Source of the DNA: Siphonodentalium dalli
Taxonomy: Eukaryota; Mollusca; Scaphopoda; Gadilida; Siphonodentaliidae
Direction: 5' to 3'
Length of the DNA stretch: 64,000 nt
NCBI GenBank assembly: GCA_032622095.1
Contig: CP136062.1
Coordinates: forward strand, 137,782,351-137,846,350
Shown piece by piece: positions 1 to 64,000 of this stretch (position 1 is its first letter; each line of letters begins with the position of its first letter). Below the pieces are notes generated by a model. That model saw only the letters and a list, made by a program, of their open reading frames with translations. It was not told the DNA's origin and made no database searches. The position numbers were made by a program, and so were the translations under genes.

Positions 1-16
1 CTGCTCAATACATTCG

Positions 17-715
17 ATGGGTACAACACAAGAAAGTGAAAATCATCACCGGAACCTACCAAGGGGAAAACAAGGGACACAGACAGAAAGTCCTAAAAAA
101 AATTATCTCACAGGACGACAGAAATCCAGCGTATCTGAATCTCAGAAAGTTTCCAAAAATACCGAAACTGTTCAGAGAAACAGCAAGTCTGATAATCGGA
201 GAACTGCACAGATAAACACACAAGCTGATAATGGGAGAAGTACCACAAATCCGCAGAGAAACACCCAGGCTGCAACTACCCAGAGAAACACCCAGGCTGC
301 AGATAACCAGAGAAGTACCGAAACTACCCAGAAAAATACCCGGGCTGATAATCGGAGAAGTACCGAAAATCCACAGAGAAACATCCAGCCTGATAATCGG
401 AGAAGTACCGAAAATCCACAGAGAAACACCCAGGCTGCAACTACCCAGAGAAACACCCAGGCTGATAATCGGAGAATGCCAGAAAGATCTACGGTTATCT
501 ATGACAGACACGATGCTACTTCTTTACATTGCCGACTGAGTGATAACAGTAATAGCAACATAAGAAACCGCGACTTAATCACCAACCAAAATCACAACTG
601 TCGTCTTCTTATTGACACTGTTGGCAGACCTACATTTTATCCAGATGAGATGCAGACAGTCATGAGTTCCATTCAGGACCTGGCTGGGTTTATTGACACA
701 AGAACCAAATGTCAC
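17..715 (+). CDS. SH2-like adaptor protein, exon 1 (possibly 5' partial)
   Basis: Open from the window edge; the first Met is at 17, but the frame is also open upstream, so the true start may lie outside. The encoded segment is hydrophilic. Residues ~50-155 are degenerate repeats of R-N-T-Q-A and D-N-R-R-S-T-E-N-P-Q blocks, rich in N, Q, T and R and probably disordered. A less repetitive stretch follows (R-L-L-I-D-T-V-G-R-P). The exon stops at a good donor (GTAAGT at 716) in phase 0, which matches the phase of the exon at 3037. Together with the exons at 3037, 4300 and 5651 it would give a protein of about 360 residues: low-complexity N-terminus, SH2-like domain, short tail. A cytosolic adaptor role is inferred from the SH2 fold only. 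No orthologue is recognised, and the repeat region could be species-specific. Confidence 0.6.
175..480 (+). repeat. Coding minisatellite in exon 1
   Basis: Imperfect tandem units built from CAGAGAAACACCCAGGCTG and CTGATAATCGGAGAAGTACC stay in frame, with changes mostly tolerated by the reading frame. This creates the Asn/Gln-rich repeat of the SH2-like protein. Confidence 0.75.
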
Positions 716-1701
716 GTAAGTGTCCTGACTATACTGGGGACAATCAACCATTTTTCAATCTCGATCCAATTTGGAATATTTTATTTCTAGGATTTTTTGT
801 TTGTTCTGGAATATTGGGGCTGGTAGACATCTTTGCTCAATGGAAATTACCTGCATTTTGTTACCTGCAAGTACTGGCTGTTTCTTGAGAGAAAAAAACA
901 TTCTTGAAACAAAATAGGATTTTTTTTGTCACCATCTGATAGATCTGATAATAAAATTGCACACGAGAAAAGTCTAATTTTGGGTACTTTCCATTGTACT
1001 TTCACCCTAGTACCGTACATGGGAAATATTTCCATGCATCACTATCGGGTTGTGAATCAATGTCAGTATTTTGTCATCTAATATCAGTGACGAAAATTCA
1101 GCTTTCTCCTGTTTTAAAGTTCAATATTACGCACTCAAACATGCCCAAATGGGATAACTGCAACGCCAAGATGTATTACACACCTTACCAGCTACTGTTG
1201 GGTTAATATAATTTATTTGCCCAAATTTAAGTGGCGAAAATTTTATTCTAAAATTTTTGAGTCTAATATACAAAATAGCACGAAAATTATTAGGTATCCT
1301 TACAATTGTGCAGTGTACTTGGGGTGTATTTACAGTGTACCTGTGGTATACACCACAATATGACAAGTCATGGTGGATGCACCACTTCTGGTGTGTATAG
1401 GTCTCTGGTACCATTTTCAGTGTTGTGTTTGGTGTACCTGGTGCGGTTTAAAGAGTATTTGTGGTGTAAATTTTGTTTGTGGTACTATAACATTTTCGGT
1501 GTACTTGTGGTACACGTCGTCCGGTGTGTCGGCAAATATTTAAATTTAGTTTAAGTATCTGACAGCGTATGAGTAAATATTTATATTGGTTGATTGGTTG
1601 GAGTTTAATGTCACTTTCAGCAACTAAGGCCATATTTCTATTGGATTGGTGGTTCATGTGTAGTGATATAAATTATTTTGATGCATTATGGTATAAGATA
1701 G
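716..1701. other. Intron 1, left part
   Basis: No further exon is visible. 1300-1530 is GT-rich with repeated GGTGTAC/GTGGTATACACCAC motifs, probably decayed repeat DNA. The rest is unremarkable AT-rich sequence. Confidence 0.5.
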
Positions 1702-2890
1702 GGTGTCAGACCGGTTTTCCGAAGACCTATTACTACGAAGGCCCACAACTCCGAAGACCCGATTCTCCGACGGCCCACAACTCCGAAGACCCGATTCTCC
1801 GACGGCCCATAACTCCGAAGATCCGATTCTCCGAAAGCCCATAACTCCGAAGGGCCGATTCTCCGAAGACCTATAACTCCGAAGACCTATAACTCCGAAG
1901 GGCCGATTCTCCGAAGACTTATAACTCCGAAGGCCCGATTCTCCGACGGCCCATAACTCCGAAGGTCCGATTCTCCGAAGATTTTGTTTTATCGGGGTAT
2001 TATCGTTTACTAAATAGTGTACAGTCCAGTGGCGAAGCCAAGGGGTCCCAAAATTCCCACTGCCCCTATTAAACCTCTACTTGCTATTTCAGACAATATG
2101 GGCCCCTACCAAAACATGTCCAATGTCATGTAAACGCCCGGAAATCGTTCATGGGGCATCAAAATATTCAAACTTTTCCTACTGCCCCCACCTAAATGGG
2201 AATCCTGGCCCGCCACTGACTATATACACCAGATACTATAACGTTACGTTGGCCCATGAGATGCCAGAGTAAAATGTACAGGGGTGAACGGTGAAGAACT
2301 TGTCGCCCCTGTGCATGTTAGGCTACTCTGACATTCTTGCAGCGTTTCGTTATAATATACCCGGTGCACACCAGTGGCGGAGCCAGGGTTCCCATTTAGG
2401 GGTGCACATTAATTAGCATATGTGAGGGATATGTGGGGGATATATCATGCATATGATATGCCGAAAGCATATCACGAAGGCCTGATTTGGGGAGCGCATA
2501 CATGGGAGGGGTCGCCCCCAATCGTTGGTCCTGGGGTTCCCCTGGGCAGGAACACTGTGAATATTTGAATGCCTAGGAGGGATTTCCTGACGTTTACATG
2601 ACATTTGACATGTTTTTTGGGGGCGGTCTTCCCTAGGGCCCCATTGACCCCGCCACCCCGTCCGGAGAATCGGACCTTCGGAGAATCGGCCCTTCGGAGT
2701 TATAGACCTTCGGAGTTATGGGTGTTCGGAGTTATAGGCCTTCGGAGTTATGGGCTTTCGGCGTTATGTGTCTTCGGAGTTATGGGGTTTCGGAGAATCG
2801 GGACTTCGGAGTTATGGGCTTTCGGAGAATCGGGGCGTCGGAGAATCTGACCTTCGGAGTTATGGGTCTTCGGAAAAACGCTACGTAACC
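1702..2890. mobile_element. Foldback element FB1 with 9-bp target duplication
   Basis: The ends read GGTGTCAGACCGGTTTTCCG and, reverse-complemented, GGTTACGTAGCGTTTTTCCG. The element is flanked by the 9-bp direct repeat ATAAGATAG (1693-1701 and 2891-2899). Both outer arms are arrays of ACTCCGAAGG/GATTCTCCGA units (1720-1985; inverted at 2656-2880). Inner segments also pair, for example 2106-2145 with 2580-2610 and 2236-2290 with 2300-2360, so almost the whole 1.19 kb is one imperfect palindrome with its centre near 2295. Two hAT-like ends (CAGTGGCG at 2027 and 2372) suggest nested MITEs inside. No transposase is visible. A 9-bp duplication with long arms fits Mutator-like/foldback elements. 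It lies in intron 1 of the SH2-like gene. Confidence 0.8.
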
Positions 2891-3036
2891 ATAAGATAGT
2901 GAATCTTAAGTTTGTTGTAGGTGCTCTACATTTGTACACCACGTCGTAAGACATCAACTAACCACTATGTGGTACCACGCTGAATATCCATTATGTACCT
3001 GATTAAGATAAATGATGATCAGTTAATCCTTTCCAG

Positions 3037-3122
3037 TGTCAATATATGGATGGTGAATACGAGGATGGATCGTTCTTCATTTGGGTTGAACAAAAAGGAA
3101 TGCTTGTGTTTATTGCAGTGTG
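3037..3122 (+). CDS. SH2-like protein, exon 2 (strands A-C)
   Basis: An 86-nt exon between a TTTCCAG acceptor and a GTGAGT donor, entering in phase 0 and leaving in phase 2. It encodes D-G-S-F-F-I-W followed by K-G-M-L-V-F-I-A-V-W. This is the SH2 signature region, in which D/G-S-F-L-V-R is normally followed by a second strand. The FLVR arginine is Trp here. The exon is too short for the track of long ORFs; it is supported by splice signals and phase compatibility with both neighbours. Confidence 0.65.
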
Positions 3123-4299
3123 GTGAGTAAAAATTATTCTATAATATATAAATGCCTTTCAGAAATTCCCCAGGGAGAGGTCAGAGTTTCCCCAAAATGT
3201 ATTACAGTAGTATTATAAAAATTATGTTTATTACCACAAGGTTTTATGAATGAATGATTTAAAGATCGTGAATATCTTCCCCAAACTTCCTGTATTTAGT
3301 TTTTAGTTTAGACGTATTTTATTTAACCAAAATATTGTACGGTATGATGATAGTTATTGTGCCGGAATATGTTTCTGTTGTATATCGTCCCACCCGAATG
3401 TGACAAAAGAGCCACCACCATTATCTATACCTAAACAAATCCTGTATTTTTTATTTTCGAGTTTTCCCTCATTTTGTCTGTGGATCGGGTCCAATTAATG
3501 GTACTATTTTTAGAAATTATAAACCCCTATTGAGATATGTTCTCAGCTATTTTACTGATGAATAAAATAGGTATACTTTATACCCAGTGTTTCATCTTCA
3601 GAATGCGTTTCGCACTATAGATGTACGTGCCACCAAAGACTTAAATGTTGATAATTACATGTTAACTCGCCATTTCTGAGTTAATTGTGATCTAAAGTTC
3701 AGCTTTCGGTAAAAATGCACTTCTGCAGCCTCTGTTCATTCAGGAAAGTTTAATATTTTTGAAGATATCTATAATTTGGCATGATGTTGTACTCGTGTTA
3801 CGGTTCCAGTACACCAAATAAAAAAATAATAAATCCCGAACCGTCACAAAACCGGTAATAGAATGACTTCCGATGTAACAGTTCCTTGACAGTGGAATTT
3901 TGACTACACATGGAAATGTCTATGATCGTAAGTGATTCAAACCGAAATTGGTACACAAAAGTGGCCTAAATCATGTAATGTCAAGATGCATGGGATCTCC
4001 ACCAACTGTGAAAGACATTATTGAGAAAAATTTTTTTACTTAGAAATATATTACCTACATTATTTCCTTGATGTTATAAGGTTCCCAGTCAAAAAAAGTT
4101 CCCAGATTTGAACTGGTGAAATGTTATCCCTACTGGCGTAGTTAGAGTAGAGATTCAGAGCATGATCTACATCTGTGTGTAAATCCCTGCGTAATATACT
4201 GGAACAAGTACTCCATTTTGCTAATTTATAAGATATCCTGTAAATGTCATATTGATCCCGAAAACAAGTAAAAATACTTTTGTAATTGATTCATTATAG
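3123..4299. other. Intron 2
   Basis: No element borders are found. 3955-4165 is about 70-75% similar, inverted in sense, to 61735-61925 (shared words include AAATCATG and GATTTGAACTGGT), so an old dispersed repeat is present. Confidence 0.4.
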
Positions 4300-4493
4300 G
4301 CAGACAGGTGACTGGACAGTTATGAAGGTACATAGAAGAACTGATCCAAGTAATGGAGGGAATTCATATTACATTGAGAGGACTGGGTTCAAGACCAATA
4401 ACATCAGGGATCTACTGGAATTTCATGCAGAAAACGGTATCCTAGTGACAAGATCTGGATCATTAGTGGAGCACAGTTTAAAATTCCCATGCG
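4300..4493 (+). CDS. SH2-like protein, exon 3 (C-terminal half of the domain)
   Basis: The acceptor is TTATAG. The first base completes the Trp codon from the previous exon. The exon encodes T-G-D-W-T-V-M-K-V-H, then Y-Y-I-E-R-T-G-F with I-R-D-L-L-E-F-H and ends in L-K-F-P-C. This matches SH2 order: strand D with a basic His/Lys, strand E Y-Y-I, the F-x-x-hydrophobic 'DLLxxH' helix and the closing L-x-x-P-C. If the GTATGC at 4494 is used as donor, the exon ends in phase 1 and joins the exon at 5651. If not, the frame reads on five residues to a TAA at 4508-4510. Either end is possible. Confidence 0.65.
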
Positions 4494-5280
4494 GTATGCC
4501 TTCTTATTAACCAGGACAAACTAGTGACAACGTCAAGCTCATACTATTTATAGTCCAGTCGCCAACCCCTGATTTTTGGCAAATGCTCATTTTCGGGTAT
4601 GAAGTCGTGTCGAAATGGAGAAATAATTTGGCAAATATGTAACTAAATTGAATGTAGTATCTTATTCCATATACTGATACTATCAATAAATAATTTGCCA
4701 AATGAAAATATTTTTTGCCAAATTCTGAAAATGCTATCCCTGATAGTATCATTTTCCGCAACATTTGAGTCTTATTTTGTGGTTTATCATACAACAATAA
4801 ACCAATCACCGAACCATAAATATTGTAGAAGGGTTGCTTCATCAGAAGGGCACATTACAAGAGGATTAGCTATGTAAACACCACTACCACACTAAATGCG
4901 GGTAATCCCTCGCCCATCAATACTAATGCTATCAGATTAACTGCATCTTAATAAAGGTGTTAACTGTTCCTAGGTCTTTGGTGTTTTAAACTTTCTTGAG
5001 GAATTAAAAAGTGACTTGCCAAAACTTTTGCCAAATGAAAATATTTTTTGCCAAATGTGAATTATTTTTGCCATTGGCAAATTTGGCAAGTGGCAGCGCA
5101 AACCCTGACTGATAGTCATTGGGAATTTATGAAAACTAAGATTTGTGGGTGTTCAAGAAGGAAGCCATCTTTGAAATCATTATCAAATATTAAGATAACA
5201 GAACTTCAGTGTGTTCCAGAAAACATAACCATTGTCTATCCTTTGCTTTTATATCGTTTTCCTACTCCATGGTGGTACAG
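4494..5280. repeat. TTTGCCAAAT-rich region of a decayed DNA element
   Basis: The palindrome-like words TTTGCCAAAT and TTTGGCAAAT recur at 4570-4725 and 5020-5095 in both orientations, and a 29-bp stretch (4694-4722) repeats at 5029-5057. The right side ends in GCGCAAACCCTG, resembling hAT ends, but no matching left terminus or TSD was found. Confidence 0.45.
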
Positions 5281-5560
5281 GCCGTTGTCGTTGGGTACTT
5301 ACCAATATCCGAGCGCCTGCGGCGCATATATACTATGGGAGGCGGGATGGGGTGGTGGGTGGGTACTTACCAATATACAAGCGCCTGCGGCGCATAGATA
5401 CTATGGGAGGCGGGATGGGGTGGTGGGTGGGTACTTACCAATATACAAGCGCCTGCGGCGCATAGATACTATGGGAGCCCGGATTGGGTAGTGGGCGGGT
5501 ACTTACCAATATACGAGCGCCTGTGGCGCATAGATACTATGGGATGGGGTGGTGGGTGTG
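5281..5560 (+). repeat. 68-bp minisatellite, about four units
   Basis: The anchor ACTTACCAATAT recurs at 5297, 5365, 5433 and 5501, a constant 68-bp period. Units contain GCGCCTGCGGCGCATA. The second and third units are nearly identical and the fourth is more diverged. ORFs through it are artefacts of a period not divisible by three. Confidence 0.9.
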
Positions 5561-5615
5561 TACAATTTTGGCCATTTTGACAACCATCTTTGTTTTGTCC
5601 CGATTTCTCATATAT

Positions 5616-5637
5616 CCCCCCCCCCCCCCCCCCCCCC
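5616..5637. repeat. Homopolymer C tract (22 bp)
   Basis: An uninterrupted C run just upstream of the proposed acceptor of the last SH2-like exon, where it would serve as an unusual all-C polypyrimidine tract. Confidence 0.9.
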
Positions 5638-5650
5638 AGGCTGACAGCAG

Positions 5651-5757
5651 GTAAGGTGGTGGATTCTTCAGAAGGAGACCCTAGACCACCAGATTACGCT
5701 GAGAAAAATATTTATACACTAAAACATGCATTGGTGGCTTGGCCGATGGACTATTAA
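5651..5757 (+). CDS. SH2-like protein, probable last exon
   Basis: After the C tract an AG (or the AG three bases earlier) opens a frame that continues exon 3 in phase 1. It reads G-K-V-V-D-S-S-E-G-D-P-R-P-P-D-Y-A-E and ends at TAA 5755-5757. It has coding character, with an acidic, Pro-containing P-P-D-Y motif that could be a tyrosine docking site (inference). Support comes only from phase and composition. Confidence 0.45.
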
Positions 5758-7088
5758 TGCTATTCCACTGTTTCAGATATTCTGTATTCAATGTATTAAA
5801 ACATCCATATACTGTTGATATTAACAATTTATCATAATAATCATGTCAATCCAATCCATAATTCTGCTCTTGAATTAATGTTTTCTTAAGCAGAATTCAT
5901 ATTTTTCGAGAAAAATAGAATGGAAGTGGCAATTTGATTGTTGGATTTCGTAAAAGTAAGGGTGATTTTTATACAATTCCATGTCTATAACTGCATCTGA
6001 AGGGAAAATGTAATTGTTTAAGGTCATTCATTACCAGTTCAACTTCAATTCAAGTATTCTCATGTTGCATACCATCTTTTCTGAAGCATATGAATCAAGC
6101 ATAGTATTTAACATAGTAATTATCATCAGAGTCTATATTGTTATACTCCATAAGGTGACACCAATTTCAATTTCATCTCCACCCACCCCCGTTGTTAAAA
6201 TTGTGTAAGTCTTCTCACCAAACAGTTCTATCAGTCATAATAGCATGGTAAAGTCAGAATAACTGAAATATTTTAAGTGTCATTTTTCTCTCAGAACAAA
6301 TGATTTCAAGCGAATATATGACATTTGCATTCACCAGTATCGCGTGGAATAATCGCCCTACCCGGGTGTTTTTTTTCTTCTCTCCTCCATCAAGAGATCT
6401 TTCCCCTTGAGTTCGTAAACCAACCAATAAACTTGCCGTGGCCTTACTCACTTAAAGTGATACTGTACTCAAATGTTTTGTTGGTTTCTATAGTCTCCGA
6501 GTCATAGAATAAGGTAACCAGATTTCCATAATTGAAAGTCTGTTGAGTACGAAGTAATGTTACGGATGGCGAAATGCGAAAATACAAATTGTCGTTGTCG
6601 AGTAATTTTTGTACAGTTTTCAAGCAAATGTATCAAATAAATGTTATATTATATGAATAATAGTCGCATATACCCCTCATGTGTGCCACGTGTTGCCAAT
6701 CCACTATCCGTCAATTTGATTACGTCTTGTACAAGGAGATTCGTAATTTAATTTATGGCTCCAGGCATAAAATAAATTTATTTCAAATTATTAACTTTGA
6801 TTTTAAGATAACATATTAACCTGAATATTTACAGAATACATCTTCGACTCAATTTACTTATTTTTCTGTATATTATTGATATTAGATCGCGGTTATTACT
6901 GGGAATTTATTGAAAATGGAGTACAGTACCCTTTTAAACATTACCAGTTAAGTGTTTGAGGAGAAAAAATAATGCCTATCATAATCAGTATCTCAGCTGC
7001 CAATACCATGCATGGTTTGACCACACTTAACCTATCAGAGCAAAATTTGACTAGTGTAAGAAGCAACACCTGTAAATCTGTTAGTGGG
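5758..7088. other. Intergenic AT-rich DNA
   Basis: No gene, element border or tandem array is seen. Short poly-T/poly-A runs only. The 3' UTR of the SH2-like gene presumably starts here, but no convincing poly(A) signal lies near the stop. Confidence 0.4.
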
Positions 7089-7342
7089 CAAGCCTTGAAA
7101 TAGGGTGTCTGTCATTTGCAGAATGAGGTCCCCAGAGGGTGAATTTAGTGATGCTACCCCGCATAGTGGGCTATCATCACCAAATTCACCCTCTGGGAAC
7201 CTCATTCTGCTTACACATCAACAGAATGAGGCTCCCAGATGGTGAATTTGGTGATGCTAGCCCACTATGCTGGGTAGCATCACTAAATTCACCCTCTGGG
7301 GGCCTCATTCTGCAAATGACAGACACCCTATTTCAAGGCTTG
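7089..7342. mobile_element. hAT-like MITE, copy 1 (8-bp TSD)
   Basis: 254 bp with terminal inverted repeats CAAGCCTTGAAATAGGGTGT and a perfect 8-bp TSD, TTAGTGGG (7081-7088 and 7343-7350). Each half is itself a hairpin whose arms carry GAATGAGGTCCCCAGAGGGT and its complement. The central unique part seen in the copies at 9354 and 15598 is missing. Confidence 0.88.
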
Positions 7343-7350
7343 TTAGTGGG

Positions 7351-8700
7351 TGTACATGTTCTTTAAAACAAAATAATACAATAGACAACACTGCATTGTT
7401 TTGCTTATTATATTCAGACATTTACCCACTTCGACAAACCTTTTCAAATATATATCAACTATGGCACATTAGAAATAAGAATTCATTGAACAAACTACAT
7501 CAAATATAGCCATATTGAATGTTGTACTTTTTATATGCCTGTTTATTCATTATTATTCCCATTCAATCTTTCGTCTACTGTACAGGAAATGGCCCACAAA
7601 AAGCACCATGCTTACTGCCAAATCATTTCATCGCGATATTCATAAAATAGTCATGTATTTACACAATAAAATATCTTTTAAATAAAGTATTATATATATA
7701 GTTAATGTATTGATTATGTACACAGAATTAATACATATATGGTAAAGTCAATCGAGATGCTTTATTGCTTTATTTAAAGAATCACGTTCTATATAAACAT
7801 TTTGTTTTACTTTACCATATATATATATACATTTAGAAAAATATCTGTAGTCCTACGGGCCTGAGTAATAGAAATTTTCTTCAAACTAACAAAGACCCAT
7901 CATTCTTTAATCACACAAGCTTTCAGCTATGCAGCCTTCGTGATCTTCATTAGGTACAAAAACCTTGTAGATGATGAAGTTTGTATAGCCAAAAGCTTGT
8001 ATGACTTCGTCAGGTACAAGAATAAGTGTACCCGATGAAGGCTGTGCTGATGATACCCGAAAGCTTGTATGATTAAACATTGATGAGTCTTAAAAGGTGT
8101 TAATTTAAAGAGAATTTCTATACATATATATTTGTTTATATACTGATAGAGATATCTAATCATAAGCTATTCATAAGAGGCATTTCAAATATCTTGGAAA
8201 ATTTTAGTCCGGTGACAAGTGTAATATATTGAACTCAAACCATTATGTGCTTCTGTGTTCTTGTTATACATGTATGATGTTTCACTTCAATTCTTTGTCA
8301 CGGATTCCGTGAACAGTCCTTCGCACTAACATGGGAAATTCTCCTGCTTGATTTGTTTATAAAAAATATGTGTAAAAAAAATACGAGAATATTGACTGGC
8401 TAAATGTTTTTAGTTTGTTAAAAACACTAAGATATTACAGTACAGTGTCAAGTGATTTCAGGATTGTTGTCATCACTGATGGGAGTGATCTTTCACTACT
8501 GAAAACCTAAATACAAATTCGAGAAGCCTCTTTAAAAAGCGACGATAATCTGGTCAGATTTACGTCTCTATAATTCCTATTCAGATCTCATTTCTTGGAT
8601 GACATGGCTTTCCTAAATAAGACTATGTTATAAATTGTTTCCAAATATTGAGTGCATGCCTGGAGTCATAAATGTTTATGAGAATCATAGTATTCAATAG
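7351..8700. other. Intergenic; one short imperfect direct repeat
   Basis: 7925-8075 has two or three diverged copies of a ~70-bp unit with AAGCTTGTATGA and TAGGTACAA words. Flanking sequence is AT-rich with TATA runs (7690-7710, 7815-7830). No gene is recognised. Confidence 0.4.
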
Positions 8701-8702
8701 TA

Positions 8703-8895
8703 CAGTAATGCCGAAGTATATGATGCTTTAACCACAGCAGAATTATGGGAAATTTTTCAGGATTTAGTTCGAAATATGGCTTGTTGCCATTCATCGGAAA
8801 GCTCTCACCAAGATGGCAACAATTACCAACTAAATCCTGAAAAATTTCCCATAATTCTGCTGTGGTTAAAGGGTCATATACTTCGGGCATTACTG
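8703..8895. mobile_element. mariner-like MITE, copy 1 (TA TSD)
   Basis: Ends CAGTAATGCC(C)GAAGTATA in inverted orientation, flanked by TA dinucleotides (8701-8702, 8896-8897). The arms extend through CCACAGCAGAATTATGGGAA, making the 193 bp almost wholly palindromic. TA target and CAGT ends fit Tc1/mariner-derived MITEs. Confidence 0.8.
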
Positions 8896-9353
8896 TAGTT
8901 ATAAAAATAACAGGATGCGAACAAGTAATCAGTATTATTGCACACCCACTGGTTTATTTGTGCAAAATACAGCAAAATACAGAAGAATTCAAAAAGCTCA
9001 ATAAAAGATTGCGTATTGTTCTTGAACAATACAAACTGATTACATCAACGTCATTGGCGACATCATCTTTAACAGACAATTTCTTCACTAAATTATGAAT
9101 TATAGCCTACATTAAGCACGCTTTGTTCAACTAAATAAAACAATATCAACCTTTACTTTTAAAATGTTAATATATTATAATCCACAATCTTCAGGGTGTG
9201 CAATAAACATAGAACAACTATTGTTAACAATAATGTTAACCAGTTCACACACTTGTGTCGTTCTATCTATGTACCGGTATTAATATATCATTGGCTGATA
9301 AAAAATTGAGGATAATGTCACATCGATTGCGATGAGTATAATGAATATATTGC

Positions 9354-9804
9354 CAAGCCTGCAAATAGCGTGACTGCCATTTGCAGAATGAGGTCCCCAG
9401 AGGGTGAATTTAGTGAAGCTATCCCGCATAGCGGGCTAGCATCACTATATTCACCCTCTGGGGACCTCATTCTGCTTAGGCCGTCAACTTATATGGCAGA
9501 CCTACATGTAGGATCAGATTGAAGTTCCCCAGTTGAAGTTGGTGATGTTCACCCATTGGGCACCTCAATTATGAATTTTATCTTCTGCAAATTAGGGGAT
9601 ATAGAAACTTCCTAGAAGGGAAATGTAACTAAAAACAATGTTAATTTGATACTATAGATACTTCCCAGAAGATGAGGCCTAAGCAGAATAAGGTCTCCAG
9701 AGGGTGAATTTGGTGATGCTAGCCCGCTGTGCGGGATGGCATCACTAAATTCACCCTCTGGGGACCTCATTCTGCAAATGACAGACACGCTATTTGCAGG
9801 CTTG
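9354..9804. mobile_element. hAT-like MITE, copy 2
   Basis: 451 bp with ends CAAGCCTGCAAATAGCGTG and its inverse, flanked by TATATTGC/TATATCGC (7 of 8 match). It carries the two GAATGAGGTCCCCAGAGGGT hairpins and a ~190-bp central segment shared with the copy at 15598. Confidence 0.85.
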
Positions 9805-9812
9805 TATATCGC

Positions 9813-10517
9813 CTGTATTCTGTATTATATAAATTTGTTGCATTTTGCAATGCATGGGAAAATTGTCAACACATCATTACCCTCCAATCGCACAATTAAA
9901 ACCTATCATGAAGCTGTGTTTGCAATTGTCATCGGCTTTTTATGGAGGCTGAATTTCACTTCTCAATGATCTGTTACGTCACAACCAATGAAATAGTGCA
10001 AAGTCTGAAACATGACTAATGGAATTAAGGGCATCCCATCAATACAGAAACGGAATTGGCATATGTAATTCTAGATACGTAATCCTGACATTATTGTCGG
10101 CTTTTTAAAGAGACTGAATTGCACTCCCCCTATTCCAGGACATGGACAGTTTCAATTTGATATACATGTACTTTCCAGAAAATATGAGTGACTAGCAATG
10201 TCTATTTCAATTTATTTGGTTATAATAGTTAATTCATAAAAAAAAATTATTGTTACATCATTTACATGCATGTTATATCAGAATAAATAATTATTTCATT
10301 GCTAAATAGCAGCCACATTCTTGTCTCATTATAACATTTTTAGCAACAATTCTGAAAAAATTATGTCAATAATTTCAGTTTCCAGCACAAAAGTTGAATA
10401 CATTATTTTCATATTATTTGTGCAGTAAATATACTATAGAGCGGTTGGGAAGGTTTACCAATTATAGCACTTGAGCAGTTGGCATGAGGATATCACGAGG
10501 ACCAATGGCTCAAGTGA
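9813..10517. other. Intergenic DNA between two hAT-like elements
   Basis: No coding exon is recognised. A pair of diverged ~45-bp segments (CATCGGCTTTTTATGGAGGCTGAA at 9930 and TGTCGGCTTTTTAAAGAGACTGAA at 10095) indicates an old direct repeat. Confidence 0.4.
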
Positions 10518-10525
10518 TAACCTTA

Positions 10526-11705
10526 TAGGGCCCGACGAATCGGCAATTTCAACATCGAATCGAATCTCGAATCGAATCAGGATAATGATTCAAAAAAGAA
10601 TCGAATCTCGAATCGAATCTTTTTCAAACTCTTCAGTAGATTCGCGGTACTCGGTGTAAGGTAAGAGCAAAAAATGGGGGCAAATGTCAGATGATTTTAT
10701 AACGCCAGTGAGATAACTCAGATTACGAAGGAGGTTCATTGAACTTAATTTCTATGACATGATATATATATTAATACAATATTTAATCACAGTTTAAAAT
10801 AGTTTAATATCTGAGAATGGCACAACATCATTTCATATTTTGTGTCACTGCCACTATGCGTGAAGTTCGTGAAAGTAAGCAGTTTGGAACTTCAGAGTCA
10901 ATGGAGTCAGATTCGAGTCATTGCAAACGGAAACTCTTCTGCGCATGTACGCTTCACCCTGTGAAGGCACGCGCGATATCAAAATTGCACATCGTGACTT
11001 GGGAATGGCACATTACGCAAACGGGATTACAGAGAACTATATAGTATCCCAACTTGGGCCTGTCCGTCTGAAAGCTGAATGGTTAACAATATTCCATTTC
11101 CCGGATAAGATGTTGGTCGGATTTGGAGATGACATGATGGAGCCCAATATGTTTATTTAATATATTTATATCGTTTTAATTTTGAATTAAAAAAAATATG
11201 ATATTATTTTATTGATCTGAGTAACGCAATATAGGCTTTTCTGGTAAGAATGTCAGAAACCGAGAGTCCGAGATACAAATATGTCCCACAAGAAATTCAC
11301 TAACTTCAGTATCGCGACATTGCTGGTTTTATGTGGTGGAGGAAACTGTGTGCGCTACCATTATGGTACAACTACGATGAACACGCGAACCATCACATAC
11401 CTACCTGCAGGTTGCATGACTTGCACCGACTTTCCACGCGTAACCAGCACTGGACTGGGGGCAATATATATAAACGAGCGGTGAGCTTTTGGGCAACTTT
11501 CCCTATACACATTGGACCATGGAGGTCACAGATGGTTGCGGAAGGAGACTTGTGTTAAGTATTGGGGATATAATTAATATATCCCGAATCACCCGACCGC
11601 TTCGAATCGAATCTGAATCCAGAATCACCCGACCGCTTCGAATCGAATCAAATCTGAATGTAAGATTCGAAATCGAATCGAATCTCGAAGCTTCGTCGGG
11701 CCCTA
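10526..11705. mobile_element. Non-autonomous hAT-like element, 1.18 kb
   Basis: Perfect 14-bp inverted ends TAGGGCCCGACGAA and an exact 8-bp TSD, TAACCTTA (10518-10525 and 11706-11713). Subterminal arrays of GAATCGAATC/TCGAATCGAATCT occur at both ends (10550-10620; 11585-11700), as is usual for hAT transposase binding. The middle has only short ORFs without similarity to hAT transposase. Confidence 0.88.
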
Positions 11706-11713
11706 TAACCTTA

Positions 11714-12298
11714 CACCGACTAATTGTGTATGTATTGTAAATCACAAACCCACACCAAGATGAGTGTGACTTATATTTATGACATTTCCCAACCATATAA
11801 TGTATCAATACAAAAGTGTTATTCAGTATTCTTCTGATTGACAATTATTTTAACAATGATTTAGAATTTTCGAACATCAGTTCCAGTATATGTTAGCTTC
11901 AGCTACGTAAATTAATCCTTATTTTTTTTTCTAAAAACTCATTGCTGAGCGGTTCCCTTAGGAAATGTTCAGATAATAAGTTAAATAAAAGCTGAGATCT
12001 TCCCATGAATGAATTGGTATCTGCTTACACTTATATTATATTTTCACCTGTCTGCCATCTAATATTTCCTGAACATCCCTCCACTGGCCTTCAGATGAAT
12101 AATAGATCATCCCAATGTATACATTTATAACAGAATCTTAGAACACATAGTCTGGAATCAATGTATTTAATAAATTACAGAATATGGAAAAATGGCCATC
12201 AAATTTGACAGCTATGCAAAAAATATATCCTCATAAAATTTTCAGGGAGAAAAATTATTTTGTTTTGCATAGCAAGGCGCTATACATACAGTAATGCC
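11714..12298. other. Intergenic, traces of dispersed repeats
   Basis: 11940-12000 resembles 16380-16425 (GTTCCCTTAGGAAATGTTC... / GTTCCCTTGGAAATGTTCGG), and 12070-12140 resembles 20695-20750 (GAACATCCCT, GATGAATAATAGAT), indicating two decayed repeat families. Confidence 0.4.
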
Positions 12299-12413
12299 CT
12301 AAGTAATCGCCTCCTTAACCACAGCAGAATTATGGGTAACTTTTCAGGATTTAGTCGGAAATATGGCTTGTTGCCATTCATCGGAAAGCTCTCGGCGACT
12401 TAAGGCATTACTG
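12299..12413. mobile_element. mariner-like MITE, copy 2
   Basis: 115 bp between TA dinucleotides (12297-12298, 12414-12415), ends CAGTAATGCCCTAAGT inverted. It shares the CCACAGCAGAATTATGGG and ATGGCTTGTTGCCATTCATC core with the copy at 8703, but the right arm is deleted. Confidence 0.8.
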
Positions 12414-13067
12414 TATTACAGAATTACATACTAAGATTATCACTACGAATAACATTTTCATTATCAAAGCTTGACGAACTTGATGTTTTTAGCAAAAAAA
12501 ACATATCTAAATTACATAGTAATTTTCATAGCAAAATGCTATTTGGCTGTAGTTATTTTACCCCCTGCCTATTTTAACCGAGAAAAAGTTGTTTGAGTCA
12601 GGGTTTGAGGTGGCGGAGCAGGCCTGCAGATTTCAAAATTATGCATAACCTATTTTTCGTTTGCCTGGTTTGTGCTTAGGTAACCCATTGGTTTACACAA
12701 ACTGTTACAATTGGCATTATTAACTACAGATGGGCAACTCATAGGACTAATGTCATGAATTTGAATGTCTCATTTCGAGACTTGGTTGAGGAAAATTAAG
12801 ATGAGAATCAGTTATCACAAGAACTACATACAACTTTGCTGCGACCTATTTTTCGTTCACGGCATTTTCATTTTAGGTAACCTCCAGGCGAACTGAACTG
12901 TTGTTTGCCTCAATTTGCAGGCCTGGGGGAGGAAGATAGCCAGGCCTGAACATATTTCTCCAGTCTCTATCCTCTGCTCTACTGTCAGATGTCCACTTTT
13001 TATCAAGGCTGAGCTGCCTTGTCATCATTTCATCAGGACAACCATCGTCCTGCACCCCTCACTCCCT

Positions 13068-13163
13068 TCAGGCAGGTCTATCATCACCACGCATTGCTCT
13101 GTATTTTGCCATTTCATTAGGGAATACTTTACTCAGCTCGGCTATGAGGAGGACTTTGAATTT
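13068..13163 (-). CDS. MED10: Mediator subunit 10, exon 4 (C-terminal)
   Basis: The minus-strand acceptor TTTTCAG is followed by 31 codons and TGA (13068-13070). They read K-F-K-V-L-L-I-A-E-L-S-K-V-F-P-N-E-M-A-K-Y-R-A and close with R-G-D-D-R-P-A. This is the conserved MED10 C-terminus (K-F-K-x-L-L-x-x-E-L-x-K-V-F-P, Y-R-x-x-R-G-x-D). It follows exon 3 in phase 0. ORFs on the plus strand across this exon are shadows. Confidence 0.92.
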   Translation of the reverse strand, partial: KFKVLLIAELSKVFPNEMAKYRAMRGDDRPA

Positions 13164-14389
13164 CTGAAAAGAAAGGTGATTGCCAATTTGATCAGTGGAG
13201 TACATACACATCATAAGTCCATTCAGATCACATGACATACCTAGGTTTATTACACGCTTGCTCCTAGAAGTACAGTGTATTTGTCATTCCATATTTACAA
13301 ATATGTATGGAACGAACGTTCTATACGTATCTCATTGATGTCAAATTACGTACCTCAACCATGAAACTGGAACTATAAAATAATAGAATCATCATATAAA
13401 ATGACAAAACAAGCCACGTGTGTGCCTAAATAAACCTTTTAAGCCCATAGTTTTTAATGCACATATTCTAGGACAGTGATGTGTAATAAATGCAGAACGA
13501 CATGTGTTTTAATACAGGGTTTCCGCTATACCGGCAAAATGGACCCACTTTTGATGACCAAAACAAAATAATTTGAATCAGTATTTACTAGTAGCCTACC
13601 GGTAAATTAGCATGCCGACAGACCCGTTTAATCTCCCGCTTTGCTCATGAGTCTGCCGATTTGATCCTCGACACCCGCCTATCCCCCACAACCCTCATCT
13701 CATCTAACAGTTTGGGCAAATACATGTAAACATAAAGACAAACATTTATTTAATAAGTTTGCCATTGGTAACATTTTATAAGTCTCGCTCTTGTCGCGGC
13801 CAAGATTTTGTCAATGTCGGTGTGATCTATTGTCTATCCTAATTGGGCGCCTCAATATAATGTGTCTTAGAGCCTCCGTAGGTGTTTATTACCTTCGATT
13901 CTTGCACCTATAGATAGTTTGCGCTTGTGGCCAATTGCAATTAGAATAATGTAATGTACATATGAGTGCTGAAAATTCGTAAAGAAACACTAATTTGGTT
14001 ATGATGACATGCAGCGATAATAAGGTTGATTTTAATAGCTTGCCTCGTCCCGACTCCAGTCTATTCATCATGTACTAATAAACGAAAATGAGGAACCGAT
14101 ATATCGAAATGGGACATTTCAAATCTATTCAGCGGATATATAGACGAATACAGCTTTGACATTCATTATCCATAAAATAATTTATTTCCATCCATACATT
14201 CTGTGAAAAAATGACTGGCACATTGTAAACTGGGCATTCACTGCCGCATCCTATACATTATATGAGCGATAACTCTACATTTGCTGCTTGGGCTATTTCC
14301 GTGTCAGTACGTGACAGAGGATGCCCCGTTATTTGTGACCAGAATTTTAGCTGCTGTTTATACATTTTCAAATAATAAATAAGCCTTGG
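13164..14389 (-). other. MED10 intron 3, right of exon 4
   Basis: No exon or clear element borders; ordinary AT-rich intron sequence. Confidence 0.5.
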
Positions 14390-15117
14390 CTAAAGAGCGG
14401 TATACCACTTGCCAAATGCTAAAGAGCAATATACTACGCTTTAGCTGTATTGGCTTGACACCCTAATGAATGGTATACCGATCTTTAGCATTGATGCTAA
14501 AGAATGGTGTACCACTCATTGTGACAAACAATAAGGGCAGTATACCGCCCTTTGGCTATATGGGACTGACATGATAAAGAACGGTATACTGCTCTTTAGT
14601 GTTAGCAATGAAGAACACTATACTGCTCTTTAGTGCCAAATGCTAAAGAGCGGTATATAACCCATTAAAGGGAGGTGTACCCCCAACCCGGATACCTTCC
14701 TCAAGGGTGCCCAAACACTGGACCAGTCCCTGGTACTATAGTATTACATTGCCATATCAGCATTGGGGACTATTAACAGTAATGACACAAAAGGCTCTTC
14801 ATAATATGAATTAACGTCAAATTGTAACCATATTGTCTCAACAAATCAATGCATTTTCAGCTGGCAAATAAAACTGGCCAGTAAATATTCTGACCTGGGT
14901 ATTTTCGTATACTTCAACTTGTATTAATTTTAAATGCTTTCTTCCCCGTCCATGTTGGATAAGCAGCACACTCGTTGCCAGGATTTTTTACGCAATGCAC
15001 CAACTACATGTAGATGTTATCCGTACCGCTCTTTACTAAAGAGTCTTTAGTGCATCCGGCTAATGAGCGGTATACCGTTCTTTAGCCCCCAGCAATAAAG
15101 AACGGTATACCGGCATT
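14390..15117. mobile_element. Palindrome-array element (TAAAGAGCGGTATACC family)
   Basis: About ten copies of a ~19-bp word, CTAAAGAGCGGTATACC, in both orientations occupy 14390-14660, and four more close the segment at 15022-15112. The middle 360 bp are unique. Opposed arrays around a non-coding core are the layout of foldback-type elements. No TSD could be fixed, so the ends are approximate. It lies in MED10 intron 3. Confidence 0.6.
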
Positions 15118-15459
15118 TTGAAAACCCGAGAACAGACCAAGAAAACTGTTCGCAGGTTTGGATTCTCGCTCCCAGAATGAGATTCCAGATCTGATAACAC
15201 GTTGTTGGTCTGTTCCTGACCTGTTCTCGATGTTCAAATACTGACATCCGGGTCACGTCTTGGTGGTCTACTATTTGCGAACACAGAAGAATATGGATTC
15301 AAATACACCTCAAGAAACATCACCACATTATGAGAGCAGTTCTTCTTGAGGGGTTTGTTTTTTAAGCTTGTTGACGAACCTCATCTCAGAAAGTTGTGAC
15401 TTCAGACTCTTATTGATCATCACAATGCCCTAAAAGATGAAACCACTCTAAAGGACTGA

Positions 15460-16065
15460 CCATATTGAAAGGTCGCACCACCATTTTAAATCCACAACTC
15501 TATGAGGTCACACTGGCCTATAAGGTCGCACCACTCAATTAAACAATGTAAGATCACACCATGTACAGGATGAGGACACATTATAAGGACAAACCACCAA
15601 GCCTTCAAATAGAGCATCTGTCATTTGCAGAATGAGGTCCCCAGAGGGTGAATTTAGAGATGCTATCCCGCACAGTGGGCTAGCATCACCAAATTCATCC
15701 TCTGGGGACCTCATTCTGCTAAGGCCTCATTTTCTGGGAAGTATCTACAATATTAAATGAACATCTTTCTTAGTTACTTTTTGCTTTCTGGGAAGTTTCT
15801 ATATTATAAATAGATAAAATGCATAATCGAGGTGACTAATGAGTAAATATCACCAACTTCAACTGGGGAACTTCAATCTGATCCTAGGTCTTCCTTAGCA
15901 GTTGAGGTCTAAGCAGAATTACCTGCAAATGACAGACACACTATTTGCAGACTTGCAAAGCATCCTATAAAGTCACAGCCCCCTACTGCACCCTATGAGG
16001 TCACACCATCAAATAATGTCAAACTACCCTATGAGGTAACACCATATATAAAGTCACACTGCAGT
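15460..16065. repeat. Degenerate AAGGTCACACCA repeat, split by a MITE
   Basis: Irregularly spaced copies of (T)AAGGTCGCACCAC / ATGAGGTCACACC run from 15460 to 15597 and resume at 15960-16060 on the other side of the inserted hAT-like MITE. Confidence 0.6.
15598..15955. mobile_element. hAT-like MITE, copy 3 (decayed)
   Basis: Starts CAAGCCTTCAAATAG and ends CTATTTGCAGACTTG. Flanks CAAACCAC/CAAAGCAT match at 6 of 8. The left hairpin is intact and the right one is deleted, leaving only GCAGAATTACCTGCAAATG. The core matches the copy at 9354 in reverse orientation. Confidence 0.75.
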
Positions 16066-16075
16066 CTGTCCTTAC

Positions 16076-16178
16076 CTTGAGGTTGTCAATCTTTCCTTTG
16101 ACATTCTCGTTTTTGGTAAGAGCTTTCTCAAGGCAATCTTTTGTATACAAGTTTGGATTTTTCCCACTGTCAATATAC
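16076..16178 (-). CDS. MED10: Mediator subunit 10, exon 3
   Basis: A 103-nt exon between acceptor CACTCAG and donor GTAAGG. Its first base completes Glu of 'V-F-E', then it reads Y-I-D-S-G-K-N-P-N-L-Y-T-K-D-C-L-E-K-A-L and N-V-K-G-K-I-D-N-L-K. This is the most conserved MED10 block (human has Y-I-D-Q-G-R-N-P-Q-L-Y-T-K-E-C-L-E-R), so identification is firm. It ends in phase 0. Confidence 0.95.
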
Positions 16179-18139
16179 CTGAGTGAGAACAAAAATAGAT
16201 ATTACTAGCCGATAAACATACAACAAAGATTCTGCCAACAAGAGTCAATGCAAGTAAGTAATATTATAATGAGGAAGCAAATATCTAATTAGGACGAGAT
16301 TATTTGCTATCCTCTTCTGAGCACCCAAGTGGAGTGTTGAAATTCACTTTAACCCATTCTTTACAAAATACTCATGACAAGTACATGGAGTTCCCTTGGA
16401 AATGTTCGGATAATAAGTTCAACAAATGACCGTTGAACTTATTACACTCAACAATTCCAATTGTATCTCGTACATTTTTCCTGGTGTTATGTTCTGGTTT
16501 ACATATTCCATGGCCTCTATGGGTCATGATTTGCCACTTTGACCACCCCATAGGTCTCGTGACTTGGCTGACATCTTGAATTTGCACACACTGCAGACCT
16601 TTGATTTTGGCATGTGTTTAGCACTTGCGTATGTAGGGAGTAGGCAGAAATAAAAAATGGCGTGCTATTGTGTACATGCATATTGCATCACTGTAATTGA
16701 AACTTCAAAGTAATAAAAATGCTGATGCTGTGGTTCACATGCCCATAGTGCTGCTCATGTCATTGGCTGCATCTTTGATCTCGCATTGTCTGAGACTGGC
16801 CTTCATGTTTTTTCGAATAGTTGGATTACAATACTCAAATCGACAAGATGGAATCTGAATGTCAGACGAAGTTATTATTTCATGGAGTTCTGGATATGAT
16901 GAAAAAACCTCCTCGTCTGACTCTGACAATTTCTTACATTTGAATAACCAGTCATATTATGTCACATGATTGCCTAGAGAAATGCATGGTGACACTAAGG
17001 TGTTATCAACTAACTCTCTGAATTATCTACAATTTAGTTTTGTGTCAGTTTATTTTCGGTGTTACAGTGCGTAATCTGTATAAATTATAATGTTTTTTTC
17101 GTTTGTTTAACCTCATATTAAATAAATTATCAGATGAAATTATTCTCCAGTCTCTCACTTCTCCCTATTTTTCTCTCACTTCTCCCTATTTCTGCCAGAG
17201 GGAGAAGTCACTTCTCCCTATTCTCAACCTGCAAGCTGAGGCCTGTGTATAATACATTTTTAATTATACCATTCTAATGTTAAGCTTTCATTTATTCTCA
17301 CTATTTATCCAATGACAATGTACAGCCCACTCAAAACTGAAAGTATATTGGGATAGCGCTTATGAGAAAAGCGCAAACAATGTTCAAAATACGCGTGCTT
17401 TGAACAGCGCGCCCTTTGAACAGCGCGCTGGTGATTTCCCAAAATCGAAGGTCCGGCATACACATATGTCTGCATTTCCGATATATATCCAGGCCTACAT
17501 TGGAACAAATGGCTAATGTAAATATTGTATTCAGTAGCTGTTTGTATTTTTTTCAATCTTGGTAATATGTTTTGGCAATTCATTAGCAAATGTGATATAA
17601 CAGACCGTCTTGTGACCACATTTGAAAAGGTCAAATCTCGCATGGCCACTGACTGTATGTGTACATTTCACATATAATATATGATGACATAACCTGTATC
17701 ATATTAATATTGTCCACTTACATGATACATCAGGCCCATCGATAAACAACAAATAGACCAGGGACACCTCCAAATTTTGCAAATATGCACGATTGGCGTT
17801 GTATGAATAATTCGCTAAATGCTCATCAAAAGAGTTAAAAGCAAAAATATTTGTATATCAACACACTGGTATCAATCCCATCATTATGTAGCCAAAACTT
17901 ACTTAGATCAGGGGTAAAAAAAATTGGTCATATTGTCCTATACAAACTCAGTCAAGTGGACCACTACAAATTTTGTTTAGGACATCGACCTTGACTGAAT
18001 GCCAATAATCAGGTTCGCATTGAATCAACACTGAGAAATGACCTCACTATTTGAAACTTCTTGACTGGTCCCTGATGTCTATTTATTTAGTTATCGGTGT
18101 CGGGCTGTCAAATAAACTCATATTACAATATATACTCAC
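16179..18139 (-). other. MED10 intron 2
   Basis: No element with readable ends. 16735-16929 holds a 64-codon minus-strand ORF (S-E-S-D-E-E-V-F-S-S-Y-P-E-L) of coding-like composition that I do not recognise; it may be a fragment of an old transposon protein. 17150-17225 repeats CACTTCTCCCTATTT three or four times. Confidence 0.4.
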
Positions 18140-18223
18140 TCGAAGACTTCCAGGGGAACATGAAAGTTCTGCATATCTGCCTTCATCTTGTCCAATTCTT
18201 GCAGTCCAGATACCATTGTTTGC
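18140..18223 (-). CDS. MED10: Mediator subunit 10, exon 2
   Basis: An 84-nt exon, acceptor ATTCTCAG and donor GTGAGT, phase 2 in and phase 2 out. It encodes Q-T-M-V-S-G-L-Q-E-L-D-K-M-K and D-M-Q-N-F-H-V-P-L-E-V-F. This aligns with the MED10 segment N-F-I-V-T-G-L-Q-D-I-D ... V-P-L-E-V-F-E and joins the exon at 16178 by a split Glu codon. Confidence 0.95.
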
Positions 18224-18288
18224 CTGAGAATTAAACAAAAAGTAATCACAACATGATATTTTGATAGTTAAAGACATATTATGCATGT

Positions 18289-18560
18289 ATGTACTTGTTC
18301 GAGTGCATGAAACTGATGAGTTAGTGTTCAGGCGCTATGCCAACTGGAGGAATGTAACATTCTACTAACATTGCCGAAAATCTGAAGCAAATTGACAGTA
18401 CCACTCCATAGAAAACATCGTCTTAAATATTTCATAGTTGTAAATTTTGCATAAATATGTATACCACAAGAGGAAAGGTGACGTAATTGGGAACTCGTAG
18501 CTATAGACAACCCTTTCCCCGAATGAAGACACAGCAACACCACCTTCTGTACCTTCAAAT
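18289..18560. repeat. Dispersed repeat, shared with 56413-56640
   Basis: About 200 bp are ~75% similar in the same orientation to 56413-56640. Shared words include AACTCCATAGAAAACA-like and GGAATGTAACATTCTACTAACAT. It lies in MED10 intron 1; the other copy lies upstream of the EF-hand exon. Type unknown. Confidence 0.6.
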
Positions 18561-18690
18561 TTAAAGCTTTAAGTATGTTAATAAATTATATGAATTGCAT
18601 GAATTGCGGCGTATTAGATTAATCACTCGTAGCAGACAGACATGACAGACATGACTGTCAACTACGTTATTTATAAATCAGAAGTGGCTT

Positions 18691-18713
18691 GGGGGGGGGG
18701 GGGGGGGGGGGGG
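18691..18713. repeat. Homopolymer G tract (23 bp)
   Basis: Uninterrupted G run in MED10 intron 1 (C on the transcribed sense). Confidence 0.95.
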
Positions 18714-19115
18714 TCAGGACTGAGGAAATATGCAATGGTCAGTCCGGTAGCTTCCGGGATAATATAGCCCCCATGTTGGCTGATAAAAACTCGAAGAAGA
18801 TGATGTTGATGAATTGTCTTTTTCACGGTGTTCTGATAATCTGAACATATCCAGGAAAAGCCATTATGCGTATCAAACATTAAAAAAATACATATTTATT
18901 GTGAAATATTTTTAATACTTGTATTAGTTGTTGAAAATCGACCATAATCAAGATGGTTATTCACTTCAATTCAGAAACACCAGCGCAGGCCCTGCATTAA
19001 TATATTTTTCCAAAAAATATGTGTTCTTGAATGTGTAGCGGTCGCGTTGTAAATATAGAAGGCCGATTAATCAACAGCTCCAACGGAGCATGCTTCTTTG
19101 GTCCAGTGGTTAAGA

Positions 19116-19200
19116 CGCCTTGTCTCGTCACTGAAGTTAAGCATCGTCGAGCCCGGTTAGCACTTGGATGGGTGACCGGTGGCCTGAGATTTCGGGTGAT
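19116..19200 (+). ncRNA. 5S rRNA-like sequence in the left LTR
   Basis: AAGTTAAGCATCGTC (19134-19148) corresponds to the 5S A box. CGGTTAGCACTTGGATGGG followed by TGACCG (19154-19178) is an almost perfect 5S C box. The upstream part (ACGCC, TCTCGTC) also matches the 5S 5' half with gaps. A pol III internal promoter could therefore be present. The 5S 3' end is diverged, so it is not a functional rRNA. Confidence 0.8.
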
Positions 19201-19437
19201 GCCAACTTTCGGTGCGACTCCCGCATTCCACCCTTCTCCCGTTACACTGGGGGCTCGTCCGGTCCTCAGAGTCTGTGTCATGGTGCGACCGCTCTGAGAG
19301 AGGAACTTGGGTGAGGATCACTTGGTGGTGAACCTCAAAACGAGGAAGGGAGGAATGTAGCGGTCGCGTTGTAAATATAGAAGGCCGATTAATCAACAGC
19401 TCCAACGGAGCATGCTTCTTTGGTCCAGTGGTTAAGA

Positions 19438-19522
19438 TGCCTTGTCTCGTCACCGAAGTTAAGCAACGTCGAGCCCGGTTAGCACTTGGATGGGTGACCG
19501 GTGGCCTGAGATTTTGGGTGTT
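19438..19522 (+). ncRNA. 5S rRNA-like sequence in the right LTR
   Basis: As in the left LTR but closer to 5S consensus: ACCGAAGTTAAGCAACGTC (19452-19470) then the C box at 19476-19500. The differences between the two LTR copies fall partly in this block. Confidence 0.8.
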
Positions 19523-19639
19523 GCCAACTTTCGGTGCGACTCCCGCATTCCACCCTTCTCCCGTTTCATACCGGTACACATAGTGTTTTTTCAAATCGCT
19601 CAGATTAGCCATTGAACACTGCGAAAATGACAATTAACT

Positions 19640-19700
19640 TTATAAACGAGAGGCCGATCACAATCGGCAGATGTTAACCCATCCCTTGACGATAAAAATT
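19640..19700. repeat. Conserved ~55-bp segment, copy 1
   Basis: GAGAGGCCGATCACAATCGG then CAGATGTTAACCCAT and CCTTG. It is shared with 21856-21905; the core is self-complementary (CCGATCACAATCGG). A likely internal domain of a SINE (see the feature at 21789). Confidence 0.6.
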
Positions 19701-20199
19701 TACTATGATCGGAATCATAAATGAGAGTTTTGGTTTTGAATTATAGAGTATACTGTATGTACTATTATAGACAAATGTACATAACACAAATTATTGGAAT
19801 GTATGGGTCACAGGCATTTATATAAGAGAATGCACTGGTACAGGATATGTAATGCTAAACCACCACACCACAGCCTTGGGTTAAATGTGAAAGGTGTGAC
19901 CTGAACATGGAATAATATAGCAGAGCGTCAACAAATCTCAGGAATTGTTTATGTTGAACACTGACCTCTCTATTAAACCAATATTAAACAATTATAATGA
20001 CCTCAGACCATCTGAAGATATAACTCTGCAGCACAGATGTCCAAGTCTACTGCTAATATCATGTGATGTTTATTGTTGAATCTTTATTTTAAATTAGATA
20101 CCATAGCCTTCTTTATCAGATTATTTGCACATTGGCATAAGAGACATCAGAAAATGATATAGTCTTATCAATAGCTCCAAAGGAATGGCATGGAATTGG

Positions 20200-21465
20200 T
20201 GAATTTGATTTAATGTTGCTCCAAACAGATTTACCAGTACATAACACAAGATTTTGGAATGATTTAAACAAATTTGGTGTGGTGATTCGGGGGTACCCTT
20301 GGCAGAGTTATAATGGTGTTAGTTTTTCAAATTTTCAAACTTAAAAAAATAATTGTTTTTAATTATTAAAAAAAAGGAACACATTGGGAATCTTTTTAAT
20401 CAACTTGTATCATAATCATCAATATCTAAATGAAAACAAGTGGTCAATCCGGACATCACAATAAGTGTACCATACTATGGTATAGGTACACATAAAAATC
20501 AAAATAAATTAATGAATCAATAGGGGCAAAGAGGGTGTCAAAATAAACCAATATAACATGAGACATGGTATCAGACAGATGAAAGTATCAGGAATGTTGA
20601 GATGTGTTAATCTTTAACTACAGAAATCCATGCAAGTGAATGAGGAGAAACCTGGAGATATAACAGAAGAATGATTAATTGAAATTTCAAATGAGAACAT
20701 CCCTACAAATGAATAATAGATTATTCCAATTAAAACATTAGAACTGAATTGGACAGTCCATTGAATCGTGATTGTGTTACAGCTTCACCACTATCATAGA
20801 GCTATGTTGTATATACAGTGGCTAAAAATAACTAATATTTCAATAAGAGATCACTTCTGCAGTCTCTCATATTGCAGTTAAGCTGCATTATTGGTAGTTA
20901 ATTGTAATCTACCTGGGTTATCAAAAACTCAAAATCTGTTCAATTCTTAGTTGAAAAAGGGCCATAACTGTGGTATAACAAATCAGATCTAACCCATATT
21001 CGAACTTGATCTGTATTTTGAGTTGAGAAACTCACATACAAAATTTGGTTCCTATCAGTTGAAAAATTGTAGATTTATCGAAACATGCATGAATTCTATG
21101 TCAAAGGGCCATAACTCCATTAAAAAATAACTCGATATGTATTTTGGGCTGAGCAACTCGCATACCAAATTTGGTTACAATCAGATGAATTTTTTTTTAG
21201 TTATGGCAGCATGCATAAATTCTAAGTTGAAAAAGGGCCATAACTCTGTAACAAAATCTCGGACCAAACCCAAATTCGAACTCCATCTGTATTTTGGGCT
21301 GAGAAACCCATATACAAAATTTGGTTTCGATTGGATAGAAAATATTTGAGTTATCGCATTACTCGTAAAGTGTCTATGGACAGACAGACAGACGGACGAA
21401 CGACGAGTGGTCAATCCGGGCAACGACACTATGTTTACCATACTATGGTATGGGTAAACATAAAA
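20200..21465. repeat. Interspersed 'GGGCCATAACTC' repeats, two adjacent copies
   Basis: 20200-20505 and 20930-21465 share the order: (A)GGGCCATAACTC phrases, TTTGGGCTGAGAAACCCATA, a GACAGACAGAC tract, AGTGGTCAATCCGG, and a terminal hairpin ACCATACTATGGTA followed by GGGTAAACATAAAA. A third copy is at 24300-24667. Such sequences are common in bivalve genomes (general knowledge). Class unknown; the 3' hairpin is constant. ORFs here are not genes. Confidence 0.7.
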
Positions 21466-21788
21466 ATAACGTACTTTTTCGTAATGGCATCAGTTTGCCC
21501 AACCCGCATCATAGAAATTCAGCAGGACCACCAGAATCATAGCATATTAGCAGGATCAATTGACCGGGGGTGAGACTGACCACCACCGAGGCCTTGTGTT
21601 TAATTGTCAAACTCTATAAATATCACTAACTTTCCATGAACTGGCATACTGGTAGTTATCTTTCATGGTATGGAGAGAATTCAGAATTGTTGGAAAATGA
21701 TTGTCAATCTATATTATGCGGGTTGTCATATAGTAATATGTCTTGAAAGCCATTTGTACGTTGTAACCATGATTTTCCGGACACAGTG

Positions 21789-21990
21789 GATTGATTGATT
21801 TATTTATTTTTGATATAAAGACATACATGTATATTGTTTTAACAGGTTACAGGTTAACGAGAGGCCGATCACGATCGGCAGATGTTTAACCCATACCTTG
21901 GCGATAGCGACTAGCCATAACTGATAATTTGTCAAAGATATGATCACAGGAATTAATCCATATATCAGTACCCAACTTGAAATCAAAAGC
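21789..21990 (-). mobile_element. SINE-like element with a LINE-derived 3' tail
   Basis: Read on the minus strand: an unplaced 5' part, then the conserved ATCTGCCGATCGTGATCGGC block, then AACCTGTTAAAACAATATA, TATGTCTTTATAT and an A/AATC-rich end. The last part matches the 3' end of the LINE copy at 31690-31812. Sharing a 3' tail with a resident LINE is how SINEs borrow its reverse transcriptase (established knowledge). The head was not identified. Confidence 0.55.
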
Positions 21991-21999
21991 TCAAATAAT

Positions 22000-22860
22000 T
22001 TGTCTTAAGAAAGGGTTAAAGTATTTGGGTTGGGGAGGAGTAGTTTTAAATCTCATAACTCTGTCCCTATTCACACAAGGACCTCTCACTGTGAGATCCA
22101 ATGGTTTAGTGATTTCGGATGACATGTTTAGCAGTTTAAGTTAACTCATTGGAAGCAAAAGTGATAAATCCCTATCTTTGCCACTTTTGACATGCCAGAC
22201 ATTCAAAATTTATTATTCACTTCTAAAGAGAAATTATAATTGTTGACAAGCCAGACTGCAGACTGCTTAGAACGACATATATGTATAGGGGATTCCATCT
22301 CGTATTTAAATGGTACTTTAATTAGCCCCCCCCCCCCTTCCCCCATTCTCCCCAGTTATTTGTTTATCAAACATGGACAGATATAAGATCAGATCTGACC
22401 TGTGTATTAAATAAGATTAAGTGTTTCATAACAGGGGTGTATGGTTTTCAAAAATATATGTAGTTTATACAATTCAAAAGTATTATCTATATAATATTAT
22501 ACAGACATAATATGATGGGGATGCTGGCCCCTATGACCACTAAATCGTTCATATAAAAGAAAGTAAGTTAGCCCTCATTTGAATGGTTTCACACATTACA
22601 ATGTTTTACAAGTAGCTTGGGCACTAAAAGCCAAAACCTTCAATGTTAATCTCTAAGTGCTCTGTGGCCCCTAAAACAAGTCATCACTTACAATAGTCAT
22701 GTATATTTATCTGCTGTTTCCCATTGCATAGATAAATCATATTGGCTATCAGCTGTTGTTTTAATTTCAAATTGAAAGCACGTGTCTGAAGGGTTAATAT
22801 ATTTTTCAAAATCAATTAATCAGTCAATACCAAAATTGATAGAAGTGAATAGTGTGCAAA
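22000..22860. other. MED10 intron 1, nothing recognised
   Basis: AT-rich intron sequence with a 12-bp C run (22326-22337). No exon signal matching MED10 and no element ends. Confidence 0.4.
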
Positions 22861-22862
22861 GA

Positions 22863-23018
22863 TACCCAATAGATATTAAGAGATATGAGGAAGAGTCCAT
22901 GTTCATTATAGGATGTGTCTATGGAAACCTTGGAAAGGGTTACCCAATAGATATTAAGAGATATGAGGAAGAGTCCATGTTCATTATAGCATGTGTCTAT
23001 GGAAACCTTGGAAAGGGT
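22863..23018 (+). repeat. 78-bp tandem duplication
   Basis: TACCCAATAGATATTAAGAG starts at 22863 and 22941. The two 78-bp units differ at about one or two positions, so the duplication is young. 78 is divisible by three, so an ORF reads through both, but it has no other support. Confidence 0.9.
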
Positions 23019-23458
23019 TAATTATTTTTGAAGCAAATTAATGGAATTTAGAAGACACTTATATAGTTGAGGGGGCCCTTATCTCACCCTGTAATGAAAT
23101 TTCAAGAATAGGAAAAACACCAGTCTTGTGCAGCCATTAATCAATTTGACAATAAACAAACAGCCAGCCACCAGTGTTGTTTATCTTGCTTGACCCACCA
23201 GAGCTCTTTATCATATGTCATCACTCATTTCATAACAGATTTCACTTGGAATGACAACATCTATAAAAATCCTCTCATATACTCTGGATGTTGGATGATC
23301 ACATGGTAATTTATTGATATCATTATATTACATGAAACTATTGCAATAAAATCTTCATATTTTCAAAACAGGATATCACACCTAATTAATCGTATAAAAC
23401 TAAAATAAATGAAAGTGTCAATTTTTTTTTATTATTATTTTTTTTTTTATTGTTATTA

Positions 23459-23521
23459 AGGCGAGACCAATTTTATTACTTGGATTACGAACATTGAGGA
23501 TGAAAATCTGTAGATGCAGGA

Positions 23522-23561
<40 letters not shown>

Positions 23562-24219
23562 AACAAAACTTTTTGGAATTAATTATTAGTAAATCAGCTG
23601 GAATATTGGAATATCGACAGCAAATACAGACAAACATGACTATCTCACTGGTACCAGAGACAATATGGTAAGCAAATGAATGTATTCCATATCATTGGTT
23701 TAGATGAGCATTTATAAATAGGGTATTAATGCATCTTTGACCACCTCCATTTGACCCGGTATTATAATAAATGATGGTGGTCATCATGTCCTCGTTACAT
23801 TGAATTAAGAAATGAATGGCATTTATATTATGATACGCAATATTATAAAGCGTCCATAGATGCCGTCATGAATGGAAATATATACTAAGATACAGACCAG
23901 GTCTGTATTTTATAACAATATTTATATTTAATAAAAGGTTTAGTATGTTTTAATAATACATTTCATACGGAAATCGTAAACCGGATATACATGTAGTTCA
24001 GAAGTTTAAAATCTCAAACGTTTACCGGTATAAATAACGGATCGCGCGTAATACCGAAAGCCGGAAACATTAAAAAATACGGCAAAGTATCAAACAGAAA
24101 CGGACCGCACATTATACATACATCCGGAAAACATTATTTGCTTTCAAAATAATGGGGTTTTTTTTTGTGGATTTTGTTGTCGGCGCGTTCGTAATCCAAG
24201 TATAAAATTGGTCTCGCCT
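23459..24219. mobile_element. TIR element, 761 bp, with a 37-bp G tract
   Basis: The ends AGGCGAGACCAATTTTATTA / TATAAAATTGGTCTCGCCT form inverted repeats extending through TTGGATTACGAAC. Flanks are low complexity (T-rich left), so the TSD is ambiguous. 23524-23560 is an unbroken G run. No ORF of note. Confidence 0.7.
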
Positions 24220-24299
24220 AAAGTTCAAACAAAATTTAATATTTGTAATTATTATGCTAAATTTAGCAAGGAGCTAAATAAAAAAAAATTGAATTTAAA

Positions 24300-24667
24300 A
24301 AAAAAAAAAAACAGTCTTGAAAAAGGGTCATAACTCCTTTAAAATTAATCGGATCAAACCCATATACGGACTCGAAAAATGTTTGAGTTATAGCAGAATG
24401 CGTGAATTCTAAGTCGAAAAAGGGCCATAACTCTGTAATAAAAACTCGGATCAAACCCAAATTCGAACTCGATCTGTATTTTGGGCTGAGAAACCCATAT
24501 ACATAATTTGGTTTCGATCGGATAGAAAATGTTTGAGTTATCGCATTACTCGTAAAGTGTCTACGGACAGACAGACAGACAGACAGACGGACAGACGAAC
24601 GACGAGTGGTCAATCCGGGCAACGACACTATGTTTACCATACTATGGTATGGGTAAACATAAAAAGG
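24300..24667. repeat. 'GGGCCATAACTC' repeat, copy 3
   Basis: About 90% similar to 21220-21465. It ends with the ACCATACTATGGTA hairpin and GGGTAAACATAAAAA and directly abuts the 3' end of the LINE at 24668, whose own tail is missing, so one replaced or truncated the other. Confidence 0.75.
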
Positions 24668-25409
24668 AGTTTTTAACATAATTTCAGTTGTTAGGCTATA
24701 TAAGAAATCGCAAATTTTGAAACAAAAATGAGGCTGTAAAGAAATCAAAGTGAATACCAATGGTATGATGGCTGAAATTTAGAAAAATCGTAGAGTACAT
24801 GTACGTCTAGATATCGGGGCTGGCACAAAAAGCACTCGAAGGCTTAATTCCATTGTGGTCCCCTGATATGCTACCGGCCACGAGGCAGACAATATAGCTA
24901 CCACGAAATTCTCCATTTTGATACTAAAAAATAATGGTAATGACATCAATGTTAATATATTGATATTTTACATTGATAAAGCCATCATCAATGTGGATAA
25001 TATAATTTATCATCATAAGTGCTACATTTACAAGTAATCTTATGATTGTGAATATGTTTATTTTAAAAGAAATGTTCTTTTCACCGACCAGGTGGATGAG
25101 ACGCCTGGCAGATCCATTTAACATAACAAATCTGACACTCGTCTCATTCACCTGGTCTATGAATACTGACCGATATAATATTATATTAATATTAATGCTG
25201 CTGCAAGAGGTGCCTGTGGGTTCTGTGTCGGTTCGGTGACTTTGTAAATGATGGATACGCACCACTGCATATACGCACCACTGCCATGTATGGCCGGTTT
25301 TGGACTGGTCTGTCCATGACCGAAAGATGGAAACCCGAAATACAGGCAGCAGTAACAATATATGCAGAGATGAGTAATTGATTGGCAAAATTTTGGTCAC
25401 AGTTTCAAT

Positions 25410-25940
25410 TCAGTAGTACAGAAAGGGATCTTCCTCTCGGTCCTTCAGTTTAGATAAGAGATGTTTTTTTATACAAAATTTCCGGTACTTGATGTCAATG
25501 GGTAGATGTACAGTTTTGTCAAGTCTATTCCAGAGTCTTATTCCTGTGTAGAAAAAAGACTTTTTCCCATAACAACTTACATGAGGGAGGATGAATTTCA
25601 GTTTACCTGACCGGGTTTCAGATTGATCAGCCTCATTGTCCGAAACATTTATATCCCCTTCTTTATTTGATCGTTTGAAATGTTCATTAAAATATACTGG
25701 GGCTTGCTTATCTGAGATCTTCAAAACCATTGTCAATTTCCTAAAGTTAACTCTTTCACATACCGGCAGCCAATCTACTTTTAGAAATTCCGAATAGCCA
25801 ATATGTGTCCTACAATTTAGATCTAAAATGTATCTTACTAGCCTATTCTGGGTTGCTTGTAATCGGATCTTTGTTCTTTGCGTTAGACTAGTGTACCAAA
25901 AGCTTGAACTATAGTCAAAATGACATTGAATGAGGGCCAC
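25410..25940 (-). pseudogene. LINE A, RT C-terminal region
   Basis: Contains F-D-Y-S-S-S-F-W-Y, Q-N-R-L-V-R-Y-I-L and L-W-N-R-L-D, typical of the post-RT segment of CR1-like proteins. It ends at TGA/TAG near 25410, followed by the 3' UTR. Confidence 0.8.
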
Positions 25941-26355
25941 GGATAGTTCTTTTGCAGTATTGGTTCAGGTAAGATGCCTTTCTGTACAAGAATTTCAACT
26001 TAGAGTTTGCCTTCTGCAACATGTGTGCTACCATTAGCTCACCATTAAGATGGTGGTCTAAAATGGCCCCGAGATATGTTACGGAGTCACTGGGTCTGAT
26101 GCTCACGCCATCACAGCAAACACTCAGCTGGGATTTATTTTTCAATTTATGTGGTGATCCGAAAAGAATTGATTCTGTTTTTCCCAGGTGTAAAGATAGT
26201 TTATTATCCACCAGCCAAGCGCTCAGTTTGCTCAGTTCTACGCTGAGAGTTTGTTCAATGATGTGCACATCAGATCCAGCGACAATAAGGGCAGAGTCAT
26301 CTGCATATAAGAGGAGTTGACAAGACACAGCCATGGAAGCATCGTTAACATACAT
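25915..26355 (-). pseudogene. LINE A, RT catalytic segment
   Basis: Has the catalytic Y-A-D-D-S box and K-L-S-L-H-L-G-K-T-E and T-Y-L-G-A-I-L-D motifs. It is separated from the upstream RT half by a 125-bp MITE and from the C-terminal part by a frameshift near 25925. Confidence 0.85.
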
Positions 26356-26370
26356 GTACAGTAAAAACAG

Positions 26371-26495
26371 TCAGCCCTCTTAATTCAGATTGTTTGGCTT
26401 CGGCAATCCGCTACGGCAACAGTATGCCGTGGCCCAGTTTGCTTCAGCAAATTGCTTCGGCAATGCTGATTGCCGTAGCCAATTATGAAGGCTGA
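26371..26495. mobile_element. 125-bp MITE inserted in the LINE A RT
   Basis: Inverted ends TCAGCCCTCTTAATT / AATTATGAAGGCTGA, flanked by ACAG on both sides (26367-26370, 26496-26499). Removing it with one ACAG restores the LINE frame between the G-P-L-L-F box and the Y-A-D-D box, which proves the borders and a 4-bp TSD. The interior is made of GCTTCGGCAAT/ATTGCCGTAGC inverted words. Superfamily not known. Confidence 0.85.
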
Positions 26496-27390
26496 ACAGT
26501 AGAGGACCTAAAATGGACCCCTGGGGTACGCCACAGGAAATATCTTCAAAATCAGATAATGTACCATTTACATCAACAGCTTGGGATCTCCCATTCAGGT
26601 AGCTGTGAAACCAAAGAAGTGCGCTTTCATCCAAACCGATAACCTTAAGTTTTTGCAATAAAATTTCATGATCCACTGTATCAAAAGCCTTTTGAAGGTC
26701 TATCAGGACCATACCTGTAAGGTTACCCTTGTCCATCTCACTACGAATTTTATCTGTGAGGTATAACAGACATGTGTCTGTTGAAAACCCTGACCTAAAA
26801 CCAGATTGGTAGCCATATAATAAATTTTGTTTTTGTAAATATTCCTCAAGTTGTTTGTATACAATTCTTTCTATTATTTTTTAGGCTAAATTAAGTACGG
26901 AGACAGGTCTGTAAGTTCCAGGCTGTGTCTTCTCCCCCTTCTTATAGATTGGTATGACCCTAGCTCTTTTGAGCTCTTCTGGGACATGCCCATTGTGAAT
27001 AGAAAGATTCACTATGTGGGTGAGTGGAGATGTTAAAACAGCAGCACCATCCTTCAAAAACCTTGCCGGTATCCCATCGGGGCCCGTGGCTTTGGATGAG
27101 CACAGACTTTCTAGTATCTTATGAACTTCATCTTCATCAACAACAATGTTACAACATGGAGTTTAAGTTTGTTGATGGGATCTACTTTTCTTCTATAGTA
27201 GTTAACAAGAGTCAAGTTGTTGAAGATACCAGGAGCCTTTGGGAGTTTATTCAGAAGATTAGATGCTATATTGCAAAAGAAATTATTGAATTCTTTAGCA
27301 ATGGTCACTGCATTAAAGCAAACTTCTTCATTGATCTTTAGAGCATAGTTAGTTTTGTTACTGGTTTTTTTTTTATGGACAACCAAGTTT
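26380..27390 (-). pseudogene. LINE A, RT N-terminal half
   Basis: Contains the palm motifs L-Q-K-A-F-D-T-V-D-H and G-V-P-Q-G-S-I-L-G-P-L-L-F. Upstream, in shifted frames to 27390, are K-A-T-G-P-D-G-I-P and Y-R-P-V-S-V-L-N-L-A. A stop near 26883 and frameshifts near 27110 break the ORF. Confidence 0.85.
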
Positions 27391-28416
27391 TTTCAATGAT
27401 TTCCATAGCTCTTTAGGTCTGTTTCTATTTGCATCTAATTGTTGGGTAAAATATGTTAACTTTGCATCCCGTATCATATGTTGGGCTTTATTTCTCAGGT
27501 TTTTATAAGACTCCAAGTCAGTAATTTCTTTTGACTTTCTGTATTTATGAAGCATTAAGTTTCTATCTTTAATAGTTGTTAGAATGTCTGAGCTCATCCA
27601 TTCCTCGGTACCCCCCTTTATCCTAACATCTTTCATAGGTGAAATATCATTTATCACGGATAGCAGATTCTTTTTAAAGAGAAGCCAGGCCTGTGTAACA
27701 TCATTACAACAAATGACTTCCATCCAGTCCACCTGTGTTTGCAGTTTATCACAAAAATCTGAAATTGAGTAGTTCTTGAGACTACGAGTCTTTATTGTGT
27801 TATGCTCATATGATCTTGCTTTAGTCTTCTTTCAATTGCAAAAAATCATGCTGTGATCACTTAGGCCAATGTCAATGACACCGGACTGTGTGATCATAGA
27901 AGGATCTGAGGCGAAAATTAAGTCAATAAGTGAGGAAGAGTTTTGACTAATTCTGGTAAAGTCTTTTATTAATTGACTAAGGCTAAAGAGCCTTTTGATA
28001 GTATCAACTTTCTTATGAAGGGAACTGTGAGTTGACTTGTTTGAGACATCAACGTTAAAATCACCCAAAAGAATTACCTCAGAATCTATGAAGTCATTTT
28101 CGAGGCCAAGCTTCTCAAGTTTATCAAAGAAATCATACTGTCTTGGTGGGCGATACCCTACCCCAATCAATAAGGGTTTACTCTTGGGGAAAAGTATGTC
28201 TACCCAGCATGCTTCTATACCCTCTGTGGTTAGGCTATCTCTAACATTAAAATTCAAAGAATCATGTATATAGAGACATACACCTCCGCCTTGTCTATTA
28301 CGGTCTTTACAAATGACAGAATATTTATCAATCTTGATTTCAGAATTTGTTACAGATGGATCTTTAGAACCAGGTTTCAGAAAATGCCAACATTTTTGCC
28401 TTTGATTCTTCCGCAA
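27373..28416 (-). pseudogene. LINE A, AP endonuclease and linker
   Basis: 28416-27832 encodes the APE core: G-G-G-V-C-L-Y-I, G-V-G-Y-R-P-P, L-L-G-D-F-N-V-D and the catalytic S-D-H-S. 27732-27373 is the helical linker to the RT. One stop (near 27831) and one frameshift against the upstream PHD ORF (near 28375). Confidence 0.85.
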
Positions 28417-28936
28417 AATATCGGAGTTCGTCGATCTTATGTAAAATACTGCGGCAATTAAGATGAATCACTTTAAGACCATTTGATTTGAAAATATCAT
28501 ATGACATGTCGTGCAAATTGATGTTGATTGATTCGTTTGCGTCAATGAGTGTTTCCGACTGCAAGTCAATGACATCTTCATCAGAACAGTTTAGACCGGG
28601 TAGTTCTTTAAACAAACACGGAGTACAGCGAAAGTTCAGGTCTTCGGGGAACTCTTGATAGTGGTGGTACTTCGTATTGTTTATTCCACAGCATCTTGTG
28701 TGCGTCCAGATTCCACATCCATCACAGTCAACGGCTTTACTTGATTTTATAACGCCTTTTGAACAGACGGAGCATGGGTATTTGAGAGTTCTTCCACCTG
28801 GAACGTGCGTCGAGTTTCCCACGGCAGCGGCCAACTGAGTAAGGGCAATACATAACCAAGACAGTCCCAACATTGTCGATAAAGTTAGAACAAATCCTAA
28901 AGTTTGTTGAAGAATTTTCACATGTTGCAGCAGCAA
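28364..28936 (-). pseudogene. LINE A, PHD finger and start of endonuclease
   Basis: A C-x2-C ... C-x2-C ... H-x2-C ... C-x2-C pattern (P-C-S-V-C, D-C-D-G-C, W-T-H-T-R-C, F-R-C-T-P-C) is a C4HC3 PHD finger at residues ~53-106. After it comes the APE start L-K-V-I-H-L-N-C-R-S and F-S-E-T-W. PHD fingers in ORFs of CR1/L2 elements are known and are thought to bind chromatin or nucleic acid. Confidence 0.8.
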
Positions 28937-29209
28937 AAACTCATGAGATAGTATCAGCCAATCAATAGGATTAAAAGTCTGTATGTAGCTTCAAAACGTG
29001 TTTCCTTTGTACTGGATTTACCAGGTAAATGAACAGTTCAACATCCAGTGGATACATCATATAAAGTAATTTAACGTAAGTATAAAAGAGCGTCAAAGTA
29101 TGAAGAATATTTCCGAAAATTCCGAAAATATGAAGGCCGCCATGTTGGATTATCATTTGATAGACCGACCTTTCAGTGCAGCAAACCACTCCAAATGTCA
29201 CGTTAATTT

Positions 29210-29990
29210 ACAAACTTGACCACCACTCTCCCGCTATGTAGATTTCCACAAACTCTGGAGAGGCGTAGGAACATCAGTTTTTAACATTTAATGATGATAT
29301 CATCATTTGAAGACGTGATTTAGCCATGCCCAGTCCATGTTTTCATTCCAATAATGTGTAATTCCAAAAAAGACAGAGTTTAAGCCGTAGTTAATTAACA
29401 CCTTGCCGTGGTGTCAGCCTTTGTACTCCCGCTAATCTTATGCTCGTCCATCTGGTTTGTCCAGAAGATACCGCGCAGTAAGCTTTCTCGAAACAGTGCG
29501 CGGAAGATTCTACCACACACCCGCTCTAATGGTAATAAAACGTTAAAAAAAAATTACAAATCTCAACTGAATACTTTCTAGTACTATATATTTCACTAAT
29601 ATAAATGTTTGAGTTCAACCCCCACCTGCCCCACATGCATAATAACTGTTTTATTTGTTCTGCGCACTTCTGCGCACTGTTTTGAGTTTCCGAAATAACC
29701 GTAATGTCTAAAGTAAAGATTTACTCCATAAACTTGATAAAGTCTTATTATTAAACTTTAAAGACACAAACTTCGCAAAATGTATAAGAAATGCTAAACT
29801 CAGGTTGGGTGGACTTGGGGGAGACAGATGGCACTGTACAAAAAGTCACCCCCAAAAAATCACCTTTCGTATTTAATCCCAGATATTGCTGCTGATTTCA
29901 GCTATTACAATTTATAGCTGATTTTTCACATTTCCCAGACCTGATATTTTTTTTTAGAACTAGGCCTGCCGCCTAGTAAGTAGTATTAGT
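29210..29990 (-). other. Spacer between the two opposed LINE copies
   Basis: Mostly unassigned intron sequence between the 5' side of LINE A and the truncation point of LINE B. No exon. Confidence 0.4.
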
Positions 29991-29994
29991 AGAA

Positions 29995-31812
29995 CAACTC
30001 CTCTTATATGCAGATGACTCTGCCCTTATTGTCGCTGGATCTGATGTGCACATCATTGAACAAACTCTCAGCGTAGAACTGAGCAAACTGAGCGCTTGGC
30101 TGGTGGATAATAAACTATCTCTACACCTGGGAAAAACAGAATCAATTCTTTTCGGATCACCACATAAATTGAAAAATAAATCCCAGCTGAGTGATTGCTG
30201 TGATGGCGAGAGCATCAGACCCAGTGACTCCGTAACATATCTCGGGGCCATTTTAGACCACCATCTTAATGGTGAGCTGATGGCAGCACACATGTTGCAG
30301 AAAGCAAACTCTAAGTTGAAATTCTTGTACAGAAAGGCATCTTACCTGAACCAATACTGCAAAAGAACTCTATCCTTGGCCCTTATTCAATGTCATTTTG
30401 ACTATAGTTCAAGCTTTTGGTACACTAGTCTAACGCAAAGATCCGATTACAAGCAACCCAGAATAGGCTAGTAAGATACATTTTAGATCTAAATTGTAGG
30501 ACACATATTGGCTATTCGGAATTTCTAAAAGTAGATTGGCTGCCGGTATGTGAAAGAGTTAACTTTAGGAAATTGACAATGGTTATGAAGATCTCAGATA
30601 AGCAAGCCCCAGTATATTTTAATGAACATTTCAAACGATCAAATAAAGAAGGGGATATAAATGTTTCGGACAATGAGGCTGATCAATCTGAAACCCGGTC
30701 AGGTAAACTGAAATTCATCCTCCCTCATGTAAGTTGTTATGGGAAAAAGTCTTTTTTCTACACAGGAATAAGACTCTGGAATAGACTTGACAAAACTGTA
30801 CATCTACCCATTGACATCAAGTACCGGAAATTTTGCATAAAAAAACATCTCTTATCTAAACTGAAGGACCGAGAGGAAGATCCCTTTCTGTACTACTGAA
30901 TTGAAACTGTGACCAAAATTTTGCCAATCAATTACTCATCTCTGCATATATTGTTACTGCTGCCTGTATTTCGGGTTTCCATCTTTCGGTCATGGACAGA
31001 CCAGTCCAAAACCGGCCATACATGGCAGTGGTGCGTATATGCAGTGGTGCGTATCCATCATTTACAAAGTCACCGAACTGACACAGATCCCACAGGCACC
31101 TCTTGCAGCAGCACTAATATTAATATAATATTATATCGGTCAGTATTCATAGACCCGGTGAATGAGACGAGTGTCAGACTTGTTATGTTAAATGGATCTG
31201 CCAGGGGTCTCATCCACCTGGTCGGTGAAATGATCATTTCTTTTAAAATAAACATATTCACAATCATAAGATTACCGGTACTTGTAAATGTAGCACTTAT
31301 GATGATAAATTATTTTATCCACATTGATGATGGCTTTATCAATGTAAAATATCAATATATTAACATTGATGTCATTACCATTATTTTTTAGTATCAAAAT
31401 GGAGAATTTTGTGGTAACTATATTGTCTGCCTCGTGGCCGGTAGCATATAAGGGGACCACAATGGAACAATGGAATTAAGCCTTCGAGTGCTTTTTGTGC
31501 CATCCCCGATATCTAGCCGTACATGTACACTACGATTTTTTTTCTAAATTTCAGCCATCAATGCATCATATCATTGGTAATGGTATTCACTTTGACTTCT
31601 TTACAGCCTCATTTTTGTTTCAAAATTTGCGATTTCTTATATAGCCTAACAACTAAAATTATGTTAAAAACTCCTTTTTATTTGCTTGTAATTTATTATA
31701 TTTGTAACCTGTTAAAACAATATAGATTATGGTGTATTATATACGTGTACTAGTATGTCTTTATAATTTATATAAAAAAAAAATCAAATAAAAAAAAATC
31801 AAATCAAATCAA
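29995..31812 (+). mobile_element. CR1/L2-like LINE 'B', 5'-truncated, opposite orientation
   Basis: Starts abruptly just before the Y-A-D-D box and runs through the RT C-terminus (30046-30471, 30573-30899, one frameshift between) and 3' UTR. It ends in AATC/CAAAT repeats after an A-rich run (31772-31812). 1.65 kb is nearly identical to 24668-26319 in inverse orientation. Typical 5' truncation. Its tail ends 55 bp from the MED10 exon 1 donor. Confidence 0.9.
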
Positions 31813-31866
31813 AAGACGACTAAAAGTAAGAGTAAATATAACTTAGTATGAATAAAAAGTAATCAC

Positions 31867-31988
31867 AATTTTTGATGAAGAACTGACTGTCCTTGTGGCT
31901 GGAAATCTCCAACCAAAATGCCCAGCTGTCTTGTGTTTTCGATAAACATTTCTAACTGCTGCTCCAACGTTTCCAATTTTTCCGCCAT
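31867..31988 (-). CDS. MED10: Mediator subunit 10, exon 1
   Basis: MED10 is a subunit of the Mediator middle module, linking activators to RNA polymerase II in the nucleus. The ATG (31986-31988) lies in ACAATGGCG, a fair Kozak context. It encodes M-A-E-K-L-E-T-L-E-Q-Q-L-E-M-F-I-E-N and then R-Q-L-G-I-L-V-G-D-F-Q-P, ending L-H-Q-K + TT. This matches the MED10 N-terminus (human E-H-L-E-K-F-V-E-N-I-R-Q-L-G-I-I-V-S-D-F-Q-P). Exons of 122, 84, 103 and 96 nt join in phase to 134 residues (human 135). The donor is GTGATT, weaker than consensus. Introns of 13.6, 1.96 and 2.9 kb make the gene 19 kb. An out-of-frame ATG sits 10 nt upstream and overlaps the start. Confidence 0.92.
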
Positions 31989-32732
31989 TGTTATTCATTG
32001 AACTCGGCCTTCCGTTACATTGTTTATTGTATGCCTTCCGGTTATCGATGATCCCGAACACCATGCAAAGGAAATATAGTAGTACTTAATGCCGAGTATA
32101 TTTTGTTTAAGTAACTTTGAAGACATTCAGATTCATACTAATTCATTCAGAGTCGGCGAAAAACTCACAATTTCAATCTTGGTACACACATAGCCGTACC
32201 GAACGAGCCATGAGGACTGGGAGGGCTGTACGTAGCCCCCAAACGTTTTGAAAGCTCAAAATTCGGGTAATTTTCTGGCAAATTAGAGATATTTTTGGTA
32301 AAATTGGGCAAATTGTATCTGCCGAGTGTGTCTGTAGATATTTCAGTGCAGGAACTTTCCGGTTATAGACACACTGTTCCAGGAGCTGCGTGGGCCTACT
32401 TCCCTAAATCGAAATTGAATGGTATTTCAGGGGAGAATTGTGGTAAATTATAGCTAGTATTTTTCAATTTTTTTGCTCGAATTTTACACATTTAAGGTTA
32501 ATTTTAATCTTCTTTTTTTTATATAATTATGTGTATACAAGGTATATTCTACAAAAACTGTATACAATCATGAGTATATCATGTAGAAATATTCGAACAA
32601 AAAGTCTCAGCTCCCTAAAAATTCTGGCACCCGTACGCGGCCATGGGTATGAATACATTATTGAAACACTGTGGATTACAAGTCACATCTTGAGAGGCTT
32701 TTCATTGGTGGGGTGGTATTTATGGAAACGGG
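31989..32732. other. MED10 5' flank and presumed promoter region
   Basis: No TATA box or other element can be assigned with confidence. Nothing else recognised before the long-TIR element at 32733. Confidence 0.35.
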
Positions 32733-35103
<2,371 letters not shown>

Positions 35104-35583
35104 TATTTATATACGCGCATTCAATTTGTAAATCGTGGCGTAGCCGAAGGTGTCTCCGTTCAAACGACGTATCGGCCCGCAGCTCAGCACGTTGAGGTGT
35201 TTAGGAAGTTTGGAGTTTGGGAAGATTTGAAAGGGCTATCAGCCCTCTCATACAACCCGCTTTGGTTATGCACAGTGTCGCTGAAGAACGTAAGTAAAGT
35301 CTGTGAGTACCGTATATTTCTATCTGACATACACAGTAGGTCAGGAAGGGTCAGGTTACTACGTTTTCAACTTTTCGGTGAACAAAGACAAGTACCAGTC
35401 TGCCGAGCGAAATTCGACAACTGTCTAAATTTCTAGTTCATGGGCGTATAATTACATTTTAATAAATCATCTGCGTCTCAAAGTTGATACAATTGCTTAG
35501 TGAATGAAAATTGCTATCTAGCTTGGATAGCTTAAAGGTCGATTACTATCAAGTCGGATTCCCTGATTCATCATACACATGGG

Positions 35584-36749
35584 TAGTCCAAGTCTTCTTG
35601 TACTAAAACCAGCTAAGATATTGGGATGGCGATGCTGGCGTTTAGTCCAAGCCCGCTTGCATACCAATCCTACCACATGAGTTACGCCCACGATCTGTGG
35701 CGGGAATTTGTGGTGTATTTTACTCGATTTACCTAGCAAATCAATACATGATGCTATATACATCGGAAAGGCTTACATCTAATGGTCATAATGGTGTATA
35801 ATAATCTAACTTTAATGTTAAATTACACATAGAATATTCCGGTTGATTGCCACAAACATCGATTTGTTTCTCTGTTTGTTTACGTTTTAACCGAAAGCCG
35901 AAGTGGTCCGAATAAGTTCGGCATAATCCGCTGTTTGTTCTGGGAATTCTACTTTCCGTTTCTATATATAGCGCGGGTTTTCCGAACAAAAATGGCGAAA
36001 ACCGATCGCCCGAAAGTCCAGTTTTCTATGTGCTTTCAGAACAATTCCCGCACTAAAAACTTAATGACATAATGGAGGATCAGAACGGTAGTTTTGTTGA
36101 CAATTATCGCAAGCAACTTGTAAAAATTATCGCAAATTAGATCTCTTGTGTCTGACTTGCCATGCGTGTGGTGTGCATTTTGACATCTGTGTTGATAAAA
36201 TAATCGGAGAACCGAATCACACAGTTTCGAAATATAGTTCTTCCGTTTTAGTGGGACTTTTCAAACTTAAGGTTCATTTATTTAGTTTATTACATTTATA
36301 TCTCCAATGTTTAATTAATCTATTTATTATTTTATTTATTGACACACATAATTACGATTACAATGGAGAATTCATCGTAATTTGCGTTGTTGTCCAAAAT
36401 CTACGGAATATTTTCAACGGAAAATGCCGAACACAGTTCGCGAGGTCAACCGAGTTCGCATACTTTAAAAAAATTGTAAACATTGAGGTAAATGTCTCTT
36501 TTCGCATTAAATTACCGTTTTAAATTCACAACTGATGTGGGTTTCAGATAAAATAGCATGTCTTCTGCGGAAAATATCCGTTTATTGTCGCAATTGTGAT
36601 ATTTTATTTCATATAATTGTGGTTTTATTTGAGCGGGTCACTAACGCTTAAGCCGTGTCATAAGCGAGCATATAGGGCGGTCTTGGACTAAACGCCAGCA
36701 TCGCCATCCCAATATCTTAGCTGGTTTTAGTACAAGAAGACTTGGACTA
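35584..36749. mobile_element. Mutator-like non-autonomous element, copy 1 (9-bp TSD)
   Basis: 1166 bp with ~65-bp inverted ends starting TAGTCCAAGTCTTCTTGTAC (through TTGGGATGGCGATGCTGGCG). Perfect 9-bp TSD ACACATGGG (35575-35583, 36750-36758). Long TIRs plus a 9-bp TSD suggest MULE-type. No transposase. About 90% similar to the copy at 59983. Confidence 0.88.
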
Positions 36750-36759
36750 ACACATGGGT

Positions 36760-37496
36760 TGACTCCATATGATCGAATGGACTCGCCAATATTAATCTAA
36801 TTTAATCACAATGAGAATTTACTATATAAAAATGTGTCAACATATTGCTCTTACATGTTTTAAGATATCGAACTTAAATTTGCTAGTGATGGGTTGTTCG
36901 ATGCGCTGAATTAGATAAAATATTGTGTCAATTATTGTGAACGTCATCCAATTTAAAGAATTCGTTAGGTTTCACTTGTCACCCCCCATCCTTGCCATAA
37001 CAAATGTTATGTTATTCAACCAGCAAAATTAATGTCTAAAACTGCACTGAATAAATTAATTTGATGGCCACATAAAACATATTTTTTATTTTACACAATC
37101 GGTGTTAATCTGAAGTTCGTTGTCATGGAAACATGAAATTTTGGAGCTATATGAGATGGCCATGTAGTACCAGACAAGGACTTTCAAGGCAGTTCGTGAG
37201 TAGGGCTTATACTAGCTATATAGCAATACCTGCTGTCAATTCGATGCTTTCCAATTTTGAAAAGTCAGACTTATCTGCTTGTAAGTGTAAACGATGGCCT
37301 TTGCCTCAGGAAACCTGGCACACAGCTATCGGTTTTCCTCAGGAAACCTGACACTGAATGAGTTATTCAGCGTACCAATCGCAATCCACTTCGTCCGAAT
37401 TTGTCGCCTAATTCGACCATTGGAACTCACTTTGTCCGAATGTGTCCTCATATTTCGACGAGCGTGTGCCAAATATCAGCGTACATACTTAATATG
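36760..37496. other. Unassigned DNA
   Basis: No gene recognised. A short duplicated phrase, CCTCAGGAAACCTG, occurs at 37305 and 37337. Confidence 0.35.
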
Positions 37497-37719
37497 GCTG
37501 AAGGGGTCACTCTCACCAAAAAATGTGCTGAAGGGTACACAGGGTTTGTGATCGGCACGATCACCATTACTTAAATTGTGTTTATGAAAGTCTGGCGCCC
37601 ATTAGCAGTTTGTTTTCAGTACATTTTAATATTCGTTGGAACGTAAACAATTATTCTCTAACAGAAATCATGGCAGATACGAAAACTGAACGTCATTTAG
37701 AACGACATTTCAAATCCTA
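37497..37719 (+). mobile_element. GCTGAAGGGGTCAC MITE, 3' truncated
   Basis: Same family as the intact copy at 53411-53734 (TIR GCTGAAGGGGTCACTCTCAC; core TTAGCAGTTTGTTTTC, GGCAGATACGAAAAC). The right TIR is lost: similarity stops at CAAATCCT (37719), where AT-repeat and LINE sequence begin. The left breakpoint of the 1.72-kb duplication lies inside it. Confidence 0.8.
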
Positions 37720-39414
37720 TATATATATATATACTAGTCTAGTAGATTAAATCGCAATAATTTATAGGATTAAATTATTGACTTATTGGCTGTAATATTT
37801 TAAAAGGATTTCTGTCAAGTTGGAATTGGTGTAAACACATAGTCTAGCTTTCACATATACATGAATATAATAATTACATTATGAGAATCTTTATAATTAC
37901 AAATTTTTCGTTTTTGTTTTTGTGTGAGTTTTTCAATTGTGATATAGTGTAAACATATTTTTATTTCCAAACCCAAACAGATAACATACTATACAGATGA
38001 TACAAATATGCAAAATAGAAGAGATAAAGAGTGGAAATGAGGATCAGACAACAAGCCTGGTGGCTTATATGGGTCTTCTCCAGTTTGGCGACACGCCCCT
38101 TCCACAATAAGTGAGGGAGGGGTATCGATCAGACGGGAAAGGATTGAAATATCGGTTTTAGGAGAAATGGAGATATATAACTAAGTTTGAGTTAGGTGTG
38201 GGCACATGGAGAAGATAGTGTTAGGGATAGCAATATGCAGGGGGAGAAAGATAGATAGAGAGATAGATAGATAGAGAGAGAGAGATAGAAAGAGAGGGGT
38301 GAGATAGTAGAAGCCAGGAGGGGACAGATGAAACGTGAAATGATGACAGCGGTGGGGAGTTTTCAATAATTGAGTTGTTGTGTGATAAAATGATGCTCGT
38401 CTATAGTAAGATCCATGCGTCAGGTACCATGGGAGGGGGTCAACCACAATGGCCAATTCCTATTTCAATGGTCTTCACTGTGAATATCACAGCATCCTTC
38501 ATGTGGAATCATTTCACGTATCAGGATAATTACAAGTAAGTAACATACAAAATATTCGTTACCGGAAGGCATTTACATATACTACATATATAATGGGTAA
38601 TATCATGCTGCCGCATAACGCGGCCAGAATCCAAAGTAATTTGTTAGCCGTACTAATATTGGAAATCTTTTTGTTAGGGCAACATATGGTAGGGAGTCGT
38701 ATAGTTCTCTCCTGGGCTCTTGATAAAATGTACATTCAAAGAGATAGTGGTAAGTTGTCTCAAGTTCCACACATGAACAGAAGGGTTTTTTTTTTTGCAT
38801 GATTAGCTGTCAGGTCACAGCTCAGGTGGCTGCAGTTCAGTCTTAACCGGGTATGCAGGATATGAGATTTACGGCATTTACTATGATAAAAAATAGGGAG
38901 GTGGACGTATATGTCGCTGTTCAGTTCCTTTTTGAAGTCTTCGATTGTACTGCTGCCCTGTGTAGTTTCCGGCAGTTTGTTCCATTCGGTAATTGCAGCT
39001 GGTAAGAAAGAATCCATGTAATAGTCATAGTTAATATTCGAGGGTAGTCTTATATGTTAAAATCTGAAGTTATATCCCGGAATTGTTTGTGGATTGGTCG
39101 TACATAATTTCTTAACATTGATGGAGCAGTTCCACGTATCATTTGTTTTAAATGGCGTAGCTTGTGTTTTCTAGGGCGTGAAGAGAGGAGTTCCCAGTCA
39201 GTTTCTGATAAAAGGTGTGCATTACTCGTACTGATGGTTGCACCTGTTACTATTCGGGCCATTTCGTACTGTACCTTTTCAATGTCATCACTAAGATAAT
39301 CAGGGCAGTTATCCCACACAGGGGAGGCATATTCCAGTATTGGTCGGATAAATGTGTAATGTATTTTTTCAAGCGTTACTCTGTATAGTCTGTATCTATA
39401 TGTTTATGTACTAA
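37695..39414. repeat. 1.72-kb tandem duplication, copy 1
   Basis: 1720 bp identical, as far as read, to 39415-41133 except for one T in a T run (38786-38796: 11 T; 10 in copy 2). It contains 24 bp of the MITE, LINE C 3' UTR, GATA/GA microsatellite (38250-38295) and the LINE C C-terminal ORF. The junctions share ATTTA microhomology. Confidence 0.95.
38603..39319 (-). pseudogene. LINE C C-terminal domain, copy 1
   Basis: Three ORF pieces (39319-39050, 39017-38760, 38800-38603). The zinc-knuckle-like C-S-C-x-E-L-E-T-T-Y-H-Y-L-F-E-C is separated from the upstream part by the extra T in the T run, a frameshift absent from copy 2. Confidence 0.85.
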
Positions 39415-41133
39415 ATTTAGAACGACATTTCAAATCCTATATATATATATATACTAGTCTAGTAGATTAAATCGCAATAATTTATAGGATTAAATTATTG
39501 ACTTATTGGCTGTAATATTTTAAAAGGATTTCTGTCAAGTTGGAATTGGTGTAAACACATAGTCTAGCTTTCACATATACATGAATATAATAATTACATT
39601 ATGAGAATCTTTATAATTACAAATTTTTCGTTTTTGTTTTTGTGTGAGTTTTTCAATTGTGATATAGTGTAAACATATTTTTATTTCCAAACCCAAACAG
39701 ATAACATACTATACAGATGATACAAATATGCAAAATAGAAGAGATAAAGAGTGGAAATGAGGATCAGACAACAAGCCTGGTGGCTTATATGGGTCTTCTC
39801 CAGTTTGGCGACACGCCCCTTCCACAATAAGTGAGGGAGGGGTATCGATCAGACGGGAAAGGATTGAAATATCGGTTTTAGGAGAAATGGAGATATATAA
39901 CTAAGTTTGAGTTAGGTGTGGGCACATGGAGAAGATAGTGTTAGGGATAGCAATATGCAGGGGGAGAAAGATAGATAGAGAGATAGATAGATAGAGAGAG
40001 AGAGATAGAAAGAGAGGGGTGAGATAGTAGAAGCCAGGAGGGGACAGATGAAACGTGAAATGATGACAGCGGTGGGGAGTTTTCAATAATTGAGTTGTTG
40101 TGTGATAAAATGATGCTCGTCTATAGTAAGATCCATGCGTCAGGTACCATGGGAGGGGGTCAACCACAATGGCCAATTCCTATTTCAATGGTCTTCACTG
40201 TGAATATCACAGCATCCTTCATGTGGAATCATTTCACGTATCAGGATAATTACAAGTAAGTAACATACAAAATATTCGTTACCGGAAGGCATTTACATAT
40301 ACTACATATATAATGGGTAATATCATGCTGCCGCATAACGCGGCCAGAATCCAAAGTAATTTGTTAGCCGTACTAATATTGGAAATCTTTTTGTTAGGGC
40401 AACATATGGTAGGGAGTCGTATAGTTCTCTCCTGGGCTCTTGATAAAATGTACATTCAAAGAGATAGTGGTAAGTTGTCTCAAGTTCCACACATGAACAG
40501 AAGGGTTTTTTTTTTGCATGATTAGCTGTCAGGTCACAGCTCAGGTGGCTGCAGTTCAGTCTTAACCGGGTATGCAGGATATGAGATTTACGGCATTTAC
40601 TATGATAAAAAATAGGGAGGTGGACGTATATGTCGCTGTTCAGTTCCTTTTTGAAGTCTTCGATTGTACTGCTGCCCTGTGTAGTTTCCGGCAGTTTGTT
40701 CCATTCGGTAATTGCAGCTGGTAAGAAAGAATCCATGTAATAGTCATAGTTAATATTCGAGGGTAGTCTTATATGTTAAAATCTGAAGTTATATCCCGGA
40801 ATTGTTTGTGGATTGGTCGTACATAATTTCTTAACATTGATGGAGCAGTTCCACGTATCATTTGTTTTAAATGGCGTAGCTTGTGTTTTCTAGGGCGTGA
40901 AGAGAGGAGTTCCCAGTCAGTTTCTGATAAAAGGTGTGCATTACTCGTACTGATGGTTGCACCTGTTACTATTCGGGCCATTTCGTACTGTACCTTTTCA
41001 ATGTCATCACTAAGATAATCAGGGCAGTTATCCCACACAGGGGAGGCATATTCCAGTATTGGTCGGATAAATGTGTAATGTATTTTTTCAAGCGTTACTC
41101 TGTATAGTCTGTATCTATATGTTTATGTACTAA
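39415..41133. repeat. 1.72-kb tandem duplication, copy 2
   Basis: Second unit, 1719 bp, continuous with the upstream part of LINE C at 41134. It still starts with the same MITE fragment, which shows that the unit was copied as a block. Confidence 0.95.
40323..41038 (-). pseudogene. LINE C C-terminal domain, copy 2
   Basis: 40736-40323 is one open frame of 137 residues including W-N-K-L-P and the C-x-C/E-T-x-x-H-Y zinc motif; 41038-40769 precedes it. This copy shows the unbroken version of the frame split in copy 1. Confidence 0.85.
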
Positions 41134-41981
41134 ATTTACTCGATTCCATGCTTTATCAAGCATAGATCTTATGTGGATACCCCATGAGCCCATGTTTTCG
41201 AAAGCAAGTCCCAGATGTTTATGATGTTTATGACTGTCAACCTCGACTGTCGCTGTTCCCATGGTCAGATGTGGGTGATATACTGGTGTTTCTTTCCTGG
41301 AGATTAAGAGAGCTTCCGTTTTCAGGGGATTGAATTTTACAAGCCATTCTGACGCCCAATACACGAGAGTTGCAAGGTCATCATTGATTAGTTTTGCGGT
41401 CACAGTAGGGTCTTCGATAGTGAGAAATAAAGAGGTATCAATAGCAAATAGTCGAATGTTATACCGTATGTTTTCGGTTATATCATTAATATAAATTAAA
41501 AACAGAAGTGGGCCTAATACTTACCATTGTGGGACACCTGCTGTTATATCTTGTAATTCCGAGTGTGTGCCGTCTACGACAATCTGTTGTTGCCTACATT
41601 CTAGATACGATTTCATTAAGTTATACAAGTTTCCATTTATACCCATGTTCGTTAGTTTGTTCAAGAGGCCACGTTGCCAGACTTTATCGAACGCTTTAAT
41701 TATGTCGCAGAATATACACTGGACCTCTTTTCCGTCGTCTAGTGATCGACATATATTGTCATATATTTCGGTAAGTTGGAAAACTGTCGAATCGTTGTGC
41801 ATGAACCAGCTTGGTAAAATGATAGGAGTTTGTTTTCATCAAGAAATTCCCATATATATTTATAAATACATTTTTCATAGACATTTGAGACGCAGCTTAG
41901 TAGGGAAATTGGTCGGTAATTTGATATGACTGGGATCACCGCTCTTGAATATCTATATGTGTAACATGGGAACGCTTCCAC
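41095..41981 (-). pseudogene. LINE C reverse transcriptase
   Basis: Visible motifs: N-Y-R-P-I-S-L-L-S, D-I-I-K-A-F-D-K-V-W, G-V-P-Q-W followed by a stop where family members have G-S, then L-G-P-L-L-F. The catalytic F-A-D-D box reads F-A-I-D (near 41445), losing one of the two catalytic Asp residues. Confidence 0.85.
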
Positions 41982-42785
41982 TGGGGTGGGTAGTAACTGT
42001 TTTCGGTAAATATTCTAAAATATAATTCAAGAGGTTCACAGAGCGAGAAGGCACAACTTTTCAAAACTCTCAGACTTATTCCGTCGGGCCCACTTGACTT
42101 AGATATTTTAAGACCTTTTAACGCTTTGTAAATGTCAGGGGCTGTGATTTTTATATCGCTTAACGTGGATATGGAGTTATCCGGTTCGAGCACTGGTAGG
42201 CGTTTCCCGATGTCATCAACTGATGAAATATTACAAAAATACGAATTGAAAGCATTTGCTTCTTCAGTTGGTGACATCAGGGAGTCGCCGATTATGTTCA
42301 AGTTGGGTATTGATCTATCACTGGTTGCAAATACTATTTTTTGGAGGGTATTCCACCAAGAATACTGGTCATTTGATGGGCTATTCAATGTGTTTTCATT
42401 CTTGGTGTCATAATCACGTTTGCTTTTTCTAATAGCCTATGTAGTTTCAATACGTTTATATCGAAAGTTTGCCCATGTTTGTGGTGTGTTTTGCTTTTTA
42501 GCTATCTTATGTAATCGATTTCGTTGCCTCGTCAGTTTCCGTTCATTACACGTAAGCCATTGGGGACTATACCTTTCCGGATCAGTACTATCTTATTGGG
42601 GATATTTTCACTGCATACCTTCTCAATTTTTGCAGTCAAGTTATCTGCATGAGCTGATAGTTCAAACGGTGTATTATCATCATAGTTCCAGCTCAAGAAG
42701 TCTTCGTTCATGGTATCGAAATCAGTTAGATTATAATTCCAGACACGTCTAGTGAGGGTTATAGCCGATTTATTTTTCAAAAGTT

Positions 42786-43421
42786 TTATCCGAGCAGCAA
42801 CAGTACTGGACAGTGATACCTAATTATGTTGTCGAATATGTTGCCAGGAACACAAGGGGAATCAACAATATCAGGGTTGCTAGTCATGAGCAAGTCGAGA
42901 ATAGATGAGGAATTTTCAGTAAAATGCGTTTTATCAGCGACCAGTTGGGTCAGACCTCGTTCGCTACATATGCCGTTTATTTTACCATTACCGTTGTGTA
43001 CATAGTTTTCATTGAAATCTCCACCTATTATGACATCCAGGTCGCTATCGCGCGCAAGGGAAATGTTATCATTAAATTTCGTCCACATGCTTGCGGGGGA
43101 GTTGGGAGGGCCATAAAAGCATCCTGCAAGACAACGTTTTGTGTTAATTGTAACCTCTATCCAGATAGTTTCTACTTCGACACTGTCAAGATCATCGCGT
43201 ATTGTGAATGGTATAGTGTCGCGAACGTAAATACACACACCCCTCCTGTTCTGCCATCTTTCCTGTCTTTGCGGGCAGGATCGTGGTAGCCAGGAAGATG
43301 GATTTCTGAATCCGAGATAGAATGATCGAGCCATGATTCGGCTAATAGACATAATTATGTCGTACTCGCCTCTAGATGTTTCGGCCGCAAGTATATCTAA
43401 TTTATTTCTGATACTCTGCAT
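42786..43421 (-). pseudogene. LINE C AP endonuclease
   Basis: R-N-K-L-D-I-L near the start, R-R-G-V-C-I-Y-V, A-G-C-F-Y-G-P-P-N-S and I-G-G-D-F-N-E identify an APE domain; S-S-S-I-L-D-L-L-M-T and Y-H-C-P-V (catalytic D of D-H changed to Y) follow. A deletion/frameshift near 43350 has removed part of the E-S-W motif. Confidence 0.8.
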
Positions 43422-43985
43422 GTGTATTCAGTACAAGTACTGAATGACTCTGTGATATATGGAGGATCTGACAACAAGCAAGGTGTTTTTTAAGTCATCT
43501 CCTCAGTGTGTTACTTCTGAATCAGATAATATTTCATTATGGTTAAATGTCAATTACTGTATGCAGAGTTAGCTTTTTTCTCTGCTCCGGTGAGAATTAA
43601 CACATGCTTATCTATAAGCGAATGTCATGAATGTATAAAAGATTTCGAAAATATATAGTAAATGAAATTTCTCATGAACTGTATCTATACGATACTCTTA
43701 TCGGTCAATAGTATATGACTAGGATACTGTAAAGAGAAACCATAATAATTTAATATTAATACCAAACAAAAAATTTGAAAATCTCACTTGTGCTGTGATA
43801 CACGTATGTATATATGGTGCGTATATAATTGAATTTGACAGCAGTGCATTTGCCAATCTATTATATACATTTAGACCTCAGAACTAATCTAGCTGGTGTT
43901 TAGTCAGTGTCAGTATTTATGAAATCTACCAATATGTCAATGAACAGTTGAACTGCTCGAAATATTTCAACATTTTCTTCAACCT

Positions 43986-45362
43986 ATAAGTTCGTTATTC
44001 CGAAGGTTCATTATTCCGAAGGTTCCCTGTTCCGAAGGTTCATTATTCCGAAGGTTCGCTATTCCGAAGGTTTTCTACTCTGGGCGTATTTAACCAGAAA
44101 TGAATCAAAATTTTCACCCCAGCACAAAAACCACACGAGGAATGAAAAATAAGATTACGCTAGTATTCATATATAGTACATTTATTTATTATATTTTCAG
44201 TAACTTTTTCTGCCAAAATAATAATCGTATCCTCACTCCCGGAAGTGCCACGATGTTATCCTACTCCCGGAGGTTTATCCTACTCCCAGAGGTTTATCCT
44301 GTCATCATCTCGTGAGATGCGAGGATTATAATCCTGCGCATCTCACTCGAGGAGAAACTTCGTTCGTCGCTGATGAAAGTTAACTATTGTCTATACATCC
44401 ACTTCTAATTCCCAAATTGTTCTAGATATCGGTTATTAATAGCAAGAAAAGAGTATTAGTTTATCGTTCATTATGGAAAGTTAAAAACACGATGACTGAA
44501 ATAAACTACATGCAAGAGATATAGTTTTTCCGAACTGGCAATCTGTATTTGAAAAAAAAAAACATTAACATTCAAGGCCCACTTAATTTTCGAACCCCCA
44601 GATCACATATATAGACAATAGTTAACTGTCATCAGCGACGAACTAAGTTTCTCCTCGAGATGACAGTTAACTATTGTGTTTATTATATTTTACCCAACAG
44701 TTTGTCACGACACAACTCTAATAAAATGCATTGAGAAGATGTTCCGATTCTGAATATTGACCTAAATGTGTCCGTTAAATTACGCGCAATGATAATATAA
44801 CAACCCAAATAAGGTAAATCGATTACGTCACTCATTCATGATTTTTTTACTATAGCCGCGCACGCCATAGTATTTTACCCCGTATAAGGAACGTGACGTC
44901 ATTTCATTGACTGATTTCTCCTATTGCCACCAACTTCAAAGGGGATTTTTCGGAGAAATTTTTCAAACAAACAACAAACTTTATTGATTAAATTAGTAAC
45001 TGTTTGGAATGTCATTGTGTGGATAAGCCTTCCTAGTGATAATCGCATGGAAAGAGCAATTGTGTGGGCTGCCTGACGTGAATATGTATTGGAAAATAAC
45101 GTCATATATACGTATATATACATTAAATCTCAAGGAAACCCGCGAAAAAAAAAAAAAATAACATTTATTGTTTCAATGTTTTAAGTTATTTCCTTCATAA
45201 AAAAGAGTCTTCGTGATAAAGAACCCTCTCAATACTTGAATATAGAATTAACCTTTAAAAAAAAAATCTTCGGAATAGCGAACCTTCGGAATAGACAACC
45301 TTCGGAATAGCGAACCTTCGGAGTAGTGAACCTTCGGAATAGCGAACCTTCGGAATAGAGAC
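43986..45362. mobile_element. Foldback element FB2 (TTCGGAATAG arrays)
   Basis: Left array of TTATTCCGAAGGTTC units (43990-44071) and right array of CCTTCGGAATAGCGAA units (45269-45358) are inverted to each other. They enclose a core with a 50-bp inverted repeat (44347-44394 and 44611-44660, CTCGAGGAGAAACTTCGTTC) and a short CTCCCGGAGGTTTATCCTA repeat (44235-44300). The unit is related to the ACTCCGAAGG unit of FB1. No TSD was found. The right end touches LINE-derived sequence. Confidence 0.7.
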
Positions 45363-45365
45363 ATG

Positions 45366-47570
45366 TTCCCCCTAAATAGTCGACAGTGTAAGAGGTAGTG
45401 CTCTGCAGTTTCAACGCTTTCACATGCACATGATGGCCGGGTTCGTCATCTCCGGGTTAAACCTCCGAGTTTAAACCTGGTTTAAACATACATTGGCGGT
45501 CCAGCCAAACCGGGTCTAAGGTGGCGTTTTTGTCGTTGAATTGCCAGCTAATTGACAATTCGATTCGGTGATATGATCATGCAGTCAAACTACCCTCTTA
45601 CCAATCGGAACAAAAGACAGGCCGATATAATATGATTATTGACACGTCATAAATTATCGCGAACGCGTGCACGATCATTGTATTTATTCATTGAGAAACA
45701 AGTATCGCTCATGGACCATTAATCCGATCTCAATCTAGGTTTAAATCAATCTGACATGTTTCTCAACACGAGTTTCATGCGCTATTCATCACTTTGCCTG
45801 TGATAGATTTTCTGCAAGATGCTTTACCGCAAAGACAAAATTTGGTGTATTTATATTTATATCTGTAATATTAAAGGGTATAGGAGCTGTCTATCTGTAT
45901 ACCATTTGTCTGTTCGTAACTGTTCTCGCATACCCCTGGACCGATTTCAACCAAATTGGGTGTGGTGAGTCGTATAACGGCGTTAGGTTTAAAAAAATTT
46001 GATTTAAAAATAAGAAAACTTTAAATTAAACAGAAATGAAAAAAATTGTGTTGTTAAATTGAGTAAGGAGTTGAATCTAACAAGAAAACAAATTTAAATT
46101 TAAATTAATTTTTGTTTATTTTCAATTTAATTAATTTGTTTTTTAATTAAAATGTTCAAATGATCAATATGTGCGCAAAGGTGTCTCATACTCCTATCGC
46201 ACAAAGGGGTCGCAGGTCCCTCTGACGCTGAAAAAAGGCTCCATGATCAAGAGGTCAGTCAAGTAAAGGCAATTTGCCTATGAATGCCCACCAGAAGCGG
46301 CATCTGAACTGTTGGAAGTGGGCAAGCTTTTAATAAAGAAATATATTACATGCGTTGATTTTTATCAATTTGATAAATTTCCCGTCATGAAGAAAATCAA
46401 AAAGTCCCCAGGTTTTTAATTGCTGGATATTATGGGAAATTATGGGCGAAGCCAGAGTAGAGCTTTGTGTCATGACCTACATCAATATAAGTTATCAAAT
46501 TTGATTCATATAGAAATATAAGTTTAGGATTGCAACTATGTGTATAGCATATCTGGCCATACAGTAGCATCGTTTTTGGTGTCAAAATTAAAACGTTGAA
46601 CCCTTCAAATGAATTCGTAGAAAACACCAGTATTTGTGATTACCACAAGCCCAAAAAAAACTACAAGATAGTTATAAAAATCAGATTGAAGGAACTTGTC
46701 CATGTCTGAGCAAAGCTCGCGTGCGAATGAATCAACTGTGACATGATAACACCAGTCGGCAGTCGCCACTTAGACACACCCTCACTTGAGAGATTATTTA
46801 CAGCTCCACCATTTGACTGATTGTTTGACATTTCTAAAACGAGATGAAGAAAAGTGGACCGCCGGTTTAGTTGCCGGTTTAAGCTTATAAAACGCACACA
46901 AAAAAATCGAAATTGACAAAGACTTATCCCCACACGCGATATAGGTGTGAGTGCTTCTCGCTTATAAATTTCCAATCAAAATATGCTCGCTGCCATCATT
47001 ATTGATTTTCGCAATCAATAAAACGAGGCGGTCCGCATTAGGAAAGTACGATTAATTATCTCGACGACACAGCGACACTACTACTAAACCGCTGGTCTGG
47101 CTGGACCAGGTTTAAACCAGAGATGACGAATGCGTCACTTAGACCTGCGATCTCGGGTTTAAACCACGGATTTAGCTGACTCACGGCGGTTTAAACCTAG
47201 ATGTTTACGTAGTCCAGGTTTTAACCTGAGATGACGATTCCGGCCGATGGGTTACCTTTGAGGAAATTATCTTACAAATCTATATTCAAATTGCTACACT
47301 TTGTTGTATCCTGTTATGACAGATTTGTCTTTCTCTATATATACTAGTTGCTGTATAGTAATAGGATTTTTGTTCAGATGCATCTGTGCAAATACGCGAT
47401 TTGAATTCTTCTATAGTGGTACGATTTTGTTTTTCATCAGGCAATCTGTTCCATTCGATAGTTGCTGAAGGGAGATACGTGTCCCTGTAAGCATTGTAAT
47501 TATATGGAGGTACCCGTTGGGGGTATATCTCATATCACAGTTGTCTGCTGATCGTGACGTATTGGGGAAT
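45366..47570 (-). pseudogene. LINE C-terminal fragment, split by a DNA transposon
   Basis: Minus-strand 47570-47249 encodes P-P-x-x-Y-N-Y-N-A-Y-R-D and T-I-E-W-N-R-L-P-D-E. After the 1.8-kb insertion, 45434-45366 continues with C-A-C-E-S-V-E-T-A-E-H-Y-L-L-H-C. It is related to but diverged from the LINE C C-terminus. The frame is continuous when the insertion and one GAT are removed. Confidence 0.75.
45435..47245. mobile_element. 1.8-kb TIR element with 3-bp TSD (PIF/Harbinger-like?)
   Basis: Ends GGCCGGGTTCGTCATCTCCG and, inverted, GGCCGGAATCGTCATCTCAG; the flanks are GAT (45432-45434, 47246-47248). Borders are confirmed because excision restores the host LINE frame. Subterminal GGTTTAAACC words recur (45460-45510; 47090-47215). 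A 3-bp TSD and GG ends recall PIF/Harbinger, whose usual target is TWA, so class is tentative. No transposase; a nested repeat lies at 45880-46010. Confidence 0.8.
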
Positions 47571-47910
47571 AGTTGGAATTGACTTCTTGGCTTTTATTAA
47601 TTAAAAAATGGCCTCTATTAATTTGGAATTGACTTATGCTTATTAGCTAACGGCTATCTATTTTTATTTGACATATTTTTTAGACCAAATGACCGCCCAC
47701 ACCAAGTTTAAATTTCACTCATTTTCTGCTGTCATATAATAACTAGGTTCAGATATGCATGATTGTCACTTATATAACCCCTGGTTCGGTGATCCTGCTA
47801 AATAAATTGCTATTGTGACAGTTATCGTTTTCGCAGTCTTTGGCTATATAATCCGAGCGATTCGTGGACAAGCCATGATCATCATGAAACAACATATTAT
47901 ATAGTCCAAT

Positions 47911-48027
47911 TTTAAGATTGCTCGTACGTAATCCAGCTAGTTATATTGCTAGGCGAGGAGCATGCTGGTTTAGCAACTCGTCTACCAATATAACTAGCTG
48001 GCTTACATACGCGCAAACTTGGACAAA
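47911..48027. repeat. Imperfect palindrome, ~50-bp arms
   Basis: CCAGCTAGTTATATTGCTAG and CCAATATAACTAGCTGG pair, extending to TCCAATTTTAAG/CAAACTTGGA. Probably a tiny foldback MITE; no TSD determined. Confidence 0.65.
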
Positions 48028-48373
48028 ACATGTCCAGGAAATAGTGAGATGCGTAAAAATTCGTTAAGGAATGAAATTAATCATATGTTTAGAGAGCAAT
48101 TTTCATATTTCAGCGAAAGCTTGATGAAAAGATTCGGGAATAGCATGTAATGCTTTCGCACCACAATACTTACTTACATGTATGCCATGTATTATTATTG
48201 TTGTATATTGATATTTAATGTAAAAATCTATTCAATCCCAATCAAGCTTAACTATGCTAAGATGAAATATATACCACTATCGATTTATCAAATGCTCGAT
48301 ACACATGTAAATAGATCGAAGCGGGTGTTTTATCTCCGATGACCTAGTCCAATTTAATGATACCAATTTAAAT

Positions 48374-48952
48374 ATGTCAAATGATGTAATATCAACAATT
48401 CACTCTTTAACACACAATGTATGTTACACCGCGTTGAATGCACAAGGCATTGTTAACAAAATTAATGATTCTGATTTCATACGGCAATTAGATCGATATG
48501 ATTTCATAACTATTTCAGAAACTTGGCATCAAGACCCCGGGAATATAAGTTTAACTGGCTATCAATGTATTGATTTGAGCAGAAATACAAAAGATAACGA
48601 GAAAGGTGGAATAGCATTTTATTTTAGATCAAAGTATGCGAAGTTTGTTACACGTGTGCATAACATTCACGATATTGCGTTATGGGTAGAGTTTAACGGA
48701 GAAATATTTGGTCAAAAGTCTGATGTCATTTTCGTTTCTGTTTATCTGCCCCCACAAAATTCTACTTATTGGAAAACAAGAGATGGTTACGATTTCGTCT
48801 TTAGAGATATCGAGACAGAACTCCGCAAATATGACCCAACATCGCTTATCATTCTGGGTGGAGACTTTAATGCACGGACAGGCGGAAGGCCGGATTATGT
48901 CGCGTTTGATGAGGACAGGTTCACAACATCATCTGAAAGTTATGTCTTATAG
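48374..48952 (+). pseudogene. LINE D AP endonuclease
   Basis: Starts with A-L-N-A-Q-G-I-V-N-K, then I-S-E-T-W-H, G-G-I-A-F-Y, V-S-V-Y-L-P-P and L-G-G-D-F-N-A-R-T, the ordered APE motifs. A single frameshift near 48950 moves the frame; the continuation I-D-S-A-K-D-R runs into the next ORF. Confidence 0.88.
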
Positions 48953-50691
48953 ATAGTGCGAAAGACAGGGCTAGTTTAGACAAAGAAACAAATTCGTTTG
49001 GACTTAATTTGCTAAAACTCTGTAAATCGGCGTCCATGAGAATAGTGAATGGTCGCAAACCTGGTGATTCTTTTGGAAATTATACGAGTTTTCAGTATAA
49101 TGGTGCGAGTTTAGTGGATTACGTGATTATTTCAGACAGATATTTATCCGATGTGAGTTACTTTTGTGTTAAACAACCTACTGAATATTCAGATCACTGT
49201 CAACTAGCAATACATATGAACATAAAGTCACAAGATGTCAATAAAACTGCATTTAAATATCATTATACGAAACCGCACGGTGTTGCTAAATGGTCTCGAG
49301 ATAGTGATGCTAAAGTAAAACAGGCTCTGGTAGATGCTGATATGCAACACCGCTTATTGAAATTTAGATCAAACGTATACGCACGCGATAAGAACGGAAT
49401 AGAACAAGCTGTGCGCGATTATGATAATATCGTGAATTCTGTTAATGCCACCGCAACTCAATTTGTTAAAAGTAAAAATAAACAAATGCAAAGGAAACGT
49501 AAATGGTTTGATGCAAAAAGCAAAGAATTGAAAAAACATATGAAGCACGCGAGTAAAGAAATGAAGCGATACCCTCGCAATGCAGATCTCCGAAATGAGT
49601 TTTTCGCAGCTAAAAAAACTTATAAAAGAGAAACAAAAAAGAAATCAAAATTGTATTATCAGGAAATATCGGAAAACCTGGATAATATTGAGACAAGTGA
49701 CCCTTCGGAATATTGGCGTATAATTAATGGTCTTAGACCACGAAAAGTTGAAATGAATTATTTGCACCCTGATGAATGTGTAGATTTTTTTAAAGAACTT
49801 TTATGTAAAGAAATAATTCCACGAGACGAAAATGACCGTGTGCGGGGAACGCCGCGCATAGATATAGATCAAAATATTAGCGACGAAGAGATAACATCGG
49901 AAGAAATACTAAAATGCCTTAAGCTCTTGAAAAATAGGAAATCTTCTGAAAATGGAAATATTTCAAATGAATTTCTTAAATCAGTAGTACCGGAGATAAT
50001 AGATGAGACAACAAAACTGTTCAATCTAGTGTTATGTTCCGGACATTACCCTAAACATTGGAGTTTTTCACTCATAAAGACGCTCTATAAAAAGGGAGAT
50101 CGACATGATCCGAATAATTATCGCCCGATTGCTCTGACAAATAACCTAGGTAAACTTTTCAACAAAATAATTAACACCAGGATAAATAACCACCTCGAGG
50201 AGAATGATCTGATCAGTGACAATCAGTTTGGTTTTCGGACGAATCGTAGTACAATTGATAGTGCATTTGTTTTAAATACCATTGTGAAGAAATACAAGCA
50301 GAAAAATAAGCCCATTTATGCTGCATTCATTGATTTCAAAAAAGCGTTCGACTCAGTAGATAGATCGTTAATGTTACACAAAATACGTGATTATGGAATT
50401 TCTGGTAAAATAAATCAGTGTATACGTTCAATGTATCAAGCAAGCTACATAAGTGTGAAAACAGAGGCATGCGTTGGACCACAACTTCTATCAACTATTG
50501 GAGTAAGACAAGGCTGTTCAATTTCACCCACGCTGTTTAAAATGTATATTGATGACCTAAGGTATTCGTTTGACTCGACTTGTAATCCCGTTATTCTAAA
50601 TAATCGGCCGATCAGTCATTTTTTATTCGCAGATGACGTTGTAATAATATCGGAAACGAAAGAAGGTTTACAGAAATGCTTGAATGCATGA
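48953..50691 (+). pseudogene. LINE D endonuclease end and reverse transcriptase
   Basis: Opens in the shifted frame near 48953 (first Met 49009). It finishes the APE (V-D-Y-V-I-I-S, S-D-H-C), has a Lys-rich linker, and the RT: N-Y-R-P-I-A-L-T-N, F-I-D-F-K-K-A-F-D-S-V-D, G-V-R-Q-G-C-S-I-S-P-T-L-F and F-A-D-D-V-V-I-I-S. All catalytic Asp are present. The frame ends at 50691, where about 30 codons (the usual C-x-x-W ... N-x-x-K-T-K stretch) are deleted. Confidence 0.92.
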
Positions 50692-51797
50692 ATGCATGGT
50701 TTTTAGATCTCGCAAGTCAAAATATGAACCGAAATTCATATTTCGATCGAAGCCACTGGAAATGGTTGGGGATTATATGTATTTGGGTCTAAAATTCAGT
50801 GCAACTGGCAACACGTTAAAATCGCAGGAGCATTTGAGTGCAAAGGCATTAAAATCAATGTTTTTCCTAACACAATCTATTCCATCAAGACTTCAGCTAA
50901 CGACCCCTACAAAATGCAAGTTGTTTGATAAACTAATAAAACCAGTAATGTTGTATGGTTGTGAAGTATGGCTGGGAGATGTGCCGAATCTGCATACTGA
51001 TTCTTTACCTTGCGAGCAGGTTCAATTGAAATTCTGCAAAAATGTACTTTGTATAAATAGAAAAGCGTCGAACCATGCTTCTCGTGCAGAACTGGGTAGA
51101 TTCCCCGTATTTCATGACGCGGTTTTAAAGAGTTTCAGATATAGGAATAAAATTTCTAAGTCAAAGCGTCATACATTAGTTTATGTGGCCTACGTTGAAT
51201 CAACTAATTCGAAATTATCCACGGAATCGTGGAATGTATTACTACTGAAGCTTGGAATCGATATTGCCGAAGACAGTGGAATTCAAGAACAAGAACTGAT
51301 AAAAAAAGCTGAAAATAGATCACATTAACTGTTTTGTGAAGGACGTTTTTGATGATACGAGATCAATCGGTGGTAATAAACTAAGAACGTATCGCATTTT
51401 CAAACGCAGATATGAGGTGGAACCGTATATTACCAATACCAAATCTGCTGACGCGAGAACTCTCTTTACAAGGTTACGCGTAAGTAATCACAAGCTTGAG
51501 ATTGAGAAGGGAAGACACAAACAGCCCCCGTCAGATATAGAGGATAGAATATGTCCTGTCTGTAAGACAAACTCGGTTGAGACCGAATCACACTTTGTTA
51601 TGAATTGTTCGGCATACGAAAACATTCGCATCAGTTGTTTCGCAGCAATAGGCGAGTATAAAACCGATTTCCACAGAATGACAGAAGACAATAAATTTAA
51701 TTATATAATGGAAAATAGGCACATTGATACCATAAATATCATATGCGACATGATCCGGTCCTTCTTTGAAAAACGGAAGATTTTATCAAGTGCATAA
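50684..51797 (+). pseudogene. LINE D thumb and C-terminal zinc domain
   Basis: 50684-51328 continues with M-V-F-R-S-R-K-S-K, Y-M-Y-L-G-L-K-F-S and V-M-L-Y-G-C-E-V-W. A frameshift near 51315 leads to 51336-51797 with I-C-P-V-C-K-T ... E-T-E-S-H-F-V-M-N-C, the C-terminal zinc-knuckle-like motif. Confidence 0.88.
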
Positions 51798-52049
51798 TAA
51801 TTATAAGAACAACTTGTGAGTGAGTATACTGAATATAAATTTTGACTTAGTCGGGTTTTGTTTAATTCATGCTATTATTGTATATGTATGTTTTATATTA
51901 TATGTTATATGCTTGCAACTGCCAACTGAGGTGTTATTGCAATAAAATCTTGTATCTTGTATCTTGTATATATTCCACAATTGTTAATAATGGCTGCTCA
52001 GCATTGTTGTTGCATGCAAAATGATCAGCATAGCCATCTTAAGAACAGG

Positions 52050-52141
52050 CCCCTGGGGAAAATCACTAAAATACCAATATAGACTTTACCAGTGTATACT
52101 GGTATAGTCTATAATGGTATTTTAGTAATTTTCTCCCCTGT
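52050..52141. mobile_element. ~92-bp palindromic MITE
   Basis: GGGGAAAATCACTAAAATACC and GGTATTTTAGTAATTTTCTC pair along with CAATATAGACTTTACCAG/CTGGTATAGTCTATAATG. A near-complete hairpin; TSD unclear. Confidence 0.65.
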
Positions 52142-52264
52142 GATCTTAAGTACGGTCGCTTTGTAACAACCAGCACAGACAATAACTTTTTTTTTTAAAT
52201 AAATATTCTTGAATGTTTTATAAAGATGATGTCAAACATTCGGATTAGCGAAAGCTAAACGTCA

Positions 52265-52405
52265 GTCTAAACTGACAACTTTGGTTAGTCATAATGCCTA
52301 AGTCGGAAAGTTAGTCATACTGGCGTTGTTAGTCATATAACGATTAAGATCAGCTAAGTCCAAATGACTACGACTGAGTCATAATGACTAAGTTATCTTA
52401 GTCAC
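52265..52405. repeat. Short TTAGTCAT/ATGACTAA repeats
   Basis: Seven or more copies of AGTCATAATGACTAAG-like words in both orientations around CAGTCTAAACTGAC; resembles the subterminal arrays of foldback elements, but no ends were found. Confidence 0.45.
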
Positions 52406-52496
52406 TGGGAAGGTGAACATGTAATTTAGTGGAAATTGTGTGCAAATAATGTTAAGAATCAACAAGATGATATATCCAGAAACAGAGATATATATA

Positions 52497-52913
52497 TGTG
52501 ACCCGCCATATCAAATCCAGTCGTAAGTCGGGAATTTTTTACCCTGTGCCAATGCATTCTCTTATATATGCGAGTCGACCATAGGTCGCCTCGCATATAT
52601 AAGAGAATGCATTGGCCTAACAATTTTTTATCATGTTTTTTAAATAAATGTTTTTTACAATTTTTAGGACATAAAATAAAAAACATCCATTACCCTGCAG
52701 GGAGCCCCACACATATATAGAAGCATATAGAAGAGTGTCGTCTGCTCATGTTTGCCTGGGGCTCTGTATGGTTGAAATTATAAAATTGTTAAAGAATACA
52801 AGAAAAAATTATTAAAATTGTAAAAAATAGTTAGAGAATTTATATAAGAGAATGCATTGGCACAGGGTAAAAAAAATCCCGACTTACGACTGGATTTGAT
52901 ATGGCGGGTCACA
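52497..52913. mobile_element. MITE with TGTGACCCGCC ends (TA/TATA target)
   Basis: About 65-bp inverted ends starting TGTGACCCGCCATATCAAAT. Flanked by TATA on both sides (52493-52496, 52914-52917) in an AT-rich target. The left arm holds the AATGCATTCTCTTATATATG palindrome shared with the two piggyBac-like elements nearby. The centre (52690-52770) is unique. Confidence 0.82.
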
Positions 52914-53051
52914 TATAGTTAAATTGAAAGCAATTCTGCACACCACACATTCCAATACTGGTCTGTTGAGATGTATAGTACTAGTTTGTGATATAGGGTG
53001 TGTCGTTTTTTCATTTCCGAGATGTTGTGTATGTGGCGTCGATGCAATTAA

Positions 53052-53333
53052 CCCTTTCATGATGGGAGCTGCGCTGGTGCAGCATTAAAGACCATGTGTC
53101 GGTGCATTCTCTTATATATGCGAGTCTCCCATAGGGAGCCTCGCATATATATGAGGATGCACTGACTTATAGTGTCAGTGTAAATATTGTTAGGCCAATG
53201 TATTCTCGTATATATGAGGATGCCCTGACTTATAATGTCAGTGTAGATATTGTTAGGCCAATGTATTCTCGTATATATGCGAGGCTCCATATCGGTCTTC
53301 GCAAAATTTCAGGAAGCTCCAGTGCTGGAAGGA
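53052..53333. mobile_element. piggyBac-like MITE 1 (TTAA target)
   Basis: Flanked by TTAA (53048-53051, 53334-53337). The ends CCCTTTCATGATGGGAGCTG and, inverted, TCCTTCCAGCACTGGAGCTT are weakly matched. The interior has 2-3 copies of GCCAATGTATTCTCGTATAT and CACTGACTTATAGTGTCAGTG. Confidence 0.65.
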
Positions 53334-53410
53334 TTAAAACCTTATCCAAATAGTGTATCTCCTCCCGTCACATTCGTTCAAGTATAGACCTGTGACTAAC
53401 CCTTAGTTAG

Positions 53411-53734
53411 GCTGAAGGGGTCACTCTCACCAAAAAAAGTGTTGAAGGGTACACAGGATTTGAAAATGTGCTGAAGGGTACACAGGGTTTGAAATTTCGT
53501 TCTAAAGGACGTATAGTTTTCGTATCTGCCATGATTTCTGTTGGAGAATAATTGTTTACGTTCCAATGAACATTACAATGAACAGAAAACAAACTGCTAA
53601 TGGGCACCAGACTTTCAGAAACACAGTTTACGTAACGATGTTATTGGCGATCACAAACCCTGTGTACCCTTCAGCACATTTTCAAATCCTGTGTACCCTT
53701 CAGCACTTTTTTTGGTGAGAGTGACCCCTTCAGC
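53411..53734. mobile_element. GCTGAAGGGGTCAC MITE, intact (9-bp TSD)
   Basis: 324 bp, ends GCTGAAGGGGTCACTCTCAC inverted, 9-bp TSD CTTAGTTAG (53402-53410, 53735-53743). The GTG(C)TGAAGGGTACACAGG motif is doubled in each arm. Long TIR and 9-bp TSD suggest a Mutator-like MITE. A truncated relative is at 37497. Confidence 0.88.
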
Positions 53735-54117
53735 CTTAGTTAGTCCTATTGACCCGAATTTTTTCTCAATGTGGGGAAAGTGTTCTCCTTTGAGCAAATT
53801 CTGTTGGCGATGTTTTGCCCTGCATGGTGACGCCAACAAACGAATTCCCCGGCCGAACTGATTTCGGTATCACTTTTGAATAATTGGCCAAACTGTACTT
53901 CCGCCTGAGGTACTGATCCAGGTGATCACACATGAATTTGTGGTCATATGCCACCATTTTCGAAATGATAATGATTGAGGAAGGGAGATTTCTGGTTTGA
54001 AAACACAGATGGCTTCAACTTTTATTTGTGGTCAGATTTCATGTACTAAAGTTTCCGAAAGTTCCTGAAAAGGGGATAAAACGAAATTAAAGTTGCCACA
54101 TTGAACTTCACCCTTAA

Positions 54118-54550
54118 CCCTTTGAGTGCCAGGTCCGATTTTTTGTATCAACCCATATACCATGTGCCAATGCATTATCTTATATATGCGAGTCGACCAT
54201 AGGTCGCCTCGCATATATTAGAGAATGCATTGGCCTAACAATTTTTCATCATTTGTTATTATTTTTTACAATTTATTACAATTTTAATAACTTTTTCTTA
54301 TATTCTTTAACAGACTTATTTTGTATGTTTAGTGCCAGGGAATCTCACGTTTTTCACGGGCATCAAAATTATTACTATGAATACTTGGTGATAGTTTTGA
54401 GTTCTAACATGCCCTATAGCATGCTTAAGCATACCCAAAAAATTCATCCAAAAAACCAAAACAATCTAAAAAAAAACATTATTTTTTTTAGGGCCGATTT
54501 TACAGAACGTAAATTAGGGCCGATGAGATCGGCCCGTGGCACTCAAAGGG
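54118..54550. mobile_element. piggyBac-like MITE 2 (TTAA target)
   Basis: Exact TTAA on both sides (54114-54117, 54551-54554) and inverted ends CCCTTTGAGTGCCA. TTAA plus CCYTTTG ends are diagnostic of piggyBac. The left half carries the ~80-bp palindrome with TATATATGCGAGTCGACC that is also in the MITE at 52497. No transposase. Confidence 0.9.
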
Positions 54551-54821
54551 TTAATAGTATATCGTAATGCATTTTCATCAAACCTGTGAAAGTATTACGA
54601 CTTCCCAGTACTCGATGAAAGTATTCCATATACGGGGCCGATTGACCATGCACCCATTCCTTTTGTAAATTGGGAGCTTTAAAATTTGGAGAGGATTTAT
54701 TGCTGTTGGGAGCGCTCCACCAGATTAGAAATTCCTAGCCCTCCGACCAAAAGAACACGTATAGGTTATGCTCTAATTAATAAGCGGTTATTCCCATTTT
54801 AAGGGCCCTTCGGCCTTTAGC

Positions 54822-54827
54822 TTTATT
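54822..54827 (-). terminator. Polyadenylation signal of the EF-hand gene
   Basis: AATAAA on the minus strand, 39 bp beyond the stop codon at 54866. Confidence 0.5.
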
Positions 54828-54865
54828 CGCATATTATAATCTGTGATAATATATTTTTAGAAAGA

Positions 54866-55368
54866 TCAAATTCGCCACGGAGAGTTATCGTCTGTGTAAT
54901 AATTAACAAATGAGTTCAAAAGTTCGTCATCAACTATCACGTGGTATCCTTCTAGCGGGAAGCCGAACAGACTCATATTCCACTCATCCGGGTGCACTAT
55001 ATATCCGTCAGAGTTCAGATCCATAGCAATGACTTTCAGGGCCATGACTTCCTCGAAAAAGTCCACCAGTCGGTAACGCTCTTCTTTCCAGGCTAAATCG
55101 TCAATGAATTCTCTCAGCTTTACCTTCGATCTGCCTTCCATGACTCTGCTGAGGTAGTATAACCATTTTTTGCAATATATTTCAGCCGTCGTGGCATTTT
55201 TGCCGACGGCTGTGATATGTTCTGAGCAAGTACTCATTTTCTGCTCCGATAGTGATATGACGTCATCTTTATTCAGATCGAACGAGTGAAAAAGTTGAAC
55301 CCATCTTCTAACCAATATGAGGCCATACTCGTCACTGACTGGGTCCTGTGGTGCAGCCTCGGATTTAA
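54866..55368 (-). CDS. EF-hand, sarcoplasmic calcium-binding protein-like, terminal exon
   Basis: The acceptor TTATTTCAG precedes 55368, and the frame runs to TGA at 54866-54868. The product (about 167 residues in this exon) starts near K-S-E-A-A-P. It has R-R-W-V-Q-L-F-H-S-F-D-L-N-K-D-D-V-I-S-L-S-E, an EF-hand loop with acidic ligands at positions 1, 3, 5 and 12, and a second loop A-M-D-L-N-S-D-G-Y-I-V-H-P-D-E, with W-rich helices between. Spacing resembles invertebrate sarcoplasmic calcium-binding proteins, cytosolic Ca buffers. The frame is also open to a Met at 55435 with a hydrophobic stretch, so a secreted form without this intron cannot be excluded. Upstream exons were not found. Confidence 0.7.
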
Positions 55369-55439
55369 CTGAAATAAGGAACGTGATATAAAGTTTAAAG
55401 TTAGCAATATGGAGTATGTCCGACAGTGCAGTCAAATTC

Positions 55440-56405
55440 TATGACTGGAACAAGTAATACAAGAAAACCATAGTCAGAAATGATAACGCCACCAAGATCA
55501 TATTATTAGCCATAAATATAAATTATAATATAAAATATATTGGCTAATGGTTACATGAATGCACGGCCTCAGAATTCCGTTAAAACAACTAATCTTTCAA
55601 ATTATTACAAAAAACTACGGCTTATTACTGCAGGTTTTTCATTCACCAAACCAGAAAGCTTCTAAATGCGGATAAAAAATTGGGTTCCCGCCATAAAATC
55701 TTCAAGTGTGCATCGCCCAGCCATTGTTCATACCTAAACATCGAACGCAATTAACGCGGTCATAATAGTTACATATATACTGCAACTATAAGACATCCAG
55801 CTAATACACACCCCACGAAAACCCGAAATATGTTGTCCTGCGAGATATCCCATCGCTATAGCTCAATTTGACACGGTCAGATTAGCCTTTCTACAATATC
55901 CTAAAACAATAAAGCTTCTCAAATCATCGGCATAGTCAATAAGACTTTCACGAACTTGGACATTCCAACTACAGCTTTTACCGGACTCGGGGTCGCAGTA
56001 CAACTTTAACGCGTCCCAAAATAACCGGGAAAAAACAATTATCTACACAGGTCCACAGAATTCTAAAAATTACCCAACAGTATAAACCGGTAGCGTTAAT
56101 TAAGCATACAATTATATAGTACTTGTTATAGTTATTCTGATCGCCGGACCGGAATATATGACAATTAACGAGCATAAATCCAGGCTTCAAACAACGTATA
56201 TTATGTTGTTTTGTGTAATTGTTTCCATATGTAATAATATTATGTATATACGTATACGGTACTATTTAATTGGATAAGAACCCAATAAAGGTAGTAAATG
56301 GTAACAAATTACCAATACAATTCATAGTAAAACAATAACTAATAAATAAACACATGTGAACATGACATGCCTAGCTACCTGTATTTTATTGTGTGATGAT
56401 CATAG
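55440..56405. other. Upstream intron/flank of the EF-hand exon
   Basis: AT-rich; no exon with EF-hand similarity and no element borders seen. Confidence 0.4.
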
Positions 56406-56412
56406 TATTTAT

Positions 56413-56640
56413 TCATGAACTTGTTCGTGTGCGTGAAACTGATAAATTAGTACTCGGGCGCTATGGCAACTGGGGGGAATGTAGCATTCTACTAACATCG
56501 CCCAAAATCTCGAAATAAATCGACCATACAACTCCATAGAAAACACCGTCTGAACTAAGCTCAATTGTAAATATTTACATCTCGATTCGGGACGCAACAA
56601 TCGGCGATAAACTAACGCAAATGATTTCGCCATCGATATT
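56413..56640. repeat. Dispersed repeat, second copy
   Basis: Similar to 18289-18560. It contains a 74-codon minus-strand ORF starting at 56633; the other copy does not preserve this frame, so it is probably not a gene. Confidence 0.55.
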
Positions 56641-57259
56641 CATTGCATTTAATAAATATATATATGACTGACGGTATGTTTTAACTTTGGAATATTATTC
56701 ATAAAAAATAACTACTTTGAGCAAGATTATTCTCCATTTCTATTTGATTACCTAACCGGAGTGTTTCACATCATTTTAAGAAGCGCCGGACAACGTTGCA
56801 TAATTTGCTACTTATATGTACGCGAGGGTTATCATTCTTCGTTGTAACATTACATTTCTGATTGTTTGACATACTTGTACAACAAGAGATCGACTGTCGC
56901 CCGGTGCATACCCCCCCCCCCCCTAGTATATATGGGCTTATACCAATAACATATATATGACCGAGATTCTCAGACAGACGGACCAAAAAATCAGCATGTT
57001 CAGATAAACAAAGATTGATAACTCTAGAACGAAAACCATGAGCAAAATGATTGAACACTCAATTGAATGTCCTCATAGTGGTGAACATCCATAAACAATT
57101 TCAGGAGGATCCGACAAACCATGGTTGAGATATCTCATCGGAAGGGAAATAAAAGGTCGGCCGACCACAGTGTCCCCCCGACAACGTGGCAAGTCGATGG
57201 CCGCTTTGTTAAAGTAATTTTTAAAAATGTCGATGGCCGCTTTGTTAAAGAAATTAAAC

Positions 57260-57725
57260 CAGAGTTTCAAATCTCTACATTTAAAACTGTAGGAGGAGTT
57301 GATTACACCATGAAGGTACCCAATCTCATCCAAAAGGCAAAAATGTTCCAAATTTTCTAAGTCGAAAACCCCCCAAAAATATGGAAAAAATTAGATTTTT
57401 TATTAGCTATATAGATGTTGCAAATCATCAACATGTTAGGACCAATATCCCAGAGTTTAAAATCTCTACATTTAAAACTGTAGGAGGAGTTGATTACACC
57501 TTGAAGGTACCCAATCTCATCCAAAAGGCAAAAATGTTCCAAATTTTCTAAGTAAAAATCCCCCGAAAATATGGAAAAAATGTAATTTTTTATTAGCTAT
57601 ATAGATGTTGCAAATCACCAACATGTTAGGAACAATATCCCAGAGTTTCAAATCTCTACATTTAAAACTGTGGGAGGAGTTGATTACATCTTGAAGGTAC
57701 CCAATCTCATCCAAAAGGCAAAGGA
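57260..57725 (+). repeat. 190-bp tandem repeat, 2.5 copies
   Basis: CAGAGTTT.AAATCTCTACAT begins units at 57260, 57451 and 57641 (periods 191 and 190), about 93% alike. Unit content: GGAGGAGTTGATTACACC, ACCCAATCTCATCCAAAAGG, TTTTTATTAGCTATATAGAT. Similar flanking phrases (GTGGTGAACATCC at 57080 and 57838) suggest that the array sits within a longer dispersed repeat. Confidence 0.9.
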
Positions 57726-58117
57726 CAAAAACCCCCAACATAAATTTCCAGATAAACAAAGACGAATAACTCCATAGAACGGATCGAAATCCCGAACAAA
57801 ACGAACTTTGGACACTCCATATTGAATGTCATCACATTGGTGAACATCCGTACCATCATTGAGATCCGAGCACTATATACTGTTCAAGTTATGACCTGAA
57901 CAGACATTTGACGGACGATCGGACTGACATAATTATGCAAAACAGTATACCCACCCCCCCCCCCCCCATTAAAAAGGGGTTTAATTACTGTGTTATATGA
58001 ATGAATACCTGTATACGGACTCGAGCTATATAATTTATGCCATAAAAGGGCACACTATAGTATACAAATCATCGAATTAAAAATCATTCCCGACTTATAT
58101 CTTCAGTGAGAAATAAT

Positions 58118-58172
58118 AAAGAGCGTTACTTGATATTGTATTCCTGATATGGAAAAAATAAAGAGCGATATG
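58118..58172. repeat. AATAAAGAGCG motif pair, left
   Basis: Two AATAAAGAGCG words flanking TTCCTGATATGGA. The inverted equivalent (TCCATATCAGGAAAA between CGCTCTTTAT words) is at 59128-59175, and a third pair is at 62032-62090. Possible foldback ends; borders not determined. Confidence 0.5.
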
Positions 58173-58429
58173 TGCGATAACTGAACACAGCTAGAAATTT
58201 ACTATGTTTTTGCCAACGTTCTCAGAGTATATATAACGCCTGTGTAATCTATATTAACCTTCCTTCCAAATATATAACATATTTATGGAAGCACTGACGT
58301 TCAGATTGCGTTAAATGTGCTTGATTCAGTGAACGTGAAAAATTCTCATATCAAATCGAAATGGCCATGTATCGATCGGAATGGCACATGTCCCTCAACT
58401 CAGACCAAGCTTGAAGATCGGTCCAGATT

Positions 58430-58535
58430 TCCACCCGTTCGTGTCGGGATTCTATATTCTAACACGCACCAACCTCGTCTGGCCCAAACTGCGATGATCT
58501 TATCCACATAGGCTGCGGGGTCATTCTTTAACTGG
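58430..58535 (-). mobile_element. tRNA-derived SINE fragment 1
   Basis: The minus strand reads TGTGGATAAGATCATCGCAG, TTTGGGCCAGACGAG and AATCCCGACACGAACG, which parallels the element at 63283 and the order of a tRNA (A-box TGGATAAG, anticodon region, T-arm AATCCCGA). The B box is damaged. Confidence 0.6.
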
Positions 58536-58671
58536 TTCGCTGCCAAATATCCTACATAAACACAATGAAATGTGTATATATATTTCAATAAACAGAAAAT
58601 CATTGAAATTTATGCTTGGAGTATGTAATTTACCACGCTTTCACTCTTTTTCTCGAAATTGAGATACATTT

Positions 58672-58826
58672 CGGATTAGGTTATATATGGTTATGAGTCT
58701 GGTTGTCTGATTAGGTTATGGTTATGAGTCTGGTTGTCTGATTAGGGTATGGTTGTGAGCTTGGGTATATCATTAGATTATGAGCCTGGTTGTCAGATTA
58801 GGTTATGGTTATGAGCCTGGATGTCG
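58672..58826 (+). repeat. Minisatellite GATTAGGTTATGGTTATGAG
   Basis: Four to five imperfect ~37-bp units with GGTTATGGTTATGAGTCTGG and TTGTCTGATTAG; the last units are diverged. Confidence 0.85.
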
Positions 58827-59389
58827 ACACAGTTGGGCAAAACAATTTGTCATTTTCACAATAAAACTACTCTTTCTGACAATTTCGTTTCAGAAATATT
58901 CATATTAGTTCAAATCGCCATCAACAGATGGAATATTAAAATATATATAGTTTTGCTCATATGCCTAACATAATCAGCGCGTAAATAGTATATTGTCGCC
59001 AAGACGTACGATGGTGTACGACTGTACGTAAAGTTGTAAACAAGAACCTGCTCGTGTTACAGAAGTTTTGCTTCTGTTTACACAACACAGCGCAATTCTA
59101 TTGGTTAATCACACACACATGATACAAACGCTCTTTATCCATATCAGGAAAACAGAAACAAATAACGCTCTTTATGTTTACCATATCCAGATCTAAACAA
59201 AAGCCAGGTGCTGTAAGTTGTTTTGCTTTTGTTTACATAACAAAGGAAAAAAACATTTGACAATAACATACTGTTTATGCCATATTTCTGATTGGTATAA
59301 GAACAAGATTTGTCTATATTTTACTATTCTTCCCGTTTATGGCGGTTTTTGACGGAGCTGAATATTTTCACAGCATACCCACCGCCAAC

Positions 59390-61595
59390 TATGGGAGGCC
59401 CTTTTCACATTTATTATTTATTTGCGCTTAAGCGCAAATCATTTGCGCTTAAGCGCAAATATGTGTCTATCAATTTATTTGCGCTTAAGCGCAAATACCT
59501 AACACTCCCTTACTTCCCTCTGATTGTGAATGATTGAGTCCATCTCATACTGAGGCATAGTATATTATGATGGGCCCATAGTAATAGCCCCATACAGACT
59601 CGAAGTTGAAGAAAAAACATATTTCCATATGCATATCAGCATCTCTGTCCCTGGTGTCCCAGGAATTGGTGTCTCACTCCCAGAGCTCTAGTATATTTTA
59701 TTAAAGGGATATCTCCTGCACAGATATATACCATTTCTATGGCCATAAAAAGGGAATTAGGGGTTACCGGGGGGCTTGCTTCCTTCATATTGTGTACTTA
59801 TTGACTTGAAATAGGGGAAAACCCCTATTTTCATATTATCAGCATCCCTGTCCCCAAGAATGTGTGTCTCCATCACAGAGATCAAGTATATTTTATAAAT
59901 GAGACATATCCTGCACAGATCTATACCATTTCCATGTCATAAAAGGGATCTAGGGTTACTGGGGGATTGCTTCCCTCATATGTAGTCCAAGTCTTCTCGT
60001 ACTAAAACCGGCTAAGATATTGGGATGGAGGTGCCGGTCTTTAGTCCAAGCCCGCTTCTATACGGATCCTATCACACGAGTTACGCCCACGATCTGTGGC
60101 GGGAATCTGTGGTGTATTTTACTCGATTTACCTGATGAATCAATACATGATGCTATATACATCGGAAAGAGAGACATCTTATGGTCATAATGGTGTATAA
60201 TAATCTAACTTTCATGTTAAATTACGCATAGAATATTCCGGTTGTTTGTTACCAACATCGCTGTTTTTTCTGTTTGTTTACTTAACTGAAAGCCGAACTC
60301 AGGTTCCGAAGAACTTCGGCATTGTCCGGTGTTTGTTCTGAGTATTCTAGTTTCCGTTTCTATATATAGCGCGGGGTTTTCCGAACAAAATAGCGAAAAC
60401 CGATCGCCGCAAAGTCCAGTTTCCAATGTGCTTTGAGAACAATTCCCGCACTAAAAACTTAATGACATAATGGAGGATCAGAAAGGTAGTTTTGTTGACA
60501 ATTTTCGCAAGCAACTTGTCAAAATTGGAGCAAATTAGAACTCTTGTGTCTGACTTGCCATGCGTGTGATTTTCATCCATGTGCATTTTGACTTTTGTGT
60601 TGATAAAATAATCGGAGAACCGAATCACACAGTTTCGAAATATAGTTCTTCCGTTTTAGTGGGACTTTTCAAACTTAAGGTTTAAAATTTATACAAATTT
60701 TGTTTGATTTTTTGTGTGCTTAACAAGAGCAGTATATTGCTCTGTTCGCTTAGTATATATCTTAATTTCGCTGAAGTCCACCAAATGTGGGAAATGTAGC
60801 ACCATATTATTTATTCTAATGGTCGTTGTGTTTACACTGTTTTAAACTTTGAGAGGGTTGTAATTCCCCGTAATTTATTTAATGTATTACATTTATATCT
60901 TCAATGTTTAATTAATCTATTTATTTTTTATTTATTGACACACATAATTACGATTACAATGGAGAATTCATCGTAATTTGCGTTGTCAGTCGAAAATCTA
61001 CGGAATATTTTCAACGGAAAATGCCGAACACAGTTCGCGAGGTCAACTGAGTTCGCATACTTTTAAAAATTTGTAAACATTGCGGTAAATGTCTCTTTTC
61101 GCATTAAATTACCGCTTTCAATTCACAACTGATGTGGGTTTCAGATCAAATAGCATGTCTTCTGCGGAAAATATCCGTTTATTGTCGCAATTGTGATATT
61201 TTATTTCATATAATTGTGGTTTTATTTGAGCGGGTCACTAACGCTTAAGTCGTGTCATAAGAATGCATGGGCCTGGAACTCGGACTAAAGACCGGCACCT
61301 CCATCCCAATATCTTAGCCGGTTTTAGTACGAGAAGACTTGGACTACTCATATGGTGGGCCTACCGGTATATAGACTTGAGTGATGTGTTTATAGGCCTG
61401 TGCCATTTAAAATTAATTCAGGGGGGAATCAATGAATATTAATTTTTATTTGCGCTTAAGCGCAAATCATTTGCGCTTAATCGCAAATATGATCTATTTG
61501 CGCTTAAGCGCAAATGATAGAGGTTATTTGCGCTTAATCGCAAATATTTGCGCTTAAGCGTAAATAAATAATAAATGTGAAAAGGGCCTCCCATA
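59390..61595. mobile_element. Palindrome-array TIR element with a nested second element
   Basis: Exact ~40-bp inverted ends beginning TATGGGAGGCCCTTTTCACA (left) and ending ...GGCCTCCCATA (right). GCCAAC flanks both sides (59384-59389, 61596-61601). Just inside each end are arrays of the perfect 20-bp palindrome ATTTGCGCTTAAGCGCAAAT: three at 59429-59497 and about five, some mutated, at 61446-61566. A diverged 195-bp direct repeat lies at 59600-59980. The Mutator-like element at 59983-61346 is inserted in it, so the original length was about 834 bp. No coding sequence; superfamily unknown. Confidence 0.88.
59983..61346. mobile_element. Mutator-like non-autonomous element, copy 2 (8-bp TSD)
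   Basis: 1364 bp. TIR TAGTCCAAGTCTTCTCGTAC over ~65 bp; TSD CTCATATG (59975-59982, 61347-61354). Homologous throughout to 35584-36749, but with an extra ~200 bp (about 60680-60890) after AAACTTAAGGTT. Nested in the palindrome-array element. Confidence 0.88.
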
Positions 61596-61639
61596 GCCAA
61601 CACCGCCCGTATCTTTAATAATCTATTTCACAGTGTATA

Positions 61640-61815
61640 AAGGTGGTCCCAACTCGAGATTGCATCATTATGTTGTGACTTTTGTGAGTCGACATCGCTA
61701 ACATTGAATTGCTTACCTGGGAGCAATTCAGTGATTGTTGAAGATGCGAATACAAAAATCAAAATCGGTTCAAAAATGTCATCTAAATCATGCAATCTCG
61801 AGGTGGGACCACCAC
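61640..61815. repeat. Hairpin GGTGGTCCC.ACTCGAGATTGCAT
   Basis: 61645-61670 and 61785-61812 are inverted copies around a 115-bp loop. The region to 61925 is the counterpart of 3955-4165. Confidence 0.6.
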
Positions 61816-61929
61816 CTACCGTGAAATACATTGCAAGAAGCGTGTAATTCCATGTCAGGACATCAAACAGTTCCAAGGATTTGAACTGGTTGAGTACTAT
61901 CTCTATGGGGGTAGCCATAGTAGACATCC

Positions 61930-62520
61930 GTGACACATGCAACATATAGATAAATACATGCAGTACGTATATGCGAACCCCACAATTATGCATAACTACG
62001 CACCTCTTTCAACTGTTCGCACTGTGAGATAAACGCTCTTTATTTATACCGCATATACGACAACGAACGGGTAAATAACGCTCTTTATTGCTACATGATG
62101 CAGAGAAACGGAAGTTTTTGCAACTTGAATCTAATTCTTGTATATATATCAGATGTATTAAGGCACGGGCTCAATGTGAGTGCCCATTACTTCATTGTAT
62201 GCGCTTAAATGCCTCAGTGAGAGTGAACAAATTCTCTTTTCTGATCGAAATGGCCATGTATCGATTGGCGTGGCAAATTTAGGCAGGGACGTGGCTAGAA
62301 TGTCTCCGTTGGGGGGGGGGGTGTCCACCTTGGGAAATTCCAACTGCACCCCTCCCCTTGAATCAGATTCGGACCAAACACAAGTTTTGTATAATTCCAA
62401 TTGCATAAATCCTAACATCTAGTGGTCTAACTCCACACGGCTACGGGCAAGATACCAGGACACATGGTTGTTCCATCCGGTGTGAGAAAATTTTGAAAAC
62501 TATACATGAAAATCGCAAAT
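61930..62520. other. Repeat-derived DNA, no gene
   Basis: 62032-62090 carries two CGCTCTTTAT words. 62217-62280 is similar to 58330-58400 (GATCGAAATGGCCATGTATCGAT), so both belong to one dispersed repeat. 62310-62320 is a G run after a hAT-like GGGACGTGGCTAGAATG. Confidence 0.4.
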
Positions 62521-63060
62521 CCTATAGCATCTAGACTGGCCTCAACTGAAGTTTTCCTATAGTGTTGGAAATTTCTAACCTAATATTCCCCCTCAGGTTG
62601 GAAAATTCTCCAACTGATGACCATTTCAGTCCACAAGTTTGACCAAATGTAGTCAAATATTGTTTTATTAAACTAATTAGCAGTTTTTTATAGTCCACGG
62701 GGACAATGACACACCGGGGCGGCCATGGTTTTGAAATTTTGAAATCTGAACAAGAAAATCGCAAAATCCTACCATCTAGACTGGCATCGAGCCTTCCTAG
62801 AGTTGGAAATTTCAAACCTGACATCCCCACTTAGGTTAGAAAATTTCCAACTGATGACACTTCCAATGACAATGCTGACCAAATGTATGACAATATTGTT
62901 TCTTAAATTAACTAGCAGTTTTTGACTGGCCACGGGGGAGGGACCAGGACACAAGCTTTCCAAGTGTTGGAAATTTCCACCTGTCACCCCCCCCCCCCCT
63001 AAGGTTGAAAATTTCCAACTGATGACAATTTAATTCCAAAATTTTGACCAAAAATAGGAA
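62521..63060 (+). repeat. Degenerate ~200-240-bp tandem repeat
   Basis: GTTGGAAATTTC followed by CCCC...AGGTT(G/A)GAAAAT and TCCAACTGATGAC recurs at 62563, 62802 and 62964, with ATCTAGACTGGC and ACCAAATGTA words in the first two units. Poly-C at 62984-62998. Confidence 0.7.
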
Positions 63061-63282
63061 AATATGCAAATATTGGTCCAAAAACAATTAATTCCCCCAA
63101 TAAATTGTTTGAAAATCAAACTACAAGAACATTTTCAACCTATTGTTGGTGTGTAATTTCCAACTAATATTTTGGCAGGTATGAAATTTTCAACTGTTGA
63201 AAAATTTGACCAAAGTTGGGGGGTGAAACAATACCCCCAACCCCCCCCCCCCCCAGTCGCCACGTTTCTGCATATAGGTCTG

Positions 63283-63395
63283 CACTCGCCTCCGATATGA
63301 CGGGGTTCGAACCCGTTCCAAACTCGTCTAGCCCAGACTGTGATGATATTATCCACGACACAACCACCTCCGACACCGGACATAATTAAAAGCTA
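63283..63395 (-). mobile_element. tRNA-derived SINE fragment 2
   Basis: The minus strand has GTGGATAATATCATCACAG, CTGGGCTAGACGAG and a perfect B box GGTTCGAACCC with its T-stem (ACGGGTTCGAACCCCGT). It matches the fragment at 58430. The acceptor stem is degenerate, so it is not a tRNA gene. Confidence 0.65.
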
Positions 63396-63704
63396 TAGCG
63401 TTGGGAAGTGTATCAGTCTGAACATGGGTTCGAATATTGACTCATAACGGATATATACCATTATATTTTAACATCACAATAGTCCAGGAACATTAGGCAA
63501 AAAGAGCCAAATTAAGGAAATAAATACCACCGAAGAGTGTGTGTGTATCTGCTGATGTGACATAACATCACAGACAATACACTAAAAGTCTCCAAAATGA
63601 GAGGTGAGAATTTTGAGCCGAAAATACAAAAATGAGGTACAACAAAATTGCCAAAAATCAACCAAAACAAACAATTTCAGAATTGTACCGAATGCATGTA
63701 TAAT

Positions 63705-63985
63705 ATACTTATTGTCCCCCGAAAAATTTATTTTTGGGGGACTATTGTAATCAGCCCCGTCCGTCCCACCGTGCGTCCGTCCGTCCGGAGTTATAACTCC
63801 AGTAATGATCATCCGAGTTGATTGAAACTTTGTATGTATGTGTCTCAACCAAGAACACAGGTGCTCTGCGATTCTGGGTTTGATCCGATGTTCTTTTATG
63901 GAGTTATTTCCCTTTTTTAATTTTTTTTTTACTAAAACATTTCTCACTTTTTCGGTTTCCGGATTATATCTCAAGTTTGGATCTT
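63705..63985. repeat. GTCCCCCGAAAAAT interspersed repeat (partial)
   Basis: Starts with the hairpin GTCCCCCGAAAAATTTATTTTTGGGGGAC (63714-63742), then GTCCGTCCGTCCGGAGTTATA and ACTTTGTATGTATGTG phrases. It looks like the GGGCCATAACTC group of repeats. It runs off the window edge. Confidence 0.5.
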
Positions 63986-64000
63986 TTAATTGCAAATACC

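Follow-up and report, generated by a model that had tools for sequence, protein, structure and literature searches.

A gene-less LTR retrotransposon family with 5S rRNA gene-derived sequence in its LTRs in the scaphopod mollusc Siphonodentalium dalli

A pair of short direct repeats in a 64,000-nucleotide stretch of the Siphonodentalium dalli genome (the whole stretch is called the window here) raises the question of whether an animal genome contains a counterpart of Cassandra, the plant terminal-repeat retrotransposon in miniature (TRIM) that has a 5S promoter within its LTRs (PMC10853983, PMC7215508). The initial annotation proposed such an element from the sequence alone. That the host is a scaphopod is also indicated by a nuclear insert of the mitochondrial COX1 gene (C1:108127492–108128832), which contains five in-frame TGA codons and is open for 447 residues under the invertebrate mitochondrial code; it is 97% identical to the gene of the scaphopod Siphonodentalium lobatum, and the others among the best 120 matches listed reach at most 82%.

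We confirmed that positions 19034–19568 are one copy of a gene-less, non-autonomous LTR retrotransposon, i.e., a TRIM. It contains two direct repeats of 213 bp each with TG…CA ends, which are 97% identical (six differences) and flank an interior of 109 bp, all described here on the forward strand. The left LTR (19034–19246; TGTAGC…TTACA) has ends that are identical in many genomic copies, and the right LTR (19356–19568) ends in TTTCA, where TTACA is most common among the family members. The interior (19247–19355) starts with a single C, so that the primer-binding site (PBS; 19248–19262) lies 1 nt past the left LTR. Its 15 nt are identical to the beginning of the reverse-complemented sequence of a host tRNA-Pro(CGG) gene with CCA added, and are thus complementary to the 3′ end of that tRNA. 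The interior closes with a polypurine tract (PPT) of 14 nt (19342–19355), all purines, adjoining the right LTR. The repeats, their spacing and number of differences, the tRNA-Pro-type PBS 1 bp inside the left repeat, and the PPT abutting the right one had all been reported by the initial annotation, and they were reproduced here. The total length of 535 bp falls below the 1000 bp expected of a TRIM and leaves no room for retrotransposition proteins. At the six positions that differ, the commonest letter of the family is found three times in the right LTR and three times in the left, so the differences look like ordinary mutations after insertion.

In the whole 64-kb window, no Rfam family was detected at its gathering score, and ARAGORN found no tRNA. 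The window also contains a large inverted repeat (24848–26319 and 29995–31467), the arms of which are approximately 1.47 kb long and 3.7 kb apart; they align in three pieces that are 92–98% complementary, and hold near-identical ORFs (24924–25400 on the minus strand and 30909–31391 on the plus strand). A reverse transcriptase match (RVT_1, 2.7e-33) was found at 49009–50691, endonuclease matches under the cut-off at 42786–43421, and a borderline PHD finger at 28364–28936; these three regions are likely to be the remains of non-LTR retrotransposons.

A search of the genome (2.23 Gb in nine sequences) indicated that the element belongs to an interspersed, multi-copy and fairly young TRIM family. 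The 535-bp unit had at least 44 matches (40 of the 1598 first-look candidates were scored), and 21 of the 44 scored matches, including the window copy, extended over the full span 1–535 at 96–100% identity. The interior alone gave at least 40 scored matches among 282 candidates. The 45-bp sequence at the LTR start was present 142 times with ≤ 3 mismatches, and a control with the reversed pattern gave 0 occurrences; these LTR starts are not all separate insertions, because 10 of the loci examined share the flank tgagtattaattata. The 10 loci (L063, L065, L066, L067, L070, L080, L082, L084, L085 and L088) all have the same solo LTR behind this common 5′ flank, from which we conclude that an LTR was multiplied inside another dispersed repeat. 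In 26 copies, among which three pairs have flanks in common, the two LTRs differed by 0–4.4%, with a median of 1.9%, and the family is therefore fairly recent. The junction of the LTR end and the PBS, TTACANTGGGGGCTCGTCCGG, was present at 279 places at ≤ 1 mismatch, 64 of them exact (control, 0), a number that takes in other families and Gypsy-like elements. Relatives were examined at 12 loci, around 12 of the 64 exact junctions and one place with one mismatch. Nine of the 12 loci (L103, L104, L106–L110, L112 and L113) contained related TRIMs that are 71–93% alike over the longer matches, two (L105 and L111) contained a sister subfamily, and one (L102) contained a Gypsy-like element.

Target sites were analyzed at 81 loci, an 82nd being a duplicate view of one array; 22 of the 81 had no identifiable end and 59 had both ends. 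Among 47 distinct 5′ flanks, an exact duplication of 4 bp was found at 38, of 3 bp at two, of 5 bp at one, and no duplication at six. The window copy is one of these six (flanks …GAATG and TACCG…). The copies are therefore dispersed insertions with a short duplication of fixed length, and this length is 4 bp rather than the 5 bp that the initial annotation had expected. Solo LTRs made up 12 of the 38 insertions with a 4-bp duplication, a share that is not a genome-wide figure because 29 of the 81 loci were picked for their lack of a listed partner LTR. The first 30 loci represent 29 places, two of which (L018/L024 and L029) are tandem arrays of the form LTR-I-LTR-I-LTR (I, interior); three of the 12 loci of related families (L103, L107 and L108) are also tandem. 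Recombination between LTRs would account for both the solo LTRs and the occasional tandem arrays.

These arrays are what would be expected if the family were a satellite derived from 5S, or a SINE with a 5S head (SINE3), in which adjacent copies mimic LTRs, and Kojima's proposal that such TRIMs arose from a SINE3 inserted in an LTR points in the same direction (PMC10886601). However, 27 of the first 29 places were non-tandem, single units and solo LTRs alike are bounded by 4-bp duplications, the PBS and PPT are kept, and the copies terminate in TTACA or something close to it. This reading is refuted as an account of the family, and overall we regard it as extremely unlikely; the outcome that the initial annotation had named as fatal to its own proposal, i.e., copies always in tandem arrays, did not occur. 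The TRIM reading, in turn, is supported by the many dispersed copies in the order LTR-PBS-PPT-LTR with target duplications.

The second part of the question concerns the 5S rRNA gene. The genome contains several clusters of host 5S genes (at least 47 matches scored), e.g., at C2:200.18–200.35 Mb, C9:133.5–133.6 Mb and C6:231.75–231.85 Mb. Alignment with these genes demonstrated that the 5S-like block that had been reported in each LTR is real and matches the species' own 5S. In the right LTR (block at 19441–19500, LTR 86–145), the 51 nt from LTR 95 to 145 (19450–19500) match nt 43–93 of the host 5S at 50 positions, with one mismatch, and the match stops after GACCG, inside box C. In the left LTR (19119–19201, LTR 86–168), the block corresponds to 5S nt 34–113 with indels; it has three mismatches over the corresponding core, and box C contains four extra nt. 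The right LTR is thus the closer to 5S, as had been noted. By 5S numbering and the general box limits, the span from box A through the IE to box C lies at 19457–19504 in the right LTR and at 19135–19182 in the left.

Only a part of the 5S gene is represented. With the Rfam 5S model (gathering score, 38 bits) at a permissive threshold, the LTRs of the window scored 20.3 and 16.9 bits, and among 14 further loci, matches of 20.1–23.8 bits were found at four (L113, L106, L108 and L100) and none at the other 10. A functional 5S gene is ruled out by these scores, which are far under 38 in the window and the 14 loci, and the folding of 5S rRNA has been lost. The 5′ half of 5S is absent or unrecognizable in the LTRs of nine families; an origin in that half was considered for the LTR sequence that precedes the block and found unsupported, as 15 to 273 of 300 shuffled sequences scored as well in these nine families.

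The block is shared among the families. When 15 LTRs were aligned to the host 5S, the match included box A in 12; in the LTRs of L110, L112 and L113, it began only at nt 56–72, so that most of box A is gone, and in that of L111, part of the IE is missing. In eight LTRs from seven families, 40–49 of the 52 core letters agree with the host 5S, and the middles of these LTRs otherwise differ. The host clusters themselves differ in variants, such as TACTTGG and TACCTGG at the start of box C, and in their downstream T runs; the letters CCTGG occur in the TRIM families of L109 and L112, and CTTGG occurs in the family of the window.

Tests of the conservation of the 5S promoter gave mixed results. In 57 LTRs of the family and its near relatives, the 5S block was more variable than the LTR ends: the mean minority frequency was 0.025 at LTR 87–146 and 0.038 at 147–170, compared with 0.012 at 1–56 and 0.014 at 171–213. 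Between families (nine LTRs, one per family), column identity was 0.82–0.88 near box A and the IE, equally high (0.87) at LTR 1–35 and 171–190, and lower (0.68) near box C, with segments cut approximately 3 nt off the canonical box limits. Strong purifying selection on the block was not seen within the family, and the picture between families is mixed.

Transcription of the element by pol III from the 5S promoter in its LTR is what the arrangement of these sequences suggests. From the spacing in 5S genes, the start would be expected at 19086 (approximately LTR 53). The TATA-like motif AAATATA at 19051–19057 on the forward strand (LTR 18–24) lies 29–35 bp upstream of this predicted start. In five of seven family representatives (A, B, C, D and H), the first LTR contains it at position 18; in F, variant forms occur in each of the two LTRs, and in G, the motif is confined to the second LTR. 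The same motif could belong to an ordinary pol II TRIM, in which it would direct a start near LTR 50, with the 5S block carried along passively or having some other role. The presence of AAATATA in five of the seven representatives and the position of the first 35 bp among the best conserved parts of the LTR agree with such an element, and helpers of the Gypsy-like type use pol II. However, 5S genes transcribed by pol III can likewise use a TATA-like motif near −30, and the 5S core was kept at 40–49 of 52 letters in LTRs with otherwise differing middles. The signals AATAAA, ATTAAA, AGTAAA and TATAAA were found in none of the seven representatives, which argues weakly against pol II because chance alone would produce only about one match in every two elements. 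We consider the pol II reading quite unlikely.

The evidence from T runs bears on the pol III reading. Since TTTT would stop pol III, a scarcity of internal TTTT runs counts in its favor, and eight were observed in 36 copies compared with approximately 72 in shuffled sequences. However, the deficit mostly reflects shared ancestry, and taken family by family it had P values of 0.035–0.73, so this depletion is only weak evidence for pol III. The LTR has no T run that is fixed as a terminator: 28 of the 36 copies have no TTTT at all, and the most shared position (approximately LTR 157) has one in four copies, including the window copy. The LTR sequence consequently does not define the 3′ end of the transcript or the R region.

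Sequences of the tRNA type also flank the 5S block. Upstream, TGGTCCAGTGG (19099–19109, forward strand; LTR 66) is a putative A box that fully matches the tRNA-type consensus, and downstream, GGTGCGACTCC (19211–19221, forward strand; LTR 178) is a putative B box with one mismatch to its consensus. A tRNA origin was considered for the LTR sequence that precedes the block, but there is just the A-box match and no covariance-model match; Rfam gave no tRNA match in the window or the further loci, nor did ARAGORN in the window. The LTRs of the window's family might nevertheless be imagined to have a composite pol III promoter, i.e., a hybrid of the animal TRIMs Helenus and Ajax in which tRNA-type A and B boxes bracket a 5S-type control region, captured independently in molluscs, recognized by factors of both the TFIIIA and TFIIIC types, kept in step with the host 5S, and mobilized by a tRNA-Pro-primed Gypsy-like helper. 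We regard this combination as very unlikely.

For the primer, the match to tRNA-Pro extends to 18 nt at L102, L104, L105, L107 and L111, to 15 nt in the window copy and at L103, L106, L109, L110 and L112, to 14 nt at L115, and to 12 nt at L113. Additional tRNA-Pro sequence is present in the TRIM array at L108, in which one copy has 38 nt of tRNA-Pro complement with one mismatch and its neighbor has 30 nt with three mismatches, each followed by the letters of the LTR end and the PBS again. The 38 nt (617–654 of the L108 reverse complement) recur inverted at L117 (71–108), at a Gypsy-like element; both are the complement of the 3′ half of tRNA-Pro, with a common end just short of the anticodon loop. 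Reverse transcriptase running on into the primer tRNA would produce such sequences. The use of tRNA-Pro as the primer is thus indicated by both the PBS match and the copies with extra tRNA-Pro sequence. Elsewhere in the genome, tRNA-Pro-like sequence with ≤ 2 mismatches occurred at 275 places, one of which was confirmed by ARAGORN (L116), and 93 of 100 listed places fell in tandem arrays with a period of approximately 1413 bp (C3:244762463–245606614). Matches to microRNAs and other small RNAs at L104, L105 and L108 were under the gathering scores and mostly covered hairpin-like stretches.

A candidate for the helper was found among the Gypsy-like elements. The element at L102/L114 has a gag-like ORF (PF03732, E = 0.0046, under its cut-off) with at least 150 scored matches, itself included, among 1048 genome candidates. 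The best of the others, on C4, is 61% identical in an open frame of 861 aa. Upstream of this frame (L115) are an LTR-like end, GGTTACA, then C, and then TGGGGGCTCGTCCG, the same PBS; downstream (L118) are matches to an aspartyl protease (2.1e-08) and RVT_1 (2.1e-31), the two pieces analyzed lying approximately 400 bases apart. A helper of the Gypsy type fits, because the protease precedes the reverse transcriptase with no intervening integrase match and the TRIMs have 4-bp duplications. The TRIM and this element have in common only the 3′ end of the LTR and the PBS, with no other aligned sequence of note. We infer that a Gypsy-like element of this kind acts as the helper in trans.

Taken together, these results suggest the following scheme, which we consider likely as a whole: a TRIM with a 5S promoter that is transcribed by pol III, primed by tRNA-Pro, mobilized by a trans-acting Gypsy-like helper, and inserted with 4-bp duplications. 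The LTRs acquired the internal promoter of the host 5S rRNA gene. Pol III, recruited by the 5S-type internal control region of the left LTR, would start at approximately LTR 53, and the transcript would extend across the interior and enter the right LTR. Annealing of the tRNA-Pro 3′ end to the PBS would prime minus-strand DNA, a step that is supported by the PBS match and by the copies described above; as the anatomy suggests, the PPT would then serve as the plus-strand primer, and strand transfer would be made possible by the sequence common to the LTRs. Finally, the reverse transcriptase and integrase of the tRNA-Pro-primed Gypsy-like element, which shares the LTR 3′ end, may act in trans, and their integration would leave the 4-bp duplications that are observed.

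How does this family compare with known systems? Like Cassandra as described (PMC10853983), it has no coding region, has a PBS and a PPT, occurs partly in tandem arrays, and has a block that resembles the host 5S. The 535-bp element shares the 5S promoter sequence in the LTR, but it has neither the methionine-tRNA PBS of Cassandra (PMC10853983), which is replaced by one for tRNA-Pro, nor a T-run terminator: in Cassandra, transcription is described as ending within the 5S portion of the right LTR (PMC10886601), whereas the LTR here lacks a fixed T-run terminator. The length of Cassandra is 565–860 bp as quoted by Kojima (PMC10886601). The biv-TRIM elements (Satovic et al., 2019; PMC6934838) are similarly molluscan, from bivalves, with terminal repeats of 202–218 bp, solo repeats and tandem arrays, but they are described with an interior of 77–80 bp and no unambiguous PBS, and their description mentions no 5S block. 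Helenus in animals resembles the present family as a TRIM with 4-bp duplications and a Gypsy-type helper (Kojima, 2024; PMC10886601), and some bivalve Helenus families, as well as the oyster Gypsy-13_CGi, use tRNA-Pro (PMC10886601). The Helenus LTR is described as containing a tRNA-like sequence that includes both an A and a B box, whereas the LTR here has a 5S block flanked by a matching A box and a B box that deviates at one position.

The closest system is Ajax, of 421 and 434 bp, reported from the nemerteans Notospermus geniculatus and Lineus longissimus by Kojima (2024; PMC10886601), who proposed the name TRIMp3 for TRIMs with a pol III promoter. The present LTRs contain the promoter sequence of a small-RNA gene, which is the sequence feature of this group. 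In both Ajax and the present family, the LTR has only the promoter part of 5S (box A, IE and box C) without its folding, and the elements are a few hundred bp long with a PBS and a PPT, LTRs outnumbering interiors (PMC10886601). Ajax is described with 5-bp duplications, a tRNA-Leu primer and nemertean hosts, compared with 4-bp duplications, tRNA-Pro and a scaphopod here (PMC10886601). In the window's family, the partial 5S was found, a 5-bp duplication was present at one of 47 flanks, and the PBS was not of the tRNA-Leu type. Unlike Ajax as described, several families and a candidate Gypsy-like helper were found (PMC10886601). The shared plan, i.e., a promoter-only part of 5S and LTR-PBS-PPT-LTR in 421, 434 or 535 bp, could mean that the two are one lineage, through descent or horizontal transfer, rather than independent captures of 5S. 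Against a common lineage, however, stand the duplications of 4 bp (38 of 47) rather than the 5 bp described for Ajax and the primer tRNA-Pro rather than tRNA-Leu, as well as, more weakly because 5S is itself conserved, the near identity of the block to the host's own 5S. We consider such a shared origin unlikely.

The 5S-promoter TRIMs in the literature that we found are from plants and, among animals, from two ribbon worms, and no molluscan or scaphopod TRIM bearing 5S was found in the titles or abstracts of the open-access papers listed. The proposed animal counterpart of Cassandra stands as a TRIM with 5S in its LTRs, and the animal kind itself had already been described, as Ajax in two nemerteans (PMC10886601). 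This kind has been in print since 2024, and the molluscan variant differs from it in duplication length and primer. The presence in a mollusc of a diversified lineage that differs in primer and duplication length suggests, although it is no proof, that LTR elements captured 5S promoters repeatedly, with different helpers. The candidate helper and the copies that hold additional primer tRNA sequence make it testable which element moves such TRIMs, a question that is open for Cassandra according to Kojima (PMC10886601). With its occurrence in Mollusca, 4-bp duplications together with a tRNA-Pro primer, several families and a candidate helper, what is described here looks like a new molluscan branch of the 5S-promoter TRIMs.
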